DNA of 64,000 bases from Acidobacteria bacterium Ga0077534 (GTDB lineage Bacteria; Acidobacteriota; Blastocatellia; Pyrinomonadales; Pyrinomonadaceae): positions 62,001-126,000 of the forward strand of contig LNEI01000011.1 in assembly GCA_001464455.1 (NCBI GenBank), given 5' to 3'. A program made the position numbers and the translations under genes. This document shows, in pieces, positions 1-64,000 of this stretch (position 1 is its first letter; each line of letters begins with the position of its first letter). The notes under the pieces were generated by a model. The model searched no databases, was not told the DNA's origin, and saw only the letters and a program-made list of their open reading frames with translations.

Positions 1-43
1 TATCGTCAACGTACGTTTTCTGGCATCTCGGACAGATTTTCAT
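1..43 (-). CDS. Zinc-ribbon protein, first 14 codons only
   Basis: Reading leftward from an ATG at 41-43 gives MKICPRCQKTYVDD before the window edge. A purine-rich ribosome binding site (AGGGAA) lies a few bases upstream on the same strand. The CPRC pair is half of a zinc ribbon. In Acidobacteriota this opening is often seen at the start of Ser/Thr kinases or other signalling proteins with an N-terminal zinc ribbon, but the rest is outside the window, so the product cannot be named. Confidence 0.55.
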   Translation of the reverse strand, partial: MKICPRCQKTYVDD

Positions 44-276
44 TCGCTTTTCCCTGCTGTTATGTTTTTTTGGTTAAAGAACGCCCCTATTATACTTATT
101 AATGCGATCAAACGCGACTTTTTCGGATGTGGATTCGTTTTTCCCGCTCAAACCCCAGCCAATTCATCTGATCGCCCCGCATTCGCGGCACCAATTAGAC
201 ATACGTCAGAACAACGTCTTTGTTCCGCTCCGCTCCGTGCCTTCCGTGGTCGAACTCCTAAGAACCTGATGATATC

Positions 277-445
277 AGCTCTGTCGGAGCGTCCTGTCTG
301 TAGCCCGCAGCGTCCACGATTGCCCTTAGCTCCGTAGGAGCGTCTTGTCTGTAGCCCCCAGCGTCCACGATTATTCTCAGCTCCGTAGGAGCGTCCTGTC
401 TGTAGTAACACGACATCAAAAATGATCTCAGCTCCGTAGGAGCGT
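277..445. repeat. Tandem 51-bp repeat with GCTCCgtaGGAGC hairpin, four units
   Basis: The core AGCTCCGTAGGAGCG (first copy AGCTCTGTCGGAGCG) starts at 277, 328, 379 and 430, an exact 51-bp period. Each unit contains the small palindrome GCTCC-gta-GGAGC followed by GTCCTGTCTGTAG; the fourth unit diverges after GTCCTG. This resembles bacterial interspersed palindromic repeats rather than CRISPR, because neighbouring spacers are themselves similar. Confidence 0.75.
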
Positions 446-563
446 CCTGCGATATACAAACATGCCGCCGCTACAGAGCTGCTACAAAAACCCGACGCTC
501 CAGACTTGAGGTAATGGGTTATTTTGATATTCTTCGCCGTGAAGCGGCGAAAGACATTAGCCA

Positions 564-683
564 GATGCGGAGCTTCTGGTTGCCGGAACCCACGATCCTC
601 GTGCGGTGAAGCCGCACCAGCCTTATCTTGCCGCACCTTCGACGCGGCGAGTTCATATCGCATCTGACCAGAAGCTTCGCATC
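564..683. repeat. Palindromic mosaic element with 17-bp inverted ends
   Basis: GATGCGGAGCTTCTGGT at 564-580 is matched in inverted orientation at 667-683 with one mismatch. Between the arms are smaller hairpins such as GTGCGG/CCGCAC. The structure fits a non-coding interspersed repeat of the BIME or small MITE kind. No ORF inside it is credible. Confidence 0.6.
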
Positions 684-872
684 GAACTATTTTCTCTGGC
701 CGCTCTGCTGCCTGATCTTTTCAAAATGATCTACTCCCAGACTTGACAAGACGTTGCATCTATGCTACACTTCTTCAGTAATGCAAGTGCTTGATTTCTT
801 TTCCCGCCTTTGTACGATGGCAACCAACCGTAAGCCGCCTATGGAAGGACCAGTTCCGAAAGCGTCAACCTC

Positions 873-980
873 AAGTGGAACGGGACAAGGTATGTATTCT
901 CACAAGTGGAACGATTTTTCGTCGCAACCCATATTATTTGCAACAGTTAACCGTTCCACTTTCAGCGCCCATGTGGAACG
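873..980. repeat. Cluster of GTGGAACG motifs
   Basis: AAGTGGAACG occurs at 873-882 and 904-913, its reverse complement at 952-961, and GTGGAACG again at 973-980. Four copies in about 110 bases is more than expected by chance for an 8-mer. They could be binding sites for a regulator, or debris of a repeat family; no gene lies immediately next to them. Confidence 0.4.
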
Positions 981-1289
981 CTTGCAAGTGAGACGATGGA
1001 CAGCATGGCAGAGCGGGCTGGAGGGCCGCAATTAGAGCCGAAACAATGAACTTCTAATGATCTACGCGTATCAACATCTTTGCCGCCATCTCCGATCATA
1101 TATGGACAAAAGTCTTTGCAAAACGCCGATAAAAGGCTACACTTTCAACAAGGTTGTCCGACATCCGCGATTGTTATTGTTTAATCCGGCAAGCAAGCTC
1201 AAAAACTCACGCCCGATTATCGTTTCACCCTCGGTTGCAGCGTCAACAAACCACCATTTCAACCGTAACTTACTGCCTCTGAGGGATCT

Positions 1290-4628
<3,339 letters not shown>

Positions 4629-4642
4629 CTGGGGATGCGGAC

Positions 4643-6262
4643 TTACTGCAGAGTGAGTCCGCACCTTCCGCAGAATTTGATGTGAGGCGGGAAGGCCCCG
4701 CCGCAACGGCGGCAGACTCGTTCGGCCTGCGGTGGTATGGAGCGGCTGGCTGAGGTAAAATTTGCCGGCTGACGGGCCGCGAATTGCTGAGCAGGCGTAA
4801 TATTTAACCCGCATTTGCCGCAGAATCTGGAATCGCTTAGCACAGCACCCGCGCATCGCGGACACGGATATGTGCCCGATTGCTGCTCGGCCGGCGAGAT
4901 CATTGCAAAGGTTCCGCCGCCGCATCTGCCGCAGAATCGTACGCCCTGAGCAAACCTCGACCCGCACGTCGAGCAGGCAACGATTCCCGGCATCAGGCTC
5001 GACTGCGGCGAACCGCTCGTGCTCGTACCTTGCGAAGATGGATGGCTGCTAGCCCCGTACCGGCTCCGCAGCTGGGCCTGGATAACCTGTTCGTTCGCCC
5101 CGTCGCGGATCTCTATGACCCGCTCGTCGTCTTTCTCACCGGGTTTAGAGACCCGTAAGATATGCTGACCGGCTGGAATATCCGTCAAAACAACCCGGCC
5201 CGAACTGCCGACGCTTCCCTTCCGCTCGTCGTTGACATAGACCTCAGCATCGATCGGAGCGAGCACGACGAGACGCGATTTGCCGATGCGTTTCTCATCG
5301 ATATCCTCGGCCGCTTCCTCGAGCTGTCTGATCCATTCGGCGACAGAGTCCGGCCGATGGTTCGGGTCGATCTGCAGAGCGCTCATGATCACGCGATCGA
5401 CATCAGCAGGAATGTCAGTCCGGATCGACGAAAGCGGCGGCGGCGTATGCATTACTTTCTGCATAACGAGCTGCATAAGCTCTCCGGAGAAAGGCGTCTT
5501 CCCGCCCAGCATCAGGTAAGCGATCGTTCCGAGCGCGTAGAGATCTGCCCGTTTGTCGACCTTCAGTTCGGGCTGCATCTGTTCGGGAGACATGAATTCC
5601 GGCGTACCAATGATGCCCCTCGACGACGGCGTCGCTTTCGACGATGCGTCCGTCACGGTCTGATTCATGATCTTGGCCAGCCCGAAGTCGCCAACCTTTA
5701 CAAACCCGTCGCCGCCCTTGCCCTTCTGCATTATGAAGATGTTTGCAGGTTTCAGGTCGCGATGAAGGATATCCAGATCATGCGCCGCATCGACACCGTC
5801 CGAGATCTGACGAAGCAATCGAACCGCACGCTTTACCGGCAAGGTGCCCTCGCGCCGAAGCAAACGATGCAGCGTCTCGCCCTCGACGTACTCCATGACC
5901 AGATAAAAGATGCCGTGGTCGGATTCGCCAAAGTCTGTAACACTAACGGTATTGGGGTGCTGAATAGAAGCCGCTGCCTGAGCCTCGCGCTCAAAACGCG
6001 CGATCGCCTCGCCTTCCTGCAGATCTTCACTGCTGAGAATGTCTTGACGGACAGTTTTGACTGCCACCATTCTGGTATCAAACTTCTTATCACGAGCAAG
6101 GTACACTTGCCCCATCGCCCCGCGGCCGAGACGACTCTCGAGAAGATACCTTTCGGCGAGCAGCTGCGGACCGGGCAAAGCGAATCTGGTCGCGGTTCCG
6201 TCCACGGCGCATTCAGCAACCTCATCCGGATAGCACAACTCGCATTTAGGACATTCCTTCAT
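4643..6262 (-). CDS. Ser/Thr protein kinase with PEGA domain and zinc ribbons
   Basis: A 539-aa Hanks-type kinase. The chosen start (ATG 6260-6262) opens with MKECPKCELCYP, a zinc-ribbon knuckle; an upstream in-frame Met adds 24 residues without family features. The glycine loop GRGAMGQVYLA is at about 45-55 and the catalytic loop HRDLKPAN near 165. The activation segment DFGLA and the APE-like GTPEFMSPEQ follow. A PEGA beta domain covers roughly 330-400. Three CxxC...CGxCG zinc ribbons occupy 430-539. No membrane segment is visible, so it is probably cytosolic. It is convergent with the secreted protease, 14 bp apart, and tRNA-Lys lies upstream on the opposite strand. Targets are unknown. 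Confidence 0.88.
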   Translation of the reverse strand: MKECPKCELCYPDEVAECAVDGTATRFALPGPQLLAERYLLESRLGRGAMGQVYLARDKKFDTRMVAVKTVRQDILSSEDLQEGEAIARFEREAQAAASIQHPNTVSVTDFGESDHGIFYLVMEYVEGETLHRLLRREGTLPVKRAVRLLRQISDGVDAAHDLDILHRDLKPANIFIMQKGKGGDGFVKVGDFGLAKIMNQTVTDASSKATPSSRGIIGTPEFMSPEQMQPELKVDKRADLYALGTIAYLMLGGKTPFSGELMQLVMQKVMHTPPPLSSIRTDIPADVDRVIMSALQIDPNHRPDSVAEWIRQLEEAAEDIDEKRIGKSRLVVLAPIDAEVYVNDERKGSVGSSGRVVLTDIPAGQHILRVSKPGEKDDERVIEIRDGANEQVIQAQLRSRYGASSHPSSQGTSTSGSPQSSLMPGIVACSTCGSRFAQGVRFCGRCGGGTFAMISPAEQQSGTYPCPRCAGAVLSDSRFCGKCGLNITPAQQFAARQPANFTSASRSIPPQAERVCRRCGGAFPPHIKFCGRCGLTLQ

Positions 6263-6404
6263 TACGTTAATTATCTTGTACGGCGACGGAGAATATTCCA
6301 AATCCAGAACGCCCGACACACAGTATTTTTGCACAAAATTTCTTTGCGTTATGATCAGACTTGGGTTAAGCCCGATTGTTTTGTTATACTTCCCGAGTCA
6401 GTTT

Positions 6405-6480
6405 GGGTCGATAGCTCAGTCGGTAGAGCAGCGGACTCTTAATCCGCGGGTCGCAGGTTCGATCCCTGCTCGGCCTACCA
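6405..6480 (+). tRNA. tRNA-Lys (anticodon CTT), CCA encoded
   Basis: A 76-nt cloverleaf: acceptor strand GGGTCGA pairs with TCGGCCT (with G-U wobbles), the anticodon stem is GCGGA/TCCGC with loop CTCTTAA (anticodon CTT at 6438-6440), the T arm contains GGTTCGATCC, and CCA is encoded at 6478-6480. Its 3' 47 bases are part of a 50-bp direct repeat with 38995-39044, so it is the insertion site of the element to its right and remains intact after integration. Confidence 0.96.
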
Positions 6481-6483
6481 TTA
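6434..6483 (+). repeat. attL: 50-bp direct repeat within tRNA-Lys 3' end
   Basis: The sequence from the anticodon stem (GACTCTTAATCCGCGG...) through CCA plus TTA is identical to 38995-39044. The tRNA copy is the complete gene, as expected when an integrase uses a tRNA 3' half as attB. Confidence 0.92.
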
Positions 6484-6496
6484 AAATCAACAAGTT

Positions 6497-6529
6497 AGGG
6501 TCGCCAGAACGGCGACCCTTTGTTGTTTT
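6497..6529 (+). terminator. Rho-independent terminator after tRNA-Lys
   Basis: AGGGTCGCC (6497-6505) and GGCGACCCT (6511-6519) form a perfect 9-bp stem with a 5-base loop, followed by TTGTTGTTTT. It is 16 bases past the tRNA but lies inside the integrated element, so the island appears to supply the tRNA terminator. The presumed original terminator is at 39053-39085. Confidence 0.8.
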
Positions 6530-6548
6530 GTGCAACATTTGTGCAACA
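6529..6548. promoter_or_regulatory. Left-end TGTGCAACA pair, candidate integrase arm site
   Basis: TGTGCAACATTTGTGCAACA consists of two direct TGTGCAACA units two bases apart, immediately beyond the integrase stop codon. The identical 20-mer is at 38860-38879 near the other end. Paired short repeats near both att sites are typical of arm-type integrase or excisionase binding sites. Confidence 0.55.
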
Positions 6549-6550
6549 GT

Positions 6551-7687
6551 TTACATTCTTGCCGTTGAGAAGAGCATTTTTTCGAGCCTGTTGGTCGCAT
6601 CCTCTTGCATTGTTGGTAGTACATGCGAGTAGGTATCTAATGTCTGGACAACTGAGGCATGGCCTAAGCGTTCCGCAACGACCTTCGGACTAATACCTTC
6701 GAGCAGCAGCAAAGTCGCACAGGTATGTCGAAGGTCATAGAGCCGCAGTTCCGCAGAAAGCCCCGCTTCGACAACGATCCGCTTGAAATGCCGCTTGGAT
6801 ACATTACTATGTAGAAGCGGCGTCCCGATCTCGGTGGCAAAGACAAAATCCTGATTTTCGTAGGCTGGTCCGACCTTTAGTCTCTCAGCGAGCTGGTCAC
6901 GGCGATGTGCCGCCAAGTCCCTAGTTACGGTTGACGGAAGTGGGACAATCCTTCGGCTTTTTGGCGTTTTTGGCTCTTCGAGACTCCAGCCGCCACCTTT
7001 CCGATTCCGAACCAGAACCCTCGTTATTGAAACGGTCCCTGACTCCAAGTCGACATCCTTCCATCGCAAACCCAGATACTCCTCAGGTCTCATTCCGGTT
7101 GACAGAGCAAGAGAGAAGATAATTCCCCACCGGTCATTTTCCGCAGACGCAAGGAAACGAGAACACTCGCTCGGCGAGAGAACTCGCATTTCCCTTCGCA
7201 CCAGTTTTGGCAGATCAACCATTGACGCAGGATTCTGGTTAATTATCTGCCACTTAACCGCCTGCTTGAAGGCCGAATTCAAAATCGCGTGTGTGTATCG
7301 GACCGTTCTTCCTGACAGCCCCTTCTCGGTCAGTTGGGAATAAAGATTCTGAAAATCGAGCGGCTTCACTTTTGAGACATTGATCTTGCCGATTGCCGGT
7401 CTTACATAACGATTCATGTACTCTGAATAATCGTCAAACGTTCGACCTTTCAGCCGCGGCTTGGCGGATACTTCCAGCCAGTTATCGAGGTACTCATCCA
7501 CAGTAACCTGCGTGCGATCAATAAAAATACCTAGATCCAGTTCCCTTTTCTTCTTCGTCTCAAGGATCTCAGCATCCTTCCGGCGGCCCTTTACAGTCTG
7601 ATTGAAAAATCTAGTCTTCCCGTTTTCATCACGACCTAAAAAAATTCGTACTTGCCAAGTATCCTTCCCACGTTTTACCAGTGTCAT
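6551..7687 (-). CDS. Tyrosine recombinase (site-specific integrase)
   Basis: A 378-aa phage-type integrase that should insert and excise the island at tRNA-Lys. The N-terminal arm-binding/SAM-like region is followed by the catalytic domain. The first catalytic Arg is in STGMRPEEYLGLRW (about residue 195), the HxxR box is in LYDLRHTCATLL (about 315), and the nucleophile Tyr is in LGHASVVQTLDTYSHV (about 350). Length is normal for the family. The start follows a strong ribosome binding site (GAGGAGCAAGGT). The gene ends about 70 bp from attL and is divergent from the excisionase-like gene; the shared spacer carries a palindrome at 7703-7732. Confidence 0.95.
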   Translation of the reverse strand: MTLVKRGKDTWQVRIFLGRDENGKTRFFNQTVKGRRKDAEILETKKKRELDLGIFIDRTQVTVDEYLDNWLEVSAKPRLKGRTFDDYSEYMNRYVRPAIGKINVSKVKPLDFQNLYSQLTEKGLSGRTVRYTHAILNSAFKQAVKWQIINQNPASMVDLPKLVRREMRVLSPSECSRFLASAENDRWGIIFSLALSTGMRPEEYLGLRWKDVDLESGTVSITRVLVRNRKGGGWSLEEPKTPKSRRIVPLPSTVTRDLAAHRRDQLAERLKVGPAYENQDFVFATEIGTPLLHSNVSKRHFKRIVVEAGLSAELRLYDLRHTCATLLLLEGISPKVVAERLGHASVVQTLDTYSHVLPTMQEDATNRLEKMLFSTARM

Positions 7688-7702
7688 ACCTTGCTCCTCG
7701 TT

Positions 7703-7732
7703 TTATATTATATGTTACAGCATATAGTATAA
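7703..7732. promoter_or_regulatory. Palindromic operator between int and xis-like gene
   Basis: TTATATTATATG (7703-7714) and CATATAGTATAA (7721-7732) are inverted repeats with one mismatch in 12 and a 6-base spacer. The site is very AT-rich, 16 bp upstream of the integrase start and about 50 bp upstream of the divergent HTH gene, where a repressor controlling both would bind. Confidence 0.55.
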
Positions 7733-7784
7733 GCTCCTCTTACCCAACTTTGACACTGACAACCTGAAAATCTAGACTTTGGCC

Positions 7785-7973
7785 ATGGGCTTGATTTCTA
7801 CCAGAGACGCGGCACAACGGCTTGGAATTAGTATGCTTCGCGTGCAGCAGCTGATCCGAGCGAACCGTCTGCCAGCCAGGAAGATCGGTCGCGACTACCT
7901 AATTGAGGAGGCGGATCTTGTCACAGTCGCGGATCGAAGACCGGGACGTCCCTCGAAAAAGCATTCGACTTAG
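7785..7973 (+). CDS. Excisionase-like HTH DNA-binding protein
   Basis: A 62-aa protein made almost only of a MerR/excisionase-type winged helix (ISTRDAAQRLGISMLRVQQL then RKIGRDYLIEEADL). The frame also opens at a TTG six bases upstream (7779), and no clear ribosome binding site decides between the two. It is divergent from the integrase, the usual place for a recombination directionality factor or a small regulator. Its end overlaps the last bases of the convergent 127-aa gene by 4 bp. Role in excision is inference from domain and position. Confidence 0.75.
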   Translation: MGLISTRDAAQRLGISMLRVQQLIRANRLPARKIGRDYLIEEADLVTVADRRPGRPSKKHST

Positions 7974-8353
7974 CCCGCCTTCCTGCCGTCCTGTTTTCTC
8001 AGCCGTATAACGTGATCGAGTAAGGCGCTGCCTTCACCTCTGGGCATCCATATGGTCAAGTTGGCTTCCTTATATCGCCGGTTGATGAAATACATGCATG
8101 CTGTGTAGGCATTTGGCTCGTTCACGATAGCGTCACCTAATTCTGCCCTCGCCTTCTCTCCATCCAACGGATCAGCAGTACGGCTAACGATAGCTTCGAT
8201 TCGCTCGGCCTCTGTTCTAAGACTCTCTGGGTCGAGCCCCTGGGTTGTAAGCATTTGAAGATAGTCCTCTGCTAACAAGCCCCAGTCAACCGGAGTTACT
8301 TCGTACATCGTCGCGCCGTATAAGCGACGAACTCTTGCGTCGAGTGAACTCAT
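7970..8353 (-). CDS. Hypothetical protein, last gene of the island operon
   Basis: 127 aa, no recognised domain, no signal peptide or membrane segment. The sequence is mixed alpha/beta with several acidic helices (about 20-75). Its ATG overlaps the stop of the upstream HTH gene by 4 bp, so it is translationally coupled and belongs to the same leftward operon. Function unknown. Confidence 0.7.
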   Translation of the reverse strand: MSSLDARVRRLYGATMYEVTPVDWGLLAEDYLQMLTTQGLDPESLRTEAERIEAIVSRTADPLDGEKARAELGDAIVNEPNAYTACMYFINRRYKEANLTIWMPRGEGSALLDHVIRLRKQDGRKAG

Positions 8354-8736
8354 AGATTCCCCTCCTGTTGTGCAGACGACTCCAAATACTCGATCCGTTG
8401 TTCAAGGTCGAGCATTTCCATGCCTCTGATCGACTGTTCGAGAATTATCTGGGCCGACCGGATCTCTGCCGCAGGTGTCTCGCAGGTTAGGTTCCGCTCG
8501 AGTGTATCGATGGCCTGATGCGAAAGAGACTGGAGTTTCGAGATCGTGTTCTCCAGCACACCGCGTCGCAAACGCCGGTACTCATCCTTAAACGGTTTGG
8601 TCTGCATCCACCGCCAGAAGGTCGATGGGGCAACGTCTGCTTTCGAGCAAGCGGCCTCCACCGTTCTTTCCGTCAATAAAAATCCGATCAGTTTCTCTTG
8701 CTTCGCTGATATTTCTTCAGAATCGTGCATTTCCAT
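8350..8736 (-). CDS. HTH protein resembling phage terminase-small-subunit fold
   Basis: 128 aa. Residues ~12-55 (KQEKLIGFLLTERTVEAACS and on to TFWRWMQTKPFKDEYRRLRR) form the helix-turn-helix seen in phBC6A51/terminase small-subunit-like and transposase-like proteins. The C-terminal half is helical and likely coiled coil (LEQRIEYLESS). A GGA-rich ribosome binding site precedes the start. No large terminase is nearby, so a DNA-packaging role is not supported; a regulator or replication accessory is equally likely. It is separated from the DUF3987 gene by a 98-bp gap carrying two copies of an 18-bp repeat. Confidence 0.7.
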   Translation of the reverse strand: MEMHDSEEISAKQEKLIGFLLTERTVEAACSKADVAPSTFWRWMQTKPFKDEYRRLRRGVLENTISKLQSLSHQAIDTLERNLTCETPAAEIRSAQIILEQSIRGMEMLDLEQRIEYLESSAQQEGNL

Positions 8737-8758
8737 CTATATCCTTTCAAAAATTGGG

Positions 8759-8829
8759 TTTTGGCACTAATGGCACCTTTTTTCCGGCAGTGATTTCGTG
8801 CAAAAGCTCAGTTTTGGCACTAATGGCAC
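8759..8829. repeat. Iteron-like 18-bp repeats, two copies
   Basis: TTTTGGCACTAATGGCAC occurs at 8759-8776 and 8812-8829 in the short gap after the DUF3987 gene. A third perfect copy is inverted at 9265-9282 inside that gene (encoding FGTNGT). Each copy itself holds a GGCAC direct repeat. Exact repeats around a replication-type gene suggest binding sites for a replication or regulatory protein. Confidence 0.6.
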
Positions 8830-8834
8830 TGTTT

Positions 8835-10658
8835 TCACGAAGTGTCGTTTAAAACATACTTTGCCGCCGGCCTGCCGCCCGTATCAGTCCTGATCGCCCG
8901 GATCGCCCTGATCCATTGATACTCGACAAGTATCTCCAACGCAGACATCACATCCTTTGCGTCAGCCAGATCTCGCCAGTGTTTGCGGTGAACATCCCTC
9001 GCCGTAAAGATCGGTGAGAGTTTGCCGGATTTCAAATGCCCAAGAATGGTCCGTGCCCTGCCAAACTCGGGTTTTTCCGTCCCCGCGTATAGACGAATCG
9101 CGTGGGCCGCAACGAACTCGATCCAGCTTGCGGCCCTCTGTACATTCTTCAGGGATACCTCCGTCTTGGTGTCGAGTCCACTCACCAGATCAACCATCTG
9201 GAAGATAAATGCGAGCTTTGGCATCAAACCCGAGTATTTTGAATAATGAGCCGCCGGAATATCAGTGCCATTAGTGCCAAAACTCCGCCGAGTTTTCTGC
9301 TGGTGCCTGATGAGCCAGTCTTTATAGAACATTTGAGCCTGCTCACCAAAGGTCAGGAAGAATGTCCCGCCATCTTCATCCTTCAGACGCCGAATTCTGT
9401 AAACTTCTGGTTTCATTTCGTAAAGACGCCGAAAGACGCTCTTGGCACTTTCCACGCCGCGAGGCGGAGTGTCAACGTAATTATATTCCGGTGGATCAGG
9501 CCATACCGTGATCCCAAACCGAGGGAGTAGTCCGTCGTCCCCTCCCTTCTTCACGGTTGCCGCGGCAAGTGATGCTATCCTAGCCGGCTGGATACCACCG
9601 ATAACCGATAGGCATAGATTTGTGACATAAAGGTCCTCACGGCCTACACGGTCTATGATCTCCGTCCCGGTTCCATTCGCCGCTCTTAGATAGAAGCCTC
9701 GATCCCGCTGCTTCTCCTTGTGGCCAAACTCATCGAGAAGCGGGCTGATCTCGTCGTGAACTGCTAACAGGCCATTCGGATTCTGGTTGAGTAGAATGCC
9801 GATCTTCTCGATCGTTGAATCCTGGATTATTAAACGCTCGGCCGTCTCGGGTTTGATCGACTTCAGCTCTGCCAGCGTCTGCTTGAGAACCTCTCGATCA
9901 ACGATCGAATCAGTCCCCTTCTTACTTCGCCCAACTCCGTAACTTCCTTTGATTTGCCGCTCGACAGCCTCGATCTGCAGCTTTCGGCACGTTGCAGATG
10001 CGTCTATCTCAGCCTCGCGGGCATTGAATCGCTTCCGTGCGTCTTCCTCAAGGCTCAGGATAAAGCGAAGCCCGTCTTCTATGCTGGGCGTCTTCTTGAC
10101 ACCGCTCGGTCCAATGATCAAAGCATAGAGATTGGGAAAAAGGAAAAAGTCGCTATCGTGGGCTTTCGGCTGAATGCCAACCTTTGTGCCGATAGCCGAC
10201 CCGAGTGCAACTAGGGTCGAGACCGCCACGTACTCCACCGGGCTGGATCGTCTCGCGGCGCAATCGGCAACGTATTCGCGAAGGGCTTCTGGAAAGATGC
10301 CAAGGTCGAGCTTCGGTACCGACGGAAGTTCCGGGATCGGGATGGGGCTAGGATCCTCCACCGAGCCTTCTGCGAAGTCCTCAGTCTTCAAGAGGATCTC
10401 GCGCACCTCCGACTCGGCTTCCGCGACCGATGTTCCGGTGCCGACACGCTTTAACATGTCTGCTTCAGCGTCCCGCAAAGTAATGTCCGAAAACTCGTCG
10501 CAGATGCGTTGAGCGGCAAGTTGTATCGATCGGACCGACGTTTCACCCGCACGAACCGACTCGCTACCGTTGGACATCGGACGTGCTATCTCGACATTTG
10601 CAATACGAGCGTCTCGATCCCCAGAGAACGGCGTTTGTTCATGATCGTCTAAATACAT
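8835..10658 (-). CDS. DUF3987 primase/helicase-like protein of mobile elements
   Basis: About 607 aa from the ATG at 10656-10658, which sits just after GAGGAGGG and overlaps the upstream gene by 10 bp; the longer frame from 10811 runs through that upstream gene. After a ~100-residue acidic N-terminus comes the DUF3987 domain: LPSVPKLDLGIFPEALREYV, a Walker-A-like GPSGVKKTPS, and a Walker-B-like LLAVHDEISPLLDEF. The C-terminus has winged-helix character (residues ~540-607). Such proteins are widespread in integrative elements and prophages and are thought to act in element replication. ATPase activity is not proven by the sequence, because the P-loop is non-standard. Confidence 0.8.
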   Translation of the reverse strand: MYLDDHEQTPFSGDRDARIANVEIARPMSNGSESVRAGETSVRSIQLAAQRICDEFSDITLRDAEADMLKRVGTGTSVAEAESEVREILLKTEDFAEGSVEDPSPIPIPELPSVPKLDLGIFPEALREYVADCAARRSSPVEYVAVSTLVALGSAIGTKVGIQPKAHDSDFFLFPNLYALIIGPSGVKKTPSIEDGLRFILSLEEDARKRFNAREAEIDASATCRKLQIEAVERQIKGSYGVGRSKKGTDSIVDREVLKQTLAELKSIKPETAERLIIQDSTIEKIGILLNQNPNGLLAVHDEISPLLDEFGHKEKQRDRGFYLRAANGTGTEIIDRVGREDLYVTNLCLSVIGGIQPARIASLAAATVKKGGDDGLLPRFGITVWPDPPEYNYVDTPPRGVESAKSVFRRLYEMKPEVYRIRRLKDEDGGTFFLTFGEQAQMFYKDWLIRHQQKTRRSFGTNGTDIPAAHYSKYSGLMPKLAFIFQMVDLVSGLDTKTEVSLKNVQRAASWIEFVAAHAIRLYAGTEKPEFGRARTILGHLKSGKLSPIFTARDVHRKHWRDLADAKDVMSALEILVEYQWIRAIRAIRTDTGGRPAAKYVLNDTS

Positions 10659-11128
10659 GCCGCCCTCCTCACCGCTTTTCCGAGTCTTAAAATCGCTTTC
10701 TCGATCCTGAGCTTCGCCTGACGCGACCCGTCGTTCGTTAGACAATCTCGACATATGACTTGCATGGCACTCATGGCAGACTGCGGCCGCAGCTTTTGGC
10801 AAGCGAAGCACCGGATCAAGCGTATGACCCTTACATCCAGCGGGAACGATTCGACATTATCGGTGCCGACACCCTCATCACTTTTCTTCTCGCTTCGTGG
10901 CCACAAGCATTCTGCACACATCGATGAGAGCCTTCCCTTTCCACCTGGGTAGAGCTTCACGCCGGCGACACCGCATTTCCCACAGCGGATTTTCTCAGTT
11001 CGACGGTCATACGTGTGTGTTACAATTCTTTCTGCAAGACCGTCGATCGCATTTGTATTGGTTTTGCCGGGGGTGTCGAAGTTAAGCCCTTCGATGCCCC
11101 CTCGTTTCTTATCAATCAACTTATTCAT
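10649..11128 (-). CDS. Zinc-knuckle protein of the island replication operon
   Basis: 159 aa with two pairs of metal ligands: CGKCG...CAEC (about 49-78) and CFACQ...CRDC (about 107-129). This spacing suggests two zinc ribbons. A strong AGGAGGG precedes the ATG, which overlaps the end of the upstream HTH gene (8 bp); the stop overlaps the DUF3987 start. These overlaps argue for tight translational coupling. Probable nucleic-acid binding; the exact role is unknown. Confidence 0.72.
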   Translation of the reverse strand: MNKLIDKKRGGIEGLNFDTPGKTNTNAIDGLAERIVTHTYDRRTEKIRCGKCGVAGVKLYPGGKGRLSSMCAECLWPRSEKKSDEGVGTDNVESFPLDVRVIRLIRCFACQKLRPQSAMSAMQVICRDCLTNDGSRQAKLRIEKAILRLGKAVRRAACI

Positions 11129-11324
11129 AATTTCCCTCCTGTTTCGACCCTCCGGTCGCTAACCACCGCTCCAGGGCGGAACGTGAAAATCTGTATTGTC
11201 TTCGGCCTACGAGAATCCTGGGGAACGACCGGTCGGTTCTTACAAGCGCGTATAACCGCTGCAAACTGATCCGCAGCTTGATCGCCGCCTCCTTAGCCAA
11301 CAATATCTCTCTATCTGAACTCAT
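11121..11324 (-). CDS. AlpA/excisionase-type HTH regulator
   Basis: 67 aa from the ATG at 11322-11324, six bases after a perfect AGGAGG; the longer frame from 11357 lacks such a site. Residues 8-60 form an AlpA/MerR-like winged helix (LLAKEAAIKLRISLQRLYAL, RILVGRRQYRFSRSALERWL). It is the first gene of a five-gene leftward operon with the zinc protein and DUF3987. It likely switches on the element's replication or excision genes. Confidence 0.75.
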   Translation of the reverse strand: MSSDREILLAKEAAIKLRISLQRLYALVRTDRSFPRILVGRRQYRFSRSALERWLATGGSKQEGNYE

Positions 11325-11432
11325 GATATTCCTCCTAAAACTGACTTGACTCAGCAAGCTATTCGCCTACTGAGCCAAAGTATAAATAACGGAAAATAAC
11401 ACGCCGCTATGCTTAAATTTTTATGTTTTTTT

Positions 11433-11488
11433 CATCTGAACGGAACGCCGATTTTGTTCAGATGATTTACCGATTTTTATCTGAACCA
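11433..11488. promoter_or_regulatory. ATCTGAAC inverted/direct repeats, candidate operator
   Basis: CATCTGAAC (11433-11441) and GTTCAGATG (11456-11464) form a perfect 9-bp inverted repeat, and ATCTGAAC recurs at 11479-11486. The site lies between the 3' end of the 366-aa gene and the promoter side of the HTH operon. It lacks a T-run on the leftward strand, so a protein-binding site is more likely than a terminator. Confidence 0.45.
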
Positions 11489-11490
11489 CG

Positions 11491-12591
11491 TTACTCGTCG
11501 TCTGTTGAGTTAGGGGGATGTGAGCCATGGGGTTTCTCAATTCGATCTGGAATCGGGTAGGTGGCGATTCGCGTTTTCAGAGCAACGCTTGCACGGGCAC
11601 GTTTATCCAACTCTTCTCCCTCCTTCTTAAAGGCGAAAAGATAACCTTCTGCATATCCGCTAACATTCACACCTTTCTTTCGGTTTTTGAGTATGGTTTG
11701 ATCCTTTTCGGTTATTTTAAGGATGCCAACACGCCGAGCCGCGTGCTCGATCGCAAGGTAGCTCAGCTTCTGGTTCACCTTTCCATCTAGGTGTTCCAGA
11801 CGATTAAGTAGGTCGTCGGGGGTGTCGCTAAAGCGTTCCGGTCTCGCATATTCCTTCCATTGGACGTTCTCCTGCCTACACAATTGATGAAGGGCTTTCC
11901 AATGATTGTGAATTCCAGGATACTCGCGAAACAGCAGAATTTTCTTTTCATTCTCATCAGACTGGCCTTGTACCTTCCACATAAGAGCCAAGTCCTTTGC
12001 GTGCTCCTTGACTATGTCACCCACAAGAGACAAGTTTGGTTTTTCCGCTGGAAGCGCTTTGCTCGTTTTAAAGTTCGCAAACTCCGTTCTTTGGAGTTGC
12101 ATCCATTGGCCGATCGCCTCGAATGTGTATGACTTTCTCATTAGACCGAGACGCTGGCTGAGCATATCGACCAACAAAAGTGTCATTGCTATCGCACTTC
12201 GATCGACAGCTCGTTCAAAATCGTCATCCGTCCAATCAGCCAGGCGGATCCCTTCGATGGAGCGTCTAGCGAACGCAAGGAGTAGAGCAACATCTTCTAG
12301 GGGATAGTAAATCAGTTGGAAGACCGGTCCCTCCTTACCAGTAACTCGAAGGAATAAGCAGGGTATCTTTTTTTCATTGTCGGGATAGTGGATTGAGATA
12401 CGAGGCTCGTGAAACTCCCGTAGACGTTGCTCCTCCGAGAGTTTAGATAACTGGGCATCGGTTAGCCCCTCTTTGATAAACGGGCGCTCTTCGAGTGCTT
12501 GAGCTAATATTCGAGGGGCCCGATTAAAGTCTTCTTGCGAGATCTCGGGCACCGACGGTTCTTCAATGTTTTCTACATTTTCCTTCTTCAT
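11491..12591 (-). CDS. Hypothetical protein of the island (366 aa)
   Basis: Not recognised. A soluble, largely helical 366-aa protein with an acidic N-terminus, a stretch of aliphatic helix around 150-175 (IAMTLLLVDMLSQRLGL), and a basic C-terminus (about 300-350). No catalytic motif, zinc site or membrane span is apparent. It lies between the replication operon and the restriction operon on the same strand, separated from the HEPN-CBS gene by 189 bp. It could be an accessory to either, or an independent defence or regulatory protein. Confidence 0.65.
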   Translation of the reverse strand: MKKENVENIEEPSVPEISQEDFNRAPRILAQALEERPFIKEGLTDAQLSKLSEEQRLREFHEPRISIHYPDNEKKIPCLFLRVTGKEGPVFQLIYYPLEDVALLLAFARRSIEGIRLADWTDDDFERAVDRSAIAMTLLLVDMLSQRLGLMRKSYTFEAIGQWMQLQRTEFANFKTSKALPAEKPNLSLVGDIVKEHAKDLALMWKVQGQSDENEKKILLFREYPGIHNHWKALHQLCRQENVQWKEYARPERFSDTPDDLLNRLEHLDGKVNQKLSYLAIEHAARRVGILKITEKDQTILKNRKKGVNVSGYAEGYLFAFKKEGEELDKRARASVALKTRIATYPIPDRIEKPHGSHPPNSTDDE

Positions 12592-12780
12592 CCATTCTAT
12601 GCACAGTATTGGCGGACTTAGTCGAATACGATTGTGAGAGCAGCTCTTGCCGTGAATTCTTCGTTCTAACCCATAGCATTCTAGTTCTTAGCCGCTTTCA
12701 AGATCCTTTCAAGCAGAACCGATACGGGTTCGTCGGAGTGTTTTGTTGACTATGCTTTCTCCCGGTTCTCGGACTAAAAC

Positions 12781-13530
12781 CTATAGCAGATCAAACGCGC
12801 TTGTAATACCTGCAAGACGGTCAGAGTCAAATGGATCGGTCACTAGCACGGGTTTCTCGCCGAGATTTTTGATGATCAACTCGATAGAATCGTTCGGATC
12901 GACACACCTTGCGGTTTCAAGCTGAAGTCCGTGGCTTATAGCGTCACTCACGCTATCCGAGAGCCGCGTTTTTCGCTCTGAATGTACGTACTTGAGAATT
13001 GCTGCGTCGGAGATCAGATTCCATTCCCCTTTATACCGAATCGGTAGGTACGAATAGGAGTTTGCGAGCATCTGTTGACGCGCAAAACTCACTGGTTGCC
13101 ATTCCTCCGCCTGAACAACCTCGCGAACCATGAAATCAGAAATATTTTGGCTATTGACCATAAGAGCATCCTCGATAATAAGTGCGAGTTGGACTGCGTG
13201 ATTGGTTAGGTGCCGAGCATACGCTCCTTGATGAAGAGCGTCATTTCTCGCATTACGTACCAACCTATACAGCGTATCGAAAGGAGAGTGATAGCCCCTC
13301 CAGCGGACAGGCAGATCGCAAGCTAGAGGCGACGCTAACGAGATTCGCTTGATTTCATCTTCATACTTCCCTATGTCACCCGGCTTTTGCTTACCGGCTC
13401 TTCGATAAAGGAGTGATCCAAGCCGCTCTAATGCAAAAAGTATTTGCTGAAAACCTTCCGCATCCTGAAACGCCTGATGGCGAGCATCTCGGAAAAGATC
13501 TCGAAAGTAGACTCGTTCTTCAATTCGCAT
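12781..13530 (-). CDS. HEPN-CBS domain fusion protein
   Basis: 249 aa. The N-terminal half is helical and contains RNDALH near residue 95, matching the R-x4-6-H signature of HEPN domains, many of which are RNases in defence and toxin systems. The C-terminal half resembles a CBS-domain pair, ending with PVLVTDPFDSDRLAGITSAF; such domains bind adenine nucleotides. It starts 20 bp after the methylase stop and closes the Res-DUF262-Mod operon. By inference it could be a nucleotide-sensing effector or a regulator of the restriction genes. The HEPN call rests on the motif and helical context, not on an alignment. Confidence 0.65.
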   Translation of the reverse strand: MRIEERVYFRDLFRDARHQAFQDAEGFQQILFALERLGSLLYRRAGKQKPGDIGKYEDEIKRISLASPLACDLPVRWRGYHSPFDTLYRLVRNARNDALHQGAYARHLTNHAVQLALIIEDALMVNSQNISDFMVREVVQAEEWQPVSFARQQMLANSYSYLPIRYKGEWNLISDAAILKYVHSERKTRLSDSVSDAISHGLQLETARCVDPNDSIELIIKNLGEKPVLVTDPFDSDRLAGITSAFDLL

Positions 13531-13550
13531 ACGATCACCAGTAAAGCCGT

Positions 13551-16340
13551 CTACACCCTAAACACCTTCATCACCTCATCCCCTAGATGATTGATCACCT
13601 TCACCGCGATCCTGCCGGAGTCGGGTTTTTTGAAGGATCTTGATGTGTCGCTGTTTAGGGTTGACCAGGCTTCTTCGTTTATTTCGGCTTTTAGGCTCGT
13701 CTTTAGCGACTTGTACGGGTCGTTTTGGCCGAGGAAGTAGGCGTGTCGAACGAAGAAGCTCTCTTCGTTGTAGTCGGTGTCGATGAACCAGCAGGCGATG
13801 CCGTCGGTGCCGCTGCTTTCGACTCGGCCGGAGTTCGGGTGGAAAACATCCACGCCGTTTACCTTGACCATTATCTTTCCGTCGTCTGCGTCGAGAATGT
13901 CGATGTCCGGTTCGCCGAAGATGACGAAGAGGTTCCCCTTGCCGGTGTTTTTCAGATCCTCGGCCATGTGGAGATCAGCGTTCATTCGGGCTTTTAGCAC
14001 CGGGATGCGGCCGAGTTTGTCGAATTCGGATGACAGCGCGTCGTAGTTAAACGCACATGCGATCAGCACGTCAAATTGGGCATCCCCTGCTTCGCGAGCG
14101 GCGGCAACGAGGTCGGGACGCGAGACTGTGCCGAATTCGGGGCCTACGAAGATCGCGGCACGCTTTTCTGAGCCTGATTCCTCGTATCTCGCCTCGGCAC
14201 AGACGTAATCGCCGGGCCAACCGGTTGGACCTGCGGTGAATGTGATCTTGTCCTCTTTATGAGCCTGCTGGACGCCTGCGGTCTTTAGGTTGTCGAGGAT
14301 CATCGAAACAAAGTCCTGGCTTTCCTGCCCGCTGCCAACCGCCGACTGCCTACTGGCCATCGGGTCGAGCAGTTCGTCGTTCTCGTCCACGCCGAGGGTT
14401 CGGTGGGGCGAGAGGCTTTCGACGGTGAAAGGGCCGGCAACGCGGACCTTTCGCTTGTCGTCGTAGGGTTTGTCGTAGAGAAATTCGCTGTCCGCCCTGG
14501 CCGCGATCGATGCGTCGATCTCTTTCTGCCGGGCAACCCGCTGCCTCCAGAATTCTGCATGCAGACGTTTCGCCTCGTCGTTCCATTTCTCGTCGGCGTT
14601 ACGCGGGATTTCCCATTCTTCAAATGTCCGTTCCTGACCACTGGCCACCGACCACTGACCACGGAGAGGTTCGAGAGCTTGCTCGAACTTGTCCCAGATG
14701 ACATCGATCTCGGTATTATTCGCGATGGATTTGAGTGTGATGTGCGGAACACGTTCGTAGACGAATCCGTGGCGAAGATCGTCGTGCGTCGGCTGGCTGG
14801 ACGGCATGGTGCGGGTGATCTCGGCTTCTTTCTGCTGGCCCTCGGGCGAATCGGCAAGCAGGTAATACGGATAGCGAGCACCCATTATCCGTGCACGGGC
14901 CAGAGCAAGCGCGACACGCGACGTATCGATTGTTATCCAGCGCCTGCCCCATTGTTCGGCGACGTAGGCCGTTGTGCCGGAGCCGCAGGTCGGGTCGAGA
15001 ACGAGATCGCCCGGGTCAGTCGTCATCAGCACACAACGTTGGATGATTTTTTCGGTAGTCTGAACAACATATATTTTCTGCTCAAGAAATCCACCTGTTG
15101 CAGTATCGGCCCATAGGTTATTCAAAGGTAGAACTGCGTAATCAGACCATGCCCGAAAGAAGGAAATTGTATTTCCACTTGAAGCTAATCGCCCCGCTTT
15201 CTTTACGCGGCTCATCCCCAATTCGGTGGTTCCCCACCATCGTACTCCAGGCGTATATTCTCGACCTTCAAACGCAACCGAATACTTACTTCCCGGGCCC
15301 GGTTTTGTAATGTTGTCCAATCTAAAGGCTGTCAATGCATCGCTTAATTCCGATGATGAAAGGCGGCGGCGAACAGCGGCTTCATCTCTTACATACCTGT
15401 ACATCGTACCCGCCTCGTTCCCAATATCCTTCGGCGACAAAAGCTGGCGATATTTCACCTTGTCACGATCTTTTGAAAACCAAAGAATGTAATCACTCGA
15501 CGAGTTAAGGCGATCAGCGGCAGCTAGCCCAGAAGTCTTCACGACGCTAATCTGTGAGACGAAGTTATCGGGTCCAAAAACCTCGTCCATTAGTGCTCGA
15601 ACTCGATGCACATTCTCATCCCCTATTTGTAAAAAAACCGATCCAGAATCATTCAAAAGGTCGCGAATCACCGTCAGTCGATCGCGAAGATAAGTCAGAT
15701 ATGAATGAATCCCATCACGCCATGTATCGCGAAACGCCTTAACCTGTTCAGGCTCGCGTGTGATGTGACCGACATTCCCATCTTTTACATCGCGGCTTGT
15801 CGTTGACCACTGAAAATTGCTGTTGAACTTTATGCCGTAAGGCGGGTCGATGTAGATGCACTGGACCTTGCCGCGAAGCCCTTCACGTTCGGCGAGGCTG
15901 GCCATCACCTGCAGCGAATCGCCGAGGATCATCCGGTTTGACCAGTTCTGATCGTGCTGGTAAAACTCGGTCTTTGCGTTCTGATCGATACCGTTGAAAG
16001 CATCGTAAAGATCGGCAAACAGGTCGTGCTGTATCTCTTCTTTCTCCTCAGCCCGCTCCGTCCGCCTTCGCAGGTCGTCGATCAGCACCTTCGGATGAAC
16101 CTTCTCCTGTATATACAACGGCGGGGCCTGCACCACCAGGTCCGACCAGTCCTGCTCGTCCTTCCCCCGCCAAACCAACTGCGGATCCAGATCCCGATTC
16201 CGCCGCTCATACGCAACACGCACCGGCGACTTATCCTCCGCATGCATCACCGACTCATGCTCGGCTGTAGGGATATTCTTCCGGCTCGCCTCATCGTGGA
16301 TCAGGGTCTCGACTGATTTCTTAGCAGGTATCTTTGCCAT
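13551..16340 (-). CDS. Type III-like DNA adenine methyltransferase (Mod)
   Basis: 929 aa. Motif IV DPPYGIKFNS is near residue 163. The AdoMet motif I appears downstream as LDPTCGSGTTAYVAEQ near 447, the order of beta-class N6-adenine methyltransferases such as type III Mod subunits. The long C-terminal half (about 500-929) is presumably the recognition and Res-contact region. A good GAGGAA site precedes the ATG. It lies 9 bp after the DUF262 gene and 20 bp before HEPN-CBS. Two short in-frame repeats, SVASGQ (near 14640) and SAVGSGQ (near 14345), look like inserted dispersed repeats. It should protect host DNA against the Res subunit. Confidence 0.9.
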   Translation of the reverse strand: MAKIPAKKSVETLIHDEASRKNIPTAEHESVMHAEDKSPVRVAYERRNRDLDPQLVWRGKDEQDWSDLVVQAPPLYIQEKVHPKVLIDDLRRRTERAEEKEEIQHDLFADLYDAFNGIDQNAKTEFYQHDQNWSNRMILGDSLQVMASLAEREGLRGKVQCIYIDPPYGIKFNSNFQWSTTSRDVKDGNVGHITREPEQVKAFRDTWRDGIHSYLTYLRDRLTVIRDLLNDSGSVFLQIGDENVHRVRALMDEVFGPDNFVSQISVVKTSGLAAADRLNSSSDYILWFSKDRDKVKYRQLLSPKDIGNEAGTMYRYVRDEAAVRRRLSSSELSDALTAFRLDNITKPGPGSKYSVAFEGREYTPGVRWWGTTELGMSRVKKAGRLASSGNTISFFRAWSDYAVLPLNNLWADTATGGFLEQKIYVVQTTEKIIQRCVLMTTDPGDLVLDPTCGSGTTAYVAEQWGRRWITIDTSRVALALARARIMGARYPYYLLADSPEGQQKEAEITRTMPSSQPTHDDLRHGFVYERVPHITLKSIANNTEIDVIWDKFEQALEPLRGQWSVASGQERTFEEWEIPRNADEKWNDEAKRLHAEFWRQRVARQKEIDASIAARADSEFLYDKPYDDKRKVRVAGPFTVESLSPHRTLGVDENDELLDPMASRQSAVGSGQESQDFVSMILDNLKTAGVQQAHKEDKITFTAGPTGWPGDYVCAEARYEESGSEKRAAIFVGPEFGTVSRPDLVAAAREAGDAQFDVLIACAFNYDALSSEFDKLGRIPVLKARMNADLHMAEDLKNTGKGNLFVIFGEPDIDILDADDGKIMVKVNGVDVFHPNSGRVESSGTDGIACWFIDTDYNEESFFVRHAYFLGQNDPYKSLKTSLKAEINEEAWSTLNSDTSRSFKKPDSGRIAVKVINHLGDEVMKVFRV

Positions 16341-16349
16341 GTTTCCTCG

Positions 16350-18140
16350 TTACCGTTGGGCGAGATCAAATAATTCCATTGCCTGATCGATCAACTTCTT
16401 CCCGCGAGCATCGATTTGCTCAACGGTCCAGGTTTCGGCATTCGCCAGGTCCTCATTGAGATTGAGCGAGTTCTTAAAGCCAACATATCGCCCATCCCGA
16501 TCAGTTCTGTCGCGCTTCGTCTGGAAGTCCTTGTTTCCAAGGGCGCTGTTAAAGCCGGAAATCGTCAGGTTTCCGAGCCTATGAACGTGACTTTGCTGAA
16601 TGGCCTTCGCCTTTTCGACGTCACCCTCAGCGATCATGTCGATCCAACTAGCCGGAATATTAGCCCCTTGGGGCAAAATGTGCTCGATCGTCCAGTCAAA
16701 GAGCTTATTCTGCATTCTCCAAAGATCTACAAATGATTCCTTGGTCATGCCGCGCTCGGCCAGCGACGTGAGCACAAACCGGGTTACGCCATAGTTCTCA
16801 TCATAGATCGGCCCTTCGAGTTTCCGGCGGAACTCGTCGTCAGTGGACGAAACTCCAGTTAACTGCTCGCGAATGATCCTCACCACTTCGCCGCCCGTGT
16901 TATTAGCGATCCGCTCGATGGTTGTCATGAAAAGCCGGGTCAGGTCTCTCGTTGGAGGGGTATCCGTTAGGTTACGCCTAACGAAAAACCGGACTATAAA
17001 GCTAACAATTTCGACGAGGTGCTTATCCTCAAGACCCAATTTTTCGCGGTGCGTGATCAGGTAGAGTAATAGAACATAAGAAGGCAGGCCCTGAATCCTC
17101 TCCAGATCCAGTAGGTCCTTATCGATCGACGCAAGGGAGTCGTCTTCCGTGCGGTCAAGAAAGACCGAATAAAGGCGACCTGCCGATTCGACCCCGTCAA
17201 GGCATTGCATAGGATCATGATTGATGAGCTTTTCAAAGATACTCATCAAGTTCGACCGTGTAGCTACCGGCACGTTGATGACCGATCGAAGTGAATCTTT
17301 GAAGGCGTTGTAGTACTGGCGAAAGAAACGTTCCTGGACTGAATAATCGTCGCCAAGGTACTCCATCAGGATGCTCCAGCGCCCAAAATAATAGTCCACC
17401 TTGCCTTTCTCAACGGTTTCGAGTTGGGCCAACAGCTTGTTCTTGATAAGGTCAACCGACGTCAAAGGCATGCCTCGGTTGTTTAGAGACTCGAACAGCG
17501 TGTAAGCATGGGCGTGGCTTTCCACCTCGATTTTTACCAAGCTAGCTTGGCTCACCTTCTGCAGGAAGGCAATCATTTCTGAGATCGGTTTCGTCGTATC
17601 GAGAAGATCCCCCCCGACTCTATCTTTGAAATATCGAAAAGCCCGGTAAATCCGTCTATTTCCGGCGTTCAAGGGCTGAGGGTATTTACTTACTATACCC
17701 AACTCTGAGAGGACCGCCCGGTAGTCGTTTTGGTTATTGTTCTGGATCTGAGGAATTACCCTTAACTGATCGTCTCCGGATTTTAACACCAATTTGTTCT
17801 TCAGCTTGTGAAGCTCAAATCGCTCATCGTCATCCAGTTCTTTCTCACGCCCCTTGAGTGTTTGATATATCGCAGCAAACAACAGTGAAAGGGTCGTCAG
17901 CCGCTGTTGTCCGTCTACAACTTCCAGCCGCTGAACCTGGAGAGCATCACCCGAGTGATTTATGCAGATGATGGAGCCGAGAAAATAGCCAGCTTCGTTA
18001 TAGGAGACATCATCGAAAAGGCTTTCCCATTGAGGTTTGCCCCACGTATATTCGCGTTGATATTTCGGAACGTTATACACAACGTTCGCTTCGATATCGA
18101 AGATTTGCGAGATTGGGTAATTATTTACCGATTTGATCAT
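16350..18140 (-). CDS. DUF262/DUF1524 (GmrSD-type) restriction protein
   Basis: 596 aa, single-chain GmrS-GmrD architecture. The DUF262 signature DGQQRLTTLSLLF is near residue 72; this ParB-like fold can hydrolyse NTP. A helical middle follows. The DUF1524 His-Me finger nuclease has IEHILPQG near 483 and HRLGNLTISGFNSALGNKDF near 525. GmrSD enzymes are type IV restriction systems that cut modified DNA. A GGAGG site precedes the start. It sits between res and mod with gaps of 11 and 9 bp, so it is an integral part of the operon rather than a chance neighbour. Confidence 0.92.
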   Translation of the reverse strand: MIKSVNNYPISQIFDIEANVVYNVPKYQREYTWGKPQWESLFDDVSYNEAGYFLGSIICINHSGDALQVQRLEVVDGQQRLTTLSLLFAAIYQTLKGREKELDDDERFELHKLKNKLVLKSGDDQLRVIPQIQNNNQNDYRAVLSELGIVSKYPQPLNAGNRRIYRAFRYFKDRVGGDLLDTTKPISEMIAFLQKVSQASLVKIEVESHAHAYTLFESLNNRGMPLTSVDLIKNKLLAQLETVEKGKVDYYFGRWSILMEYLGDDYSVQERFFRQYYNAFKDSLRSVINVPVATRSNLMSIFEKLINHDPMQCLDGVESAGRLYSVFLDRTEDDSLASIDKDLLDLERIQGLPSYVLLLYLITHREKLGLEDKHLVEIVSFIVRFFVRRNLTDTPPTRDLTRLFMTTIERIANNTGGEVVRIIREQLTGVSSTDDEFRRKLEGPIYDENYGVTRFVLTSLAERGMTKESFVDLWRMQNKLFDWTIEHILPQGANIPASWIDMIAEGDVEKAKAIQQSHVHRLGNLTISGFNSALGNKDFQTKRDRTDRDGRYVGFKNSLNLNEDLANAETWTVEQIDARGKKLIDQAMELFDLAQR

Positions 18141-18151
18141 TGAGCCTCCAG

Positions 18152-21100
18152 TTATTCTTCGATCAATTTATTCACTAGTTCTGCAAACCCGCTGTCCATG
18201 GTGAAAACCTCTGTGAATTCAACAAACACCCACCGACCGTATATCCCCGCATTGTTTATACCCGGTATCCAATAGGTCTCCATCGTCGCCTTCTTTTCTT
18301 TCGCATCTTCGCCTCGATACCCCTTGATCTCGACCACGAGGTTTAGCAGGTCATCATCGCCGTGCCCATCGTCGATCCGCACGATAAAGTCGGGCCGATA
18401 GTGCCGAGTCTCCGAACCCATACGATAAGGCACCTCAAAACCGAGGCTGTGATTCTTCACGTATGATCGGACCCGCGGATGGCCCTCCGCGACGCGGCAG
18501 AATTCCCCTTCCCAATCACTGTCGAGAACGATCCAGTTGAGGTGGCACTTTCGCGAATCCGTTTCCCAGCGAGTGCGTTTAGCCGTAGTGAAATTAACGT
18601 GCATCGTCGAACCGATCGGGTTATAAGGATCGGGGACGGCCTTGATCTTCTTCTCTTTCTCGTGTGCTCTGGTGATCGCCGCCGTTATCCGCTCGCTTGC
18701 CGTGTCCGCGAGCGTTTTGTATTTGAGCTGTGCGGGATATGTTCCACCTTTGCAGACAAGATGCTCCGTCAGCCATTGCTGCGTTATCCGTTTTAGCTGG
18801 CCGAACAGGTGCAGTTGAGGCTCGCCATTCGCATCACGCCACTTCGACGTAAGAAGGTGCGAGGTCAGTTCATAAACGACCTGTGCCGTGCGAACATCGC
18901 CGGATCTGACAAGATTTAGATCGACCGTTTCGCCGATTATCCCCGACTGCCTCGTCTCAGTTGCACCGATAAGGTCTGGCGTCAGCTCAAGTGTAGATTC
19001 CGCATTGAACGCGGCCGTCAGGCGTTCCTCGGGTAATTCGACGCGATAGCCATCGATTCGAGGGAATCTTATCTCCAGATGGTCGCGTTCGGGGCGAACT
19101 GCTCTTACCAGAACAGTCTCTCGCGGAGGCTGCGGCGGAGCAATTACCGGTTTTGCCGTAAAGTCGAACGGGATACCGAGCACATCGGCATACTCAACGT
19201 TGAAAAGCCCTTCTTCATTAAGGTCATACGACTGCCGACGAAGTGCCCGGCCGATGACCTGTTCGCATAGAAGCTGGGTTCCGAAAGCACGCACACCTAG
19301 AACGTGCGTCACTGTGTTCGCATCCCAACCCTCGGTGAGCATCGAAACCGAAACGACACAGCGGATCTCGCCGCCAAGCGTGCCGGGTTTGCCGACTGTG
19401 TTCATCACCTCGCGAAGCAGATCGGCATCGGTAATGTTAGCGGCTTTTTGCCGGTCGCCGGTCCTTTCGACGATCTCACGACGAAATCGTTCGATCTCCG
19501 GCTCGGCCACCTTTCGGAAATTCTCGTCGAGAGCCTCACCCGACTCGAGCTGTTCGCTATCTATGAGAAGGGTTTTCGGCTTCGCCAGCGGCTGACCGGC
19601 TTCGTCGAAGTTTCGGAATAGCGGCAGGCGGCCGGATTCGTGATAGACCGTTCCATCTTCACGTTTCCGGTCGAAACCGGAGATGAAATCGTAGACTAGC
19701 TTCGACGTAGACGTGTTGTTGCAGACAACAATGAAGCACGGAGGAGATTTAACTCCCTCGTCTCGCCAAAGCTCGAAGGTCTTCTCGTAATGCCCATAAA
19801 GAGCGAGCAATGCCGTTTGAAGCTGCGGCGGCAGTTCGAGCGGATCGAGAAAGCCTGCGTTGCTGCGGCTCTTTTTGGGCATTTTCTTCCCGATGTGTTC
19901 CCACAGGTCGCGAAACATCGGCATATCATTGCCTGGAATGTTGTCGGCGATTGGCACACGAGGCAGCTTGACGATGCCGCATTCGATCGCATCCATCAGC
20001 GAGAAATCGCTCATCGTCCACGGGAAAAGCGTTCCCTCGACATAGCCTGAGCCTCGAAGAAAAAACGGTGTCGCAGAAAGGTCGATCACTTGATTGAGTC
20101 CGAGCTTTCGCTTGACCGTCTCAAGGCCCGTGATCCACATCCGAGCAGCTTCGCGGTTCTTTTCGGCTTCCTTTCGATCATCTCCCTTTAGAGCGATCTC
20201 TTCTTCGGTCGGCGGCTTTTCTCGGTAGCAATGGTGAGCTTCGTCGTTAATGACCAGGACGTTTTTGAGCCCCATCAGTTCCGGCATGACCCGCTGGATC
20301 ATCTGGCCTTCCGTTTCGAGCGTGTTCAGATCCTCACCGGTCCGGCCCTTGAGAAGCAGGCGTCCGCCCTTAGATATGTCCATCCGCTCGCGTAGCTTGA
20401 AGGCGTGGTAGTTCGTGATGACGATCTTCGCCTTGTCCAGCTCGCGAAGCATGTCGTGCGGAACCAGCTCGCGGCTTTGATAGTAGCTATCAGGGTCGTG
20501 CGGTTGGAGTACGCGAAGCCGGTCTTTGATAGTCAAACCGGGAGCCACGATGAGAAAACCGCGGGTAAATCGCTTCGAGCCCGGCTGGCGAACAGCGTTT
20601 ATAGTCTGCCAAGCGATCAGCATCGCCATTACCGTCGTCTTCCCTGCCCCAGTTGCGAGCTTTAGAGCGAGGCGGTTTAGCTCGGGATTTGCGTCGGCGT
20701 TTGCGTTAGCGAGGTGGTCAAGGAACTTCTTACCGGTTGCCCCGAGCTTCGGCGCGACTTCCGTAAGCCATATCGCCACTTCCGCTGCCTCAACCTGGCA
20801 AAAGAACGGGCGAAGATTGCTAAATTTGTGGTGCCGCCAGTGTTTCAAGAGCCGTGCAGTCTCTGGTGTCACGAGCCAATCATTCGAGTTCGGCAACTTC
20901 CGCCACTTATCGACGTACCCTCGAACTTCGTTGATGATCGACTTGGGATCGTAAGCCTGAGTCGCCGTGGACAAACCTCGACCATCATCAAGGAGAAGCT
21001 CAGGCTGATCTATCGCCTTTTTTTGCTTTTTGGTCTTTGGGATCGGCGTTACAAAATCCGCAGCTCGCCTGGTGTCCACGATCCGTTGCGTCGGCTGACC

Positions 21101-21181
21101 ATCGCTATCCAACTCCCAATGACTAGCCGGATAGTCGTAAGGCGAATTAAGGATCGGACGCTGGAAGAAATCGTCGGACAT
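18152..21181 (-). CDS. Type III-like restriction endonuclease Res (SF2 helicase + nuclease)
   Basis: 1009 aa. Helicase motif I is LATGAGKTTVMAML (about 175-188), motif II NDEAHH (about 312), and motif VI in EQVIGRALRRQ (about 645). The C-terminal PD-(D/E)xK nuclease shows RPDFIVRI then LVVEIKG (about 935-960). This is the arrangement of COG3587/type III Res proteins, which translocate on DNA and cleave unmodified sites together with Mod. It is the first gene of the leftward operon. The ribosome binding site is weak. Length and motifs look complete. Confidence 0.9.
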   Translation of the reverse strand: MSDDFFQRPILNSPYDYPASHWELDSDGQPTQRIVDTRRAADFVTPIPKTKKQKKAIDQPELLLDDGRGLSTATQAYDPKSIINEVRGYVDKWRKLPNSNDWLVTPETARLLKHWRHHKFSNLRPFFCQVEAAEVAIWLTEVAPKLGATGKKFLDHLANANADANPELNRLALKLATGAGKTTVMAMLIAWQTINAVRQPGSKRFTRGFLIVAPGLTIKDRLRVLQPHDPDSYYQSRELVPHDMLRELDKAKIVITNYHAFKLRERMDISKGGRLLLKGRTGEDLNTLETEGQMIQRVMPELMGLKNVLVINDEAHHCYREKPPTEEEIALKGDDRKEAEKNREAARMWITGLETVKRKLGLNQVIDLSATPFFLRGSGYVEGTLFPWTMSDFSLMDAIECGIVKLPRVPIADNIPGNDMPMFRDLWEHIGKKMPKKSRSNAGFLDPLELPPQLQTALLALYGHYEKTFELWRDEGVKSPPCFIVVCNNTSTSKLVYDFISGFDRKREDGTVYHESGRLPLFRNFDEAGQPLAKPKTLLIDSEQLESGEALDENFRKVAEPEIERFRREIVERTGDRQKAANITDADLLREVMNTVGKPGTLGGEIRCVVSVSMLTEGWDANTVTHVLGVRAFGTQLLCEQVIGRALRRQSYDLNEEGLFNVEYADVLGIPFDFTAKPVIAPPQPPRETVLVRAVRPERDHLEIRFPRIDGYRVELPEERLTAAFNAESTLELTPDLIGATETRQSGIIGETVDLNLVRSGDVRTAQVVYELTSHLLTSKWRDANGEPQLHLFGQLKRITQQWLTEHLVCKGGTYPAQLKYKTLADTASERITAAITRAHEKEKKIKAVPDPYNPIGSTMHVNFTTAKRTRWETDSRKCHLNWIVLDSDWEGEFCRVAEGHPRVRSYVKNHSLGFEVPYRMGSETRHYRPDFIVRIDDGHGDDDLLNLVVEIKGYRGEDAKEKKATMETYWIPGINNAGIYGRWVFVEFTEVFTMDSGFAELVNKLIEE

Positions 21182-21386
21182 AAGGAATCCAGACCAAACT
21201 TGTAAGTATTAGGAGAATCTCTCAGAAACGATGACCAAGAGAATAACAAACGCCACCGCGAAGAGCAACGGCAGCCTTCCAAGCGGCAGTGAGGTACAGC
21301 ACGACCCAACGGTTCGTAGTGATTGCCTTTTCGTCACGCCTGTTATACGATTCTGGTCTCAAATCACTTCTAGGGAGCAATAGCCA

Positions 21387-21716
21387 ATGAGTACACTTGG
21401 TTTGGATGGCGAACCCGTTTACGTCCATGAGCGAATGAATGCTCCGAAAGCTCAATCGGCGCTCGTAGCATGCCCGGACTGTCAGCGGTCGATTTCTCAT
21501 CGAGCTGTTAGCTGTCCGGCCTGCGGGGTCAGACTCCAGCCATGGCCGGAACAACAGCCAACGGTGATCCGAATAGCGGGCGGGATTATCCTTGGATATT
21601 TCGGTATCTTGATTATCAACGCAATCCTTGCCTTTGTGCTTTTTCTATTCTTTGCTGGAGCTTTGGCAAGTTCTTTGCAGAATCTGCCACAATCGCCATC
21701 AATCAGATCAAGGTAG
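21387..21716 (+). CDS. Small zinc-ribbon membrane protein
   Basis: 109 aa. A CPDC...CPAC zinc ribbon (about 29-48) is followed by one long hydrophobic segment (about 65-95, IAGGIILGYFGILIINAILA). It is likely a single-span inner-membrane protein with a cytosolic zinc ribbon. It is divergent from the res gene and followed by another zinc-ribbon ORF. No function is known; such proteins are common and poorly characterised. Confidence 0.65.
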   Translation: MSTLGLDGEPVYVHERMNAPKAQSALVACPDCQRSISHRAVSCPACGVRLQPWPEQQPTVIRIAGGIILGYFGILIINAILAFVLFLFFAGALASSLQNLPQSPSIRSR

Positions 21717-21792
21717 CTATAATGTCATCCTGGCTAAGGCTCCGCGCGGGGAGTGCCTGAATGGTCGGCCTCTCGACTCACCATAGAGGGAA

Positions 21793-21999
21793 ATGCAGAT
21801 CTGCGATAAATGCCAAAGCCGTTTGCCCGACCATGTCCTTTATTGTCTGGATTGTGGTTCAAGGCTCGACGATGAAGAGGCGACAGTGATTAGGCCGCCA
21901 AATTCCGCCACCGTCGCGGTAGTGGAGATGCCGCCGGGCTTTCCGGCTCTCAAGATCGCGTTTGCAGTAATCGGACTCGTTGGCATGGCTTTCCCTTAA
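21793..21999 (+). CDS. Short zinc-ribbon protein, probably truncated
   Basis: 68 aa: MQICDKCQSRLPDH with CDKC...CLDCG (about 4-22), an acidic linker, then a hydrophobic stretch (FPALKIAFAVIGLVGMAF) that stops abruptly inside what looks like a transmembrane segment. GAGGGA lies just upstream of the ATG. Compared with its 109-aa neighbour the membrane part is cut short, so it may be a remnant. Nothing is seen between its end and the giant gene's stop at 22164. Confidence 0.5.
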   Translation: MQICDKCQSRLPDHVLYCLDCGSRLDDEEATVIRPPNSATVAVVEMPPGFPALKIAFAVIGLVGMAFP

Positions 22000-22163
22000 T
22001 AATCTGAACCATTCGTAAGCTACCCCTTAAAAGTGCACAGTTTGGAGATGAAAAAGTCCACCGGATAAAGCAATAGCTAGCTACAAACCAATTTTGCATA
22101 ATTCGTTGGACTTAATACTTTTCAGTGATAGCGATTGGAGGATTTTAAATCAAAACATGTCTT

Positions 22164-25100
22164 TCACAGTTCTCTCTGTTTAGTCGAGGTCACCCAGACT
22201 GCTGGCCATGAGCCGCCGTCCGAAGTAAACAATCCCCGGTGAATAAGACTGTCGGTAAAAGAAAGTTCGGGAATTTGGTTCGAAAGCCGGATCGATTCCA
22301 AGGACACGATGATAACTGGCCCGTCTTTTTTCAGCGAGTGCCCCTGAGACTCGATGATTACGCCAATCTCGCCTGTAAGATCTTTCGGACCGGTCGTGTC
22401 GACCCTTGCCCCCATCGGCCCCGCTGCTTTTACCTCGACGATTCTAAACAGTTGCGGGTCGAAGTGCAGCGTGAAGCTCGCCGCTGCCAGATCGGCGTCG
22501 GAGTCGATCTCTATACCGACAGAGAAAAGACCCGGTGCCGTTTGAAAAGGTGCTGTAGTTTTTACCAACGCGGGCGACATAGACGGATTCAAATTTTCTT
22601 CGGTAAAACTTGTTTGAATTGCACCTGTTGGGCCGCACACGGCTCTCGGCGGGAGTTCGCCAATATTGTACCGCCGCACGACGGTTAGGTCGCCGGCGTC
22701 CAGGATACCGTTGCCACATCCGTTGTTGGCATCGAGGTTTACATCGGCTGCCTGGAACTGGACGCCTGGTGCGATTGGCGGGAGGTTTCCGAGCAGCACC
22801 TGCCGGAGATAGTTAACGTCATTCGAAAGGACGACGTTGTCACCGCCGGCTCCTCCATTTGCGTCGACGATGTCACCCTCAACTCGCTGGCCCGCACCTT
22901 CGTCGTCCAGGATCGTTCCAAGTCCGCTGCCGTCAGCGATGGTACCGTTCGTGACCGAGGCGATGTTGAGCGTGAAGGTCTCATTCGGTTCTATGGCCGT
23001 ATCGCCGTTGACCAGGACAGTGACGGTCTTTGAGACCTCGTTCGGGGCGAAAGTAACTGAACCCGACATTGCGGCATAGTCACTTGGTGCTCCCGCGGTT
23101 CCATCGGCAGTCGAATAGTTGACGATCGATGTGAACGAGGTCGGATTGCCTGATCTGGTGATCGTAAAAGTGAACGGCGTCGTGCCTGAGTTGCCTTCGT
23201 TAGCCGAAAGATCGCTTACCGAGAATGTCGGTTCAACATCGTCGTTGAAGATCGTTCCGACTCCGTCGTTAGCCACGATTCCTGCGTTAACCGGATTTGC
23301 GAGACGCAAAGTGAACGCCTCATTCCCCTCAAATTTTGTATCACCATTCACCAAGACGCTTATCCTTTGCAGCGATGGCGTATTTGAGCTAAATGTCAGC
23401 GTGCCTGACGCCGCGACGTAATCGTTGTCGCTAACGGTCGCCGTGCCGTCGACGGTGGCGAAGTCAACGGTTGCTGCTGGATCTCCCTGGCGGGGAAGTG
23501 TATTCATCGTCACATCAAATACATACTCAACTTCGCCGGAATTTCCTTCGTTTCGCGAGACCGATGAGACAGAGAAACTCGGCGGTGGAGGCGGCTGTGG
23601 GCCGAAGGCGATGAAGAACGGTGACAGCGAAGAAACCTCGCCGCAAACCCACCGCTGGCCGTCTTCCTCAGTTATCCGCTCCGTCGTGCGGTCTACCAGA
23701 ATGTCATCTTCGCCGTGGAGCAACTTCGTTCTAAGGAACAGCCCGGGTTCGACCGACGATGGTACCGCGAGACATACATTTATCGATTGCTCATATATAG
23801 CGGTCGTTTCAATATCAAACGCCGGGCAATAGTCGCAGATCACGTCGCCCTCAGCTGAGGGTCGCATTGACCCCGGACTGATCGGGGTAAAGGTCGTGTC
23901 GCCCGGCTCGGTAACCAATGTGAACTGGGCAAAACCGCCCTGCGTGCCGACGCCAACGCCAGAACCGCTTCCCGTATTCCCGCCACCGTTGGAAAATCCG
24001 GTGCCGTTTCCGCGAATCGAGAAATTGTAGGGATTCTCGTTTGAGTCATTGTTTGCGATTGTCAGCGTGGCGTTCTTGACCCCTTGTGATGTCGGATCAA
24101 ACCTGACGGTAAACGGTGATGACGCTCCCGCCGCAATCGACGCCGCCGGCTGCGAAATAACCGTAAACTGCCCAGCAGGGCTCACCGCAACCCGCTGCGC
24201 TCCACTTAACGTTAAGGGACCCGTTCCAGTGTTCTGAATAGTGAACGTCTTAATAATCTCTCCGAGTGTAACCGAAGTTGAACCAAAATTCGTGCCGTCA
24301 GTGATCGAAGCGCTTACATCGCCGTCCGAAATTACTTGATTATTGCCTGAAACACTTATTTCAGGGTTTGAAAAGCATGACCCTAACCTAACGGCAACTG
24401 AGTCCGCCGTTGCGTCCGTAACTAGCAAATCCTGTTTTGCGTCCCCATTAAAATCCCCAACTGCCACAGCGTTAAAAGCTACGCCTGCATAATAGATAGG
24501 TGTTGCGGGTACCGCAAAACCTCCACTGGCACTCGTATATCGAACAGAAACGGAGCTGGGATTATCGCTGCTCGCAGCGATGTCATGTCGACCATCGTTG
24601 TTAAAATCGCCAACCGCAACTGATTTGGGGAACGCGTTTATTGAGAAGCCTGAGTAAGGAGCGAATGTACCGTCGCCATTGCCGATGAGTACTCCCAGAG
24701 TCGGGGAGTTGCTGTTGGATCCAACAATATCAAGCTTGCCGTCGCCGTTGAAATCCGCGAGTGCCATGTCATTAAAGTAGCCTCCGGGTAGCCCAATTTG
24801 GGTGGACGGAACGGGAGCCACTGTTCCCGACCCACTACCCACGAGAGCCTTAAATTGGTTGGGAGAAGCGGTCGAGAGGGCAACGTCGAGTTTCGCGTCT
24901 GAAGTAAAATCACCGAGTATAGCGGCTCGGTACCTTGTAGAAGGGTCAAAATTAACCCATGTCCCCAGGAATCCCCCATTTCCGTCGCCTGTCATGACCA
25001 TTACACCGTAGTAAACCGAGATCACCATATCAACATTTCCGTCGTTGTTAACATCACCTGCGAGTAGGCCCGATGCATCGTTCCCGAGGCCCAGCGACCC

Positions 25101-28100
25101 ACCTGTGTACGTGGGAAAGCCACCGAATCCATCACCGAAACGAATATAGTAATGAGTATAGAAATCGGGACGGGTTGCAGCTATATCTTGATTTCCGTCG
25201 TTATTGAAATCTGCTATGGCAATAGAGTTAGGACCGCCCGACGAGGCGAGTTGTATTTCTGGAACCGCTGGTGATATGAACCCCCCGGCACCGTTTCCAA
25301 GCCGAATCGAAGCATTGTTTGACGTAGCATTGAGTGCCACGAAATCTTGGATTCCGTCTCGATTAAAATCTCCTATTTCAATCTCGGTTGGCCGATCACC
25401 GACCAATACCTGTGACCCACTTGGAGCATAGAAACCAGTATCCCCGGCACACGCCGTATTGTTTACTACGGTGAGATGGAATGTCTTGGTTACCGAGCCC
25501 CCCGGTCCGAACGCCCTTACAACGATTGGAAAAACGCCCGCATTGTGAGCATTCGTCACGCGGACTTCGCCACTAACCGGATCAGCTTCCAATTGTCCGT
25601 TGAAGCCAGCACCTGTCGAGGCCGTAATGCCGGTGGTATTTGCAGGAGCCGACATCGGCGTAACCGTCGTGTTTCCGCTCAGGCTCAGAGTCGTATTCGG
25701 ATAATTCCCCAACGTAGGCGGCGGATTTACCTCGCTGAAGCCACGGATAGAGAAGTTGTACGGATTCTCGTTTGCGTCATCGTTCGCGATACTGATAGTC
25801 GCCACTCGAGAGCCCAACTGACTCGGATCGAACGTAACCTGAAACGTAGTATTAGCCCCCGCAGCCACAGTCGGCGAAGGCAGCGACGGAAGCGACGTCA
25901 CGGAAAAGTCCCCCGCATTCGCGCCGCCAACAACAACCCGCGGAGTGCCATTCAAATTCAAGGGTGCCCCACCAGTATTATAAATTGTAAACGTCCTAAC
26001 CACCGTACCATTCGTCAGGACCGCATTCCCAAAATTCGTATGATCCGTCAACGACGGCGTCGAATCACCGTCAAAAATACTCTGCCCATTCCCCCGAACA
26101 TCCATGTCCGCCACGAGCCCAGTGCCCTGGATCGCGAAATCATACGGATTCTCATCACTGTCATTGTTCGCAATGCTGATCGTCGCCGTCCGCAGCCCCT
26201 CAGCACTCGGATCAAAGCTAACAAAAAAAGTCGTACTACTATTTGCTCCAACCACGGCATTTGGTAATGTCGCTACCTGAAAGTCCGCCGCATTAGCACC
26301 GCTCAGTGCGACCCTCGGACTACCATTCAAATTCAAAGCCCCGTTACCCGTGTTTTGCACCGTAAACAAACGCCCCGAGGTTCCGCCGATCACAGTCATT
26401 GTTCCGAAATCCGTATGATCCAACAAACTAGGCGTCGTGTCACCATCCCCAATACTCTGACCATTGCCCTTTATGTTCATCTCTGGCGGCAAAATGCAGG
26501 CACCTAGAAGAACCGAAAGATTGTCAGACAAGTAATTCGAAGCGAATATATCCTGCCTGCCATCACCGTTAAAATCGCCAACCACCGCCGAATAAGGAGC
26601 CGTTCCGACTCCGAAATTAGCAGCGGGAGCAAATGCACCTGAGCCGTTTCCTAGTAGGACGGAGAAGTTGTTTGAATGATAGTTTGACGCCGCTAGGTCT
26701 TGTTTGCCATCACCATTGAAATCCGCTACCGCAACTGCAGAAGGACTCGCCCCAACGCTAAGATTAACCGATGGTGCGAACGATCCCGCCCCGTCACCTA
26801 TCATTACTGAAACACTGTTTGAGCCGTTATTTGCAACCGCCAGGTCCTGTTTGCCGTCGCCGTTGAAGTCGCCAGTGGCTACTGAAATCGGAATGAACTC
26901 GACTGCGAAATTCACTGCCGCAACGAAAGAACCTGCCCCGTTCCCTATAAATACTGAAACATTATTCGAGTCGAAATTAGCCGTCGCTAGATCTTGTTTG
27001 CCGTCCCCGTTGAAGTCGGCGACTACGACAGAGTATGGAGACCATCCGACGGCGAAAGCTCCTCCAGAAGCAAACGCCCCTCCTCCGTCGCCGATCAGAA
27101 GTGAGATTGTATTCGAGCCGGTATTCGCTACCGCCAAGTCCTCTCTACCGTCACCGTTAATGTCGCCAACAACTACTGCATTTGGATTCGTCCCCGCGCT
27201 GAAGGTTACCGCCGCCGCAAACGAACCGGCCCCGTTTCCGAGAAGTACAGAGACATTGTTCGAGCCAAAATTTGCCGCCGCGAGGTCTTGATTACCGTCA
27301 CCATTAAAATCGCCGACAGACACTGAACGAGGACTCGTTCCAGCACCAAAATTCTGGGCTGTTGCGAACGATCCAGTCCCATTGCCGAGCAATACAGACA
27401 AATCGTTTGAGCCGATGTTTGCCGTTACCAGGTCCTGTTTACCGTCTTTGTTAAAATCCCCGACGGCGCCAGAACGGGGAAGCGTACCTACACCGAAGTT
27501 TGCCGCCGAACTAAAGCCTGAGGTTCCGGCGCATGCAGTCTCAGTGATGGTCAAATCAAATGTGGCTGTGGCCGTTCCACCCGGCCCAAACGCTGTGATC
27601 GTAACGGTGTATGCACCCGCGGGGATCTTATTGTGAGCTGCGTTGGTAACGCGAACAGCACCGGATACCGGATCAGCGGTCAACTCCCCAATAAAACTCG
27701 TCGGAGCCGATACACTTAAACTCGTCGTACCGGTCGGCGGAGCACTTGGCAGAATTGTTGTGTTTCCGCTCAAGGGCAACGTCGTATTTGGATAAGTACC
27801 CAAAGTTGGCGGTGCAGGCGTTGGAGTCGGCGTCGGAGTGGGAGTCGGTGTGGGTGTTGGACTTGGCGTTGGTGTCGGTGTCGGTGTCGGCTGAACTACG
27901 CACGTTGCCAGGCGAACCGAAACTGTGGCCGTGGCGTTGTTGGCGGTTAGGAGGTCTTGGCGGCCGTCCGCGTTTAGGTCAGCTACCGCCGCGAATTTGG
28001 GGTTGAAATCGATGGGAACGGTTGCGTTTGCAGGAGTCGTAAATCCGCCGAGGCCATCGCCGTAACGTATTTGTAAGCTAGGCGAGCCTGATGCTATGGT

Positions 28101-31100
28101 TGCTGCTAGATCCTCTTTTCCATCGTTGTTGAAATCGCCCGATGTAACCCATGTGATGCCGCTCGCGAAGGCAACCTGGGCTGGCGAGGCGTTTGTGAAT
28201 CCGCCGAGACCATTGCCAAGCCGGATCGAGGCGTCAGCGGAACCGCTGTTTGCGGTCACAAAATCGGGCCTTGCATCCCCGTTAAAGTCGGCGAAGAACA
28301 ATCCGTTGGGCGTCGTTCCGACCGAAACGCTAGCGGGTGATGGCGGGCTAAATCCGCCCGCTCCGTTGCCGAGAAGCAGTGATACGTTTGACGCTACGAA
28401 ACTGACCGCCACGATATCCGCATTACCATCGTTATTGAAGTCGCCAATCGCTACCGCCTGCGGCCCCCCTCCCAACGAATAAACGCTGATGCCTGGAACC
28501 GTAAAGCCGCCCGTTCCGTCCCCCAAGCGGATCGTGACCGTGTTGGAATTATTTGCGGTAACGAAATCCTGCTTCTGGTCGTTGTTGAAATCGCCCACGG
28601 CAACCCACAGCGGGCCAATACCGATCGAGACCTCGCTGACTGCAGGCGACGTAAATCCACCGGCTCCATCACCCAGTCGCACGGAAACGTTCTGCGGTGT
28701 CGTGTTCGCAGTGACAAAGTCCTGCTTTCCATCGTTATTGAAGTCCGCAATCGCGACTGAACGCGACTGGGCACCGACCGTGATCTGCGGATTTGACGGC
28801 GAGGTGAAACCTCCCGAGCCATCGCCTAGCCGTACCGAAACAGTGCCGTTCTGGTTGGCCGATAGGAAATCCTGCTTACCATCGTTATTCAGATCGCCGA
28901 CAGCCAGTCCAAACGGTCCCGTAGCGACCAATATTTGCGAACTCGGCCCAGGAACAAAACCAGGCTGACCAGTGGTGCAAACAGGTCCTTGATCGATTCG
29001 GAGATTGAAAGTCCGCGTTACCGTTCCACCCGGCCCGGTTGCGGTTACGGTCACCGGATAGTCGCCTGCGGCAGATATCGGATATGCGTTTGTTACCCTG
29101 ACATTTCCGGTAACAGGGTCAACCGTTAGTTCGCCGTTGAAGGCCGCTACCGTCGATACAGTCACCGTCGAAGCAAGAACTGGAGCGGAGGTTGGAATAA
29201 CTACCGTATTTCCGCTTAGAAAAAGCTGGGTATCAGGATATGACCCAACGGAAGGCGGCTGCGGCGTAGGCGTCGGAGTCGGCGTCGGAGTCGGCGTTGG
29301 AGTCGGAGTTGGAGTTGGAGTTGGAGTCGGCGTCGGAGTTGGGGTCGGAGTTGGAGTTGGAGTTGGAGTTGGTGTCGGAGTCGGCGTCGGAGTTGGTGTC
29401 GGCGTCGGAGTTGGAGTTGGAGTCGGAGTTGGAGTTGGAGTCGGCGTCGAGCATAAGCCTAAGCGGATCGATGCATTGTTAGCGTCATTGTTTGCCGTCG
29501 CGAAATCGACTAGGCCATCGTTGTTAAAGTCCGTTACAGCGAGGCTGCTGGGTCTGGAACCAACACTCCAACTCGGAGTGGGCGGTGAGACAAAGCCACC
29601 AAGTCCGTTGCCCAGCCGGATCGACACATTACTTGTATTGTTATCGGCAGTAGCGAAATCAATTTTGTTATCTTTATTCAGATCCACGAAAGAAAGGGCG
29701 TAAGGGCCGAGCCCTACTGACAATTCGGGAACGGCGGGCGTGATAAAGCCGCCCGCACCATTACCTAGTCGAATCGAGACGTTGCTGGAGCCGTAATTCG
29801 CCACCCCAAGATCTAAATTCCCGTCGAAATTGAAATCAGCCACAGCAACGGCGATCGGATTTGTACCAACAGAAACCTCCGAAGCTGAAGGCGTAGAAAA
29901 GCCTCCAGTGCCGTCACCCAACCGAATCGATGCGCTAGATGGCGTAAAGTTAGCGGTAGCAAAATCCGCATTTCCGTCGTTATTAAAATCTCCAATCGAA
30001 ACCGAATATGGATTAGCTCCTACCGACACCTGAGGAGTCGCGGGGGAGCTGAAGCCGCCGAGACCGTCACCCAGGCGAATTGAAACATTGGACGCCGTAA
30101 GACTGGACGTAGCAATGTCGCTTTTGCCGTCTCCGTTAAAATCCCCGATCGCCAAGCCGTATGGGCTAACAGCCACAGTCACTTCTGAAGCCGTCGGAGC
30201 CGCGAAGCCGCCGCCGCCGGTTCCTAGCCGAATCGAGACGTTAGCCGAACCAATATTTGATACGGCAAAGTCAAGGTTTGAATCTGAATCGAAATACCCT
30301 GTAGCCAGCGCATATGGGCTAGCTCCAACGCTAACTTCAGTAACTGGCCCGGGCGAAAACCCACCAGATCCGTCGCCAATTCTTACGGAAACGGTATTTG
30401 AGTCTGAATTGGCGATCAATAGGTCCGGCTTCCCGTCATTGTTAAAATCACCCGAAACTATACCACGCGGACCGACACCAACCGCGATCTCGGCCGGAAC
30501 TGGACTTGAAAACTCTGGATCTCCGAAGCAAGAAGGGCTCGGGGATGGAGTCGGGGTCGGCGTGGGGCCGGCCGTTGCAAAGTTTATGTTAGCGGCAAGA
30601 TGAATAATTGCTTCGCCATTTGAAGTCCAGCTGACTCCAGTAGACGGCAGCGTCACCGGCTTGATGCTTGTCTGGTAACGATCCGTCCCCTGATAAGGTG
30701 TTGTGTACGAGATCGAAACATCGTGAATGACAGTTTGGCCCGCATTGGGAGAGGCATTCACCGGAGCAGTAGTGACAAAGGCATCAAACAGATCATATAC
30801 AAGATCACCGCTCGTCGTGGTCGTCAAAGTGAGCGACGAACCGATGTTTACACCGGCAGCGTCATTCGCCGCCGTGCCATCGATTGGCAACAGTTGATCG
30901 ACATTCTCAAACGCTTGGGCGGTGATACTGGTAGCTGTCGTGCTGAATCCGGTAACGGCGATCGTCGCGGTCGTTGGGATGAGACTATTGCCGAGAGCCA
31001 GGTGCCACATTGAATTCACCGCACCGCCGTCGTTTCGCTCGACGGCTTGTGTCATCGGTGACGATCCAAAGCTAACAGCGGCAATATCAAGGTCGCTGAT

Positions 31101-31379
31101 ATCTGAAGCCGTCACGACCAACAATCGATCGAGGCCCGCCGGAACGGTGAAGCTCAGCGAGTTTACGCCCGTAATCTGAGCCGGAGCACCCAACGTCGTC
31201 ACGCTCGTCACGGCTAGCCGCGGAACCGAGAAATCGGCATTCATTCGGCTCGAAGATTCCGAATTTACTTCTGCCTTGGCTGACTCAGCAACTGTGGTGA
31301 GTTTCACTGCGGCAAAACAAGTTGCTACGAGAATAATTGAGATTGCGGCTATGCGGATTAAAAGTTGGCTCTTGATCAT
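22164..31379 (-). CDS. Giant secreted FG-GAP/Calx-beta/dockerin-cohesin-like protein
   Basis: About 3,071 aa from the ATG at 31377-31379, ten bases after GGAGC; the 27 residues before it in the frame look non-coding. A signal-anchor ([18 protein letters not shown]) starts it. Four blocks of FG-GAP/VCBS repeats (DFNxDGxxDxxxxN) alternate with Thr-Pro linkers and Ig-like domains (…[10 protein letters not shown]). Choice-of-anchor-D/ASPM-type domains occur in three copies. After a ZU5-like segment come two Calx-beta domains (NEGNSG…). A dockerin-like calcium pair ([19 protein letters not shown]) and a final ~140-residue cohesin-like beta domain follow. It is probably a calcium-rich surface or matrix protein; ligand unknown. 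It lies downstream of the kinase and ECF genes on the same strand. Confidence 0.82.
29262..29450. repeat. Hexamer minisatellite coding Thr-Pro linker in giant gene
   Basis: (GGAGT(T/C))(GG(A/C/T)GT)-type hexamers on the plus strand encode about 60 residues of Thr-Pro on the minus strand. A shorter block is at 27822-27892. The plus-strand shadow frames read Val-Gly and are not genes. Confidence 0.85.
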
Positions 31380-31676
31380 CAGATTTTTGCTCCAAAAACG
31401 GATCTTTCTAATAAGTGACAATGGGCTGCGAAAGATAACAAAAATCGCGCCTACGCTCAAAGAAATTTTGGGCCGATACTCCGAGTACTGTAACGTTCAC
31501 CGGAATAGTTGACGGTAACGAGATTTCTCTTTCTCGGAATCAGCAAATCCGAACTCCGATACGAAAGAAATGTTTCCCTGGAACTGTTATCTATTAGCGA
31601 AGAAATCTGTGAAAACGTATCACGATGCGGAATCTTTTTTATATTTCTTAAAGGAAGTCGAGCTGAGGAATGAAAC

Positions 31677-34600
31677 CTATTTCCCTCGCGGAGTCGCATC
31701 CCATAGCCGTATTCTTTCCTGTGAGCCGTGAGAAATGAGGGTATGGCCGTCTGGAGTAAAGGCCAGTAGACTGGTGACTGCGGAATTTGTGCGAATTGCC
31801 AGGACTTGTGCTTTTGTTTCGGTATCGTAGAGGCGTATCACGCCTTCGCCGCTGGCAGAAGCTAGCCGTCTTCCATCTGGAGTAAAGGTCAAGGCGTAGA
31901 CGAAGCCGGCATTTCCAGTTAGAGTGTCAAGAAGTTCTCCGTCCGAAGCGTGCCAAATCTTGATCACGCCATCGGCCCCGCCCGTCACGAAAGACCTTCC
32001 GTCGGGAGCAAATTCCGCTGACAGTATTGCTTTCGACTGTTTGCCAAGGTCGGCAATCATCTCGCCTGTCTGCAGGTTAAACAGTTTCAGTGACAAGTCA
32101 TAGCTTGCAGCTACTGCAGACTTACTGTCGGGCGAAATCGCGATAGAGCTAACGTAGCTGTCGAAATGATAGAGTTCCCGAATCAAATCGGTCGATTGCG
32201 CATTCCAGATCCGAACAAATCCATCATTGCCGCCCGAAATAAGAAGTTTTCCGTCGGCAGAGAATTTTAAGGCCCTTACACTATCGGCGAGCGTCGGCAC
32301 TTTTTCGTGAGCTTTGAAACGCATGATCTCCACACCATCGGTCGCGTTCCAGAAAGCAATGTTATTTTCTAGAGCTCCAGCAATAACTGATCCGTCAGGG
32401 GAGAACGCTTGTACGTCGATCCGATCTTCAGCAACAGTCGCTTTTATAGTCTTCGTTCCAAGGTCATATATCTCAAACTTCCCGAGGGCCCTTCTTATCG
32501 TTGTCACAGTTCTTCTGTCGGCAGAAATAGATGACCAATTACCGCCATATCCTGGACCATCACCGAACGATGAAGAGTCGAGTATCTCCGCAGAATCAAA
32601 AATAAAGGTACGAAAATCGGTTCCCGATGAGGCGAAATATTTTCCGTCAGGCGAAAAATCCACACTCCATGAGTCCGCACTATGAACACGAATATTCTGT
32701 ACCTCGGTACCACGTTCAGTTTCAAAAAAACGGAGCGTTCGGTCGCTGCTTGCAGCAGCAATCAATTTGCCATCGGGTGAAAATGCTATATCGTTTACCT
32801 TTGAGGTATTTTTTCCGATTTCTATAAGGACCCTGCCGCTCGCCAGATCGAATATCTGGATCGAAGAACTCTGCCTGCCGAGCGCAAACTTCGTTCCGTC
32901 CCTCGATATGGCGACTGAGAGAGCCGGTTGTTGTTCGTTTGGGCGCGTTGTCTTGTTGAGGTTTCGAAGAACGAGACCTGTCGACAAATCCCAGATCGTT
33001 GCCCCGTTGTTGTTTGCCGTGATAAGCATACCGTTGTCAGACGTGAATTGCAGATCATGGGTTTCGAGGGGCCTGCCGTCGGACGGCGTTATAAGCTCTT
33101 TTAGTTCGCTTCCACGTTCGGCGGACCAAATTCGGACTGTTCCATCGCGACTACCAGTAGCTACTAGCTTACCATCGGGGGAAAAACCTATGGCACGAAC
33201 GCGAGATGTGTGCCCGACAAGTGAGAGCACCTCGGCCCCTGTTTCCACATCCCAAATTTTTGCCGACGTTGATGCAGAATCGCCGGATGCGGTAGCCAGA
33301 CGCCGTCCGTCAGGTGAAAATGCCAGACGCCAAATGTTCTTTTCCTGAATTGAGGTCGTGCTTAGAAGTTCACCTCCTGGCACGCTGTATATTCTTGCAA
33401 ACCCATCGCTCCATGCCGTTGCCATTTTAGTGCTATCCGGTGAAAAGGTGACGTTCCACACCTCCGCCGGATGCTCTATAGAGGCGATCCGGCCTTTCGG
33501 ATGCAGAAGGTTTCGTAAGAAATTCCACTCCCAGCCACGAAAATCAGTGTTCTCGTAGCGGGCGAGAAGCTGATTCAACTGATTCAGATTAGCGGTTTCG
33601 TAGGCTTGCATAGCCAGATTCATGTCTGACGAGTAAGCCTGACGTAGATTTGTTAACGCCTGGGACCGGGCCGCCGAAGCGGACCAGAGCGTGCCTGCGA
33701 TCAGAATTAGGAGGAGGCCGGCGATCACGCAACCCGAGACAAAAGCGGTCCGGTATCGGCGGGTGAATTTTGAAAATTTGTAGACTGCGGAATGTGGTCT
33801 TGCGAGTATCGGCAGGTTGTTCAGATGCCGATTCAGGTCGGACACCAGTGCCTCGACGGTCTGATATCGTTCTCTGCGTTCTTTCGCCAACGCCTTGAGA
33901 ACTATGGTATCCAAGTCGCCCCGAAGAGGCTCAGGAGCTATTTTCGAGCCTGATTCAATATGTGAAACAGCAAGACTCGGAGTCATTGGACTTTCTTCGG
34001 TAATCATCCTTAAAATGTCAGGAAGCGATTTGCTTTTCAGGTCGAGGGGGAGTTGACCTGTGAGCATTTCATACAGAATTACCCCGAGGCTGTAAACGTC
34101 GCTGGCAGTCGTAATGTCTTCACCCTTTAATTGTTCGGGAGACGCATAGTTCGGTGTCAGAATATTTGCACCGATCGTCATGTCAGTCGTAACATCCAAA
34201 AACTGTGGATTAAGGAGCTTGGCAACACCGAAATCAAGCAACTTCGGGTTACCATCCTTTGTGACTAGTATATTGGCCGGCTTGAGATCGCGGTGTATTA
34301 TTAGGTTCTGATGTGCATATTTGACGGCATCGCAGATTTTCAGAAAAAGATCGATTCGTTGACGAACTGAAGGCTTTTCGCTACGGCAGTATTCAGTCAC
34401 CGACACCCCATCAACATATTCCATGACGAGGTAGGGGGTTCCCTCGTTTGTAGTGCCACCGTCCAGCAACGAAGCGATAGCCGGATGTTTCAGCTTCGCA
34501 AGAATCTGGCGCTCACGCTTAAACCCTGCCAAATCAGCAGAGTCCGAATACAGCCGCGAAATGAGCTTTATCGCAACATCCTGATGAAATTGCCCGTCGT

Positions 34601-34916
34601 TCCTGGTTCCTAGGTAAACTGACCCCATTCCCCCTTGACCGAGTAAACGAGAAATTGAGTATTTGTCTAGCTGTGAGCCAACTATGTCTGAAACCGGGCC
34701 AAATTCCAAAGAACCAAGGTCTTCAAATCTGGGATCTTCAAGAAGATCATTTTCGTTAGCCAGAGCGATCAGTAGTTCCCGTACCCGCTCCGCGAGAAGC
34801 GTGTTTCCTCCGCATCTCTCGATGAGAATTTGCTCACGATCCGATTGTTCTGCATCGAGAACCGCGTCAAGGATCGAATCTATCTTCACCCAGTCTCGCT
34901 TAAAAACATCATCCAT
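31677..34916 (-). CDS. Membrane Ser/Thr protein kinase with C-terminal WD40 propeller
   Basis: 1079 aa. The Hanks-type kinase domain has the glycine loop GQGGMGSVYLG (about 92-102), HRDLKPANIL near 207 and DFGVAKLL. A transmembrane segment (VIAGLLLILIAGTLWSASA) lies near 393-412. WD40 repeats with the recurring SPDG turn fill 480-1079, enough for two seven-bladed propellers; they would lie outside the membrane. Its ATG overlaps the ECF sigma stop by 8 bp, so the two are translationally coupled. This fits ECF families known to pair with Ser/Thr kinases, where phosphorylation controls the sigma factor; for this pair it is inference. Confidence 0.9.
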   Translation of the reverse strand: MDDVFKRDWVKIDSILDAVLDAEQSDREQILIERCGGNTLLAERVRELLIALANENDLLEDPRFEDLGSLEFGPVSDIVGSQLDKYSISRLLGQGGMGSVYLGTRNDGQFHQDVAIKLISRLYSDSADLAGFKRERQILAKLKHPAIASLLDGGTTNEGTPYLVMEYVDGVSVTEYCRSEKPSVRQRIDLFLKICDAVKYAHQNLIIHRDLKPANILVTKDGNPKLLDFGVAKLLNPQFLDVTTDMTIGANILTPNYASPEQLKGEDITTASDVYSLGVILYEMLTGQLPLDLKSKSLPDILRMITEESPMTPSLAVSHIESGSKIAPEPLRGDLDTIVLKALAKERRERYQTVEALVSDLNRHLNNLPILARPHSAVYKFSKFTRRYRTAFVSGCVIAGLLLILIAGTLWSASAARSQALTNLRQAYSSDMNLAMQAYETANLNQLNQLLARYENTDFRGWEWNFLRNLLHPKGRIASIEHPAEVWNVTFSPDSTKMATAWSDGFARIYSVPGGELLSTTSIQEKNIWRLAFSPDGRRLATASGDSASTSAKIWDVETGAEVLSLVGHTSRVRAIGFSPDGKLVATGSRDGTVRIWSAERGSELKELITPSDGRPLETHDLQFTSDNGMLITANNNGATIWDLSTGLVLRNLNKTTRPNEQQPALSVAISRDGTKFALGRQSSSIQIFDLASGRVLIEIGKNTSKVNDIAFSPDGKLIAAASSDRTLRFFETERGTEVQNIRVHSADSWSVDFSPDGKYFASSGTDFRTFIFDSAEILDSSSFGDGPGYGGNWSSISADRRTVTTIRRALGKFEIYDLGTKTIKATVAEDRIDVQAFSPDGSVIAGALENNIAFWNATDGVEIMRFKAHEKVPTLADSVRALKFSADGKLLISGGNDGFVRIWNAQSTDLIRELYHFDSYVSSIAISPDSKSAVAASYDLSLKLFNLQTGEMIADLGKQSKAILSAEFAPDGRSFVTGGADGVIKIWHASDGELLDTLTGNAGFVYALTFTPDGRRLASASGEGVIRLYDTETKAQVLAIRTNSAVTSLLAFTPDGHTLISHGSQERIRLWDATPRGK

Positions 34917-35481
34917 TGAATTTCAGTTCATTATATAGAAATGCTTTTGATTTGAGCCATTCGCGTTTCACAGTGACTTCGGAGACCCCTAAGACAACTG
35001 CGATTTCGGCTGCAGTCATTCCGCCAAAGAACTTGAGTTCAACGATTTCAGATTTGCGCGGGTCGACCAATTCAAGGCTTTTGAGTGCCTCATCAAGGAG
35101 AACAAGATCCAAGGTTTTCGCTGGAACAGCAAGTTGTAGTGCAGCGATCGATATCCCGGCAAAGGCTGGTACGCCTTTAGCATTTCGTCGCCTAGCTCTA
35201 TCAGTGAGGAGATTTCGCATTACTTTAGCAGCGACGGCAAAAAAATGCGATCGATTCTGCCAATCTACGGCAGACGTATCGATTAACCGGATATATGCTT
35301 CGTTTATCAATTCAGTAGTATGCAGAGAGATAAACCTATTCTCCCGTCGCAAATGCCGACGGGCAATCCGCTTTAGTTCTTGGCTAACGACCGGGACAAG
35401 ACTGGACAGAGCTTCACAGTCGCCGTCTCGCCAGCGGGAAAGGTGTACTGTAATGTTTACCTCATTATCAACCATTACCAA
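34909..35481 (-). CDS. ECF-type RNA polymerase sigma factor
   Basis: 190 aa, close to the usual ECF length. Region 2 covers about 20-100 (SLVPVVSQELKRIARRHLRR, HTTELINEAYIRLID, RSHFFAVAAKVMRNLLTDRA). Region 4 covers about 130-185 with the HTH MTAAEIAVVLGVSEVTVKRE. The pattern matches the ECF subfamily common in Acidobacteriota and Planctomycetes that is encoded next to Ser/Thr kinases. No anti-sigma factor is adjacent; the coupled WD40 kinase may take that role. Two further in-frame Met/Val codons could serve as start, so the first few residues are uncertain. It may drive the giant gene and its own operon. Confidence 0.9.
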   Translation of the reverse strand: MVMVDNEVNITVHLSRWRDGDCEALSSLVPVVSQELKRIARRHLRRENRFISLHTTELINEAYIRLIDTSAVDWQNRSHFFAVAAKVMRNLLTDRARRRNAKGVPAFAGISIAALQLAVPAKTLDLVLLDEALKSLELVDPRKSEIVELKFFGGMTAAEIAVVLGVSEVTVKREWLKSKAFLYNELKFNG

Positions 35482-35784
35482 ACATCAAAATTTATGCCCA
35501 GCAGAACGCGAAATTAGGGTCGATCCGATTTTAGCAGTATACCACTCGATTTTCGAGCCGAACGAAACGCACCTAGGAGTACCGAATGTGCTGAGTCCGG
35601 CCGCCCGGAGCCTACCAGATATGTAGATGGCTCGATTGGAAGAAAAGTGCACAGTCGGGCGATTCGTCGAACCTGCGGTCGGATTTTGGAGTTGACCATG
35701 AAAAGGATTCTGATCTGCTAGCGGATCATGGATTCGCCGCGACACCCATCCTCTTAGCGCGAGCAAATGGGAAAGAGGAACCTA
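35482..35784. other. Spacer between ECF gene and divergent gene fragment
   Basis: About 300 bases that must hold the promoter of the leftward sigma-kinase operon and of the rightward fragment at 35785. No repeat, RNA gene or convincing ORF is visible. Confidence 0.5.
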
Positions 35785-36069
35785 ATGAACAGTACCGAAC
35801 GAACGATCCGAGGCCGCGTCACGACCCCAAGCGGACAGGGCCTGAGAAACGCCACGGTCACGCTGATCGAACCAAACGGAGACGACGATATTGAAGAGTA
35901 TAGGCGGGACTCTCTGGGGACATGTTCGGAACAAAACCGATGCTTAATCCGATATTGCAACGACGACCTCCAATCGTTTGATTCATTGATTGAATTTCAA
36001 GTTTTCAACCATCCATTTTATTGTGCCTGCCAGCATTTTGCATTGTCATTAAAAGGTTTCTGCATATAA
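35785..36069 (+). pseudogene. Truncated carboxypeptidase-regulatory-like domain gene
   Basis: From an ATG with a good AGAGG site the frame reads RTIRGRVTTPSGQGLRNATV, the beginning of the same carboxypeptidase-regulatory-like domain that ends the protease at 1290-4628. After about 36 residues (EPNGDDD) the similarity stops and the frame runs on through sequence with no domain character. The rest of the domain (…SSFGxYxF…KRYRF) is missing, so this is a broken remnant, possibly cut by a rearrangement inside the island. Confidence 0.55.
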
Positions 36070-36101
36070 TGCATATAATTGAGGTAATCTTGGTAAATCC
36101 G

Positions 36102-37643
36102 ATGAAACTCGTCTTGCGAACATTCCGACTGGGACTTTTGATTGCACTCGCTGGAACGCTTGGCCTTTCACAAAGCGATCCTAAGCCGCGGGTTTTTGTT
36201 ATTGAAAGCAACACTTGGTCAGCCGGCAGAACATTTCCTGGCTCGCTCGGAGATTTTCTCATCGGGGCTCGTGGTGGAGGCAGCCCTCAAACAGCGGAGA
36301 TTATCAAGACGTTCGGGGAGCGATGTAAGGAGAGCATCGTTAACATCTCAAGGGAAAAGGCTGACTACATTGTTTTGCTTGAACACGAAGGCGGTAAGGG
36401 CCTGTTGCGGGTAGATAATAAGTTCGCGATTTTCGATCCAGCCGGTGACGCGATTGAAAGCGGTTCCACTCGAGCATTGGGTAACTCTGTCGATGATGCT
36501 TGTACGGCGTTGAAAAAAGACTGGAAGGATCGAAAGTATGGCCGCCTCCCCCCGAAGCCAAGAGTTGCGCCCTCGCCTACGCCTCGACCGATAACATCCC
36601 TCGATTTACGAGGGGCAGGTGGAACGGATTCCACCTCAGCCGTTACATTCCTGTCAACTCCTGACGGATCCGAAATCGAGATCGATGGGAAATTCACGGG
36701 TAATACGCCTTCACTACTGCAGCTTAAGGTCGGCGATCATGAAGTTACGGTAAAACGAACCGGCTATCGTCCATGGCAGAAAACGATTTCGGTCATTCCG
36801 GGTGGAAATATTCTCGTAAGTGCCGAGTTGGAAACCGACGTTCCGGTTCCCCAGCCTCCAACCCCAGCTACCTCAAGCCCGCCTGCGTTAACTGTGCCCG
36901 GACAAGCTGCGAATGTGCCCCCAGGGGCATCCGCGGCTTCAGCGGGGGTAGGCTCTAATCCAAATAAGGGACGGACAGGAGCCGCGGGTATCGAATTTGT
37001 CTGGATCCCCCCGGGCGAATATATCATGGGATCAACGGATGGAGAGAAGTACGAAAAACCCGTTCGCAAGGTGACCATCTCCGAAGGTTTTTGGCTGGGC
37101 AGGTACGAGGTTACACAGCTCCAATGGTTTTCCGAAATGGGGTTGAACCCGAGCGAATTCGCTAAATGCGGCGGAAATTGCCCTGTTGAAAACGTATCAT
37201 GGGACGACACGCAGCTATTTATAGCTAAGCTTAACGCTAAGGCCGACGGTTTTGTTTACAGCTTGCCCACGGAGGCTCAGTGGGAATACGCGGCACGAGC
37301 CGGATCGCCCGGAAAATACGCGGGTGATGTTGATTCGATGGCGTGGCACCGAAGCAATTCCGGCGGCACGACCCGGCCTGTCGGCACTAAGCAGCCCAAT
37401 GCTTGGGGACTCTACGACATGCACGGCAATGCCTGGGAATGGTGTGAAGATTGGTATGGCGATTATCAGATAACAAATCTGATCGATCCAAAAGGTGCAC
37501 CCCGAGGTAATCGTCGAGTTCTTAGGGGCGGTGCGTGGATTGATGCCCCGACCGATGCTCGATCATCTTTTCGAGGTAAGTGGGAGCCATCAGCGAGATT
37601 CAAGGCTTTCGGCCTCCGTGTTGTTGCCCAAGAAAGAAAGTAG
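36102..37643 (+). CDS. Exported PEGA / formylglycine-generating-enzyme-like protein
   Basis: About 513 aa. The signal peptide is MKLVLRTFRLGLLIALAGTL; a TTG four codons earlier, closer to GAGGT, is an alternative start. An N-terminal domain (~25-165) of the kind found with PEGA repeats is followed by a PEGA domain (~185-250), a Pro-rich linker, and a C-terminal FGE-sulfatase (SUMF1) domain (~295-510) with YIMGS, LPTEAQWEYAARAG, GLYDMHGNAWEWCEDWY and RVLRGGAW. The FGE fold converts Cys to formylglycine in sulfatases, but many bacterial members with PEGA domains are non-catalytic or act on other targets. No sulfatase gene is nearby. Secreted or periplasmic. Confidence 0.85.
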   Translation: MKLVLRTFRLGLLIALAGTLGLSQSDPKPRVFVIESNTWSAGRTFPGSLGDFLIGARGGGSPQTAEIIKTFGERCKESIVNISREKADYIVLLEHEGGKGLLRVDNKFAIFDPAGDAIESGSTRALGNSVDDACTALKKDWKDRKYGRLPPKPRVAPSPTPRPITSLDLRGAGGTDSTSAVTFLSTPDGSEIEIDGKFTGNTPSLLQLKVGDHEVTVKRTGYRPWQKTISVIPGGNILVSAELETDVPVPQPPTPATSSPPALTVPGQAANVPPGASAASAGVGSNPNKGRTGAAGIEFVWIPPGEYIMGSTDGEKYEKPVRKVTISEGFWLGRYEVTQLQWFSEMGLNPSEFAKCGGNCPVENVSWDDTQLFIAKLNAKADGFVYSLPTEAQWEYAARAGSPGKYAGDVDSMAWHRSNSGGTTRPVGTKQPNAWGLYDMHGNAWEWCEDWYGDYQITNLIDPKGAPRGNRRVLRGGAWIDAPTDARSSFRGKWEPSARFKAFGLRVVAQERK

Positions 37644-37834
37644 TTCGCACCGGATCACCGCCCCACCTGTCATCTCATCGACAAACTGAAACGGAGACCG
37701 TTGCTTACATGGTGACCGCACTGAAACTTCCGTGATTAGCACGCCTTCTATTCGTTCGACGCCAATGCACTTTTAATGCTGTACAAGACAAGAGCGTGAA
37801 GGATAAATTGTTAAGGTTAGTCACAGGAGACACT

Positions 37835-38443
37835 ATGAGTTCTAGCAAACTGAAGATATATTTTGTTATCTGCGTCCTCCTAACTTGCTTCACTATAAAT
37901 GTCCGCGAAAGTAGCGCACAGAAAAAAACGGATATTCGTAACCCTGAGATCACGCTGTTCTCGTTCGACCGTGTCGATGAGGCGCGATGGACGGTGACCA
38001 ACGATGGCGTGATGGGCGGACGATCGGCGGGGTTCGCGACGGTGGAGAACGGCACCCTGAACTTCACCGGCACGCTCGTGACGCGCGGAGGCGGATTCAC
38101 GCTGGTGCGGGCGCTACGTCAGGTGGACCTGACTGGCTATTCTGGTGTTGAGCTTCGGATTCGTGGAAGCGGGCGGAGTTTCGAGGTGGAGCTAGACGAC
38201 GGGTCTCGAGGGAGTGGGCGCAGCGTGTCGCGGAGGGCTGCCTTCGCCACGTCAGCGGAATGGACGGTGGTGCGCGTGCCGTTTACCGCGCTGCGGAGCA
38301 CGATTTTCGGGCAGGCGGTGAATGCTCCGCCCATCGACCTGGCGCGCATCCAGAGCGTGGCTCTCTATATGGCGGACGGCCAGGACGGGGCGTTCCGGCT
38401 GGAGGTGGATTACATCCGGGCGTTTGACAACGCTGGCCGGTAG
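37835..38443 (+). CDS. CIA30-family exported protein
   Basis: 202 aa from the ATG at 37835, preceded by AGGAGA; an upstream Met at 37796 lacks a site. A signal peptide (KLKIYFVICVLLTCFTIN…SSAQ) is followed by a complex-I-intermediate-associated-protein-30/galactose-binding-like domain: FSFDRVDEARWTVTNDGVMG, GYSGVELRIRGSGRSFEVEL, and SVALYMADGQDGAFRLEVDY. In bacteria these are beta-sandwich proteins of unknown role. The body of the gene is visibly richer in G+C than its signal-peptide end and flanks. It is the last gene before the right end of the island. Confidence 0.85.
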   Translation: MSSSKLKIYFVICVLLTCFTINVRESSAQKKTDIRNPEITLFSFDRVDEARWTVTNDGVMGGRSAGFATVENGTLNFTGTLVTRGGGFTLVRALRQVDLTGYSGVELRIRGSGRSFEVELDDGSRGSGRSVSRRAAFATSAEWTVVRVPFTALRSTIFGQAVNAPPIDLARIQSVALYMADGQDGAFRLEVDYIRAFDNAGR

Positions 38444-38994
38444 CACGCCTGTAGGGTTCGGGCTGAATGCGGTGCTAGGAAATCCAGTCAGTGGACCTTC
38501 TTTATCTCAAAAAAGATCCATAAATTCCCGGTATGGCCCAGTTTAACAAATCCGAAAGATAGACGGCGTACGACGTTTGGGTTTCGTAATGCGTGAAACG
38601 TTTACAGGTTTTATAGGCTTGTACCGATCCCGTTATAATTCGAAAGATTGCTACCCGGGCGAAGGCATGCCTCCAACTTTCTTGCGAACTCCTCCATTGT
38701 TGGCCGGTTGTCGTGTACCGCTTTTCGCCAAAGACTTTGCTGATCACAACAAACCTCGTCGATATAGATTTTACCGGACTCGAATAGGCGTCGAGCGCGT
38801 TTCGGGAAATCAAAGAGATTTCTTATCGATTAGATTCCGAAGTCACTGAGGTATCTGATTGTGCAACATTTGTGCAACAATCTATCCAAGATCAACGGTA
38901 ACTAGGAAAAACCAACTCAAACAAAATTGATGTAAGTTGCGGCTTATTCAGTACTTGGAGACACTCAGACAAACTAATAAAACTTTCTTTTGCA
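38444..38994. other. Right end of the island, no gene seen
   Basis: About 550 bases. Frames here are short and featureless. The stretch contains the 20-bp TGTGCAACA pair (38860-38879), identical to the one near the left end, then AT-rich sequence up to attR. Confidence 0.55.
38860..38879. promoter_or_regulatory. Right-end TGTGCAACA pair, candidate integrase arm site
   Basis: Identical to 6529-6548 (TGTGCAACATTTGTGCAACA), 115 bp inside attR. Its presence at both ends and nowhere else noticed in the window supports a role in recombination. Confidence 0.55.
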
Positions 38995-39044
38995 GACTCT
39001 TAATCCGCGGGTCGCAGGTTCGATCCCTGCTCGGCCTACCATTA
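38995..39044 (+). repeat. attR: 50-bp copy of the tRNA-Lys 3' end
   Basis: A perfect 50-base match to 6434-6483, from the anticodon stem through CCATTA. The 5' half of a tRNA is absent upstream, so this is not a functional tRNA gene but the far junction of the integrated element. Confidence 0.92.
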
Positions 39045-39052
39045 GATAAATG

Positions 39053-39085
39053 AAAGGACTTACGCGATTTTTCGGTAAGTCCTTT
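39053..39085. terminator. Hairpin after attR, presumed original tRNA-Lys terminator
   Basis: AAAGGACTTAC (39053-39063) pairs perfectly with GTAAGTCCTTT (39075-39085), an 11-bp stem. Before integration it would have followed tRNA-Lys by about 12 bases. It is also 31 bp past the stop of the leftward molybdoenzyme gene and may terminate that operon from the other side. Confidence 0.65.
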
Positions 39086-39115
39086 CTTGATCAACCGCCC
39101 TGTGCTAAATGATAG

Positions 39116-41275
39116 CTACATCAATTTATCGGGAGTTATCGGAAGTTTTCGTATCCGTTTGCCTGTGGCATTGAAAACGGCGTTGGCGACTGCGGCCGCG
39201 ACCCCGACAATGCCGACCTCGCCTACTCCTTTGACCCCTAGTTTGTTGACGATCTTGTCTTCTTCCGCGACAAATGCGACGTCGATCGTGCCGATGTCGA
39301 GATTGACGGGAATGTGGTAATCGGCAAAGGTTCGCGTGACGAAATTCCCCCATCGCGGATCGAGGATCGACTCCTCATGCAGAGCCATACCAATGCCCCA
39401 AATGCAGCCGCCGAGTATCTGCGAACGTGTAGTTTTGGGGTTGAGTATCCGGCCGGCACCGGTTACGGCGACCATTCGATTGACGCGGATCATTCCGGTC
39501 TGTTCGTTCACCCATACTTCGGCAAAGTTAGCATTGAACGAGTGGCTCGAATACTGTCCCGCCTGAGCCGGAGGCCGCGCATCTACCCGGGTTTGAAACT
39601 CGGTCAGGTTTGCTTCGGACATCAACTCTGCAACGTTGACGGGAACCGGATCGCTCGGGCCCGACGATTTCGGTGACCTTGCCTGTAGTTCCGAAATGCA
39701 CTGAAGACAAACCTCGCTTACCGCGTTCGAGAAACTTGCCGCTCCTACCGAGCCAACCGAGCCGGCGGCAGGCGGCAACGAGGAATCGCCGATCTTGACC
39801 GATATACGGGAGATCGGCAGATCAAGCGTTTCAGCAGCGATCTGTGCGAGGATCGTATGAGTTCCGGTTCCGAGATCGCTTGCTGCCAACTCGACCGTTG
39901 CCTCGACGTCTGTTCCTTTTCGCGTTAATTTAGCGATTGCTGAAGTTCCCTGCTGGCGTGCGGGATACGAACCGACCGCGACGCCGGAACCAACGAGAAA
40001 TTCTCCGTTTCGCACCTGACGCGGCTCCATTTTCCGGTTCTTCCAGCCAAACATTTCAGACCCGCGACGGAGACACTCCACGACCGAACGCGATGACCAT
40101 GGGCGGCCATTCGCGGGGTCTTTATCGGGTTCGTTCTTGAGACGGAACTCGATCGGATCCATCTTCAGCGAGTAAGCAAGCTCGTCAATAGCGCACTCGA
40201 GTGCAAAACTCCCCGGAGCTTTACCAGGACCGCGCACAAACGTCGGGCTGATCACGTTCATCGCCGTGGTTTTGTATGAGATCAGCGAATTTGGAACTGC
40301 ATAGGTCATCGCCGAAACGTCGCCGCAGCCCTCGACGAACTGACTCGTCGTGCCCGTGTGCGTTGAAGTCTCATGAGCGATCGCTGCCAGTTTCCCTGTT
40401 GCATCGGCGCCGAGCCGCATTCGTTGGACATTTTTCTGTCGCAAACCAACGGAATTAACCATCTGTTGGCGAGTCAAAGCGAGTTTTACTGGTCGCTTGA
40501 CGACCTTTGCCGCCATCGCTGCTAGCGCAGTATTTCCCCAGGCACCGCCTTTTGCCCCGAAACCGCCGCCTATATGAGGCGTTATGACACGCACTTGCTC
40601 GGGTTTAAGGCCGAACACCGTAGCCATCGCTCCCCGCATTCCCATCACTACCTGAGATGGGTTATAGATCGTAAGATTGTCGCCCTCCCACATGGCGATC
40701 GTCGAATGCGGCTCCATCGGTTGATGGTGCTCGATCGGCGTTTCGTAAACAGCGTCGAGTTTGTGCTCAGCCGCCGAATACGCCTTCTCAAAATCTCCTC
40801 TCACTACATCCGCTCTGGCCGGGGAAGGCGACTTTTGAGCAGTCTTGATCAGCTCGTCAAAGTTTACTCGAGCTTCAGCCTTTGCGTAAGTGAATTTGAT
40901 CATTTCTGCCGCAGCTTGTGCCTGTTCAAAGGTTTCCGCTACGACAACCGCCGAATGCTGCCCAAAAAATTCGATCTTTGCATCCTGCAGAACGCTTCCG
41001 CCGGAGAGATTTCCAGCGGGAGTCAATTTGGGAGCGTTCTTGTGGGTTATAACACCGATAACGCCCGGTGCTTTCTCGGCAGCAGCCGAATCGATGCCCG
41101 AGATCGTTCCTGCAGCAGTTGCTGCTTTGGCGATGACAGCATAGGCGACGTTGGCGACGGGCCAATCAGTCGCAAATCTCGCCGTGCCGGTTACCTTAAA
41201 GATGCCGTCGATGCGGTTGACATTTTCCCCAATGAATTTGTTTTTACGATTCTTGACCGTTTTTTCTTCGCTCAT
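39116..41275 (-). CDS. Molybdopterin-binding subunit of xanthine/aldehyde oxidase family
   Basis: 719 aa, the large catalytic subunit of a three-subunit molybdenum hydroxylase (PaoC/YagR-like). The N-terminal a/b hammerhead (RIDGIFKVTGTARFATDWPV, EKAPGVIGVITH) is followed by the Mo-cofactor domains with GGGFGAKGG, FVRGPGKAPGSFALE and a late GVGEVGIVG. The partner FAD and 2Fe-2S genes overlap directly upstream (4 bp and 14 bp). Family members oxidise aldehydes or purines with water; the substrate cannot be fixed from sequence. The first chromosomal gene right of the island. Confidence 0.9.
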   Translation of the reverse strand: MSEEKTVKNRKNKFIGENVNRIDGIFKVTGTARFATDWPVANVAYAVIAKAATAAGTISGIDSAAAEKAPGVIGVITHKNAPKLTPAGNLSGGSVLQDAKIEFFGQHSAVVVAETFEQAQAAAEMIKFTYAKAEARVNFDELIKTAQKSPSPARADVVRGDFEKAYSAAEHKLDAVYETPIEHHQPMEPHSTIAMWEGDNLTIYNPSQVVMGMRGAMATVFGLKPEQVRVITPHIGGGFGAKGGAWGNTALAAMAAKVVKRPVKLALTRQQMVNSVGLRQKNVQRMRLGADATGKLAAIAHETSTHTGTTSQFVEGCGDVSAMTYAVPNSLISYKTTAMNVISPTFVRGPGKAPGSFALECAIDELAYSLKMDPIEFRLKNEPDKDPANGRPWSSRSVVECLRRGSEMFGWKNRKMEPRQVRNGEFLVGSGVAVGSYPARQQGTSAIAKLTRKGTDVEATVELAASDLGTGTHTILAQIAAETLDLPISRISVKIGDSSLPPAAGSVGSVGAASFSNAVSEVCLQCISELQARSPKSSGPSDPVPVNVAELMSEANLTEFQTRVDARPPAQAGQYSSHSFNANFAEVWVNEQTGMIRVNRMVAVTGAGRILNPKTTRSQILGGCIWGIGMALHEESILDPRWGNFVTRTFADYHIPVNLDIGTIDVAFVAEEDKIVNKLGVKGVGEVGIVGVAAAVANAVFNATGKRIRKLPITPDKLM

Positions 41276-42282
41276 GCCACCACCTCGCTCTTCAGTGCCC
41301 GCTTAAAGGCAAGTACCATTGCTCGCCGGGCCAACTCGACCTTGTAACCATTGTGTTCCAGCGGTTTCGCATCCATTAGCTCGGCATCAACAGCCGCCCT
41401 TAGCGACGCATCATTAAGATCCTTCAATGATTTGCCGGTGAGCAGTTTTTCCGCTTGATCGCAACGCCATGGCTTATGCGAGACGCTGCCAAGAGCTACG
41501 CGAGCCTTTGCGACCGAACCGCCTTTTATCTCAAACGCCGCCGCTACCGACACCAGTGCAAACGCATAACTAGCACGATCGCGTACTTTCAGATAGTAGG
41601 AATTCGCGGCCATACCAGCCGACGACATTGGTATGTCGATCGACGTTATCATCTCGCCCGGTTCCAATGTATTGTCCTTTTCGGGCGTATCACCCGGCAG
41701 GCGATGAAAATCAGCAAACGCGATCGAACGCTGTTTTTTATCGGCTCCCGAAACCTTTACAACCGCATCGAGTGCCATCAGGGCAACGCTCATGTCTGAC
41801 GGATTTGTCGCGATACATTTATCGCTCCAGCCGAAGATCGCATGCCCCTTGTTGATGCCTTCCATGGCTCCGCAGCCGCTGCCGGGTTCTCGTTTGTTAC
41901 ACGGCATGTTGACGTCGTAGAAATAGGTACACCTTGTCCGCTGCATCAAATTCCCGCCGTTCGTTGCCATATTCCTGATCTGCGCCGAAGCCCCTGCGAG
42001 GATCGCCTGCGACAGCATTGGGAAATTGCGGCGAATGAGCGCGTGATTGGCAGTGTCGGAGTTTTTCGCTGTACTGCCTATCGAAATAACGTTGCCGGAA
42101 GAACGTATCTTCGAGAACGCGAGCCCCGAAATATCTACAAGTTCTGAAGGCTTCGCGACGCCTTCCTTCATCAGATCGAGCAAGTTCGTCCCGCCCGCGA
42201 GAAATGCTGCCTCGCGATTGGTCGAGACTGTCTTTGCTGCTGCCGCCACGTCGGTCGCTCTTGTGTATTTAAACGGTCGCAT
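41272..42282 (-). CDS. FAD-binding subunit of the molybdenum hydroxylase
   Basis: 336 aa, PaoB/YagS-like. FAD-binding motifs FLAGGTNLLDLMKEG and ASAQIRNMATNGGNLMQRTRC lie in the N-terminal half, with a cysteine-bearing insertion (RTRCTYFYDVNMPCNKREPG) that in PaoB-type subunits holds an extra iron-sulfur cluster. The C-terminal CO-dehydrogenase flavoprotein domain follows. It passes electrons from the Mo subunit via FAD. The start overlaps the Fe-S gene end and the stop overlaps the Mo-subunit start (ATGA-type). Confidence 0.9.
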   Translation of the reverse strand: MRPFKYTRATDVAAAAKTVSTNREAAFLAGGTNLLDLMKEGVAKPSELVDISGLAFSKIRSSGNVISIGSTAKNSDTANHALIRRNFPMLSQAILAGASAQIRNMATNGGNLMQRTRCTYFYDVNMPCNKREPGSGCGAMEGINKGHAIFGWSDKCIATNPSDMSVALMALDAVVKVSGADKKQRSIAFADFHRLPGDTPEKDNTLEPGEMITSIDIPMSSAGMAANSYYLKVRDRASYAFALVSVAAAFEIKGGSVAKARVALGSVSHKPWRCDQAEKLLTGKSLKDLNDASLRAAVDAELMDAKPLEHNGYKVELARRAMVLAFKRALKSEVVA

Positions 42283-43060
42283 CGCTTCCCTCCTTGCTCA
42301 TATCAAAGATCACTGCCATCGGGTCAGTCGCCTTTCCCGTGTGCACTTCACGGATCGCCGCGACAATGTTGGGATAAGCCCCGCAGCGACAGAGATTTCC
42401 GGACATTCGCTCGCGGATCTCCTCGTCGGAAAGCGTGATGCTCGCGGCGGTCTTTCGCATGTCTTTGGAAACGTAGCTAAGTTCCCCGTTCCTAGCCTCG
42501 TGCATCAGACCGATCGCCGAACATATCTGTCCGGGAGTGCAGAAACCACACTGAAAACCGTCATGCTTGATAAAGGCGGTTTGCATCGGATGCAGCACGT
42601 CGCCCTTCGCGACCCCTTCGATCGTCGTTACGCTTCGGCCCTCACACTGAGCCGTTAGCGTCAGGCACGAAAGTACTCGGCGGCCATCCATCATGACGGT
42701 ACACGCACCGCATTGACCATGATCGCAGCCCTTCTTAGTACCCGTGAGGGCGAGTTTCTCGCGGAGTGCATCGAGCAAAGTCATTCGCGAATCAACCGAG
42801 ACCGATTTTGCGGCGTCGTTGACCCGGAAAGAGACTTTTACTGCCTGTTCGTCGCCTAGCGGCACGAACTCAGCCATCTCCTCACCGGCAAGGGCGGTAC
42901 GCTTTGCGAGAAACTGCAAAACGACCGCGCCGAGCACCGCAGTCGAACTCTGGCCTATGAATTTTCTTCGTGATTCGCCGAGGTCGGAAAGCACCTCTTC
43001 TAAAAGTTCAGCCTCATCGGCCGTTAACTCATCGACGAGTTCGGGAAAGTTGTCGGACAT
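42269..43060 (-). CDS. 2Fe-2S subunit of the molybdenum hydroxylase with Tat signal
   Basis: 263 aa, PaoA/YagT-like. Residues ~31-58 contain SRRKFIGQSSTAVLGAVVLQ, a twin-arginine signal, here preceded by an unusually long ~30-residue acidic leader. Two 2Fe-2S clusters are marked by CDHGQCGACTV...C (plant-ferredoxin type) and CGFCTPGQICS...CRCGAYPNI. The Tat signal on this subunit implies that the whole folded enzyme is exported to the periplasm, as known for E. coli PaoABC. It is the first gene of the operon. Confidence 0.9.
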   Translation of the reverse strand: MSDNFPELVDELTADEAELLEEVLSDLGESRRKFIGQSSTAVLGAVVLQFLAKRTALAGEEMAEFVPLGDEQAVKVSFRVNDAAKSVSVDSRMTLLDALREKLALTGTKKGCDHGQCGACTVMMDGRRVLSCLTLTAQCEGRSVTTIEGVAKGDVLHPMQTAFIKHDGFQCGFCTPGQICSAIGLMHEARNGELSYVSKDMRKTAASITLSDEEIRERMSGNLCRCGAYPNIVAAIREVHTGKATDPMAVIFDMSKEGSDATV

Positions 43061-43084
43061 TTATTCCTCCTTGTTCAGAAAGCG

Positions 43085-44632
43085 CTAAACCTGATCGCGC
43101 CATTTTAGGACTTCTTCTCGCAGTATTGGATTCTGCTGAAAGCTCCCGGTTTGCCCCTGAGCTGCGGTCGCACGCTGAATGTGCCAATAGCTCAAGCCTA
43201 ATTTGCCGATAGCACGGACATAACGGCTGCGCGGCCGAAACTTGCCATTAAACAGCCCGCCAAGTATCCATCCAGAGCTTTTGAAGGCTGACGTAGCGGT
43301 CTTCGCATGGTCTGCGGGGATCAGCCCTCGAGCGATATCGATCGCTAGCATCTCGTTCAGGATCTTGTTCTGCCTTCTCATAATGTACAGTGAGAAGCCA
43401 ACGAATATCAAGAAAAATGGGATTTGCAGGATCACGTAGCTGACAAGAAAGCCCTCGATCCCGCCCAAAACAGCCACTCCGTTCCAAATCGCGTGCAAGG
43501 CCACGGCGGCAAAATAACCGAAAACTGGTGCGGCGATCTTCACGAACGTATTGTGCGATTCGCGTGCTATTCCGCAGCCGATACCCATCATGCAGGTAAA
43601 GGTAACGTGGGCGAAGGGCGACATAATGCCTCGAAGGACAAAAAGGACCGCGAGGCCCCCAAAGCCGCCCGCCCCTACTGCACGGCCGTAATAAAGCACG
43701 TTCTCAACGGTCGCAAACCCTAGGGCTATGACGCCCGCGAAAACGATACCGTCAAGAATATCGTCAAAATACTTACGGAAAAAGATGAGCAGGATGATGA
43801 GCCCTAGCCCCTTTGAACCTTCCTCAAATATCGGCGCCGAAACTATCGCCCCGATCGCGTCTCCCGCCGCGGGCGAGATCGCCACGGCCGCCACCGTGCC
43901 AATCAAGGTATTTACGATGAATGAAACGATGACCGCCACCAAAGCCCCCCAGGCGAAAGCCAGTGCGAGCAGCCACAGCGGTTCGGGGTCGTACCGGTCT
44001 AGCCAAATGAGCGGCAGCAGATAGATCATCGCCGGTGTGAACGCCACGAAGGTCGCGATGATCGCGGGTATCACGCCGACGCTCGCGAACATGAGCAGGG
44101 CCACGAACAGGGCCATGAAGATGATCGCAAAGATCGTTACGCCGATACCTATGTAGGCTCCCGTCCTGGACGGTTCAGGCTTGACGACGACAGCACCGCC
44201 GCCGAGGGCGAAATTCTGCAGTGAAGCCTGCATACTGACCGGCTCCTGAGCCGCTGTCTGTTGAAATTGCTGAGCTTCGTACTCACGAAAGCTTTGCTGC
44301 CCTGAAACGACCGCCTGAGGCATCGCGGCGTCGATCCTGATCTTGGCGGTTACACCGTTTACGCCGAACTGAACCTCATCGCCCGAATTAAGCTTTGCCG
44401 ACTCGACTCTGTTGCCGTTTACGAGCGTACCGTTGGTGCTTTTATTGTCCGTAAGATAGAAGCCATCGGCTCGGGCCTCGATAAAAGCGTGTTGCTTTGA
44501 AGCGATCCGCTCGGTGTGCGGATCTAGCCTGACACTGCAGGTGTCGCTGCGGCCGATGGTTATAAAACCGGTTTCGAGTTCGTAACCCCGGCCCGCGAGC
44601 GAGCCGCTGCTGATCGTCAGGTGTAATTTCAT
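43085..44632 (-). CDS. FHA domain fused to PrsW-family membrane protease
   Basis: 515 aa. The N-terminal FHA domain (1-100) has FITIGRSDTCSVRL, KQHAFIEARADGFYLTDNKS and NGTLVNGNRV, which binds phosphothreonine. A linker leads to eight or so transmembrane helices from residue ~155. The PrsW signature residues appear as IFEEGSKGLG, FATVENVLYYGR and SPFAHVTFTCMMGIG, the conserved Glu/His set of this glutamic-type intramembrane protease family. A short soluble tail ends the protein. FHA plus PrsW suggests protease activity gated by Ser/Thr phosphorylation, which is inference. An inverted-repeat terminator separates it from the upstream gene. Confidence 0.87.
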   Translation of the reverse strand: MKLHLTISSGSLAGRGYELETGFITIGRSDTCSVRLDPHTERIASKQHAFIEARADGFYLTDNKSTNGTLVNGNRVESAKLNSGDEVQFGVNGVTAKIRIDAAMPQAVVSGQQSFREYEAQQFQQTAAQEPVSMQASLQNFALGGGAVVVKPEPSRTGAYIGIGVTIFAIIFMALFVALLMFASVGVIPAIIATFVAFTPAMIYLLPLIWLDRYDPEPLWLLALAFAWGALVAVIVSFIVNTLIGTVAAVAISPAAGDAIGAIVSAPIFEEGSKGLGLIILLIFFRKYFDDILDGIVFAGVIALGFATVENVLYYGRAVGAGGFGGLAVLFVLRGIMSPFAHVTFTCMMGIGCGIARESHNTFVKIAAPVFGYFAAVALHAIWNGVAVLGGIEGFLVSYVILQIPFFLIFVGFSLYIMRRQNKILNEMLAIDIARGLIPADHAKTATSAFKSSGWILGGLFNGKFRPRSRYVRAIGKLGLSYWHIQRATAAQGQTGSFQQNPILREEVLKWRDQV

Positions 44633-44654
44633 ACTGCAATCATAGGAACAAAAC

Positions 44655-44688
44655 GCCCAAAGTCAAGCGTTTCGGCCTGACTTTGGGC
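44655..44688 (-). terminator. Terminator of the HARE-HTH gene
   Basis: GCCCAAAGTCA (44655-44665) and TGACTTTGGGC (44678-44688) form a perfect 11-bp stem. On the leftward strand it is followed by GTTTTGTT. It lies 35 bp beyond the stop of the 207-aa gene and just upstream of the FHA-PrsW start. Confidence 0.75.
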
Positions 44689-44722
44689 ATTGATCTAACA
44701 CCTTTGTGCGATTCGGCCGCTC

Positions 44723-45346
44723 CTACGAAGCGGCCTGATAAGCTTCTCGTATGACCAGGTCGAAAGTTCCCGGGTCGACCTTGCGAAACCGGCTATTTCG
44801 GCTTAGCGAAACCGCAACCGAGATAGTAGGGTTATTGCCCTTAAATTTCATACCGCCCGCGACCAGCATATTGTAGAGCTCATTGACGTGAAGCGGCTTT
44901 CCGGCCTCGCGCAGCAGCAATGTACACGACTGAGTTATCGTTCGATCGCTAAATCGGTTGCTGATCGGCTCGAAATCCTGCTGGACGAGCTTTGGTCGAT
45001 TCTGGTTGAGATATGCAACCGAACCATCACGTCGATAGTCCCGTGTCTGCATGTCCTGTACATTCGAACGAATGTCAGTGCGTTCGCCTCCACCAGAAGG
45101 CGGCACGTCGTCGACGAGATGGAAGGTACTTCCGATGCTTGGAGACCGGCCGGCTGTCATGGATAGTCGAACTCCGTCGATCGCCTTGGCGGTCTGCGCT
45201 GCACTGTTCTCTAGCGCGGCGATCTCGCGCTTAAGCTTGTCGACCTCGGATTCTGCTTCTCGGAGCCGTGTTAAAGCCTGGCTAAGCGCTCCGCGCGTCT
45301 TGTCGAGAATTTCTTCAAGAGCTTCTACAACTTTATCGTCTAACAT
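44723..45346 (-). CDS. Coiled-coil protein with HARE-HTH winged helix
   Basis: 207 aa. Residues 1-65 are a coiled coil (ALEEILDKTRGALSQALTRL…EVDKLKREIAALENS). The middle is disordered. The C-terminal ~70 residues read LREAGKPLHVNELYNMLVAG … NPTISVAVSLSRNSRFRKVD … GTFDLV, which matches the HARE-HTH winged helix, a DNA-binding module also found in RNA polymerase delta and restriction proteins. Likely a DNA-binding regulator. The stop lies in a small GGCCGC/GCGGCC hairpin. It is downstream of, and co-directional with, the prenyl synthase gene. Confidence 0.72.
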   Translation of the reverse strand: MLDDKVVEALEEILDKTRGALSQALTRLREAESEVDKLKREIAALENSAAQTAKAIDGVRLSMTAGRSPSIGSTFHLVDDVPPSGGGERTDIRSNVQDMQTRDYRRDGSVAYLNQNRPKLVQQDFEPISNRFSDRTITQSCTLLLREAGKPLHVNELYNMLVAGGMKFKGNNPTISVAVSLSRNSRFRKVDPGTFDLVIREAYQAAS

Positions 45347-45412
45347 ATTGAAAATGTTGGCCTTGCGTGTCTACTACAACAAATTGAAGTTGGACGGTCA
45401 GCGTTAAAGATA

Positions 45413-46432
45413 TCAGTTTTTGCGCTCGGCAATAAAACTTAATACGCCTTCCAAACAAGAACGATACTCTGATTTGCTTAAAACATCAAGACTTTTTCTT
45501 GCGCGGGTCGAGTGGTCATCAGCCCGTTCTTTTATCTTTGCAATGATCGAGTGATCATCGAGCATCGACCGCAGCTCTTCGCGCGTGATCGCCGTATACG
45601 ATCCGTCGAACATGACTTTTTCGAGCCTCGACTTCGCCGATGGCTCTTTTTCCAGCAGATAGATCAGCGGCAGCGTTAGCTTTCCTTCGAGCAGATCAGA
45701 GCCCGCTTCTTTTCCGAGGCTTTCTGTGTCGGCAGTGAGGTCGAGGACATCGTCGAAAAGCTGAAACGCGATGCCGAGGTTCATTCCAAAGTCTCGAAGC
45801 CCTGCCTGAACTTCCCTCGTCGCCCCGCCAAGTATCGCCCCAACCTCACAGCACGCCGAGAAAAGAAACGCGGTCTTCCGTCTCAAAATATCGAAATACT
45901 CGGATTCAGTTATATCAAGCCGTCCGATCCGCGTGAGTTGTATCAACTCGCCCTCGGTCATCTTCCGCGTCAACTTCGTCAGAATATCGATGATCTCAAG
46001 CGAACGCTCCCGCACAGTCGTCTCAAAAGCGGACATGTACAGCCAGTCGCCCATCAGAACCGCCGTCTGATTCCCAAACCTGGCATTAACTGACGAACGA
46101 TTCCGCCGCAGATCGGCATTATCAATGATGTCGTCATGAACCAGCGTCGCCGTGTGAAGCATCTCCATTACGGTCGCCAGTCGGATAACGTTGTCCCTTC
46201 TTGCATCTCCACCGACCGTGTAATTTGCCAAGATCAACAAAGCCGGCCTTACCCGCTTCCCACCCGACGCACGCAGATATTCGCCCAGGTAATCGATCAC
46301 TTGAATATTCGATGACGCCTGACGTTCGTACTCTTCCTCAACCAAAGCCAACTCAGCCTTGATCAGATCAAAGATCCTTTTAGAGGCAAGATGAGAATCC
46401 TGCGGCTCACGGATTGGTGCAAATGTCTGCAT
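45413..46432 (-). CDS. ispB: Polyprenyl diphosphate synthase
   Basis: 339 aa, trans-isoprenyl diphosphate synthase. The two aspartate-rich Mg-binding motifs are DDIIDNADLRR (about residue 99) and FQLFDDVLDLT (about 227), with GGKRVRPALLIL near 56. It condenses isopentenyl diphosphate onto allylic primers to make the side chain of quinones or lipid carriers; chain length cannot be read directly. ispB is used by similarity; hepT/sdsA-type names are equally possible. The 5' end overlaps the HicB-like gene by 26 bp. Confidence 0.87.
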   Translation of the reverse strand: MQTFAPIREPQDSHLASKRIFDLIKAELALVEEEYERQASSNIQVIDYLGEYLRASGGKRVRPALLILANYTVGGDARRDNVIRLATVMEMLHTATLVHDDIIDNADLRRNRSSVNARFGNQTAVLMGDWLYMSAFETTVRERSLEIIDILTKLTRKMTEGELIQLTRIGRLDITESEYFDILRRKTAFLFSACCEVGAILGGATREVQAGLRDFGMNLGIAFQLFDDVLDLTADTESLGKEAGSDLLEGKLTLPLIYLLEKEPSAKSRLEKVMFDGSYTAITREELRSMLDDHSIIAKIKERADDHSTRARKSLDVLSKSEYRSCLEGVLSFIAERKN

Positions 46433-46595
46433 TTACTTCACTATCGAGACTGTATACTTCACAGACTAACTCAATCGCCTCGCCAATTCGAAAAACTAAT
46501 TCTTCCATTGAGTTTGCTTGTGTATGGCAACCCTTCAAATCAGGAGCAGACGCTACAAACACCCCGTTTTCATCCTGCTCAATGAATAAATCCAT
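46407..46595 (-). CDS. HicB-like small protein
   Basis: 62 aa with the HicB partial RNase-H fold signature: DLFIEQDENGVFVASAPDLK then GCHTQANSMEELVFRIGEAIE. HicB proteins are antitoxins of HicA mRNA interferases, but no HicA-like ORF lies next to it, and it lacks the C-terminal DNA-binding part of full HicB. It sits between lepB and the prenyl synthase on the same strand, in the first 10 bp after lepB. Confidence 0.75.
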   Translation of the reverse strand: MDLFIEQDENGVFVASAPDLKGCHTQANSMEELVFRIGEAIELVCEVYSLDSEVNADICTNP

Positions 46596-46604
46596 TCTAT
46601 TCAG

Positions 46605-47069
46605 CTAATTCTTTCCAATATATTTCGAGACTATTAGTTCCCGCTTAACCAATCCCCAAAATCGTGAGTCAGAGGAGCTATCTCGATTGTCACCCAATAC
46701 AAAGTAACTATCTGCCTTGACCATAAAAGACTGCTTGGGCCATTCTCGCTGATTGGTAGCGTCATCAACATAATCCTCTTCGAGGAGATTCCCATTAATA
46801 AAGACCTTCCGATCCCGCGTCGATATCTTCTCGGAAGGCAGCCCAACAATCCTTTTTATGTAAAACTTCGTTGGATCATTGGGATACTTGAACAAGATTA
46901 TATCCCCACGAGTTAAATTCGAGATGTCTGAAGAAAATAATAGTCGGTCACCATTTTTTATTGCTGGCAACATCGAATTGCCCTCAAAAATAACGGGCTT
47001 AGCACATGCGACTGACAGAAAGCTGATCGCTAAGATAAAAGCTAAGCTTTTTGATTTCAGGAAGCCCAA
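46605..47069 (-). CDS. lepB: Signal peptidase I (short form)
   Basis: 154 aa. The Ser nucleophile is in GNSMLP (about residue 31), the general-base Lys in FYIKRIVGLPSEK (about 72), and box E is GDNRDSSSDSRFWG (about 126). One N-terminal membrane anchor precedes a Cys (LSVAC), so lipidation is possible. It starts at TTG (47067-47069), with AGGAGT overlapping the end of yajQ; no ATG fits. It cleaves signal peptides of exported proteins. It is shorter than typical LepB because it has only one anchor segment. Confidence 0.9.
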   Translation of the reverse strand: MGFLKSKSLAFILAISFLSVACAKPVIFEGNSMLPAIKNGDRLLFSSDISNLTRGDIILFKYPNDPTKFYIKRIVGLPSEKISTRDRKVFINGNLLEEDYVDDATNQREWPKQSFMVKADSYFVLGDNRDSSSDSRFWGLVKRELIVSKYIGKN

Positions 47070-47074
47070 CGCCG

Positions 47075-47572
47075 TTAATTACTCCTGTAATTATCAAACG
47101 TCATATCGATGCCAAAGTCATGCCCTTTAAGCTTGGCCATGACTTCCTGCAAAGTGTCGCGATCTTTGCCTGAGACGCGGACGGTTTCGCCCTGGATCGA
47201 GGCCTGGACTTTGAATTTGGCTTCTTTGATAAACTTCACGACCTCTTTAGCTTTTTCGATCGGAATTCCCTGCTGCACCTTCACGAGTTGCCTGACTGTC
47301 CCACCGGCGGCGGGTTCGACCTTTTGGTAATCGAGTGCTTTGAGCGAGATCCCGCGTTTCAGTAGTTTACTCTGTAGAATGTCGTTCATGTTGCGGAGCC
47401 GCGTGTCGTCTTCCGCAGTCATCTGCAGGTCTTTGCCGATAAGGACTGTGGCGGCTTTGCTGCCCTTGAAATCGAACCGCTGCGAGATCTCTTTCTCGGT
47501 CTGGTTGAGAGCGTTCGTCAGCTCCGCGTAATCGGTCTTCGAAACGATGTCGAATGAATTTTCTTTTGCCAT
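47075..47572 (-). CDS. yajQ: YajQ-family nucleotide-binding protein
   Basis: 165 aa, full length for the family. It begins AKENSFDIVSKTDYAELTNA and contains EISQRFDFKGSKA, the conserved YajQ N-terminus, and ends with KLKGHDFGIDMTFDNYR. The fold is two ferredoxin-like domains; some homologues bind cyclic di-GMP and act on transcription regulators. lepB follows after 5 bp. Upstream is an unusual 11-bp-phased GTTTCA array. Confidence 0.95.
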   Translation of the reverse strand: MAKENSFDIVSKTDYAELTNALNQTEKEISQRFDFKGSKAATVLIGKDLQMTAEDDTRLRNMNDILQSKLLKRGISLKALDYQKVEPAAGGTVRQLVKVQQGIPIEKAKEVVKFIKEAKFKVQASIQGETVRVSGKDRDTLQEVMAKLKGHDFGIDMTFDNYRSN

Positions 47573-47909
47573 AACTCTATTTAACCACAGAAAAAGTACG
47601 TATGAAATGCAGGTCTAATTGCCTCACATCCGGCTGTAGCCCAGTCGACGGTTTCACCCTTGTTTCATGTTTGTTTCACAGTTGTTTCACCCATGCAATA
47701 CAGCTCTAAACTATTGCCTATAATGGTAGTTACGGCGATATTTTTGGCTTGTTTCACCGAAAATGAAAAAAACTTTTTCTAAACCTTTTTTATGGGCGAT
47801 CATCCGTTTTTCGCGTGAAGCCATATAATGCGCAGCCTCCTTGGAATTACGATTCCGGAACAAAAAGGTTGCACATATGTTACCACGTTTCATATTCGAT
47901 GCAATCGAT
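47573..47909. other. Upstream region of yajQ, with phased repeat array
   Basis: 337 bases between yajQ and tatD, both leftward, so it holds the 3' end region of tatD and the yajQ promoter. The only structure is the GTTTCA array at 47649-47759. An A/T-rich stretch follows at 47760-47800. Confidence 0.5.
47649..47759. promoter_or_regulatory. GTTTCA repeats in 11-bp phase upstream of yajQ
   Basis: GTTTCA starts at 47651, 47662, 47673 and 47684, an exact 11-bp spacing, with TTGTTTCAC(C/A) as the best consensus; a fifth copy is at 47751, 67 bp (six turns) further. Repeats one helical turn apart put binding sites on one face of DNA, as for cooperative regulators. The array is about 80-190 bp upstream of yajQ. 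Confidence 0.55.
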
Positions 47910-48836
47910 TCAGTTTCGATCTACATCGATTCCAAAAAACTCAACGAAATTTCTGGTGGTGGCGCTTGCAAGAGTCGAAAGATCAATTCCGTAGAAATCG
48001 GCGAGAAAGGTAGCCGTATGAACAACAAACGCCGGCTCATTGCGTTTTCCACGAAACGGCACGGGCGTTAAAAACGGGCAATCGGTCTCGATCAGCAGTC
48101 GGTCTAGCGGAACAACGCGAGCCGAGTCGCGAAGATTCTCCGCCTTTTTGAACGTCACGTTCCCCGCAAATGAGATCATAAAGCCGATCTTAATCAGTGC
48201 TTCAGCCATCGCGGGCGTACCGCCGAAACAATGCATGATGCCAGGAGCGCGGACACTCTTGTCCGCATGAGCGTCGCTTCGACGCGAAAATTCACTCACA
48301 CCACGATCTTCGTTCTGGCCAGCAAAATCTGACGCGACATCTTGTCTGAACGCCGAAGCGGCGTCCATGCGGACAGGAGTGTCCGAGCTCCTTCCGTACT
48401 CCTCCGTCAATATCTCAACCGTCTCATCATCAGCATCACGGCTGTGAATTATCACTTGCAGCCCAAGCGACTTCGCAACGCGGATCTGCCGCCGAAAAAC
48501 ATCCCGCTGCACATCACGCGGCGAATGATCGTAATAATAATCCAGCCCGATCTCGCCCCAAGCGATCACCTTCTCGCTCTTTGTCAGCTCTGTTAAGTGC
48601 TCCTCCGCCGCGTCGTCGTACAACTTCGCATCATGCGGATGAACCCCGACAGCCGCATAAACGTTGTCGTATTTCTCCGCAACAGCCACCGCCCGCCGAA
48701 AATCGTCCGTACGCGGATCGCCGGTCCCAATATTCAACATCGCCACAACCCCAGCCTCCCGAGCCCGCCGAACAACCTCGTCGCGATCCTCGTCAAACTG
48801 TTCTCCGTCTATGTGGCAGTGGGAATCGATGAACAT
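47910..48836 (-). CDS. tatD: TatD-family metal-dependent DNase with in-frame repeat insert
   Basis: 308 aa against about 255-260 for the family. Metal ligands are visible: FIDSHCHID at the N-terminus, GEIGLDYYY (Glu), VIIHSRDAD, GIMHCFGG, and IETDCPFLTP. The 3' phosphodiesterase/TIM barrel is interrupted at residues ~148-197 by about 50 residues encoded by a palindromic element (48244-48391), between EEYGRSS and GIMHCF. The ATG directly follows the stop of the upstream lipoprotein gene. The insert falls before a catalytic His loop and keeps the frame, so the protein may still fold. Confidence 0.92.
   Translation of the reverse strand: MFIDSHCHIDGEQFDEDRDEVVRRAREAGVVAMLNIGTGDPRTDDFRRAVAVAEKYDNVYAAVGVHPHDAKLYDDAAEEHLTELTKSEKVIAWGEIGLDYYYDHSPRDVQRDVFRRQIRVAKSLGLQVIIHSRDADDETVEILTEEYGRSSDTPVRMDAASAFRQDVASDFAGQNEDRGVSEFSRRSDAHADKSVRAPGIMHCFGGTPAMAEALIKIGFMISFAGNVTFKKAENLRDSARVVPLDRLLIETDCPFLTPVPFRGKRNEPAFVVHTATFLADFYGIDLSTLASATTRNFVEFFGIDVDRN
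48244..48391. repeat. 148-bp palindromic element inserted in frame in tatD
   Basis: The ends are 26-bp inverted repeats (48244-48269 and 48366-48391, two mismatches) containing GGACACTCTTGTCCGC. Inner arms also pair (GCGTCGCTTC / CGAAGCGGCG). The translated core ADKSVRAP/SSDTPVRMD recurs in altered form in argS. This is a MITE-like element domesticated within an ORF. Confidence 0.75.
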
Positions 48837-49394
48837 TTATTTGTTGAGAATTTCAACAGACGCGATGAATCTCTCGCTGACCGTCACAAAATCCAACTTC
48901 TTTTGTCCAGAAGATTTGATTTTTTCAGGTAGTAACCCGACGAGGGCTTGATAGGTCGCGAACTCGTTAACAACGATACGGCTACGAATTTTGCCGCCAC
49001 CTTTAACGAGGAGATCGTAGTCTCGCAATTCAAAATCGTTAGAGGTCCGACCGTTTCTAACGTCGAAGCTTTCAACGCTTCCAAACATATTCTTCATTAG
49101 GAATTCGTTAGATTCGAAGGACTCGTCAACGGTTTTCGAAGTGAAGTCATTTGGATGATTCTTAACCGAGAGTAAAAACCGCATTCCTTCTTTTTCACAA
49201 CTGAAGTCGAAAACGTGGATTGGTCTGGGATGATCCTGAAAGGACTTTTTTGCGAGCTTAGGTTCGCACGGAAATAATCCGCGAAGCCGGGCGTCGGCAG
49301 ATTGAATTACCTGCCATTCAAATTTGTCGGTCGTTTGCGCACAGCCAGAGACGAAGCAAACAAAAAGGAGTCCAACTCTACCAATCCACATCAT
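48837..49394 (-). CDS. Hypothetical lipoprotein
   Basis: 185 aa. The N-terminus is a lipoprotein signal (MWIGRVGLLFVCFVSGCAQT) with lipobox VSGC. The remaining ~165 residues are a soluble alpha/beta domain (RLRGLFPCEPKLAKKSF…SERFIASVEIL) with one Cys pair, of a type seen in uncharacterised Acidobacteria exported proteins. Function unknown. It runs directly into tatD (TAA then ATG). Confidence 0.72.
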   Translation of the reverse strand: MMWIGRVGLLFVCFVSGCAQTTDKFEWQVIQSADARLRGLFPCEPKLAKKSFQDHPRPIHVFDFSCEKEGMRFLLSVKNHPNDFTSKTVDESFESNEFLMKNMFGSVESFDVRNGRTSNDFELRDYDLLVKGGGKIRSRIVVNEFATYQALVGLLPEKIKSSGQKKLDFVTVSERFIASVEILNK

Positions 49395-49415
49395 GGCTTC
49401 AACTTTGGGATACCG

Positions 49416-49643
49416 TTACCTTGTTGAGATTTCAACGTTCGGACTTCGGGTAATTCGCAGGTAATCACGGAGTGCGTCATTAACGGAATCCTCCGTCGGA
49501 AACTCTTCCGCGACATCGGGAGCCAAACCTACGCGGCGAACCATCTTATTGTATTTCTCCGCAAACCTATTCGGCTTTGATTTTGAGAAATCAAGATCGT
49601 ACTCGGGAAGGAGATCGTCATTTTCATCAAGTTTGATTTGCAT
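49416..49643 (-). CDS. Putative antitoxin partner of BrnT-like toxin
   Basis: 75 aa: MQIKLDENDDLLPEYDLDFS … YNKMVRRVGLAPDVAEEFPT … SVNDALRDYLRI. This acidic pattern (PEYDF, VAExFPxxxxVNxAL) is found in small proteins next to BrnT/RelE-like toxins. It is not a classical ribbon-helix-helix BrnA. The start overlaps the toxin stop by 17 bp. Antitoxin role is inferred from position. Confidence 0.68.
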   Translation of the reverse strand: MQIKLDENDDLLPEYDLDFSKSKPNRFAEKYNKMVRRVGLAPDVAEEFPTEDSVNDALRDYLRITRSPNVEISTR

Positions 49644-49908
49644 ATCTTCTAGCTTCTTTTGGCGTAGCTAACCTCGCACTAATTATTCTTATCGTATCAT
49701 TTTCTCGCTCGGTGAAACTCACCATTAAGAGCCGGTTCTGATCTGAATGTCCGAAAATTGCATTCCGTTTTTCCTCATACGAATGTTCGTCATCATCGAA
49801 TATGCGAGCAAGAGGATCGCCAAAAACCGTTTCCGCTTCTTCAAACGTCACACCATCGTGATTCTTGATGTTGGCAGCCGCTTTTATTGGATCCGCGTCA
49901 AAATTCAT
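49627..49908 (-). CDS. BrnT-family toxin
   Basis: 93 aa. The BrnT signature is clear: FDADPIKAAANIKNHDGVTF then EEAETVFGD, and the C-terminal RIISARLATPKEARRYAN. BrnT has a RelE-like fold and cleaves RNA; toxin-first order is normal for brnTA. The gene abuts metG (its ATG and the metG stop meet at 49908). The pair lies within a run of housekeeping genes. Confidence 0.88.
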   Translation of the reverse strand: MNFDADPIKAAANIKNHDGVTFEEAETVFGDPLARIFDDDEHSYEEKRNAIFGHSDQNRLLMVSFTERENDTIRIISARLATPKEARRYANQT

Positions 49909-52025
49909 TACTTCAGCCGAGCTCCGATCCCAACGTCTTCGATAAATGCCGCCAACGCCGGTTTCGGCCCAGAATTATCTTCTAAAGAGGCGGCGCAGAT
50001 CATGCCTTGGGATTCGAGGCCGCGCATCATTCGGGGTTTTAGGTTGGCGACGACGACGACTTTGCGACCGATGAGGGTTTCGGGGTCGTAGTATTCGGCG
50101 AGGCCGGCGAGGATCTGACGGGGCTTCTCTTCGCCGAGGTCGATCTCGAAACGAAGCAGTTTGTCGGCCTTTGGAATGCGTTCCGCCACCTTGATCTCGC
50201 CGACACGGAGTTCGACTTTTAGGAAATCATCTATTGTGATGAAAGATTCGTCGATTGATGGTTGATCGTTGATCGTTGTGGGTTGAGTCGGGACTTCCCC
50301 ACCCGCTACCGCAGGTGGTACTGACTCTTTCTCGACCGCCGATTTTTCACTGCTTACTGCTGACTGCTCACTAATTTCACTCATAACTTTTTTCTTATCA
50401 ATTCTAGGGAAAACACCAATCGTTTCGCCGATCTTGGTTCCGGCGGCGAGTTCACCCCATTTTAGACTTGCCGGGTCGAGCGTGGCGATGTCTTCGCTGA
50501 GGCCGATCTGGCTATGGATCTTTTTCGTTGCTTCGGGCATTACGGGATAAAGCTGGACGCACAGCCAGCGAAGCGTTTCGCAGGCTCGATAGAGGACAGC
50601 ATTGAGCGTCTCAACCTGTTTATCGTCTTTAATTAGCTCCCACGGCTTCGAGTCGGATATTAACTTATCGACACGGGCGATCACCGTCCAAGTGGACTCA
50701 AGGGCGAGGCTAAAATCGAAATTGTCGTACCTGCGGATAAACTCGTCTCGAGCGTGCTCGACCACCGATGCGAGTTCCTGATCATCAGGGTTGACACCCG
50801 CCCGTTTCGCGTTGAGATAGTTCTCTTCCGCGATCTTTCTACTTGGAATTAGGCCTTCGCGATACTTGGTGATCATCGAAAACGTTCGGCTGGCGAGGTT
50901 GCCGAGGCCGCTGGCGAGATCGGCGTTGGCACGGTCGATCAGGTTTTCATAACCGAACTTTCCGTCCTGCCCAAACACCATATCGCGAAGCACAAAGTAA
51001 CGTATCGCATCGACCTGAAAATGCTCATGTAACACATCGACTTCGATCACATTTCCCAAGGTTTTACCCATTTTCCGGCCATCAGCATCGAGCCACATGC
51101 CGTGAGCAAATACCGTTTTTGGTAGCGACAATCCGGCGGCATGGAGGAACGAGAACCAATACACCGTATGGAACCGCAAGATGTCCTTGCCAACGAGGTG
51201 CGTGACATTCTGCCAATACTTCTCAAATCCGACTGAAGCCTTTTCTGCATTCCCGTAACCTAGCGCCGTAATGTAGTTTGTCAGGGCGTCCATCCAGACG
51301 TACATCACATGATTCTCATCGCCCGGGACAGGAATTCCCCACGATACCGAAGACTTCTGCCGACTGATCGACAGGTCCTGTAGGCCGCCCCGAACAAATG
51401 ACAAAACTTCGTTCTTCCTGCCTTCCGGTCTAACCAGATTCGGGTCGCTCTCGATCAGATCGATCAAAAATTCGTCATAGTCCGACAGCCGAAAGAAGTA
51501 GCTTTCCTCTGCAACCTTGTCGAGCGGGCGTTCGTGGATCAGACACAACCGAATGTCTGAGCCCTCGGGCGTGTAATATTGATCTTCATTCTTAAACTCG
51601 GCACATGGAGCACAGAACAGGCCTTCGTAGAAGCCTTTGTAGATCGCGTCATTCCCTTTCGGCGTCTGATTCTTGGCAATTTCCTGCCACAAATGCTGAA
51701 CGCCTTCGTAGTGAAACGGCTCAGTCGTCCGCATGAAGATATCATAACCGCCATTCTCACCATCGAGCCCAAAATCATGAAACATACGCTTCAGCTCGCC
51801 CGCGATCAGATCGACCTGCTCCTGCGGCGTCCGGCCATTCTTTTCAGCCGCACGTTGAATGTTGATGCCATGCTCGTCCGTTCCCGTCAGAAAATAGGTA
51901 TCAAACCCACGCTGTTTCTTGTACCGCCGGACAGCATCCGCCACGATTGTTGTGTACAGATGACCCAGATGCGGCAGGCTGTTCGCGTAGTAGATCGGGG
52001 TTGTTATGTAGAAAGTGTTGTTCAT
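49908..52025 (-). CDS. metG: Methionyl-tRNA synthetase
   Basis: 705 aa. The class I signature is HLGH (residues ~20-23) and KMGKT (about 317) replaces KMSKS. A zinc-knuckle remnant is CAPC…C. After the anticodon domain comes a C-terminal tRNA-binding (EMAP-like) domain (~595-705: VELRVGEIKVAERIPKADKL, VANLKPRMMRG). Between them, residues ~544-588 are built from dispersed repeats (SEQSAVSSEKSAV, PPAVAGGEVP, TTINDQPSI). The stop overlaps the toxin start, and the ATG overlaps the M28 peptidase stop by 4 bp. Confidence 0.95.
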   Translation of the reverse strand: MNNTFYITTPIYYANSLPHLGHLYTTIVADAVRRYKKQRGFDTYFLTGTDEHGINIQRAAEKNGRTPQEQVDLIAGELKRMFHDFGLDGENGGYDIFMRTTEPFHYEGVQHLWQEIAKNQTPKGNDAIYKGFYEGLFCAPCAEFKNEDQYYTPEGSDIRLCLIHERPLDKVAEESYFFRLSDYDEFLIDLIESDPNLVRPEGRKNEVLSFVRGGLQDLSISRQKSSVSWGIPVPGDENHVMYVWMDALTNYITALGYGNAEKASVGFEKYWQNVTHLVGKDILRFHTVYWFSFLHAAGLSLPKTVFAHGMWLDADGRKMGKTLGNVIEVDVLHEHFQVDAIRYFVLRDMVFGQDGKFGYENLIDRANADLASGLGNLASRTFSMITKYREGLIPSRKIAEENYLNAKRAGVNPDDQELASVVEHARDEFIRRYDNFDFSLALESTWTVIARVDKLISDSKPWELIKDDKQVETLNAVLYRACETLRWLCVQLYPVMPEATKKIHSQIGLSEDIATLDPASLKWGELAAGTKIGETIGVFPRIDKKKVMSEISEQSAVSSEKSAVEKESVPPAVAGGEVPTQPTTINDQPSIDESFITIDDFLKVELRVGEIKVAERIPKADKLLRFEIDLGEEKPRQILAGLAEYYDPETLIGRKVVVVANLKPRMMRGLESQGMICAASLEDNSGPKPALAAFIEDVGIGARLK
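50251..50371. repeat. Three nested dispersed repeats in frame within metG
   Basis: Going rightward: GATTGATGGTTGATCGTTGA-type repeat (50253 on), a CCCACCCGCTACCGCAGGTG-type palindrome (50297-50325, the PPAxAGG family), and a CACTGCTTACTGCTGACTGC repeat (50348 on). They fill the linker between the anticodon and tRNA-binding domains. Confidence 0.65.
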
Positions 52026-53680
52026 TTAGAAAATCGCTTCTTGTCCGCACCCGAAAACTCGTCGGTGTCCTTATATCGCGGCATCGACGGTGTGTTTCCT
52101 ATCTTCAAAGCGATCGCGAGGCCGAGTTCGGCATTTTGGACCATCGCGTCGGCATCCCACCAGTCGTAATACTGGTCGGATGGCTGATGATAGTATTTTG
52201 CGGTGTAATTGCTGAAGAAATTCAGAGCCTCGCCCGTTAGCGGCGTGACAAAATCGTCACCGTGGCGGAGCGAAACGGCAGGAACACCCGCCTTGGCGAA
52301 TGGAAAGTGGTCGGAGCGGAAAAAGAACCCCTGCTCGGGCCGCATGTCGCCTTCGACCGTCATATTTCGTTCGCGAGCAACCTCGTCCACAAACGTTCCG
52401 AGCGACGAACGCTCAGCACCGAGCGCAGAGAAATCCCTTGTTTTTCCAAAGAAATTCACGCCATCGATATTCACATTTCCGGCAATCTTGTTGAGCGGGA
52501 TCAACGGTTTTGCCGCAAAATATTCGGCACCTAATAGACCTTGTTCCTCTGCGGTCGGAAATAGAATGTAGCTCGAACGTTTTGGCCGCTGCCCCTTCGG
52601 CATCTTTAATACCGCCTCGCCTATGCCGATGACGGCTGCGACGCCCGAGGCGTTGTCATAGGCTCCGTTGTAAATCTTGTCGCCGGTCGCGTCGGCTTCG
52701 CCAATTCCGAGATGATCCCAGTGAGCCGTGTAGAGCACGTATTCGCTCTTCATTTTCTTGTCGCTGCCCTCTATCTTGCCAACGATATTGGGCGATTCGA
52801 AGGTTCGCATATCGGTCTTCATGTCGATCTTTACGCGAAGGCCAGTCTTTATGGGCCTAAATTCCCGTGTCGCAGCCTTTGCCCGCATCGCGTCCAGATC
52901 GAGCCCGGCGTGCTTCATAGCGGCTTTGGCAGTTTCATCGGTCATCCACGCCATCATGCTCAAAAACGGCGTGGTCGAACCCGATTCACGAGCGATCTCA
53001 GAACGCGGCCCGCCGAATGAAGTACGGACGACGTTCCAACCGTATCCGGCTGAATCGTTCGTGTGTATCAGTATCACACCCGCGGCTCCGCGTCGGGCTG
53101 CTTCTTCGTATTTGTAGGTCCATCGGCCATAATACGTCAGAGCCTTACCGCCAAAAAGGTTCGGTTCGGCAGCCGTCGCGGGAGGGTCATTGACCATTAT
53201 TATCAGCACTTTGCCGCGATAATCTTCGGACGGGCCGCTGTAATCGTTCCATTTGTAGAGCGGCGCATCGACGCCGTAGCCCATGAAAACGACCTCTGCG
53301 TCCACGGCAACATTCGGCGTTTGAGCCCCGGTCGTTGCAACGAAATCGTCACCGAACTTGAACGCCTTTGGAGCTCCGGCATTGCCCGCGAAAGTCATCT
53401 GCGTAGCCGGATCGACCTTGACGCCAACGAGCTTTACATTCTGAAAATAGCTTTTACCGTTCCCGGGCTTAATGCCTGCGGCCTTCATCTGCGCAACGAT
53501 ATAATCTGCAGCGCGCTTACTGCCTTCGTTCCCCGGCCCGCGACCTTCAAAATCATCGGCGGAAAGGCGTTTGACGCGCTCACGCATCTTGCTAGCATCC
53601 AATCCGCTCGTCAAACCCTGCGCAAAACCGAGCGTTGAAACGAACGTAACTAAAACAAATAAAGCAGTTAACCTTTTCAT
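52022..53680 (-). CDS. Secreted M28-family aminopeptidase with PA domain
   Basis: 552 aa. A signal peptide (LTALFVLVTFVSTLGFAQG) and a PA insert (RGKVLIIMVNDPPA … GAAGVILIHT) precede the M28 zinc peptidase: TAHWDHLG, GAYDNASGVAAVIG, PTAEEQGLLGAEYFAA and FRSDHFPF provide the two-zinc ligands and the Glu base. It should release amino acids from peptides outside the cytoplasm. It overlaps metG by 4 bp and follows folE by 6 bp. Confidence 0.93.
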   Translation of the reverse strand: MKRLTALFVLVTFVSTLGFAQGLTSGLDASKMRERVKRLSADDFEGRGPGNEGSKRAADYIVAQMKAAGIKPGNGKSYFQNVKLVGVKVDPATQMTFAGNAGAPKAFKFGDDFVATTGAQTPNVAVDAEVVFMGYGVDAPLYKWNDYSGPSEDYRGKVLIIMVNDPPATAAEPNLFGGKALTYYGRWTYKYEEAARRGAAGVILIHTNDSAGYGWNVVRTSFGGPRSEIARESGSTTPFLSMMAWMTDETAKAAMKHAGLDLDAMRAKAATREFRPIKTGLRVKIDMKTDMRTFESPNIVGKIEGSDKKMKSEYVLYTAHWDHLGIGEADATGDKIYNGAYDNASGVAAVIGIGEAVLKMPKGQRPKRSSYILFPTAEEQGLLGAEYFAAKPLIPLNKIAGNVNIDGVNFFGKTRDFSALGAERSSLGTFVDEVARERNMTVEGDMRPEQGFFFRSDHFPFAKAGVPAVSLRHGDDFVTPLTGEALNFFSNYTAKYYHQPSDQYYDWWDADAMVQNAELGLAIALKIGNTPSMPRYKDTDEFSGADKKRFSK

Positions 53681-53686
53681 AGATCT

Positions 53687-54268
53687 TTATCCTTTGATCA
53701 GTGACATAGCTTCGGCCCGCGTTCGCGAGTCCTTTCTAAATCCACCCAGAACCGCAGACGTGATCGTCACGGCACCCGGTTTTTTGACTCCTCGAAGCGT
53801 CATACACGTGTGTTCAGCCTCGATCACGACCATTACCCCGAGCGGTTCCAGCTGATCAAACAGCGTCTGGGCGATCTGCTGCGTCAGGCGTTCCTGAACC
53901 TGAAGTCGGCGAGCAAAAACCTCGGCAATGCGGGCGAGTTTTGACAATCCGATAATGCGTCCATTTTTCGGGATGTATGCAATGTGGCATTTTCCGGTGA
54001 ACGGAGCAAGGTGATGCTCGCAGACGGATGCGATCGAGATGTCCTTAACGATAACCATTTCATCATGGCTGTCGCCGGGGAGCGGCACGATGTGCTCTTT
54101 CGGATCGATCCACATCCCTTCTGTGAGCTCCGCGTAAAATTCCGCAACGCGTTCCGGTGTTTTCTTCAAACCGTCACGATCCGGATCTTCGCCCATACCT
54201 TCAAGCATCAGCCGAACGCCCTCAGCTATTTTTGCCAGATCGATCTTTTTCTTGGTCTTTTTTGCCAT
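53687..54268 (-). CDS. folE: GTP cyclohydrolase I
   Basis: 193 aa, full length. The zinc Cys and His are in [20 protein letters not shown], with [20 protein letters not shown] and the C-terminal [16 protein letters not shown] that holds the second zinc Cys. It makes 7,8-dihydroneopterin triphosphate, the first step of folate/pterin synthesis. First gene of the leftward folE-M28-metG group; argS is divergent 162 bp away. Confidence 0.97.
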
Positions 54269-54430
54269 TTCGTTAGTCTTCGTAAACCCTTGATTCTAGC
54301 TTTTTTGCTGCAAAAGCTAAAGTCATTGCGGATGTGAGAGACTATCCAACAGCGGAACTTTCGACCTTTGATTAGACCTCCGTGTCGCTCTTGGGCTTCC
54401 GAACAGTGTTTTTGGTAAACTATCGCTTTT

Positions 54431-56527
54431 ATGACTATCTCAGATATCCAATCACAACTCCGCGAAGCGGTTCGAGAGACTGCCTTAGCCCACTTCGGCG
54501 TCGCACCAGACTTGATCGCCGTCGAAACTCCGCCGAAGACCGAACTGGGCGATGTCGCTTTCCCGGTCGCGTTTGAACTCGCAAAAAAGGTAAAGGAAGC
54601 TACCGGCGAAAAGCAGAACCCGCGCGCGATCGCCGAGGTTTTACGGGCAAGACTTGAGGAGTTTGAATTTGTGGGCCATGTCGAGATCGCAGGGCCGGGC
54701 TATCTGAACGTCTTTTTTGACCGTACGAAATTCCTCGTCGAGAACGCAGGTGCAAACCCGTTTCCTTCTCGCGGAGCGAACCTCGCGAAGGTCTGCGTCG
54801 AACACACCTCGGTTAACCCGAACAAAGCGGCTCATATTGGACATGTTCGAAATTCCGTGCTCGGGGACACCTTCCAACGGATCCTGACCGCAACGGGCAA
54901 GCAGGTCGAAGTCCAGAATTATATTGACAATACCGGCGTCCAGGTTGCCGACGTGGTGGTCGGGTTCATGTTCATGTTGAACATGAATCTTGACGATATA
55001 AAAGCTCTGGATAAAGAGCTTTCTGCCGCAGGTAAATCGTTCGATTATTATTGCTGGGACCTTTATGCGCAGGTCGGGCAGGCGTACAAGGCGGAACCCC
55101 CAGCGTCAGCGGGCGGCCAGGAATATGGTGATGATAAGCCGCTGATAGAAAGGCGGGCGGAAGTTCTGCACCTCATCGAAGAAGGCAATAACCCGACCGC
55201 AGAACTAGCCGATTACGTCGCCACCCGAAACGTTCAGTGCATTACCGACACAATGGAACGCTTGTCGATACGCTACGACCTGCTTCCGCGTGAGAGCGAG
55301 ATATTGCATCTTCATTTCTGGGACAAGGCTTTCGAGGAAATGAAACGCCTCGGCGTTATCCATTATGTCGAAGAAGGTGCACACGCAGGATGCTGGGTTA
55401 TGCCCTGGGAATCGCACGAGGGCAACGATGACAACGAAGCCGACAAGATCCTCGTAAGGTCAAACGGAACAGTTACTTACACTGGTAAGGACATCGCTTA
55501 TCAGATGTGGAAGCTTGGCATCCTCGGGCTTGATTTTAATTATAGGCTCTTCCACACCTACGCCGACGGCAAAGAAGTTTGGATGACCATGGGGAGCTCG
55601 GACGCTCCCGCTTCGTCGTCGAGAGATGCTCTCGCCGGAGGAACCGGCGATGCGGACAAGAGTGTCCGCCCTCCGTTCGGCGGTGGAGAGACGATCTACA
55701 ACGTCATCGACACACGCCAGTCGTATCCGCAAGAAGTTGTAAAAAAAGGGGTTGCGGCGATATCGCCGGAACGTGGCGAAAAGGCGAGCGTCCACCTTGC
55801 ATACGAAATGGTGGCGCTGTCGCCATCGGCAGCAGAGGAACTCGGTTTCGAGCTGAGCGAAGACGACAAAAAACGGACTTTTATCGAAATGAGCGGCCGC
55901 AAAGGCCTCGGCGTCAAAGCCGATGACCTGATCGACCGGCTTGAAGCGAAAGCACTAGCGGAGGTCGAGTCGCGGCACGCCGACGAGACCGACGACGAAA
56001 AACGCCACATCGCACACCAACTCGCTGTCGGTGCACTGCGGTATTTCCTGCTCAAATTTACAAAAAATACCGTGATCGTATTCGACTTCGAAGAAGCACT
56101 CTCCTTCGAAGGTGAAACCGGCTGTTTCTGCCAGTACTCTGCCGTTCGAGCGAATTCTATTTTTCGAAAACTCGACGAAAGCAACAACGTAGAGGCATCG
56201 GAACAAAAGCTGCGTGCGGCCGAACCAGCCGAGATCGACGCTATCCTCAACGGTGAGCCCGGCAACGACATCTGGTCGATGGCCATCCTCGCTTCCCGTC
56301 TCGACGAAGCCGTCCATCAAGCCGCCGCCGCCAACGAGCCCGCGATCCTAGCCAAATACTCATTCACGCTCGCCAAGGCCTTTAACCTGTTCTATCACAA
56401 CAATAAGATCATCGCGGAAAAGGACGATACGAAACGAGCCATCCTCGTCGTCGTAGCCGATATGGCCCGCAGAGCCTTGACCGAATCCCTCGCGACGCTC
56501 GGGATCGAGGTGCCGGAGAAGATGTAG
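54431..56527 (+). CDS. argS: Arginyl-tRNA synthetase with two in-frame repeat inserts
   Basis: 698 aa, longer than the ~550-590 usual. The Add-1 domain is followed by VNPNKAAHIGHVRNSVLGDT (HIGH at ~134) and the catalytic domain, then the DALR anticodon domain. Residues ~222-230 (EPPASAGGQ) and ~388-419 (SSDAPASSSRDALAGGTGDA … DKSVRPPFGGG) are encoded by dispersed repeats, the second related to the tatD insert. The class-I core is otherwise continuous up to the terminal DALR helices. Divergent from folE. Confidence 0.95.
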   Translation: MTISDIQSQLREAVRETALAHFGVAPDLIAVETPPKTELGDVAFPVAFELAKKVKEATGEKQNPRAIAEVLRARLEEFEFVGHVEIAGPGYLNVFFDRTKFLVENAGANPFPSRGANLAKVCVEHTSVNPNKAAHIGHVRNSVLGDTFQRILTATGKQVEVQNYIDNTGVQVADVVVGFMFMLNMNLDDIKALDKELSAAGKSFDYYCWDLYAQVGQAYKAEPPASAGGQEYGDDKPLIERRAEVLHLIEEGNNPTAELADYVATRNVQCITDTMERLSIRYDLLPRESEILHLHFWDKAFEEMKRLGVIHYVEEGAHAGCWVMPWESHEGNDDNEADKILVRSNGTVTYTGKDIAYQMWKLGILGLDFNYRLFHTYADGKEVWMTMGSSDAPASSSRDALAGGTGDADKSVRPPFGGGETIYNVIDTRQSYPQEVVKKGVAAISPERGEKASVHLAYEMVALSPSAAEELGFELSEDDKKRTFIEMSGRKGLGVKADDLIDRLEAKALAEVESRHADETDDEKRHIAHQLAVGALRYFLLKFTKNTVIVFDFEEALSFEGETGCFCQYSAVRANSIFRKLDESNNVEASEQKLRAAEPAEIDAILNGEPGNDIWSMAILASRLDEAVHQAAAANEPAILAKYSFTLAKAFNLFYHNNKIIAEKDDTKRAILVVVADMARRALTESLATLGIEVPEKM
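55594..55687. repeat. Palindromic element in frame within argS
   Basis: GGAGCTCGGACGCTCCCGC at the left and GCGGACAAGAGTGTCCGCCC at the right are relatives of the 26-bp ends of the tatD element. The encoded DADKSVRPP parallels HADKSVRAP in TatD. A smaller PPASAGG-type repeat is at 55096-55120. Confidence 0.65.
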
Positions 56528-56589
56528 ATTGGATGTATCTAATCTTTTGGTAAAATATAAAAGCTTAGTTAACTATTTCACTGGATTAT

Positions 56590-56976
56590 ATGGCCAATAG
56601 AATAATCATGACGGGCTGTAGTTTCAAAGGGGGCGACGGATCCACCGCAATTCGGTTGCGAGGGGATGATTACGATTTAAATCTTGCAAACACAAAGTTC
56701 AATACGACAGTTGGAATAGATATTGAGAACAGCGACAGCCAACTTCTTGCTCTAAGCGGTCTTCTTCGGCAGAGTGATATCGATCGTGCAGAATTTGTGC
56801 ATTTCATTGAACAACTTCAATTGGTGGACGATACTGTGGAGAAGCGAGAAAACTCCGCAACTTGGATTAAGAACAAGCTCTCAATCGCCGCGGACGTAAC
56901 TGGTCTTTCCCAATTCATCGTTGCGTTATCCGCATCACCAAAATTTCATCAGATCATAAACGTGCTTTTTTCATAA
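56590..56976 (+). CDS. Hypothetical protein after argS
   Basis: 128 aa, not recognised. The first ~60 residues (MTGCSFKGGDGSTAIRLRGD, LNLANTKFNTTVGIDIENSD) look like right-handed beta-helix or pentapeptide-style strands, and the rest is helical. No signal peptide. Coding seems plausible from the length and even codon use, but the ribosome binding site is weak. It lies 62 bp after argS. Confidence 0.5.
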   Translation: MANRIIMTGCSFKGGDGSTAIRLRGDDYDLNLANTKFNTTVGIDIENSDSQLLALSGLLRQSDIDRAEFVHFIEQLQLVDDTVEKRENSATWIKNKLSIAADVTGLSQFIVALSASPKFHQIINVLFS

Positions 56977-57143
56977 CCTTATTTTAGACATTCGAATTGA
57001 CTTCAAAAGAAGCTTTCGGTTTAATAAAGTCAATGGAAAAGGTACACATTAGATACGACTCGAAACTGTCTGCTTGGTGCTGGCAGGCTCGGTGTCGTGC
57101 GCGGGTGGTCTGAATTGGGCCATCGGAAATAGGTTTGCATACG

Positions 57144-57177
57144 ACGCCGTTTGAGAATTAGCTCAGGCGGCGTTTTT
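57144..57177 (+). terminator. Terminator between the unknown gene and trpE
   Basis: ACGCCGTTTGAG and CTCAGGCGGCGT pair with two mismatches and are followed by TTTTT (57173-57177). The position is 168 bp past the stop of the 128-aa gene, on the rightward strand. Confidence 0.6.
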
Positions 57178-57188
57178 GATTTGGCCCT

Positions 57189-57406
57189 GTCGCCAACGGC
57201 GACAAATATTAAAGCCTAGGGTGCAGCCGCTTCGGCGAAACCCTAGGAGAAGGCGATTTTCAGGTTTAGCTCGCTGAAGGCGAGCAATATGGTCGCCGCA
57301 GATTATACGTCCCCTACAGGGACGGTTCCCGGTTTTTACGGCTTCCTAGGGTTCCGCTCGAAGACTCGCTCCACCCTAGGCTTTAATATTTGTCGCCGTT
57401 GGCGAC
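57189..57406. repeat. 218-bp element with perfect 35-bp inverted ends
   Basis: The left arm 57189-57223 starts GTCGCCAACGGCGAC and ends CCTAGGGTG; the right arm 57372-57406 is its perfect reverse complement. Inner motifs also pair (AACCCTAGGA / TCCTAGGGTT, and small hairpins TCGCTGAAGGCGA and GTCCCCTACAGGGAC). It is non-coding and fits a MITE or compound palindromic repeat. Confidence 0.8.
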
Positions 57407-57472
57407 CTGTAACCCGCGAGGTGAGTTGCTCCTCCTCGAATCGTCGGTTGATTTTACGCTTTTTGTTGAACT

Positions 57473-58861
57473 ATGACCGCAATGCTAGACCAATCTCTCT
57501 CGCACTTGACGCCCGTCGTCACCACAATGCCGGCCGATCTGCTGACGCCGCTTGCGGTGTATTTGAAGCTGTCGGCGGAATCGACTCATTCATTCCTTCT
57601 TGAGTCGGTCGAGGGCGGGAAGAGTCTGGCGAGGTATTCGTTTATCGGGGCCGATCCCGTCGAGGTTTTAAGCGGTGGGCGGGAGGTTTACGAGCAGATC
57701 AGGGAGCATTTTGCGACTCACTTAGTCGAGGCTGATCATGAACTTCCGGCATTTATCGGCGGGGCGATCGGGTATTTGGGTTTTGACGCGTGCGAGTGGT
57801 TCGAGCCGTCATTGGCCGGTAATGTCGATGCAGGCGAATGTGCGTTTATGTTCTACCGCTCGATCGTGGCGTTTGACCATGCGAAGCAGGTGATCAAGAT
57901 CGTGTCGCTTGATCAGGTGGGAGAGTCGGCGAGCACCGACTCTCCCAATTCTGCGATCCGTGCAAAGTTAGAGGATTCTTATCTGCCGAACCTGCCGCCC
58001 GCTCACGCAGGCGCTTCTGAAACCCGGGTTCCGACCTCGAACTGGAAACGCGAAGATTTCGAAGCTGCGGTTGCCGAAATAAAGGAACTGATCAACGCCG
58101 GAGAATGTTACCAAGCCGTTCTTTCGCAATGCTTTACGCGACCAACGACGGCCTCGGCAGTTTCGATCTATCGAGCGATCCGCTCGCTAAATCCGTCGCC
58201 GTATATGTTCCTGCTGGATTTTGGCGAAAAGCAGGTTATAGGAGCGTCGCCGGAGATGTTGGTTAGGTGTCAGGGCGACCGGCTCGAATATAGGCCGATC
58301 GCAGGAACGCGGCCTCGCGGGAATACCGTCGCTGAAGATGACGCACTCGCTGCGGAAATGCGACTCGACAGAAAAGAGGTCGCCGAACACCTGATGCTGG
58401 TCGATCTCGGCCGCAACGACCTGGGCCGAGTTGCCGAATACGGCAGTGTTACGGTCGATACTTTGATGAGCGTTGAGAAATATTCGCACGTTCAACATCT
58501 GGTTAGCTCGCTTTCGGCGAAGTTAAGAAAGGGGCTTGATCGTTTCGACGCCTTAGCAGCTTGCTTCCCTGCCGGAACGGTATCCGGTGCGCCGAAAGTT
58601 CGTTCGATCGAGATAATTCGCGATCTCGAACCAACACCTCGAGGGATTTACGCCGGTGCGGTCGGATATTTTGACTACACAGGCAACATGGATACCTGCA
58701 TCGCGATACGCACGCTGGTCTTGGAAAATGGCGTTGCAACAATACAGGCCGGAGCCGGGATCGTCGCGGATTCGGTGCCGGGATTGGAATTTGAGGAGAC
58801 GGTGAATAAGGCGAAAGGTTTGCTAAGAGCGGTCGAAATTGCGGAGTGCGGATCGGTTTAA
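57473..58861 (+). CDS. trpE: Anthranilate synthase component I
   Basis: 462 aa. The N-terminal Trp-binding region (LLESVEGGKSLARYSFIGAD) is followed by the chorismate-binding domain: SPEMLVRCQGDRLEYRPIAG, LVDLGRNDLGRVAEYGSVTV, FPAGTVSGAPKVRSIEIIRD and QAGAGIVADSVPG. It makes anthranilate from chorismate with ammonia from a glutaminase subunit. That subunit (TrpG) is not encoded in the cluster. A perfect 11-bp palindrome (57919-57946, coding GESASTDS) and a PPAHAG repeat (57992-58016) sit in frame in the linker between the domains. Confidence 0.95.
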   Translation: MTAMLDQSLSHLTPVVTTMPADLLTPLAVYLKLSAESTHSFLLESVEGGKSLARYSFIGADPVEVLSGGREVYEQIREHFATHLVEADHELPAFIGGAIGYLGFDACEWFEPSLAGNVDAGECAFMFYRSIVAFDHAKQVIKIVSLDQVGESASTDSPNSAIRAKLEDSYLPNLPPAHAGASETRVPTSNWKREDFEAAVAEIKELINAGECYQAVLSQCFTRPTTASAVSIYRAIRSLNPSPYMFLLDFGEKQVIGASPEMLVRCQGDRLEYRPIAGTRPRGNTVAEDDALAAEMRLDRKEVAEHLMLVDLGRNDLGRVAEYGSVTVDTLMSVEKYSHVQHLVSSLSAKLRKGLDRFDALAACFPAGTVSGAPKVRSIEIIRDLEPTPRGIYAGAVGYFDYTGNMDTCIAIRTLVLENGVATIQAGAGIVADSVPGLEFEETVNKAKGLLRAVEIAECGSV

Positions 58862-58862
58862 G

Positions 58863-58993
58863 TGCAGAAGCCCGCACTAATTAAGGGCTATGTCGCGATT
58901 TATATCTTTAAGCGATCATTCTGACGCTCGTCATCTCACCGCCGCGAGTTGAAATGGTTTCACGAGAGCCCTTACTGCGTGCGGGCTTCTGCA
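58863..58993. repeat. 131-bp inverted-repeat element in trpE-trpD gap
   Basis: TGCAGAAGCCCGCA (58863-58876) is inverted at 58980-58993, and inner arms TAAGGGCT (58882-58889) / AGCCCTTA (58967-58974) also pair. The element fills almost the whole gap from the trpE stop to 8 bp before the trpD ATG, so a transcript would carry a long stem just upstream of trpD. Confidence 0.7.
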
Positions 58994-59001
58994 TAGTTCA
59001 G

Positions 59002-60024
59002 ATGGAAGATAGGATCTTGGAACATTATCTGGAAGAATTTCAGCTCGGAGCCGACGTCGTGGCGGCGGAGGCCGAGACTTTGTTCGGCGCCCTGATCGGC
59101 TGTGATGATGCCGATCTAATCGCTAAGGTTCTGTCGGCTTGGAATGAAAAGGGCGTGGAGGAAGACGAGCTTTTTGCAATGGCGAGCCTGATGCGTGGGC
59201 GGATGAAGCGAATCGCGTCGGAGCACGATACGTTTGTCGACATCGTCGGAACAGGTGGCGGTGCGGCGAAGACATTCAATGTTTCGACTGCAGCGGCGTT
59301 CGTGATCGCGGGAACGGGATTGCCGGTCGCTAAACACGGAAACCGTGCGGCGACGAGCAATTCCGGAAGTGTCGACGTTTTAACAAGTCTTGGAGTCGAC
59401 GTCGACATCGAGCCGTCGAAGTCCGAGCAAAACCTAAACCAGCACGGCCTTTGTTTTATGTTCGCTCCGCGCTTTCATTCGCTTTCGCCGACTCTTGCGA
59501 CCGCCCGCAGATCGCTTGGGCGTCCGACGATATTTAACAATCTCGGCCCACTCTGCAATCCGGCGTCGACTCCGCACAGCGTGATCGGGGTTTGGGACAA
59601 ACACATGCTTGAGACGACCGCGAATGTGCTTATGCGGCTCGGTGCCGGCCGGTCATGGGTAGTTTACGGCGAAGGCGGACTGGACGAGATCGCTCTGAAA
59701 GGCACGACACTTGTCGCCGAGGTCGGGGATGACAAGGTCGATGTATTCGAGATCTCGGCTGCGGACTTTGATGTGTTTACGCTCGGAAAGGACGTTCCTT
59801 CGAAATGCTCGCCCGACGAGAGTGCCGCGATGATCCAAAGCGTTCTCGGCAACGAGCAAAAGGATCGCGACCCCGAGCGACTGGTTCTGATCAACGCGGC
59901 AGCTGCGATATATGTCTCGGGATCGGCTCCGAGTTTGCCGGATGCTTACGCTCAAGTCGAGCAAAGCATTCGAAGCGGTGAGGCGAGGAAGAAATTGAAA
60001 ACAATGCGAGCAGAATTGTCATAA
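59002..60024 (+). CDS. trpD: Anthranilate phosphoribosyltransferase
   Basis: 340 aa from the ATG at 59002 (MEDRILEHYLEEF); a longer frame from 58954 would run through the inverted repeat and has no family sequence. PRPP-binding GTGGGAAKTFNVSTAAAFVI, KHGNRAATSNSGSVDVL and FNNLGPLCNPA are intact. It attaches anthranilate to phosphoribose. Length is normal. No TrpG domain is fused to it. Confidence 0.95.
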   Translation: MEDRILEHYLEEFQLGADVVAAEAETLFGALIGCDDADLIAKVLSAWNEKGVEEDELFAMASLMRGRMKRIASEHDTFVDIVGTGGGAAKTFNVSTAAAFVIAGTGLPVAKHGNRAATSNSGSVDVLTSLGVDVDIEPSKSEQNLNQHGLCFMFAPRFHSLSPTLATARRSLGRPTIFNNLGPLCNPASTPHSVIGVWDKHMLETTANVLMRLGAGRSWVVYGEGGLDEIALKGTTLVAEVGDDKVDVFEISAADFDVFTLGKDVPSKCSPDESAAMIQSVLGNEQKDRDPERLVLINAAAAIYVSGSAPSLPDAYAQVEQSIRSGEARKKLKTMRAELS

Positions 60025-60042
60025 GTTTTAACATTGAGTGGT

Positions 60043-60156
60043 TCTTTTTGCGTCTTTTTTGCGATCTTTGCGGCCTCTGCGTTAAACACGCTTCCTTTGG
60101 GATGCGAAATCAGCGGAAAGTACGTTTAACGCAAAGTTCGCGAAGAACGCAAAGAA
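60043..60156. repeat. TTTGCG-type dispersed inverted repeat in trpD-trpC gap
   Basis: Left side: TTTTTGCGTC, ATCTTTGCGG and CCTCTGCGTTAAAC (60045-60087). Right side: GTTTAACGCAAAG and GAACGCAAAGAA (60124-60156). The 9-bp core GCGTTAAAC/GTTTAACGC is a perfect inverted repeat. Similar (TTTGCG)n-GTTAAA repeats are common between genes in many Acidobacteria-like genomes. Confidence 0.6.
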
Positions 60157-60205
60157 TAGGCAGAGTTAGAACCTATGTCTTAGATATTCGAAATAAAGAA
60201 TCAGA

Positions 60206-60997
60206 ATGAGCCAGACCTTTCTCGAAAAAGTAACCGCCGAAACCCGCGAACGCGTCGCCGCTGCTCGCTCGTTTGGATATTATCCGAAGCTGCTGCGAAA
60301 GGCTGAAAAGGTTGCGGCGGAGCGGCGTTCCGGTTCCTTTCGCGAAGCTTTTTCGCGACCCGGCAGCGTGAACATAATTGCCGAAATAAAGCGAGCCTCG
60401 CCGTCAAAAGGCGTGATCCGCGCCGAAACAGATGTCGCCCAGGTCGCGAAGCTCTACACGGCTGGCGGTGCATCGGCGATCTCGGTTCTGACCGAGCCGA
60501 ATCATTTCGTGGGAAGCGTCGCCGACCTGATAACGGCTGTCAGAACAACAACGCTGCCGATCCTCCGCAAGGATTTCATCGTCGATGAGTTCCAAATCGT
60601 CGAATCCGCGGCCGCCGGGGCATCCGCGGTTTTGTTGATAGTTGCCGCATTGCCGATGAATGATCTGAAAAACCTCCATGAGACCGCAACCAAATTCGGC
60701 CTCGATGTGCTGGTTGAGGTACACGATGAAGAGGAAATGGAAAAAGCCGGCGATATCGGCTCCTCGATCATCGGCGTAAACAATCGCAACCTTCACTCGC
60801 TAGAAGTCTCGCTGGATACGTCGCGTGATTTGATCCGAATGCGTCCGGCAGGCTCCGTTATCATCGCCGAAAGCGGGATAACTTCGCGAGACGAGATCGA
60901 CGAACTTCGATCTCTCGGGTACAACGGATTCCTGATCGGCGAAACGCTAATGCGAAGCGGCAATATCGTGGAAACACTGCGGGGGCTGACGGCATGA
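60206..60997 (+). CDS. trpC: Indole-3-glycerol phosphate synthase
   Basis: 263 aa, complete. Catalytic and phosphate-binding motifs: IIAEIKRASPSKGVI, LPILRKDFIVDEFQI, DVLVEVHDEEEM, IGVNNRNLHSLEVSLDTS and VIIAESGITSRDEI. It converts CDRP to indole-3-glycerol phosphate in the TIM barrel. The stop overlaps the trpF start by 4 bp. Confidence 0.97.
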   Translation: MSQTFLEKVTAETRERVAAARSFGYYPKLLRKAEKVAAERRSGSFREAFSRPGSVNIIAEIKRASPSKGVIRAETDVAQVAKLYTAGGASAISVLTEPNHFVGSVADLITAVRTTTLPILRKDFIVDEFQIVESAAAGASAVLLIVAALPMNDLKNLHETATKFGLDVLVEVHDEEEMEKAGDIGSSIIGVNNRNLHSLEVSLDTSRDLIRMRPAGSVIIAESGITSRDEIDELRSLGYNGFLIGETLMRSGNIVETLRGLTA

Positions 60998-61659
60998 CTC
61001 TAGTTAAGATCTGCGGAATTACGAATCTCGAGGACGCTCGTCACGCCCTCGAACATGGGGCCGACGAACTTGGGTTTAACTTTTACTCCAAAAGTAAGCG
61101 ATACATTTTCCCGGACGCGGCGAAAGCTATCATTAGCGAACTTCCGGCGAGCGTTTCGAAAGTCGGCGTTTTTGTAAATATGTCACTCGAGGGCGTGCTC
61201 GAGACAGCTCGATTTACCGGAATCACGGCGATCCAACTCCACGGCGACGAAGATACCGTATACGTTCGAGCTTTAAGATCCAAAGCAGGTCTGAAGATAA
61301 TCCGAGCGTTCAGGGTAGAGCGGTCTATGGTGGCGATTCAGAATCCAACATTAGACGCCCACGCAATCTTGCTTGATTCCTACCAGCATAAAGAGTATGG
61401 CGGAACCGGAATGAGTTTCGATTGGAATATAGTAAAGAACTTGTCGGAGTTCTTTCCGACGATATATCTCGCCGGCGGACTTGTCCCGGAAAATGTTGCG
61501 GAAGCCATCAGGACAGTAAGGCCGTATGCCGTTGACGTAGCCAGCGGCGTCGAATCGTCGCCGGGAAAGAAGGATCCGAAGAAAGTTGAGGAGTTTATTC
61601 GAGCGGTCAGAACCGCCTGTGTAAGCGGGCGGTACGAACTCGAGAATCATACAAGCTGA
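60994..61659 (+). CDS. trpF: Phosphoribosylanthranilate isomerase
   Basis: 221 aa. The catalytic Cys is in VKICGITNLEDARHAL and the Asp in VDVASGVESSPGKKDPKKVE, with IQLHGDED and YLAGGLVPENVAEAI between. The last ~16 residues (TACVSGRYELENHTS) lie in a palindromic repeat (61612-61634), so the natural C-terminus has been replaced or extended by repeat sequence. Translationally coupled to trpC. Confidence 0.95.
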   Translation: MTLVKICGITNLEDARHALEHGADELGFNFYSKSKRYIFPDAAKAIISELPASVSKVGVFVNMSLEGVLETARFTGITAIQLHGDEDTVYVRALRSKAGLKIIRAFRVERSMVAIQNPTLDAHAILLDSYQHKEYGGTGMSFDWNIVKNLSEFFPTIYLAGGLVPENVAEAIRTVRPYAVDVASGVESSPGKKDPKKVEEFIRAVRTACVSGRYELENHTS

Positions 61660-61697
61660 ATCCCGGAGGTAATTGCCGCCCGCTAACGCAGGCGGTA
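61612..61697. repeat. Facing GCCCGCNNACGCAGGC repeats at trpF end
   Basis: ACCGCCTGTGTAAGCGGGCGGT (61612-61633) in the trpF 3' end faces GCCGCCCGCTAACGCAGGCGGT (61675-61696) in the trpF-trpB gap. They are one family with the PPAxAGG repeats seen in metG, argS and trpE, and together could fold into a large stem ahead of trpB. Confidence 0.6.
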
Positions 61698-61716
61698 CTG
61701 ACTTCGCTGCAAAAGC

Positions 61717-62910
61717 ATGATTAATTACGAACCAAATGAACATGGCTACTGGGGCGATTACGGCGGGCGGTTTGTGCCTGAGACTTTGGTTGCGCCGTTG
61801 GATGAGCTGACTGAGGGTTATTTTGCGGTTCGGGACGATGCGGGGTTTCATGCGGAGCTGAACGACCTGCATCAGAATTTTACGGGGCGCCCTTCGCCGC
61901 TATATTTCGCAAAGCGGCTGACCGAAACGCTCGGTGGGGCGAAGATCTATCTCAAACGCGAAGACCTCAATCACACCGGTGCCCATAAGATAAATAATTG
62001 TCTCGGCCAGATCCTGCTCGCCCGCGGAATGGGCAAAAAACGCATTATTGCCGAGACTGGTGCCGGACAACACGGCGTGGCGACGGCGACGGTTTGTGCT
62101 CTTTTTGGGCTGGAATGCGTTGTCTACATGGGTACCGAGGACATGCGGCGGCAGGAGCCGAATGTTTTTCGAATGCGGCTGCTCGGCGCTGATGTTCGCG
62201 GCGTCGACTCGGGTTCTCGGACGCTCAAGGACGCAATAAACGAGGCTCTTCGCGATTGGGTTACGAACGTCGACACGACGTATTACCTTCTCGGATCAGC
62301 CCTCGGGCCGCATCCTTATCCGCTGATGGTGCGCGATTTTCAGTCTATCATCGGCCGCGAGGCTCGCGAGCAGATCGTTGAAAAGGAAGGGCGTTTGCCG
62401 GATGTTTTGGTCGCCTGCGTCGGCGGCGGTTCGAATGCCATCGGCCTGTTTCACGCATTTTTGAATGACGACGTAAGGATGATCGGCGTTGAGGCCGGCG
62501 GCCGCGGCAAAACGCTTGGCGAACATGCCGCAAGATTTATGTCGAGTGCTTCCGTCGGGGTTTTGCAGGGAACAAAAAGTTATGTACTCCAAAACGACGA
62601 TGGACAGATCGCCCTGACACACTCGGTCTCGGCGGGGCTCGACTACGCCTCGATCGGCCCGGAACATGCATTTTTACACGACGTTTCGCGAGTCGAATAC
62701 GCCTCGGCGAACGACGATGACGCTCTGGCGGCGTTCAAAACCTTATCCGAAACCGAAGGCATCATTCCGGCACTCGAATCTTCACACGCGATCGCACATG
62801 TGATCAAACTGGCTCCCGAGATGAGCCGCGATTCCGTAATGATCGTCAATCTTTCCGGCCGCGGTGACAAGGATATAAATACTGTGAGGGAAATTTTTGC
62901 GAACAGCTAA
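61717..62910 (+). CDS. trpB: Tryptophan synthase beta chain
   Basis: 397 aa, complete TrpB1 type. The PLP lysine is in [40 protein letters not shown], the phosphate loop [15 protein letters not shown], and [12 protein letters not shown] are conserved. It condenses indole and serine to tryptophan with TrpA. It follows trpF across a short repeat-filled gap. Confidence 0.98.
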
Positions 62911-62940
62911 GCGATATCACTGTTTTCATTACCAGGTTAA

Positions 62941-63747
62941 ATGAGTAGAATCAGCAAAACTTTCAATGGGCTCCAAGCTGAAGGACGAAAGGGATTTATA
63001 CCGTTCGTGACGGCCGGCGACCCTGATCTGGCGACCTCGCTTGCGATAGTTCTAAAACTCGCCGAACTCGGAGCGGATGTGATCGAACTGGGCGTGCCTT
63101 TCAGCGACCCAATGGCCGACGGGCCGACCATTCAGCGTTCGTCGGAAAGAGCACTGAAGGGCGGTGTAACACTCGCAAAAGTTCTTGATCTGGCGGCGGA
63201 GATCAGGAAAAAGAGCGATGTGCCCTTGGTTTTGTTCAGCTACTTTAACCCGATCTTCCGCTTCGGCGTTGACGAATTTGAAAAGTCGGCGTCTGCCGCC
63301 GGAATTGACGGGGTTCTGCTTACGGACGTGATCGAGAACGAGGCGGGAGCGATCTCGCGGCGTTTTGGGGAACACGGTATCGACCTGATCTCGCTCGTTG
63401 CCCCAACGACGACAGACGAACGGCTCGAAGCCATTTGCGAGAACGCACGTGGTTTCATCTACGCCGTTTCGCGTGCAGGTGTTACCGGTGCACAAGAAAC
63501 TACGAGTTTGACCGCGGAGCAGTTGGTGAATCGGACAAGGCAGTTTACTGATCTGCCGATCGCCGTTGGATTTGGCATCTCAACCCCGGCTCAGATTAGC
63601 GATGTTTGGAAATATGCTGATGCCGCGGTGGTTGGCTCGGCTATTGTTTCGGTGATCGAAAAGTCGGATCAGGAAGATGTTGTCTTGCGGGTCGAGGAAT
63701 TCGTCTCAGCCCTCGTGCCAAACCGGAGCGTTTCCGTTGCGAAATAG
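62941..63747 (+). CDS. trpA: Tryptophan synthase alpha chain
   Basis: 268 aa. The catalytic Glu is in VIELGVPFSDPMADGPTIQR, the catalytic Asp in GIDGVLLTDVIENEA, and phosphate-binding AVGFGISTPAQI is present. It cleaves indole-3-glycerol phosphate to indole for TrpB. It begins 30 bp after trpB. Confidence 0.97.
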   Translation: MSRISKTFNGLQAEGRKGFIPFVTAGDPDLATSLAIVLKLAELGADVIELGVPFSDPMADGPTIQRSSERALKGGVTLAKVLDLAAEIRKKSDVPLVLFSYFNPIFRFGVDEFEKSASAAGIDGVLLTDVIENEAGAISRRFGEHGIDLISLVAPTTTDERLEAICENARGFIYAVSRAGVTGAQETTSLTAEQLVNRTRQFTDLPIAVGFGISTPAQISDVWKYADAAVVGSAIVSVIEKSDQEDVVLRVEEFVSALVPNRSVSVAK

Positions 63748-63835
63748 GTCGCTTTTCAGTTATCGGCTATCTCGAATTGTTTCCGGATAGCGTGAGGTTT
63801 ACAGTTAAAGGTTCGTGCTATTTGAGGCAAATTTA

Positions 63836-64000
63836 TGTTGATCGTAATGAAACCGGGCGCATCGGCGTCCGACATTGAAAGGGTTCTGGAAGTTATCGAA
63901 ACACTCGGATTTCGCGGCCATACTCTGCCGGGCGAAAATCGTACAGCCATCGGCGTGACCGGAAATCAAGGGTCGATCGATCCAGCGCATTTTGAAAATC
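63836..64000 (+). CDS. aroF: DAHP synthase, N-terminal part (cut by window end)
   Basis: 55 codons from an ATG 8 bp after GAGG: MLIVMKPGASASDIERVLEV, LGFRGHTLPGENRTAIGVTG. This is the ferredoxin-like N-terminal regulatory domain of the type I-beta (AroA/AroF/KdsA-like) 3-deoxy-7-phosphoheptulonate synthases. It would feed chorismate to the trp enzymes just upstream, from which it is 88 bp away. The catalytic barrel is beyond the window. Confidence 0.87.

Follow-up and report, generated by a model that had tools for sequence, protein, structure and literature searches.

REP-associated tyrosine transposases (RAYTs) are HUH/tyrosine single-strand transposases of the class of the IS200/IS605 TnpA. 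The REPINs of Pseudomonas fluorescens SBW25, RAYT-linked and present in many copies, consist of an inverted pair of short hairpins with a spacer and are nearly all extragenic, 14 of the 16-mers (1,067 occurrences together) overlapping genes (PMC3116915). REPs within open reading frames have been described from several species, including Opitutus terrae and Rickettsia conorii, as have the palindromic elements (RPEs) of Rickettsia (PMC3733652). According to that report, intragenic dimers of GTAG/CGTC REPs are in frame and add 20-30 residues, loops and linkers being suggested as neutral places for them, and the TAG of GTAG ends is often the stop codon of the flanking reading frames. In RAYT subclass 2.4, REPs inside tnpAREP itself keep the reading frame, unexpectedly long proteins having been discarded in that study (PMC6006769). 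A REP survey also tabulates Acidobacteriota (PMC12306157).

The window analysed here, a stretch of 64,000 nucleotides from Acidobacteria bacterium Ga0077534 (Pyrinomonadaceae), carries within tatD a 148-bp element (48244-48391, no strand assigned). An earlier note had called it a MITE-like palindrome, and its coordinates were exact: two REP ends start and stop there. The 23-bp REP end, GGAGCGCGGACACTCYTGTCCGC, is present twice in inverted orientation, on the left as the exact 23-mer common to relatives (GGAG-CG-CGGACA-CTCT-TGTCCG-C; 48244-48266, plus strand) and on the right as the opposite-strand 23-mer with one mismatch (GGAGCTCGGACACTCCTGTCCGC; 48369-48391, minus strand). The strand folds into one long hairpin of -83.5 kcal/mol (200 shuffles: -55.3, sd 3.9; z -7.3; 0/200 as low), the inverted arms (48243-48284 and 48351-48392) being 42 nt each and 86% complementary. 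Two self-complementary stretches read from the sequence, GCGTCG-CTT-CGACGC adjoining the left REP (48271-48285) and ACGCCG-AAG-CGGCGT adjoining the right (48350-48364), neither with an assigned strand, could form inner hairpins; the best fold instead pairs the two arms with each other. When the core hairpin pattern was searched with its loop sequence fixed and up to two mismatches, the window held 4 occurrences versus 0.41 expected, 2 of them being the tatD element itself. A second, shorter family copy, its left end decayed as judged by eye (55593-55674, plus strand), lies in frame inside a 702-aa open frame (GSSDAPASSSRDALAGGTGDADKSVRPP). The element is thus palindromic and MITE-like, but it is better placed with the REPINs because of its tagged hairpin ends and linked RAYT. 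Inverted REP hairpins with a short spacer recur in 85 pairs of less than 200 bp, and the conserved 5' tag beside the hairpin is GGAG (GGAA or GGAC in some species), not the classical GTAG. Location sets the family apart from the extragenic REPINs of SBW25: here, 67 of 88 pairs lie inside reading frames (PMC3116915).

On the minus strand, the tatD open reading frame (47910-48836, 308 aa; PF01026, with Pfam TatD_DNase spanning residues 2-301; NCBIfam TIGR00010 above cut-off in two stretches) continues through the element, which reads in frame as RSSDTPVRMDAASAF...SRRSDAHADKSVRAP, as had been claimed. PDB 2gzx aligns to the protein as two blocks interrupted at the insert, where 2 residues stand instead. 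A TatD match at E<=1e-40 was found in 39 of the 41 genomes of the genus, and 30 loci, from 30 of these 39 genomes, were aligned. The loop measures 53 residues in the own genome and 8 in the shortest relatives, so the extra loop is real, with a net gain of 45 residues where "about 50" had been given. The insert also lies, in sequence, next to a catalytic loop, as the same source proposed, since it stops just before GIMHCFGG with its invariant histidine; the flanking residues, including His201 of MHCFGG, are invariant in 9/9 aligned TatD proteins of the genus. Some of these invariant residues are presumably catalytic metal ligands of TatD. The structure predicted from the window sequence alone was rejected for its mean pLDDT of 42.4. 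A search of viral contigs for TatD relatives found none.

Sorted by pattern and by eye, the 30 TatD loops comprise 4 with a recognisable element (own genome, G038, G010 and G026), 4 with a remnant, 7 with an unrelated repeat (type TADG...QPSAIS or similar), 5 of middle size and 10 short ones. The earlier note would have given up its case had the extra residues turned up in the TatD of distant species with unrelated DNA, and on this point the alignment is mixed, 7/30 proteins of the genus holding an unrelated repeat in the very same loop. These repeats do not undo the element finding, because the element is a genome-wide family; they mark the TatD loop as permissive, taking more than one kind of insert. 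The coding repeats at L086, L088, L090-L093 and L097 (type SSQLTADGCNLESSYQPSAISYEP) represent a second kind of in-frame repeat in the genus. On a TatD tree whose bootstrap is not fully settled, built without L093 (a truncated frame, and one of the seven loci with an unrelated repeat), the presence of the element takes 4 changes, at least 3 of them forced by starred branches, which can be gains or losses; presence labels shuffled on the tree gave a mean of 3.8 changes, no more scattered than the actual 4. G010 is placed between G019 and G031, both of which carry another repeat. As the tree reads, the element came or went several times in the TatD loop, and repeated independent entry is likely, one gain with several losses fitting as well. 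A single old insertion without later change is ruled out by the four changes.

The earlier note had proposed a genome-wide search for the repeat end, and the element is indeed not unique: the own genome holds 14 family places at E<0.004, made up of 10 pairs, 8 of them in frame, and 4 single-ended copies, 3 of them in frame and 1 at a frame break. That last copy (L024, G000:C19:52120), a lone REP end where the surrounding gene shifts frame, is one of few damaging copies. Six further host proteins of the own genome were assigned by Pfam to GidA/TrmFO, glycosyl hydrolase 92, aldehyde dehydrogenase, cobalamin methionine synthase, molybdopterin oxidoreductase and pyridine-nucleotide oxidoreductase. 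With one mismatch allowed, 35 of 147 genomes carry the 23-bp end; 33 of these are among the 41 of the genus (own genome included), and the others are G052, from another genus of the family, and G099 with one match; a reversed-pattern control gave 0 matches in all 147. Named matches to the exact 23-mer, among those listed, came from Acidobacteria (Pyrinomonadaceae/Blastocatellia) and, surprisingly, also from Verrucomicrobiota and one Phycisphaeraceae MAG; sorted by title and taxonomy, at least 112 stretches carry it (80 Verrucomicrobiota/PVC, 5 Phycisphaeraceae, 27 others). Sites are shared between species, as in the GH92 gene, where 8 census rows fall at one site, and the spacers at one shared site differ between species. 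Use of one site in several species, common here, was noted for recB in the work on GTAG/CGTC REPs (PMC3733652). A copy present in G010 is absent at the equivalent place in G019, the flanks there being 89-92% identical.

For the frame census, the 299 REP ends listed gave the 85 complete pairs, a further 129 ends being unpaired at the 200-bp stringency and left out. Pair lengths are 1 modulo 3 in 62/85, 2 in 16 and 0 in 7 (binomial p 1.5e-13 against 1/3, a value which, like the other p-values given here, overstates independence because copies share sites by descent). Classification covered 88 pairs, namely 78 from relatives (3 of them from G052), 7 strict pairs of the own genome and 3 more of its pairs that carry additional mismatches; matches in G005, G007, G013, G027, G028, G034, G037 and G099, and 3 of the 21 in G004, lie outside it. 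A strict codon-model test on 180-bp flanks called 54 pairs in frame and 2 frameshifted, placed 2 on different strands and left 30 unclear. A second test, which relied on the open frame and on flanks of greater length, accepted 53 of these 54 and added 13, giving 66/88 alone and 67/88 by either test; 2 pairs look frameshifted and 19 did not pass, 15 with fewer than 25 open codons on one side and 4 with a weak coding signal, although one of the latter (L294) is in frame within its 790-aa gene. A rough clustering, which splits a few true sites, sorts the 54 strict in-frame copies into about 31 site groups. In these copies the right REP end is read in one frame, ADKSVR-like, in 54/54, and for the left end reading gave 45 SADTPVR-like and 9 RTLLSA-like copies (the automated count of 46 and 8 misread row L226), the third left-end frame, with a cysteine, being used in 0/54. 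The 23-bp REP is stop-free in all six frames. The bias argues for selection rather than targeting, since under any mechanism a copy has to be in frame to survive inside a gene, and translation of the inserts would be the simplest reading of the open in-register frames, the fixed frame choice and the low dN/dS (below).

With its own-trained model, the same second test found 7/34 pairs in frame in Verrucomicrobiota, 0/2 in Phycisphaeraceae and 15/19 at named acidobacterial loci; the contrast between 15/19 and 7/34 (Fisher p 8.7e-5) compares a partial Verrucomicrobiota sample with acidobacterial loci that partly duplicate copies among the 88. A stronger contrast (Fisher p 2.5e-8) was set aside as it compared unequal tests.

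Which transposase might serve the family was sought among Y1_Tnp loci. The own genome has 10 of these, one family copy lying about 1.2 kb from one of them, and a family REP adjoins 0/10, which speaks against an own-genome RAYT as direct partner; the own-genome copies could be fossil, or could rely on a RAYT in trans. A stand-alone RAYT of the own genome (L050, about 1130-1875, G000:C17) is flanked by a related REP, GGAGCGCGGGCATCCTGCCCGC, and forms its own REPtron. Elsewhere, a RAYT flanked by the same REP was found in G019 (L161, stand-alone), in Verrucomicrobiota and in the embedded RAYTs of the six genomes scanned. Five Verrucomicrobiota RAYT relatives were seen, all stand-alone in frames of 203-251 aa, and the same REP flanks four of them (L121, L151, L197 and L200; not L187). 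A RAYT is the likely mobiliser of the family.

Some of these RAYTs lie inside host genes. Among 77 listed Y1_Tnp matches in 8 relatives, 72 stand in frames of at most 329 aa; the remaining 5, of which G010, G038, G022, G004 and G032 each have one, stand in frames of 959-1064 aa. The embedded RAYT sits between REP ends in one continuous frame, without a stop codon of its own, and in G004 and G032 whole REPINs stand on both sides of it. Its host is an acetate-CoA-ligase-like gene in G010, G038, G023 and G022 and priA in G004 and G032; further ligase-like hosts were found in G026, G035, G003, G017 and G036, their flanking ends, which have diverged, being judged by eye from the peptides, so that 11 species carry an embedded RAYT (9 ligase-like, one doubtful, and 2 priA). 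In the 5 fusions scanned with Pfam, host domains flank Y1_Tnp on both sides: the RAYT splits the AMP-binding domain in G010 and G038, lies between ACAS_N and AMP-binding in G022, and in PriA stands between the 3'-DNA-binding domain and the helicase. The NCBIfam RAYT model NF047646 exceeded its cut-off in the G004 fusion and in two RAYTs of the own genome. When the G010 domain was searched against the 41 genomes of the genus, 45 matches were found in 27 genomes; 11 of them, at least 56% identical, lie in frames of 826-1064 aa (969 aa in G026, an assembly of 2 contigs), except one of 361 aa at a contig end, and the other 34 in frames of 98-346 aa. Of 26 stand-alone domains examined, 24 end 2-14 codons past the domain and 2 have an internal stop; 10 of the 11 embedded domains continue for more than 300 codons and one for 61 codons to the contig end.

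The embedded RAYTs appear to be one lineage that evolves as protein. All 11 fall on one side of a branch with 96/96 support in a tree of 35 domains, from 35 of the 45 matched loci and without L372 and L363 (internal stop). HUH and Tyr-region motifs are present in 11/11, with no stops, and the NP pattern in 10/11, G023 reading YIENHPV; the domain matches PDB 4er8 (E 1.2e-8), and its motifs NH[AV]H / WQ / YI..NPV are close to the NH[IFV]H / WQ / YIxNNP of subclass 2.4 (PMC6006769). In that subclass the REP lies inside the transposase gene, whereas here the transposase lies inside the host gene (PMC6006769). Purifying selection is seen in the two pairs in which dN/dS was measurable, at 0.089 for G003/G017 (dS 1.05) and 0.039 for G032/G004 (dS 2.1, near saturation), three other pairs being saturated. 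In the same pairs (L351/L352 and L354/L355), the RAYT shows more synonymous change than the host sequence beside it (pS 0.565 vs 0.424 and 0.704 vs 0.353), which hints that the RAYT is exchanged or replaced in place more often than its host. The ligase-like gene, followed by a 185-residue C-terminal segment, is single copy with 82-100% identity in 12/12 genomes, and each of these also has a paralogue (40-46%, 651-675 aa), so the gene might be dispensable; for priA, each of 6/6 genomes, both carriers included, gave one match. A stand-alone ancestry with later embedding is the likely direction of change, because the Verrucomicrobiota and G019 RAYTs stand alone, on a tree whose root is not fixed. 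In the own genome, the ligase-like gene (L375, G000:C18:311000-314500, about 440-2799) carries a REPIN at one site; where relatives have their RAYT it shows another insert that resembles a palindrome, NSPPYEGGVAPA...NHPVGE..PPLLRKE, and behind this insert the frame is broken (553 + 283 aa).

We consider it probable that the tatD insert is a REPIN of a GGAG-tagged Pyrinomonadaceae REP family, mobilised by a RAYT and kept in frame by selection, with the RAYT itself embedded in one lineage. The RAYT would carry the hairpin pair to new sites, by copying or by moving it, and transposition, from what is known of TnpA-REP, would involve single-strand cutting at the tag. A copy with a net length that is a multiple of three adds about 18-60 residues, and the gene is not killed because the REP end is free of stops; selection would retain those that sit in permissive loops and are read in a tolerated frame. 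The transposase of one lineage would obey the same rule, a REP-flanked, stopless RAYT being kept in frame with a ligase-like enzyme or PriA; the fusions would be translated and their hosts would remain active. The chances seem about even that a RAYT lineage lacking its own stop codon now persists by being translated within housekeeping enzymes, its family's REPINs meanwhile spreading through the proteome as in-frame loops.

A quieter history is a tenable alternative, though one towards which we incline less: an old REPIN could have been trapped in a tolerant loop, where it is inherited and decays, immobile and without a role, the frame bias being mere survivorship. The want of a cognate RAYT adjoining the family in the own genome would fit, as would the remnants in 4/30 TatD loops, the existence of single-ended copies and a history of one gain and several losses, which also yields four changes on the TatD tree; yet the TatD copies stand at four separate places of that tree, two of them beside short-looped relatives, close relatives differ in presence (G010 versus G019), and the spacers vary at one site between species. 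It is unlikely, in our estimate, that copies land in frame by design, through a transposase that targets a motif of fixed codon phase. The single frame of the right end and the two frames of the left, as well as the many shared sites such as the one in the GH92 gene, are what directed insertion would produce. However, no common target motif was readable at the empty sites of relatives, and no target-site duplication was evident at those read (relatives there being about 71-92% identical); selection explains the frame choice equally, because the unused frames would bring cysteine or more hydrophobic residues into the loop.

The element could also be taken out at the RNA or protein level, in the manner of an intron, an intein or a bypass, leaving a normal enzyme; its strong hairpin fold might be read this way, and so might the priA of two genomes, which contains a 185-aa domain as well as in-frame REPINs. 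We regard removal as highly improbable, given that 67/88 copies keep the frame open and in register, which would be unneeded, that no intein family appears in the Pfam lists of 6 proteins or in the best 25 NCBIfam rows per protein, and that the RAYT domain evolves as protein. The least probable reading, to which we give hardly any credence, is that chimaeric assembly, or the chance loss of a stop codon in single assemblies, produced the RAYT fusions. The genomes are draft assemblies, and the G036 fusion is a doubtful case, either a deletion between sites or a misassembly: on its contig (L348, G036:C390) the left flank comes from one ligase-gene site and the right flank from a different one, and the same gene also stands as a 705-aa frame on another contig, C223. 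Against chimaeras as a general explanation, the fusions occur in eleven species, several with few contigs (2 in G026, 7 in G022, 20 in G038), form one clade and have dN/dS far below 1 in two pairs.

Like the intragenic GTAG/CGTC REPs, the present family has dimers that read in frame and would add residues to the host; it differs in that its tag, GGAG, is stop-free in every frame, intragenic copies are the majority and the transposase itself is embedded (PMC3733652). The comparison with Rickettsia that had been drawn holds for behaviour, since in-frame coding palindromes in unrelated genes are found in both, RPEs being likened here by their description as cited in PMC3733652; the phylum is different, and the accessible part of that paper names no RAYT as partner of RPEs. 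The earlier note knew of no such element described for this group, and none is reported for this family among the literature matches listed, although in-frame REPs have been published for other bacteria (PMC3733652, PMC6006769). In-frame REPs as such are therefore already known, while a complete RAYT that shares one frame with its host gene is apparently new, on the weak evidence that no report of one is among the matches listed, which cover subscription journals thinly. REPs were named for their extragenic location, and here one REP end lies mostly outside frames in the sampled loci of one phylum and mostly in frame in those of another, so that natural pairs are available for testing what allows a mobile element into coding sequence. 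In the embedded clade, which shows no trace of splicing, central enzymes seem to keep a transposase in frame, and opportunities to observe a mobile element inserting a domain are rare; if this lifestyle is real, the transposase is produced when its host gene is translated, and only a precise event could excise or lose the element without harm to the host. Odd loops of about 18-60 residues in acidobacterial genomes, and transposases annotated there as over-long "fused" proteins, may also be explained by the family.

Further repeats were noted in the window and elsewhere in the own genome. A sister family is represented by a related REP that forms a 67-bp inverted pair, GGAACGCGGACATCCTTGTCCGC (L034 1495-1561; G000:C16, about 89795-89849). 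Within the window, a 705-aa frame on the minus strand (49908-52025), by its look presumably a methionyl-tRNA synthetase, contains a repeat-like linker, SEQSAVSSEKSAVEKESVPPAVAGGEVP, which is perhaps a further in-frame insert.
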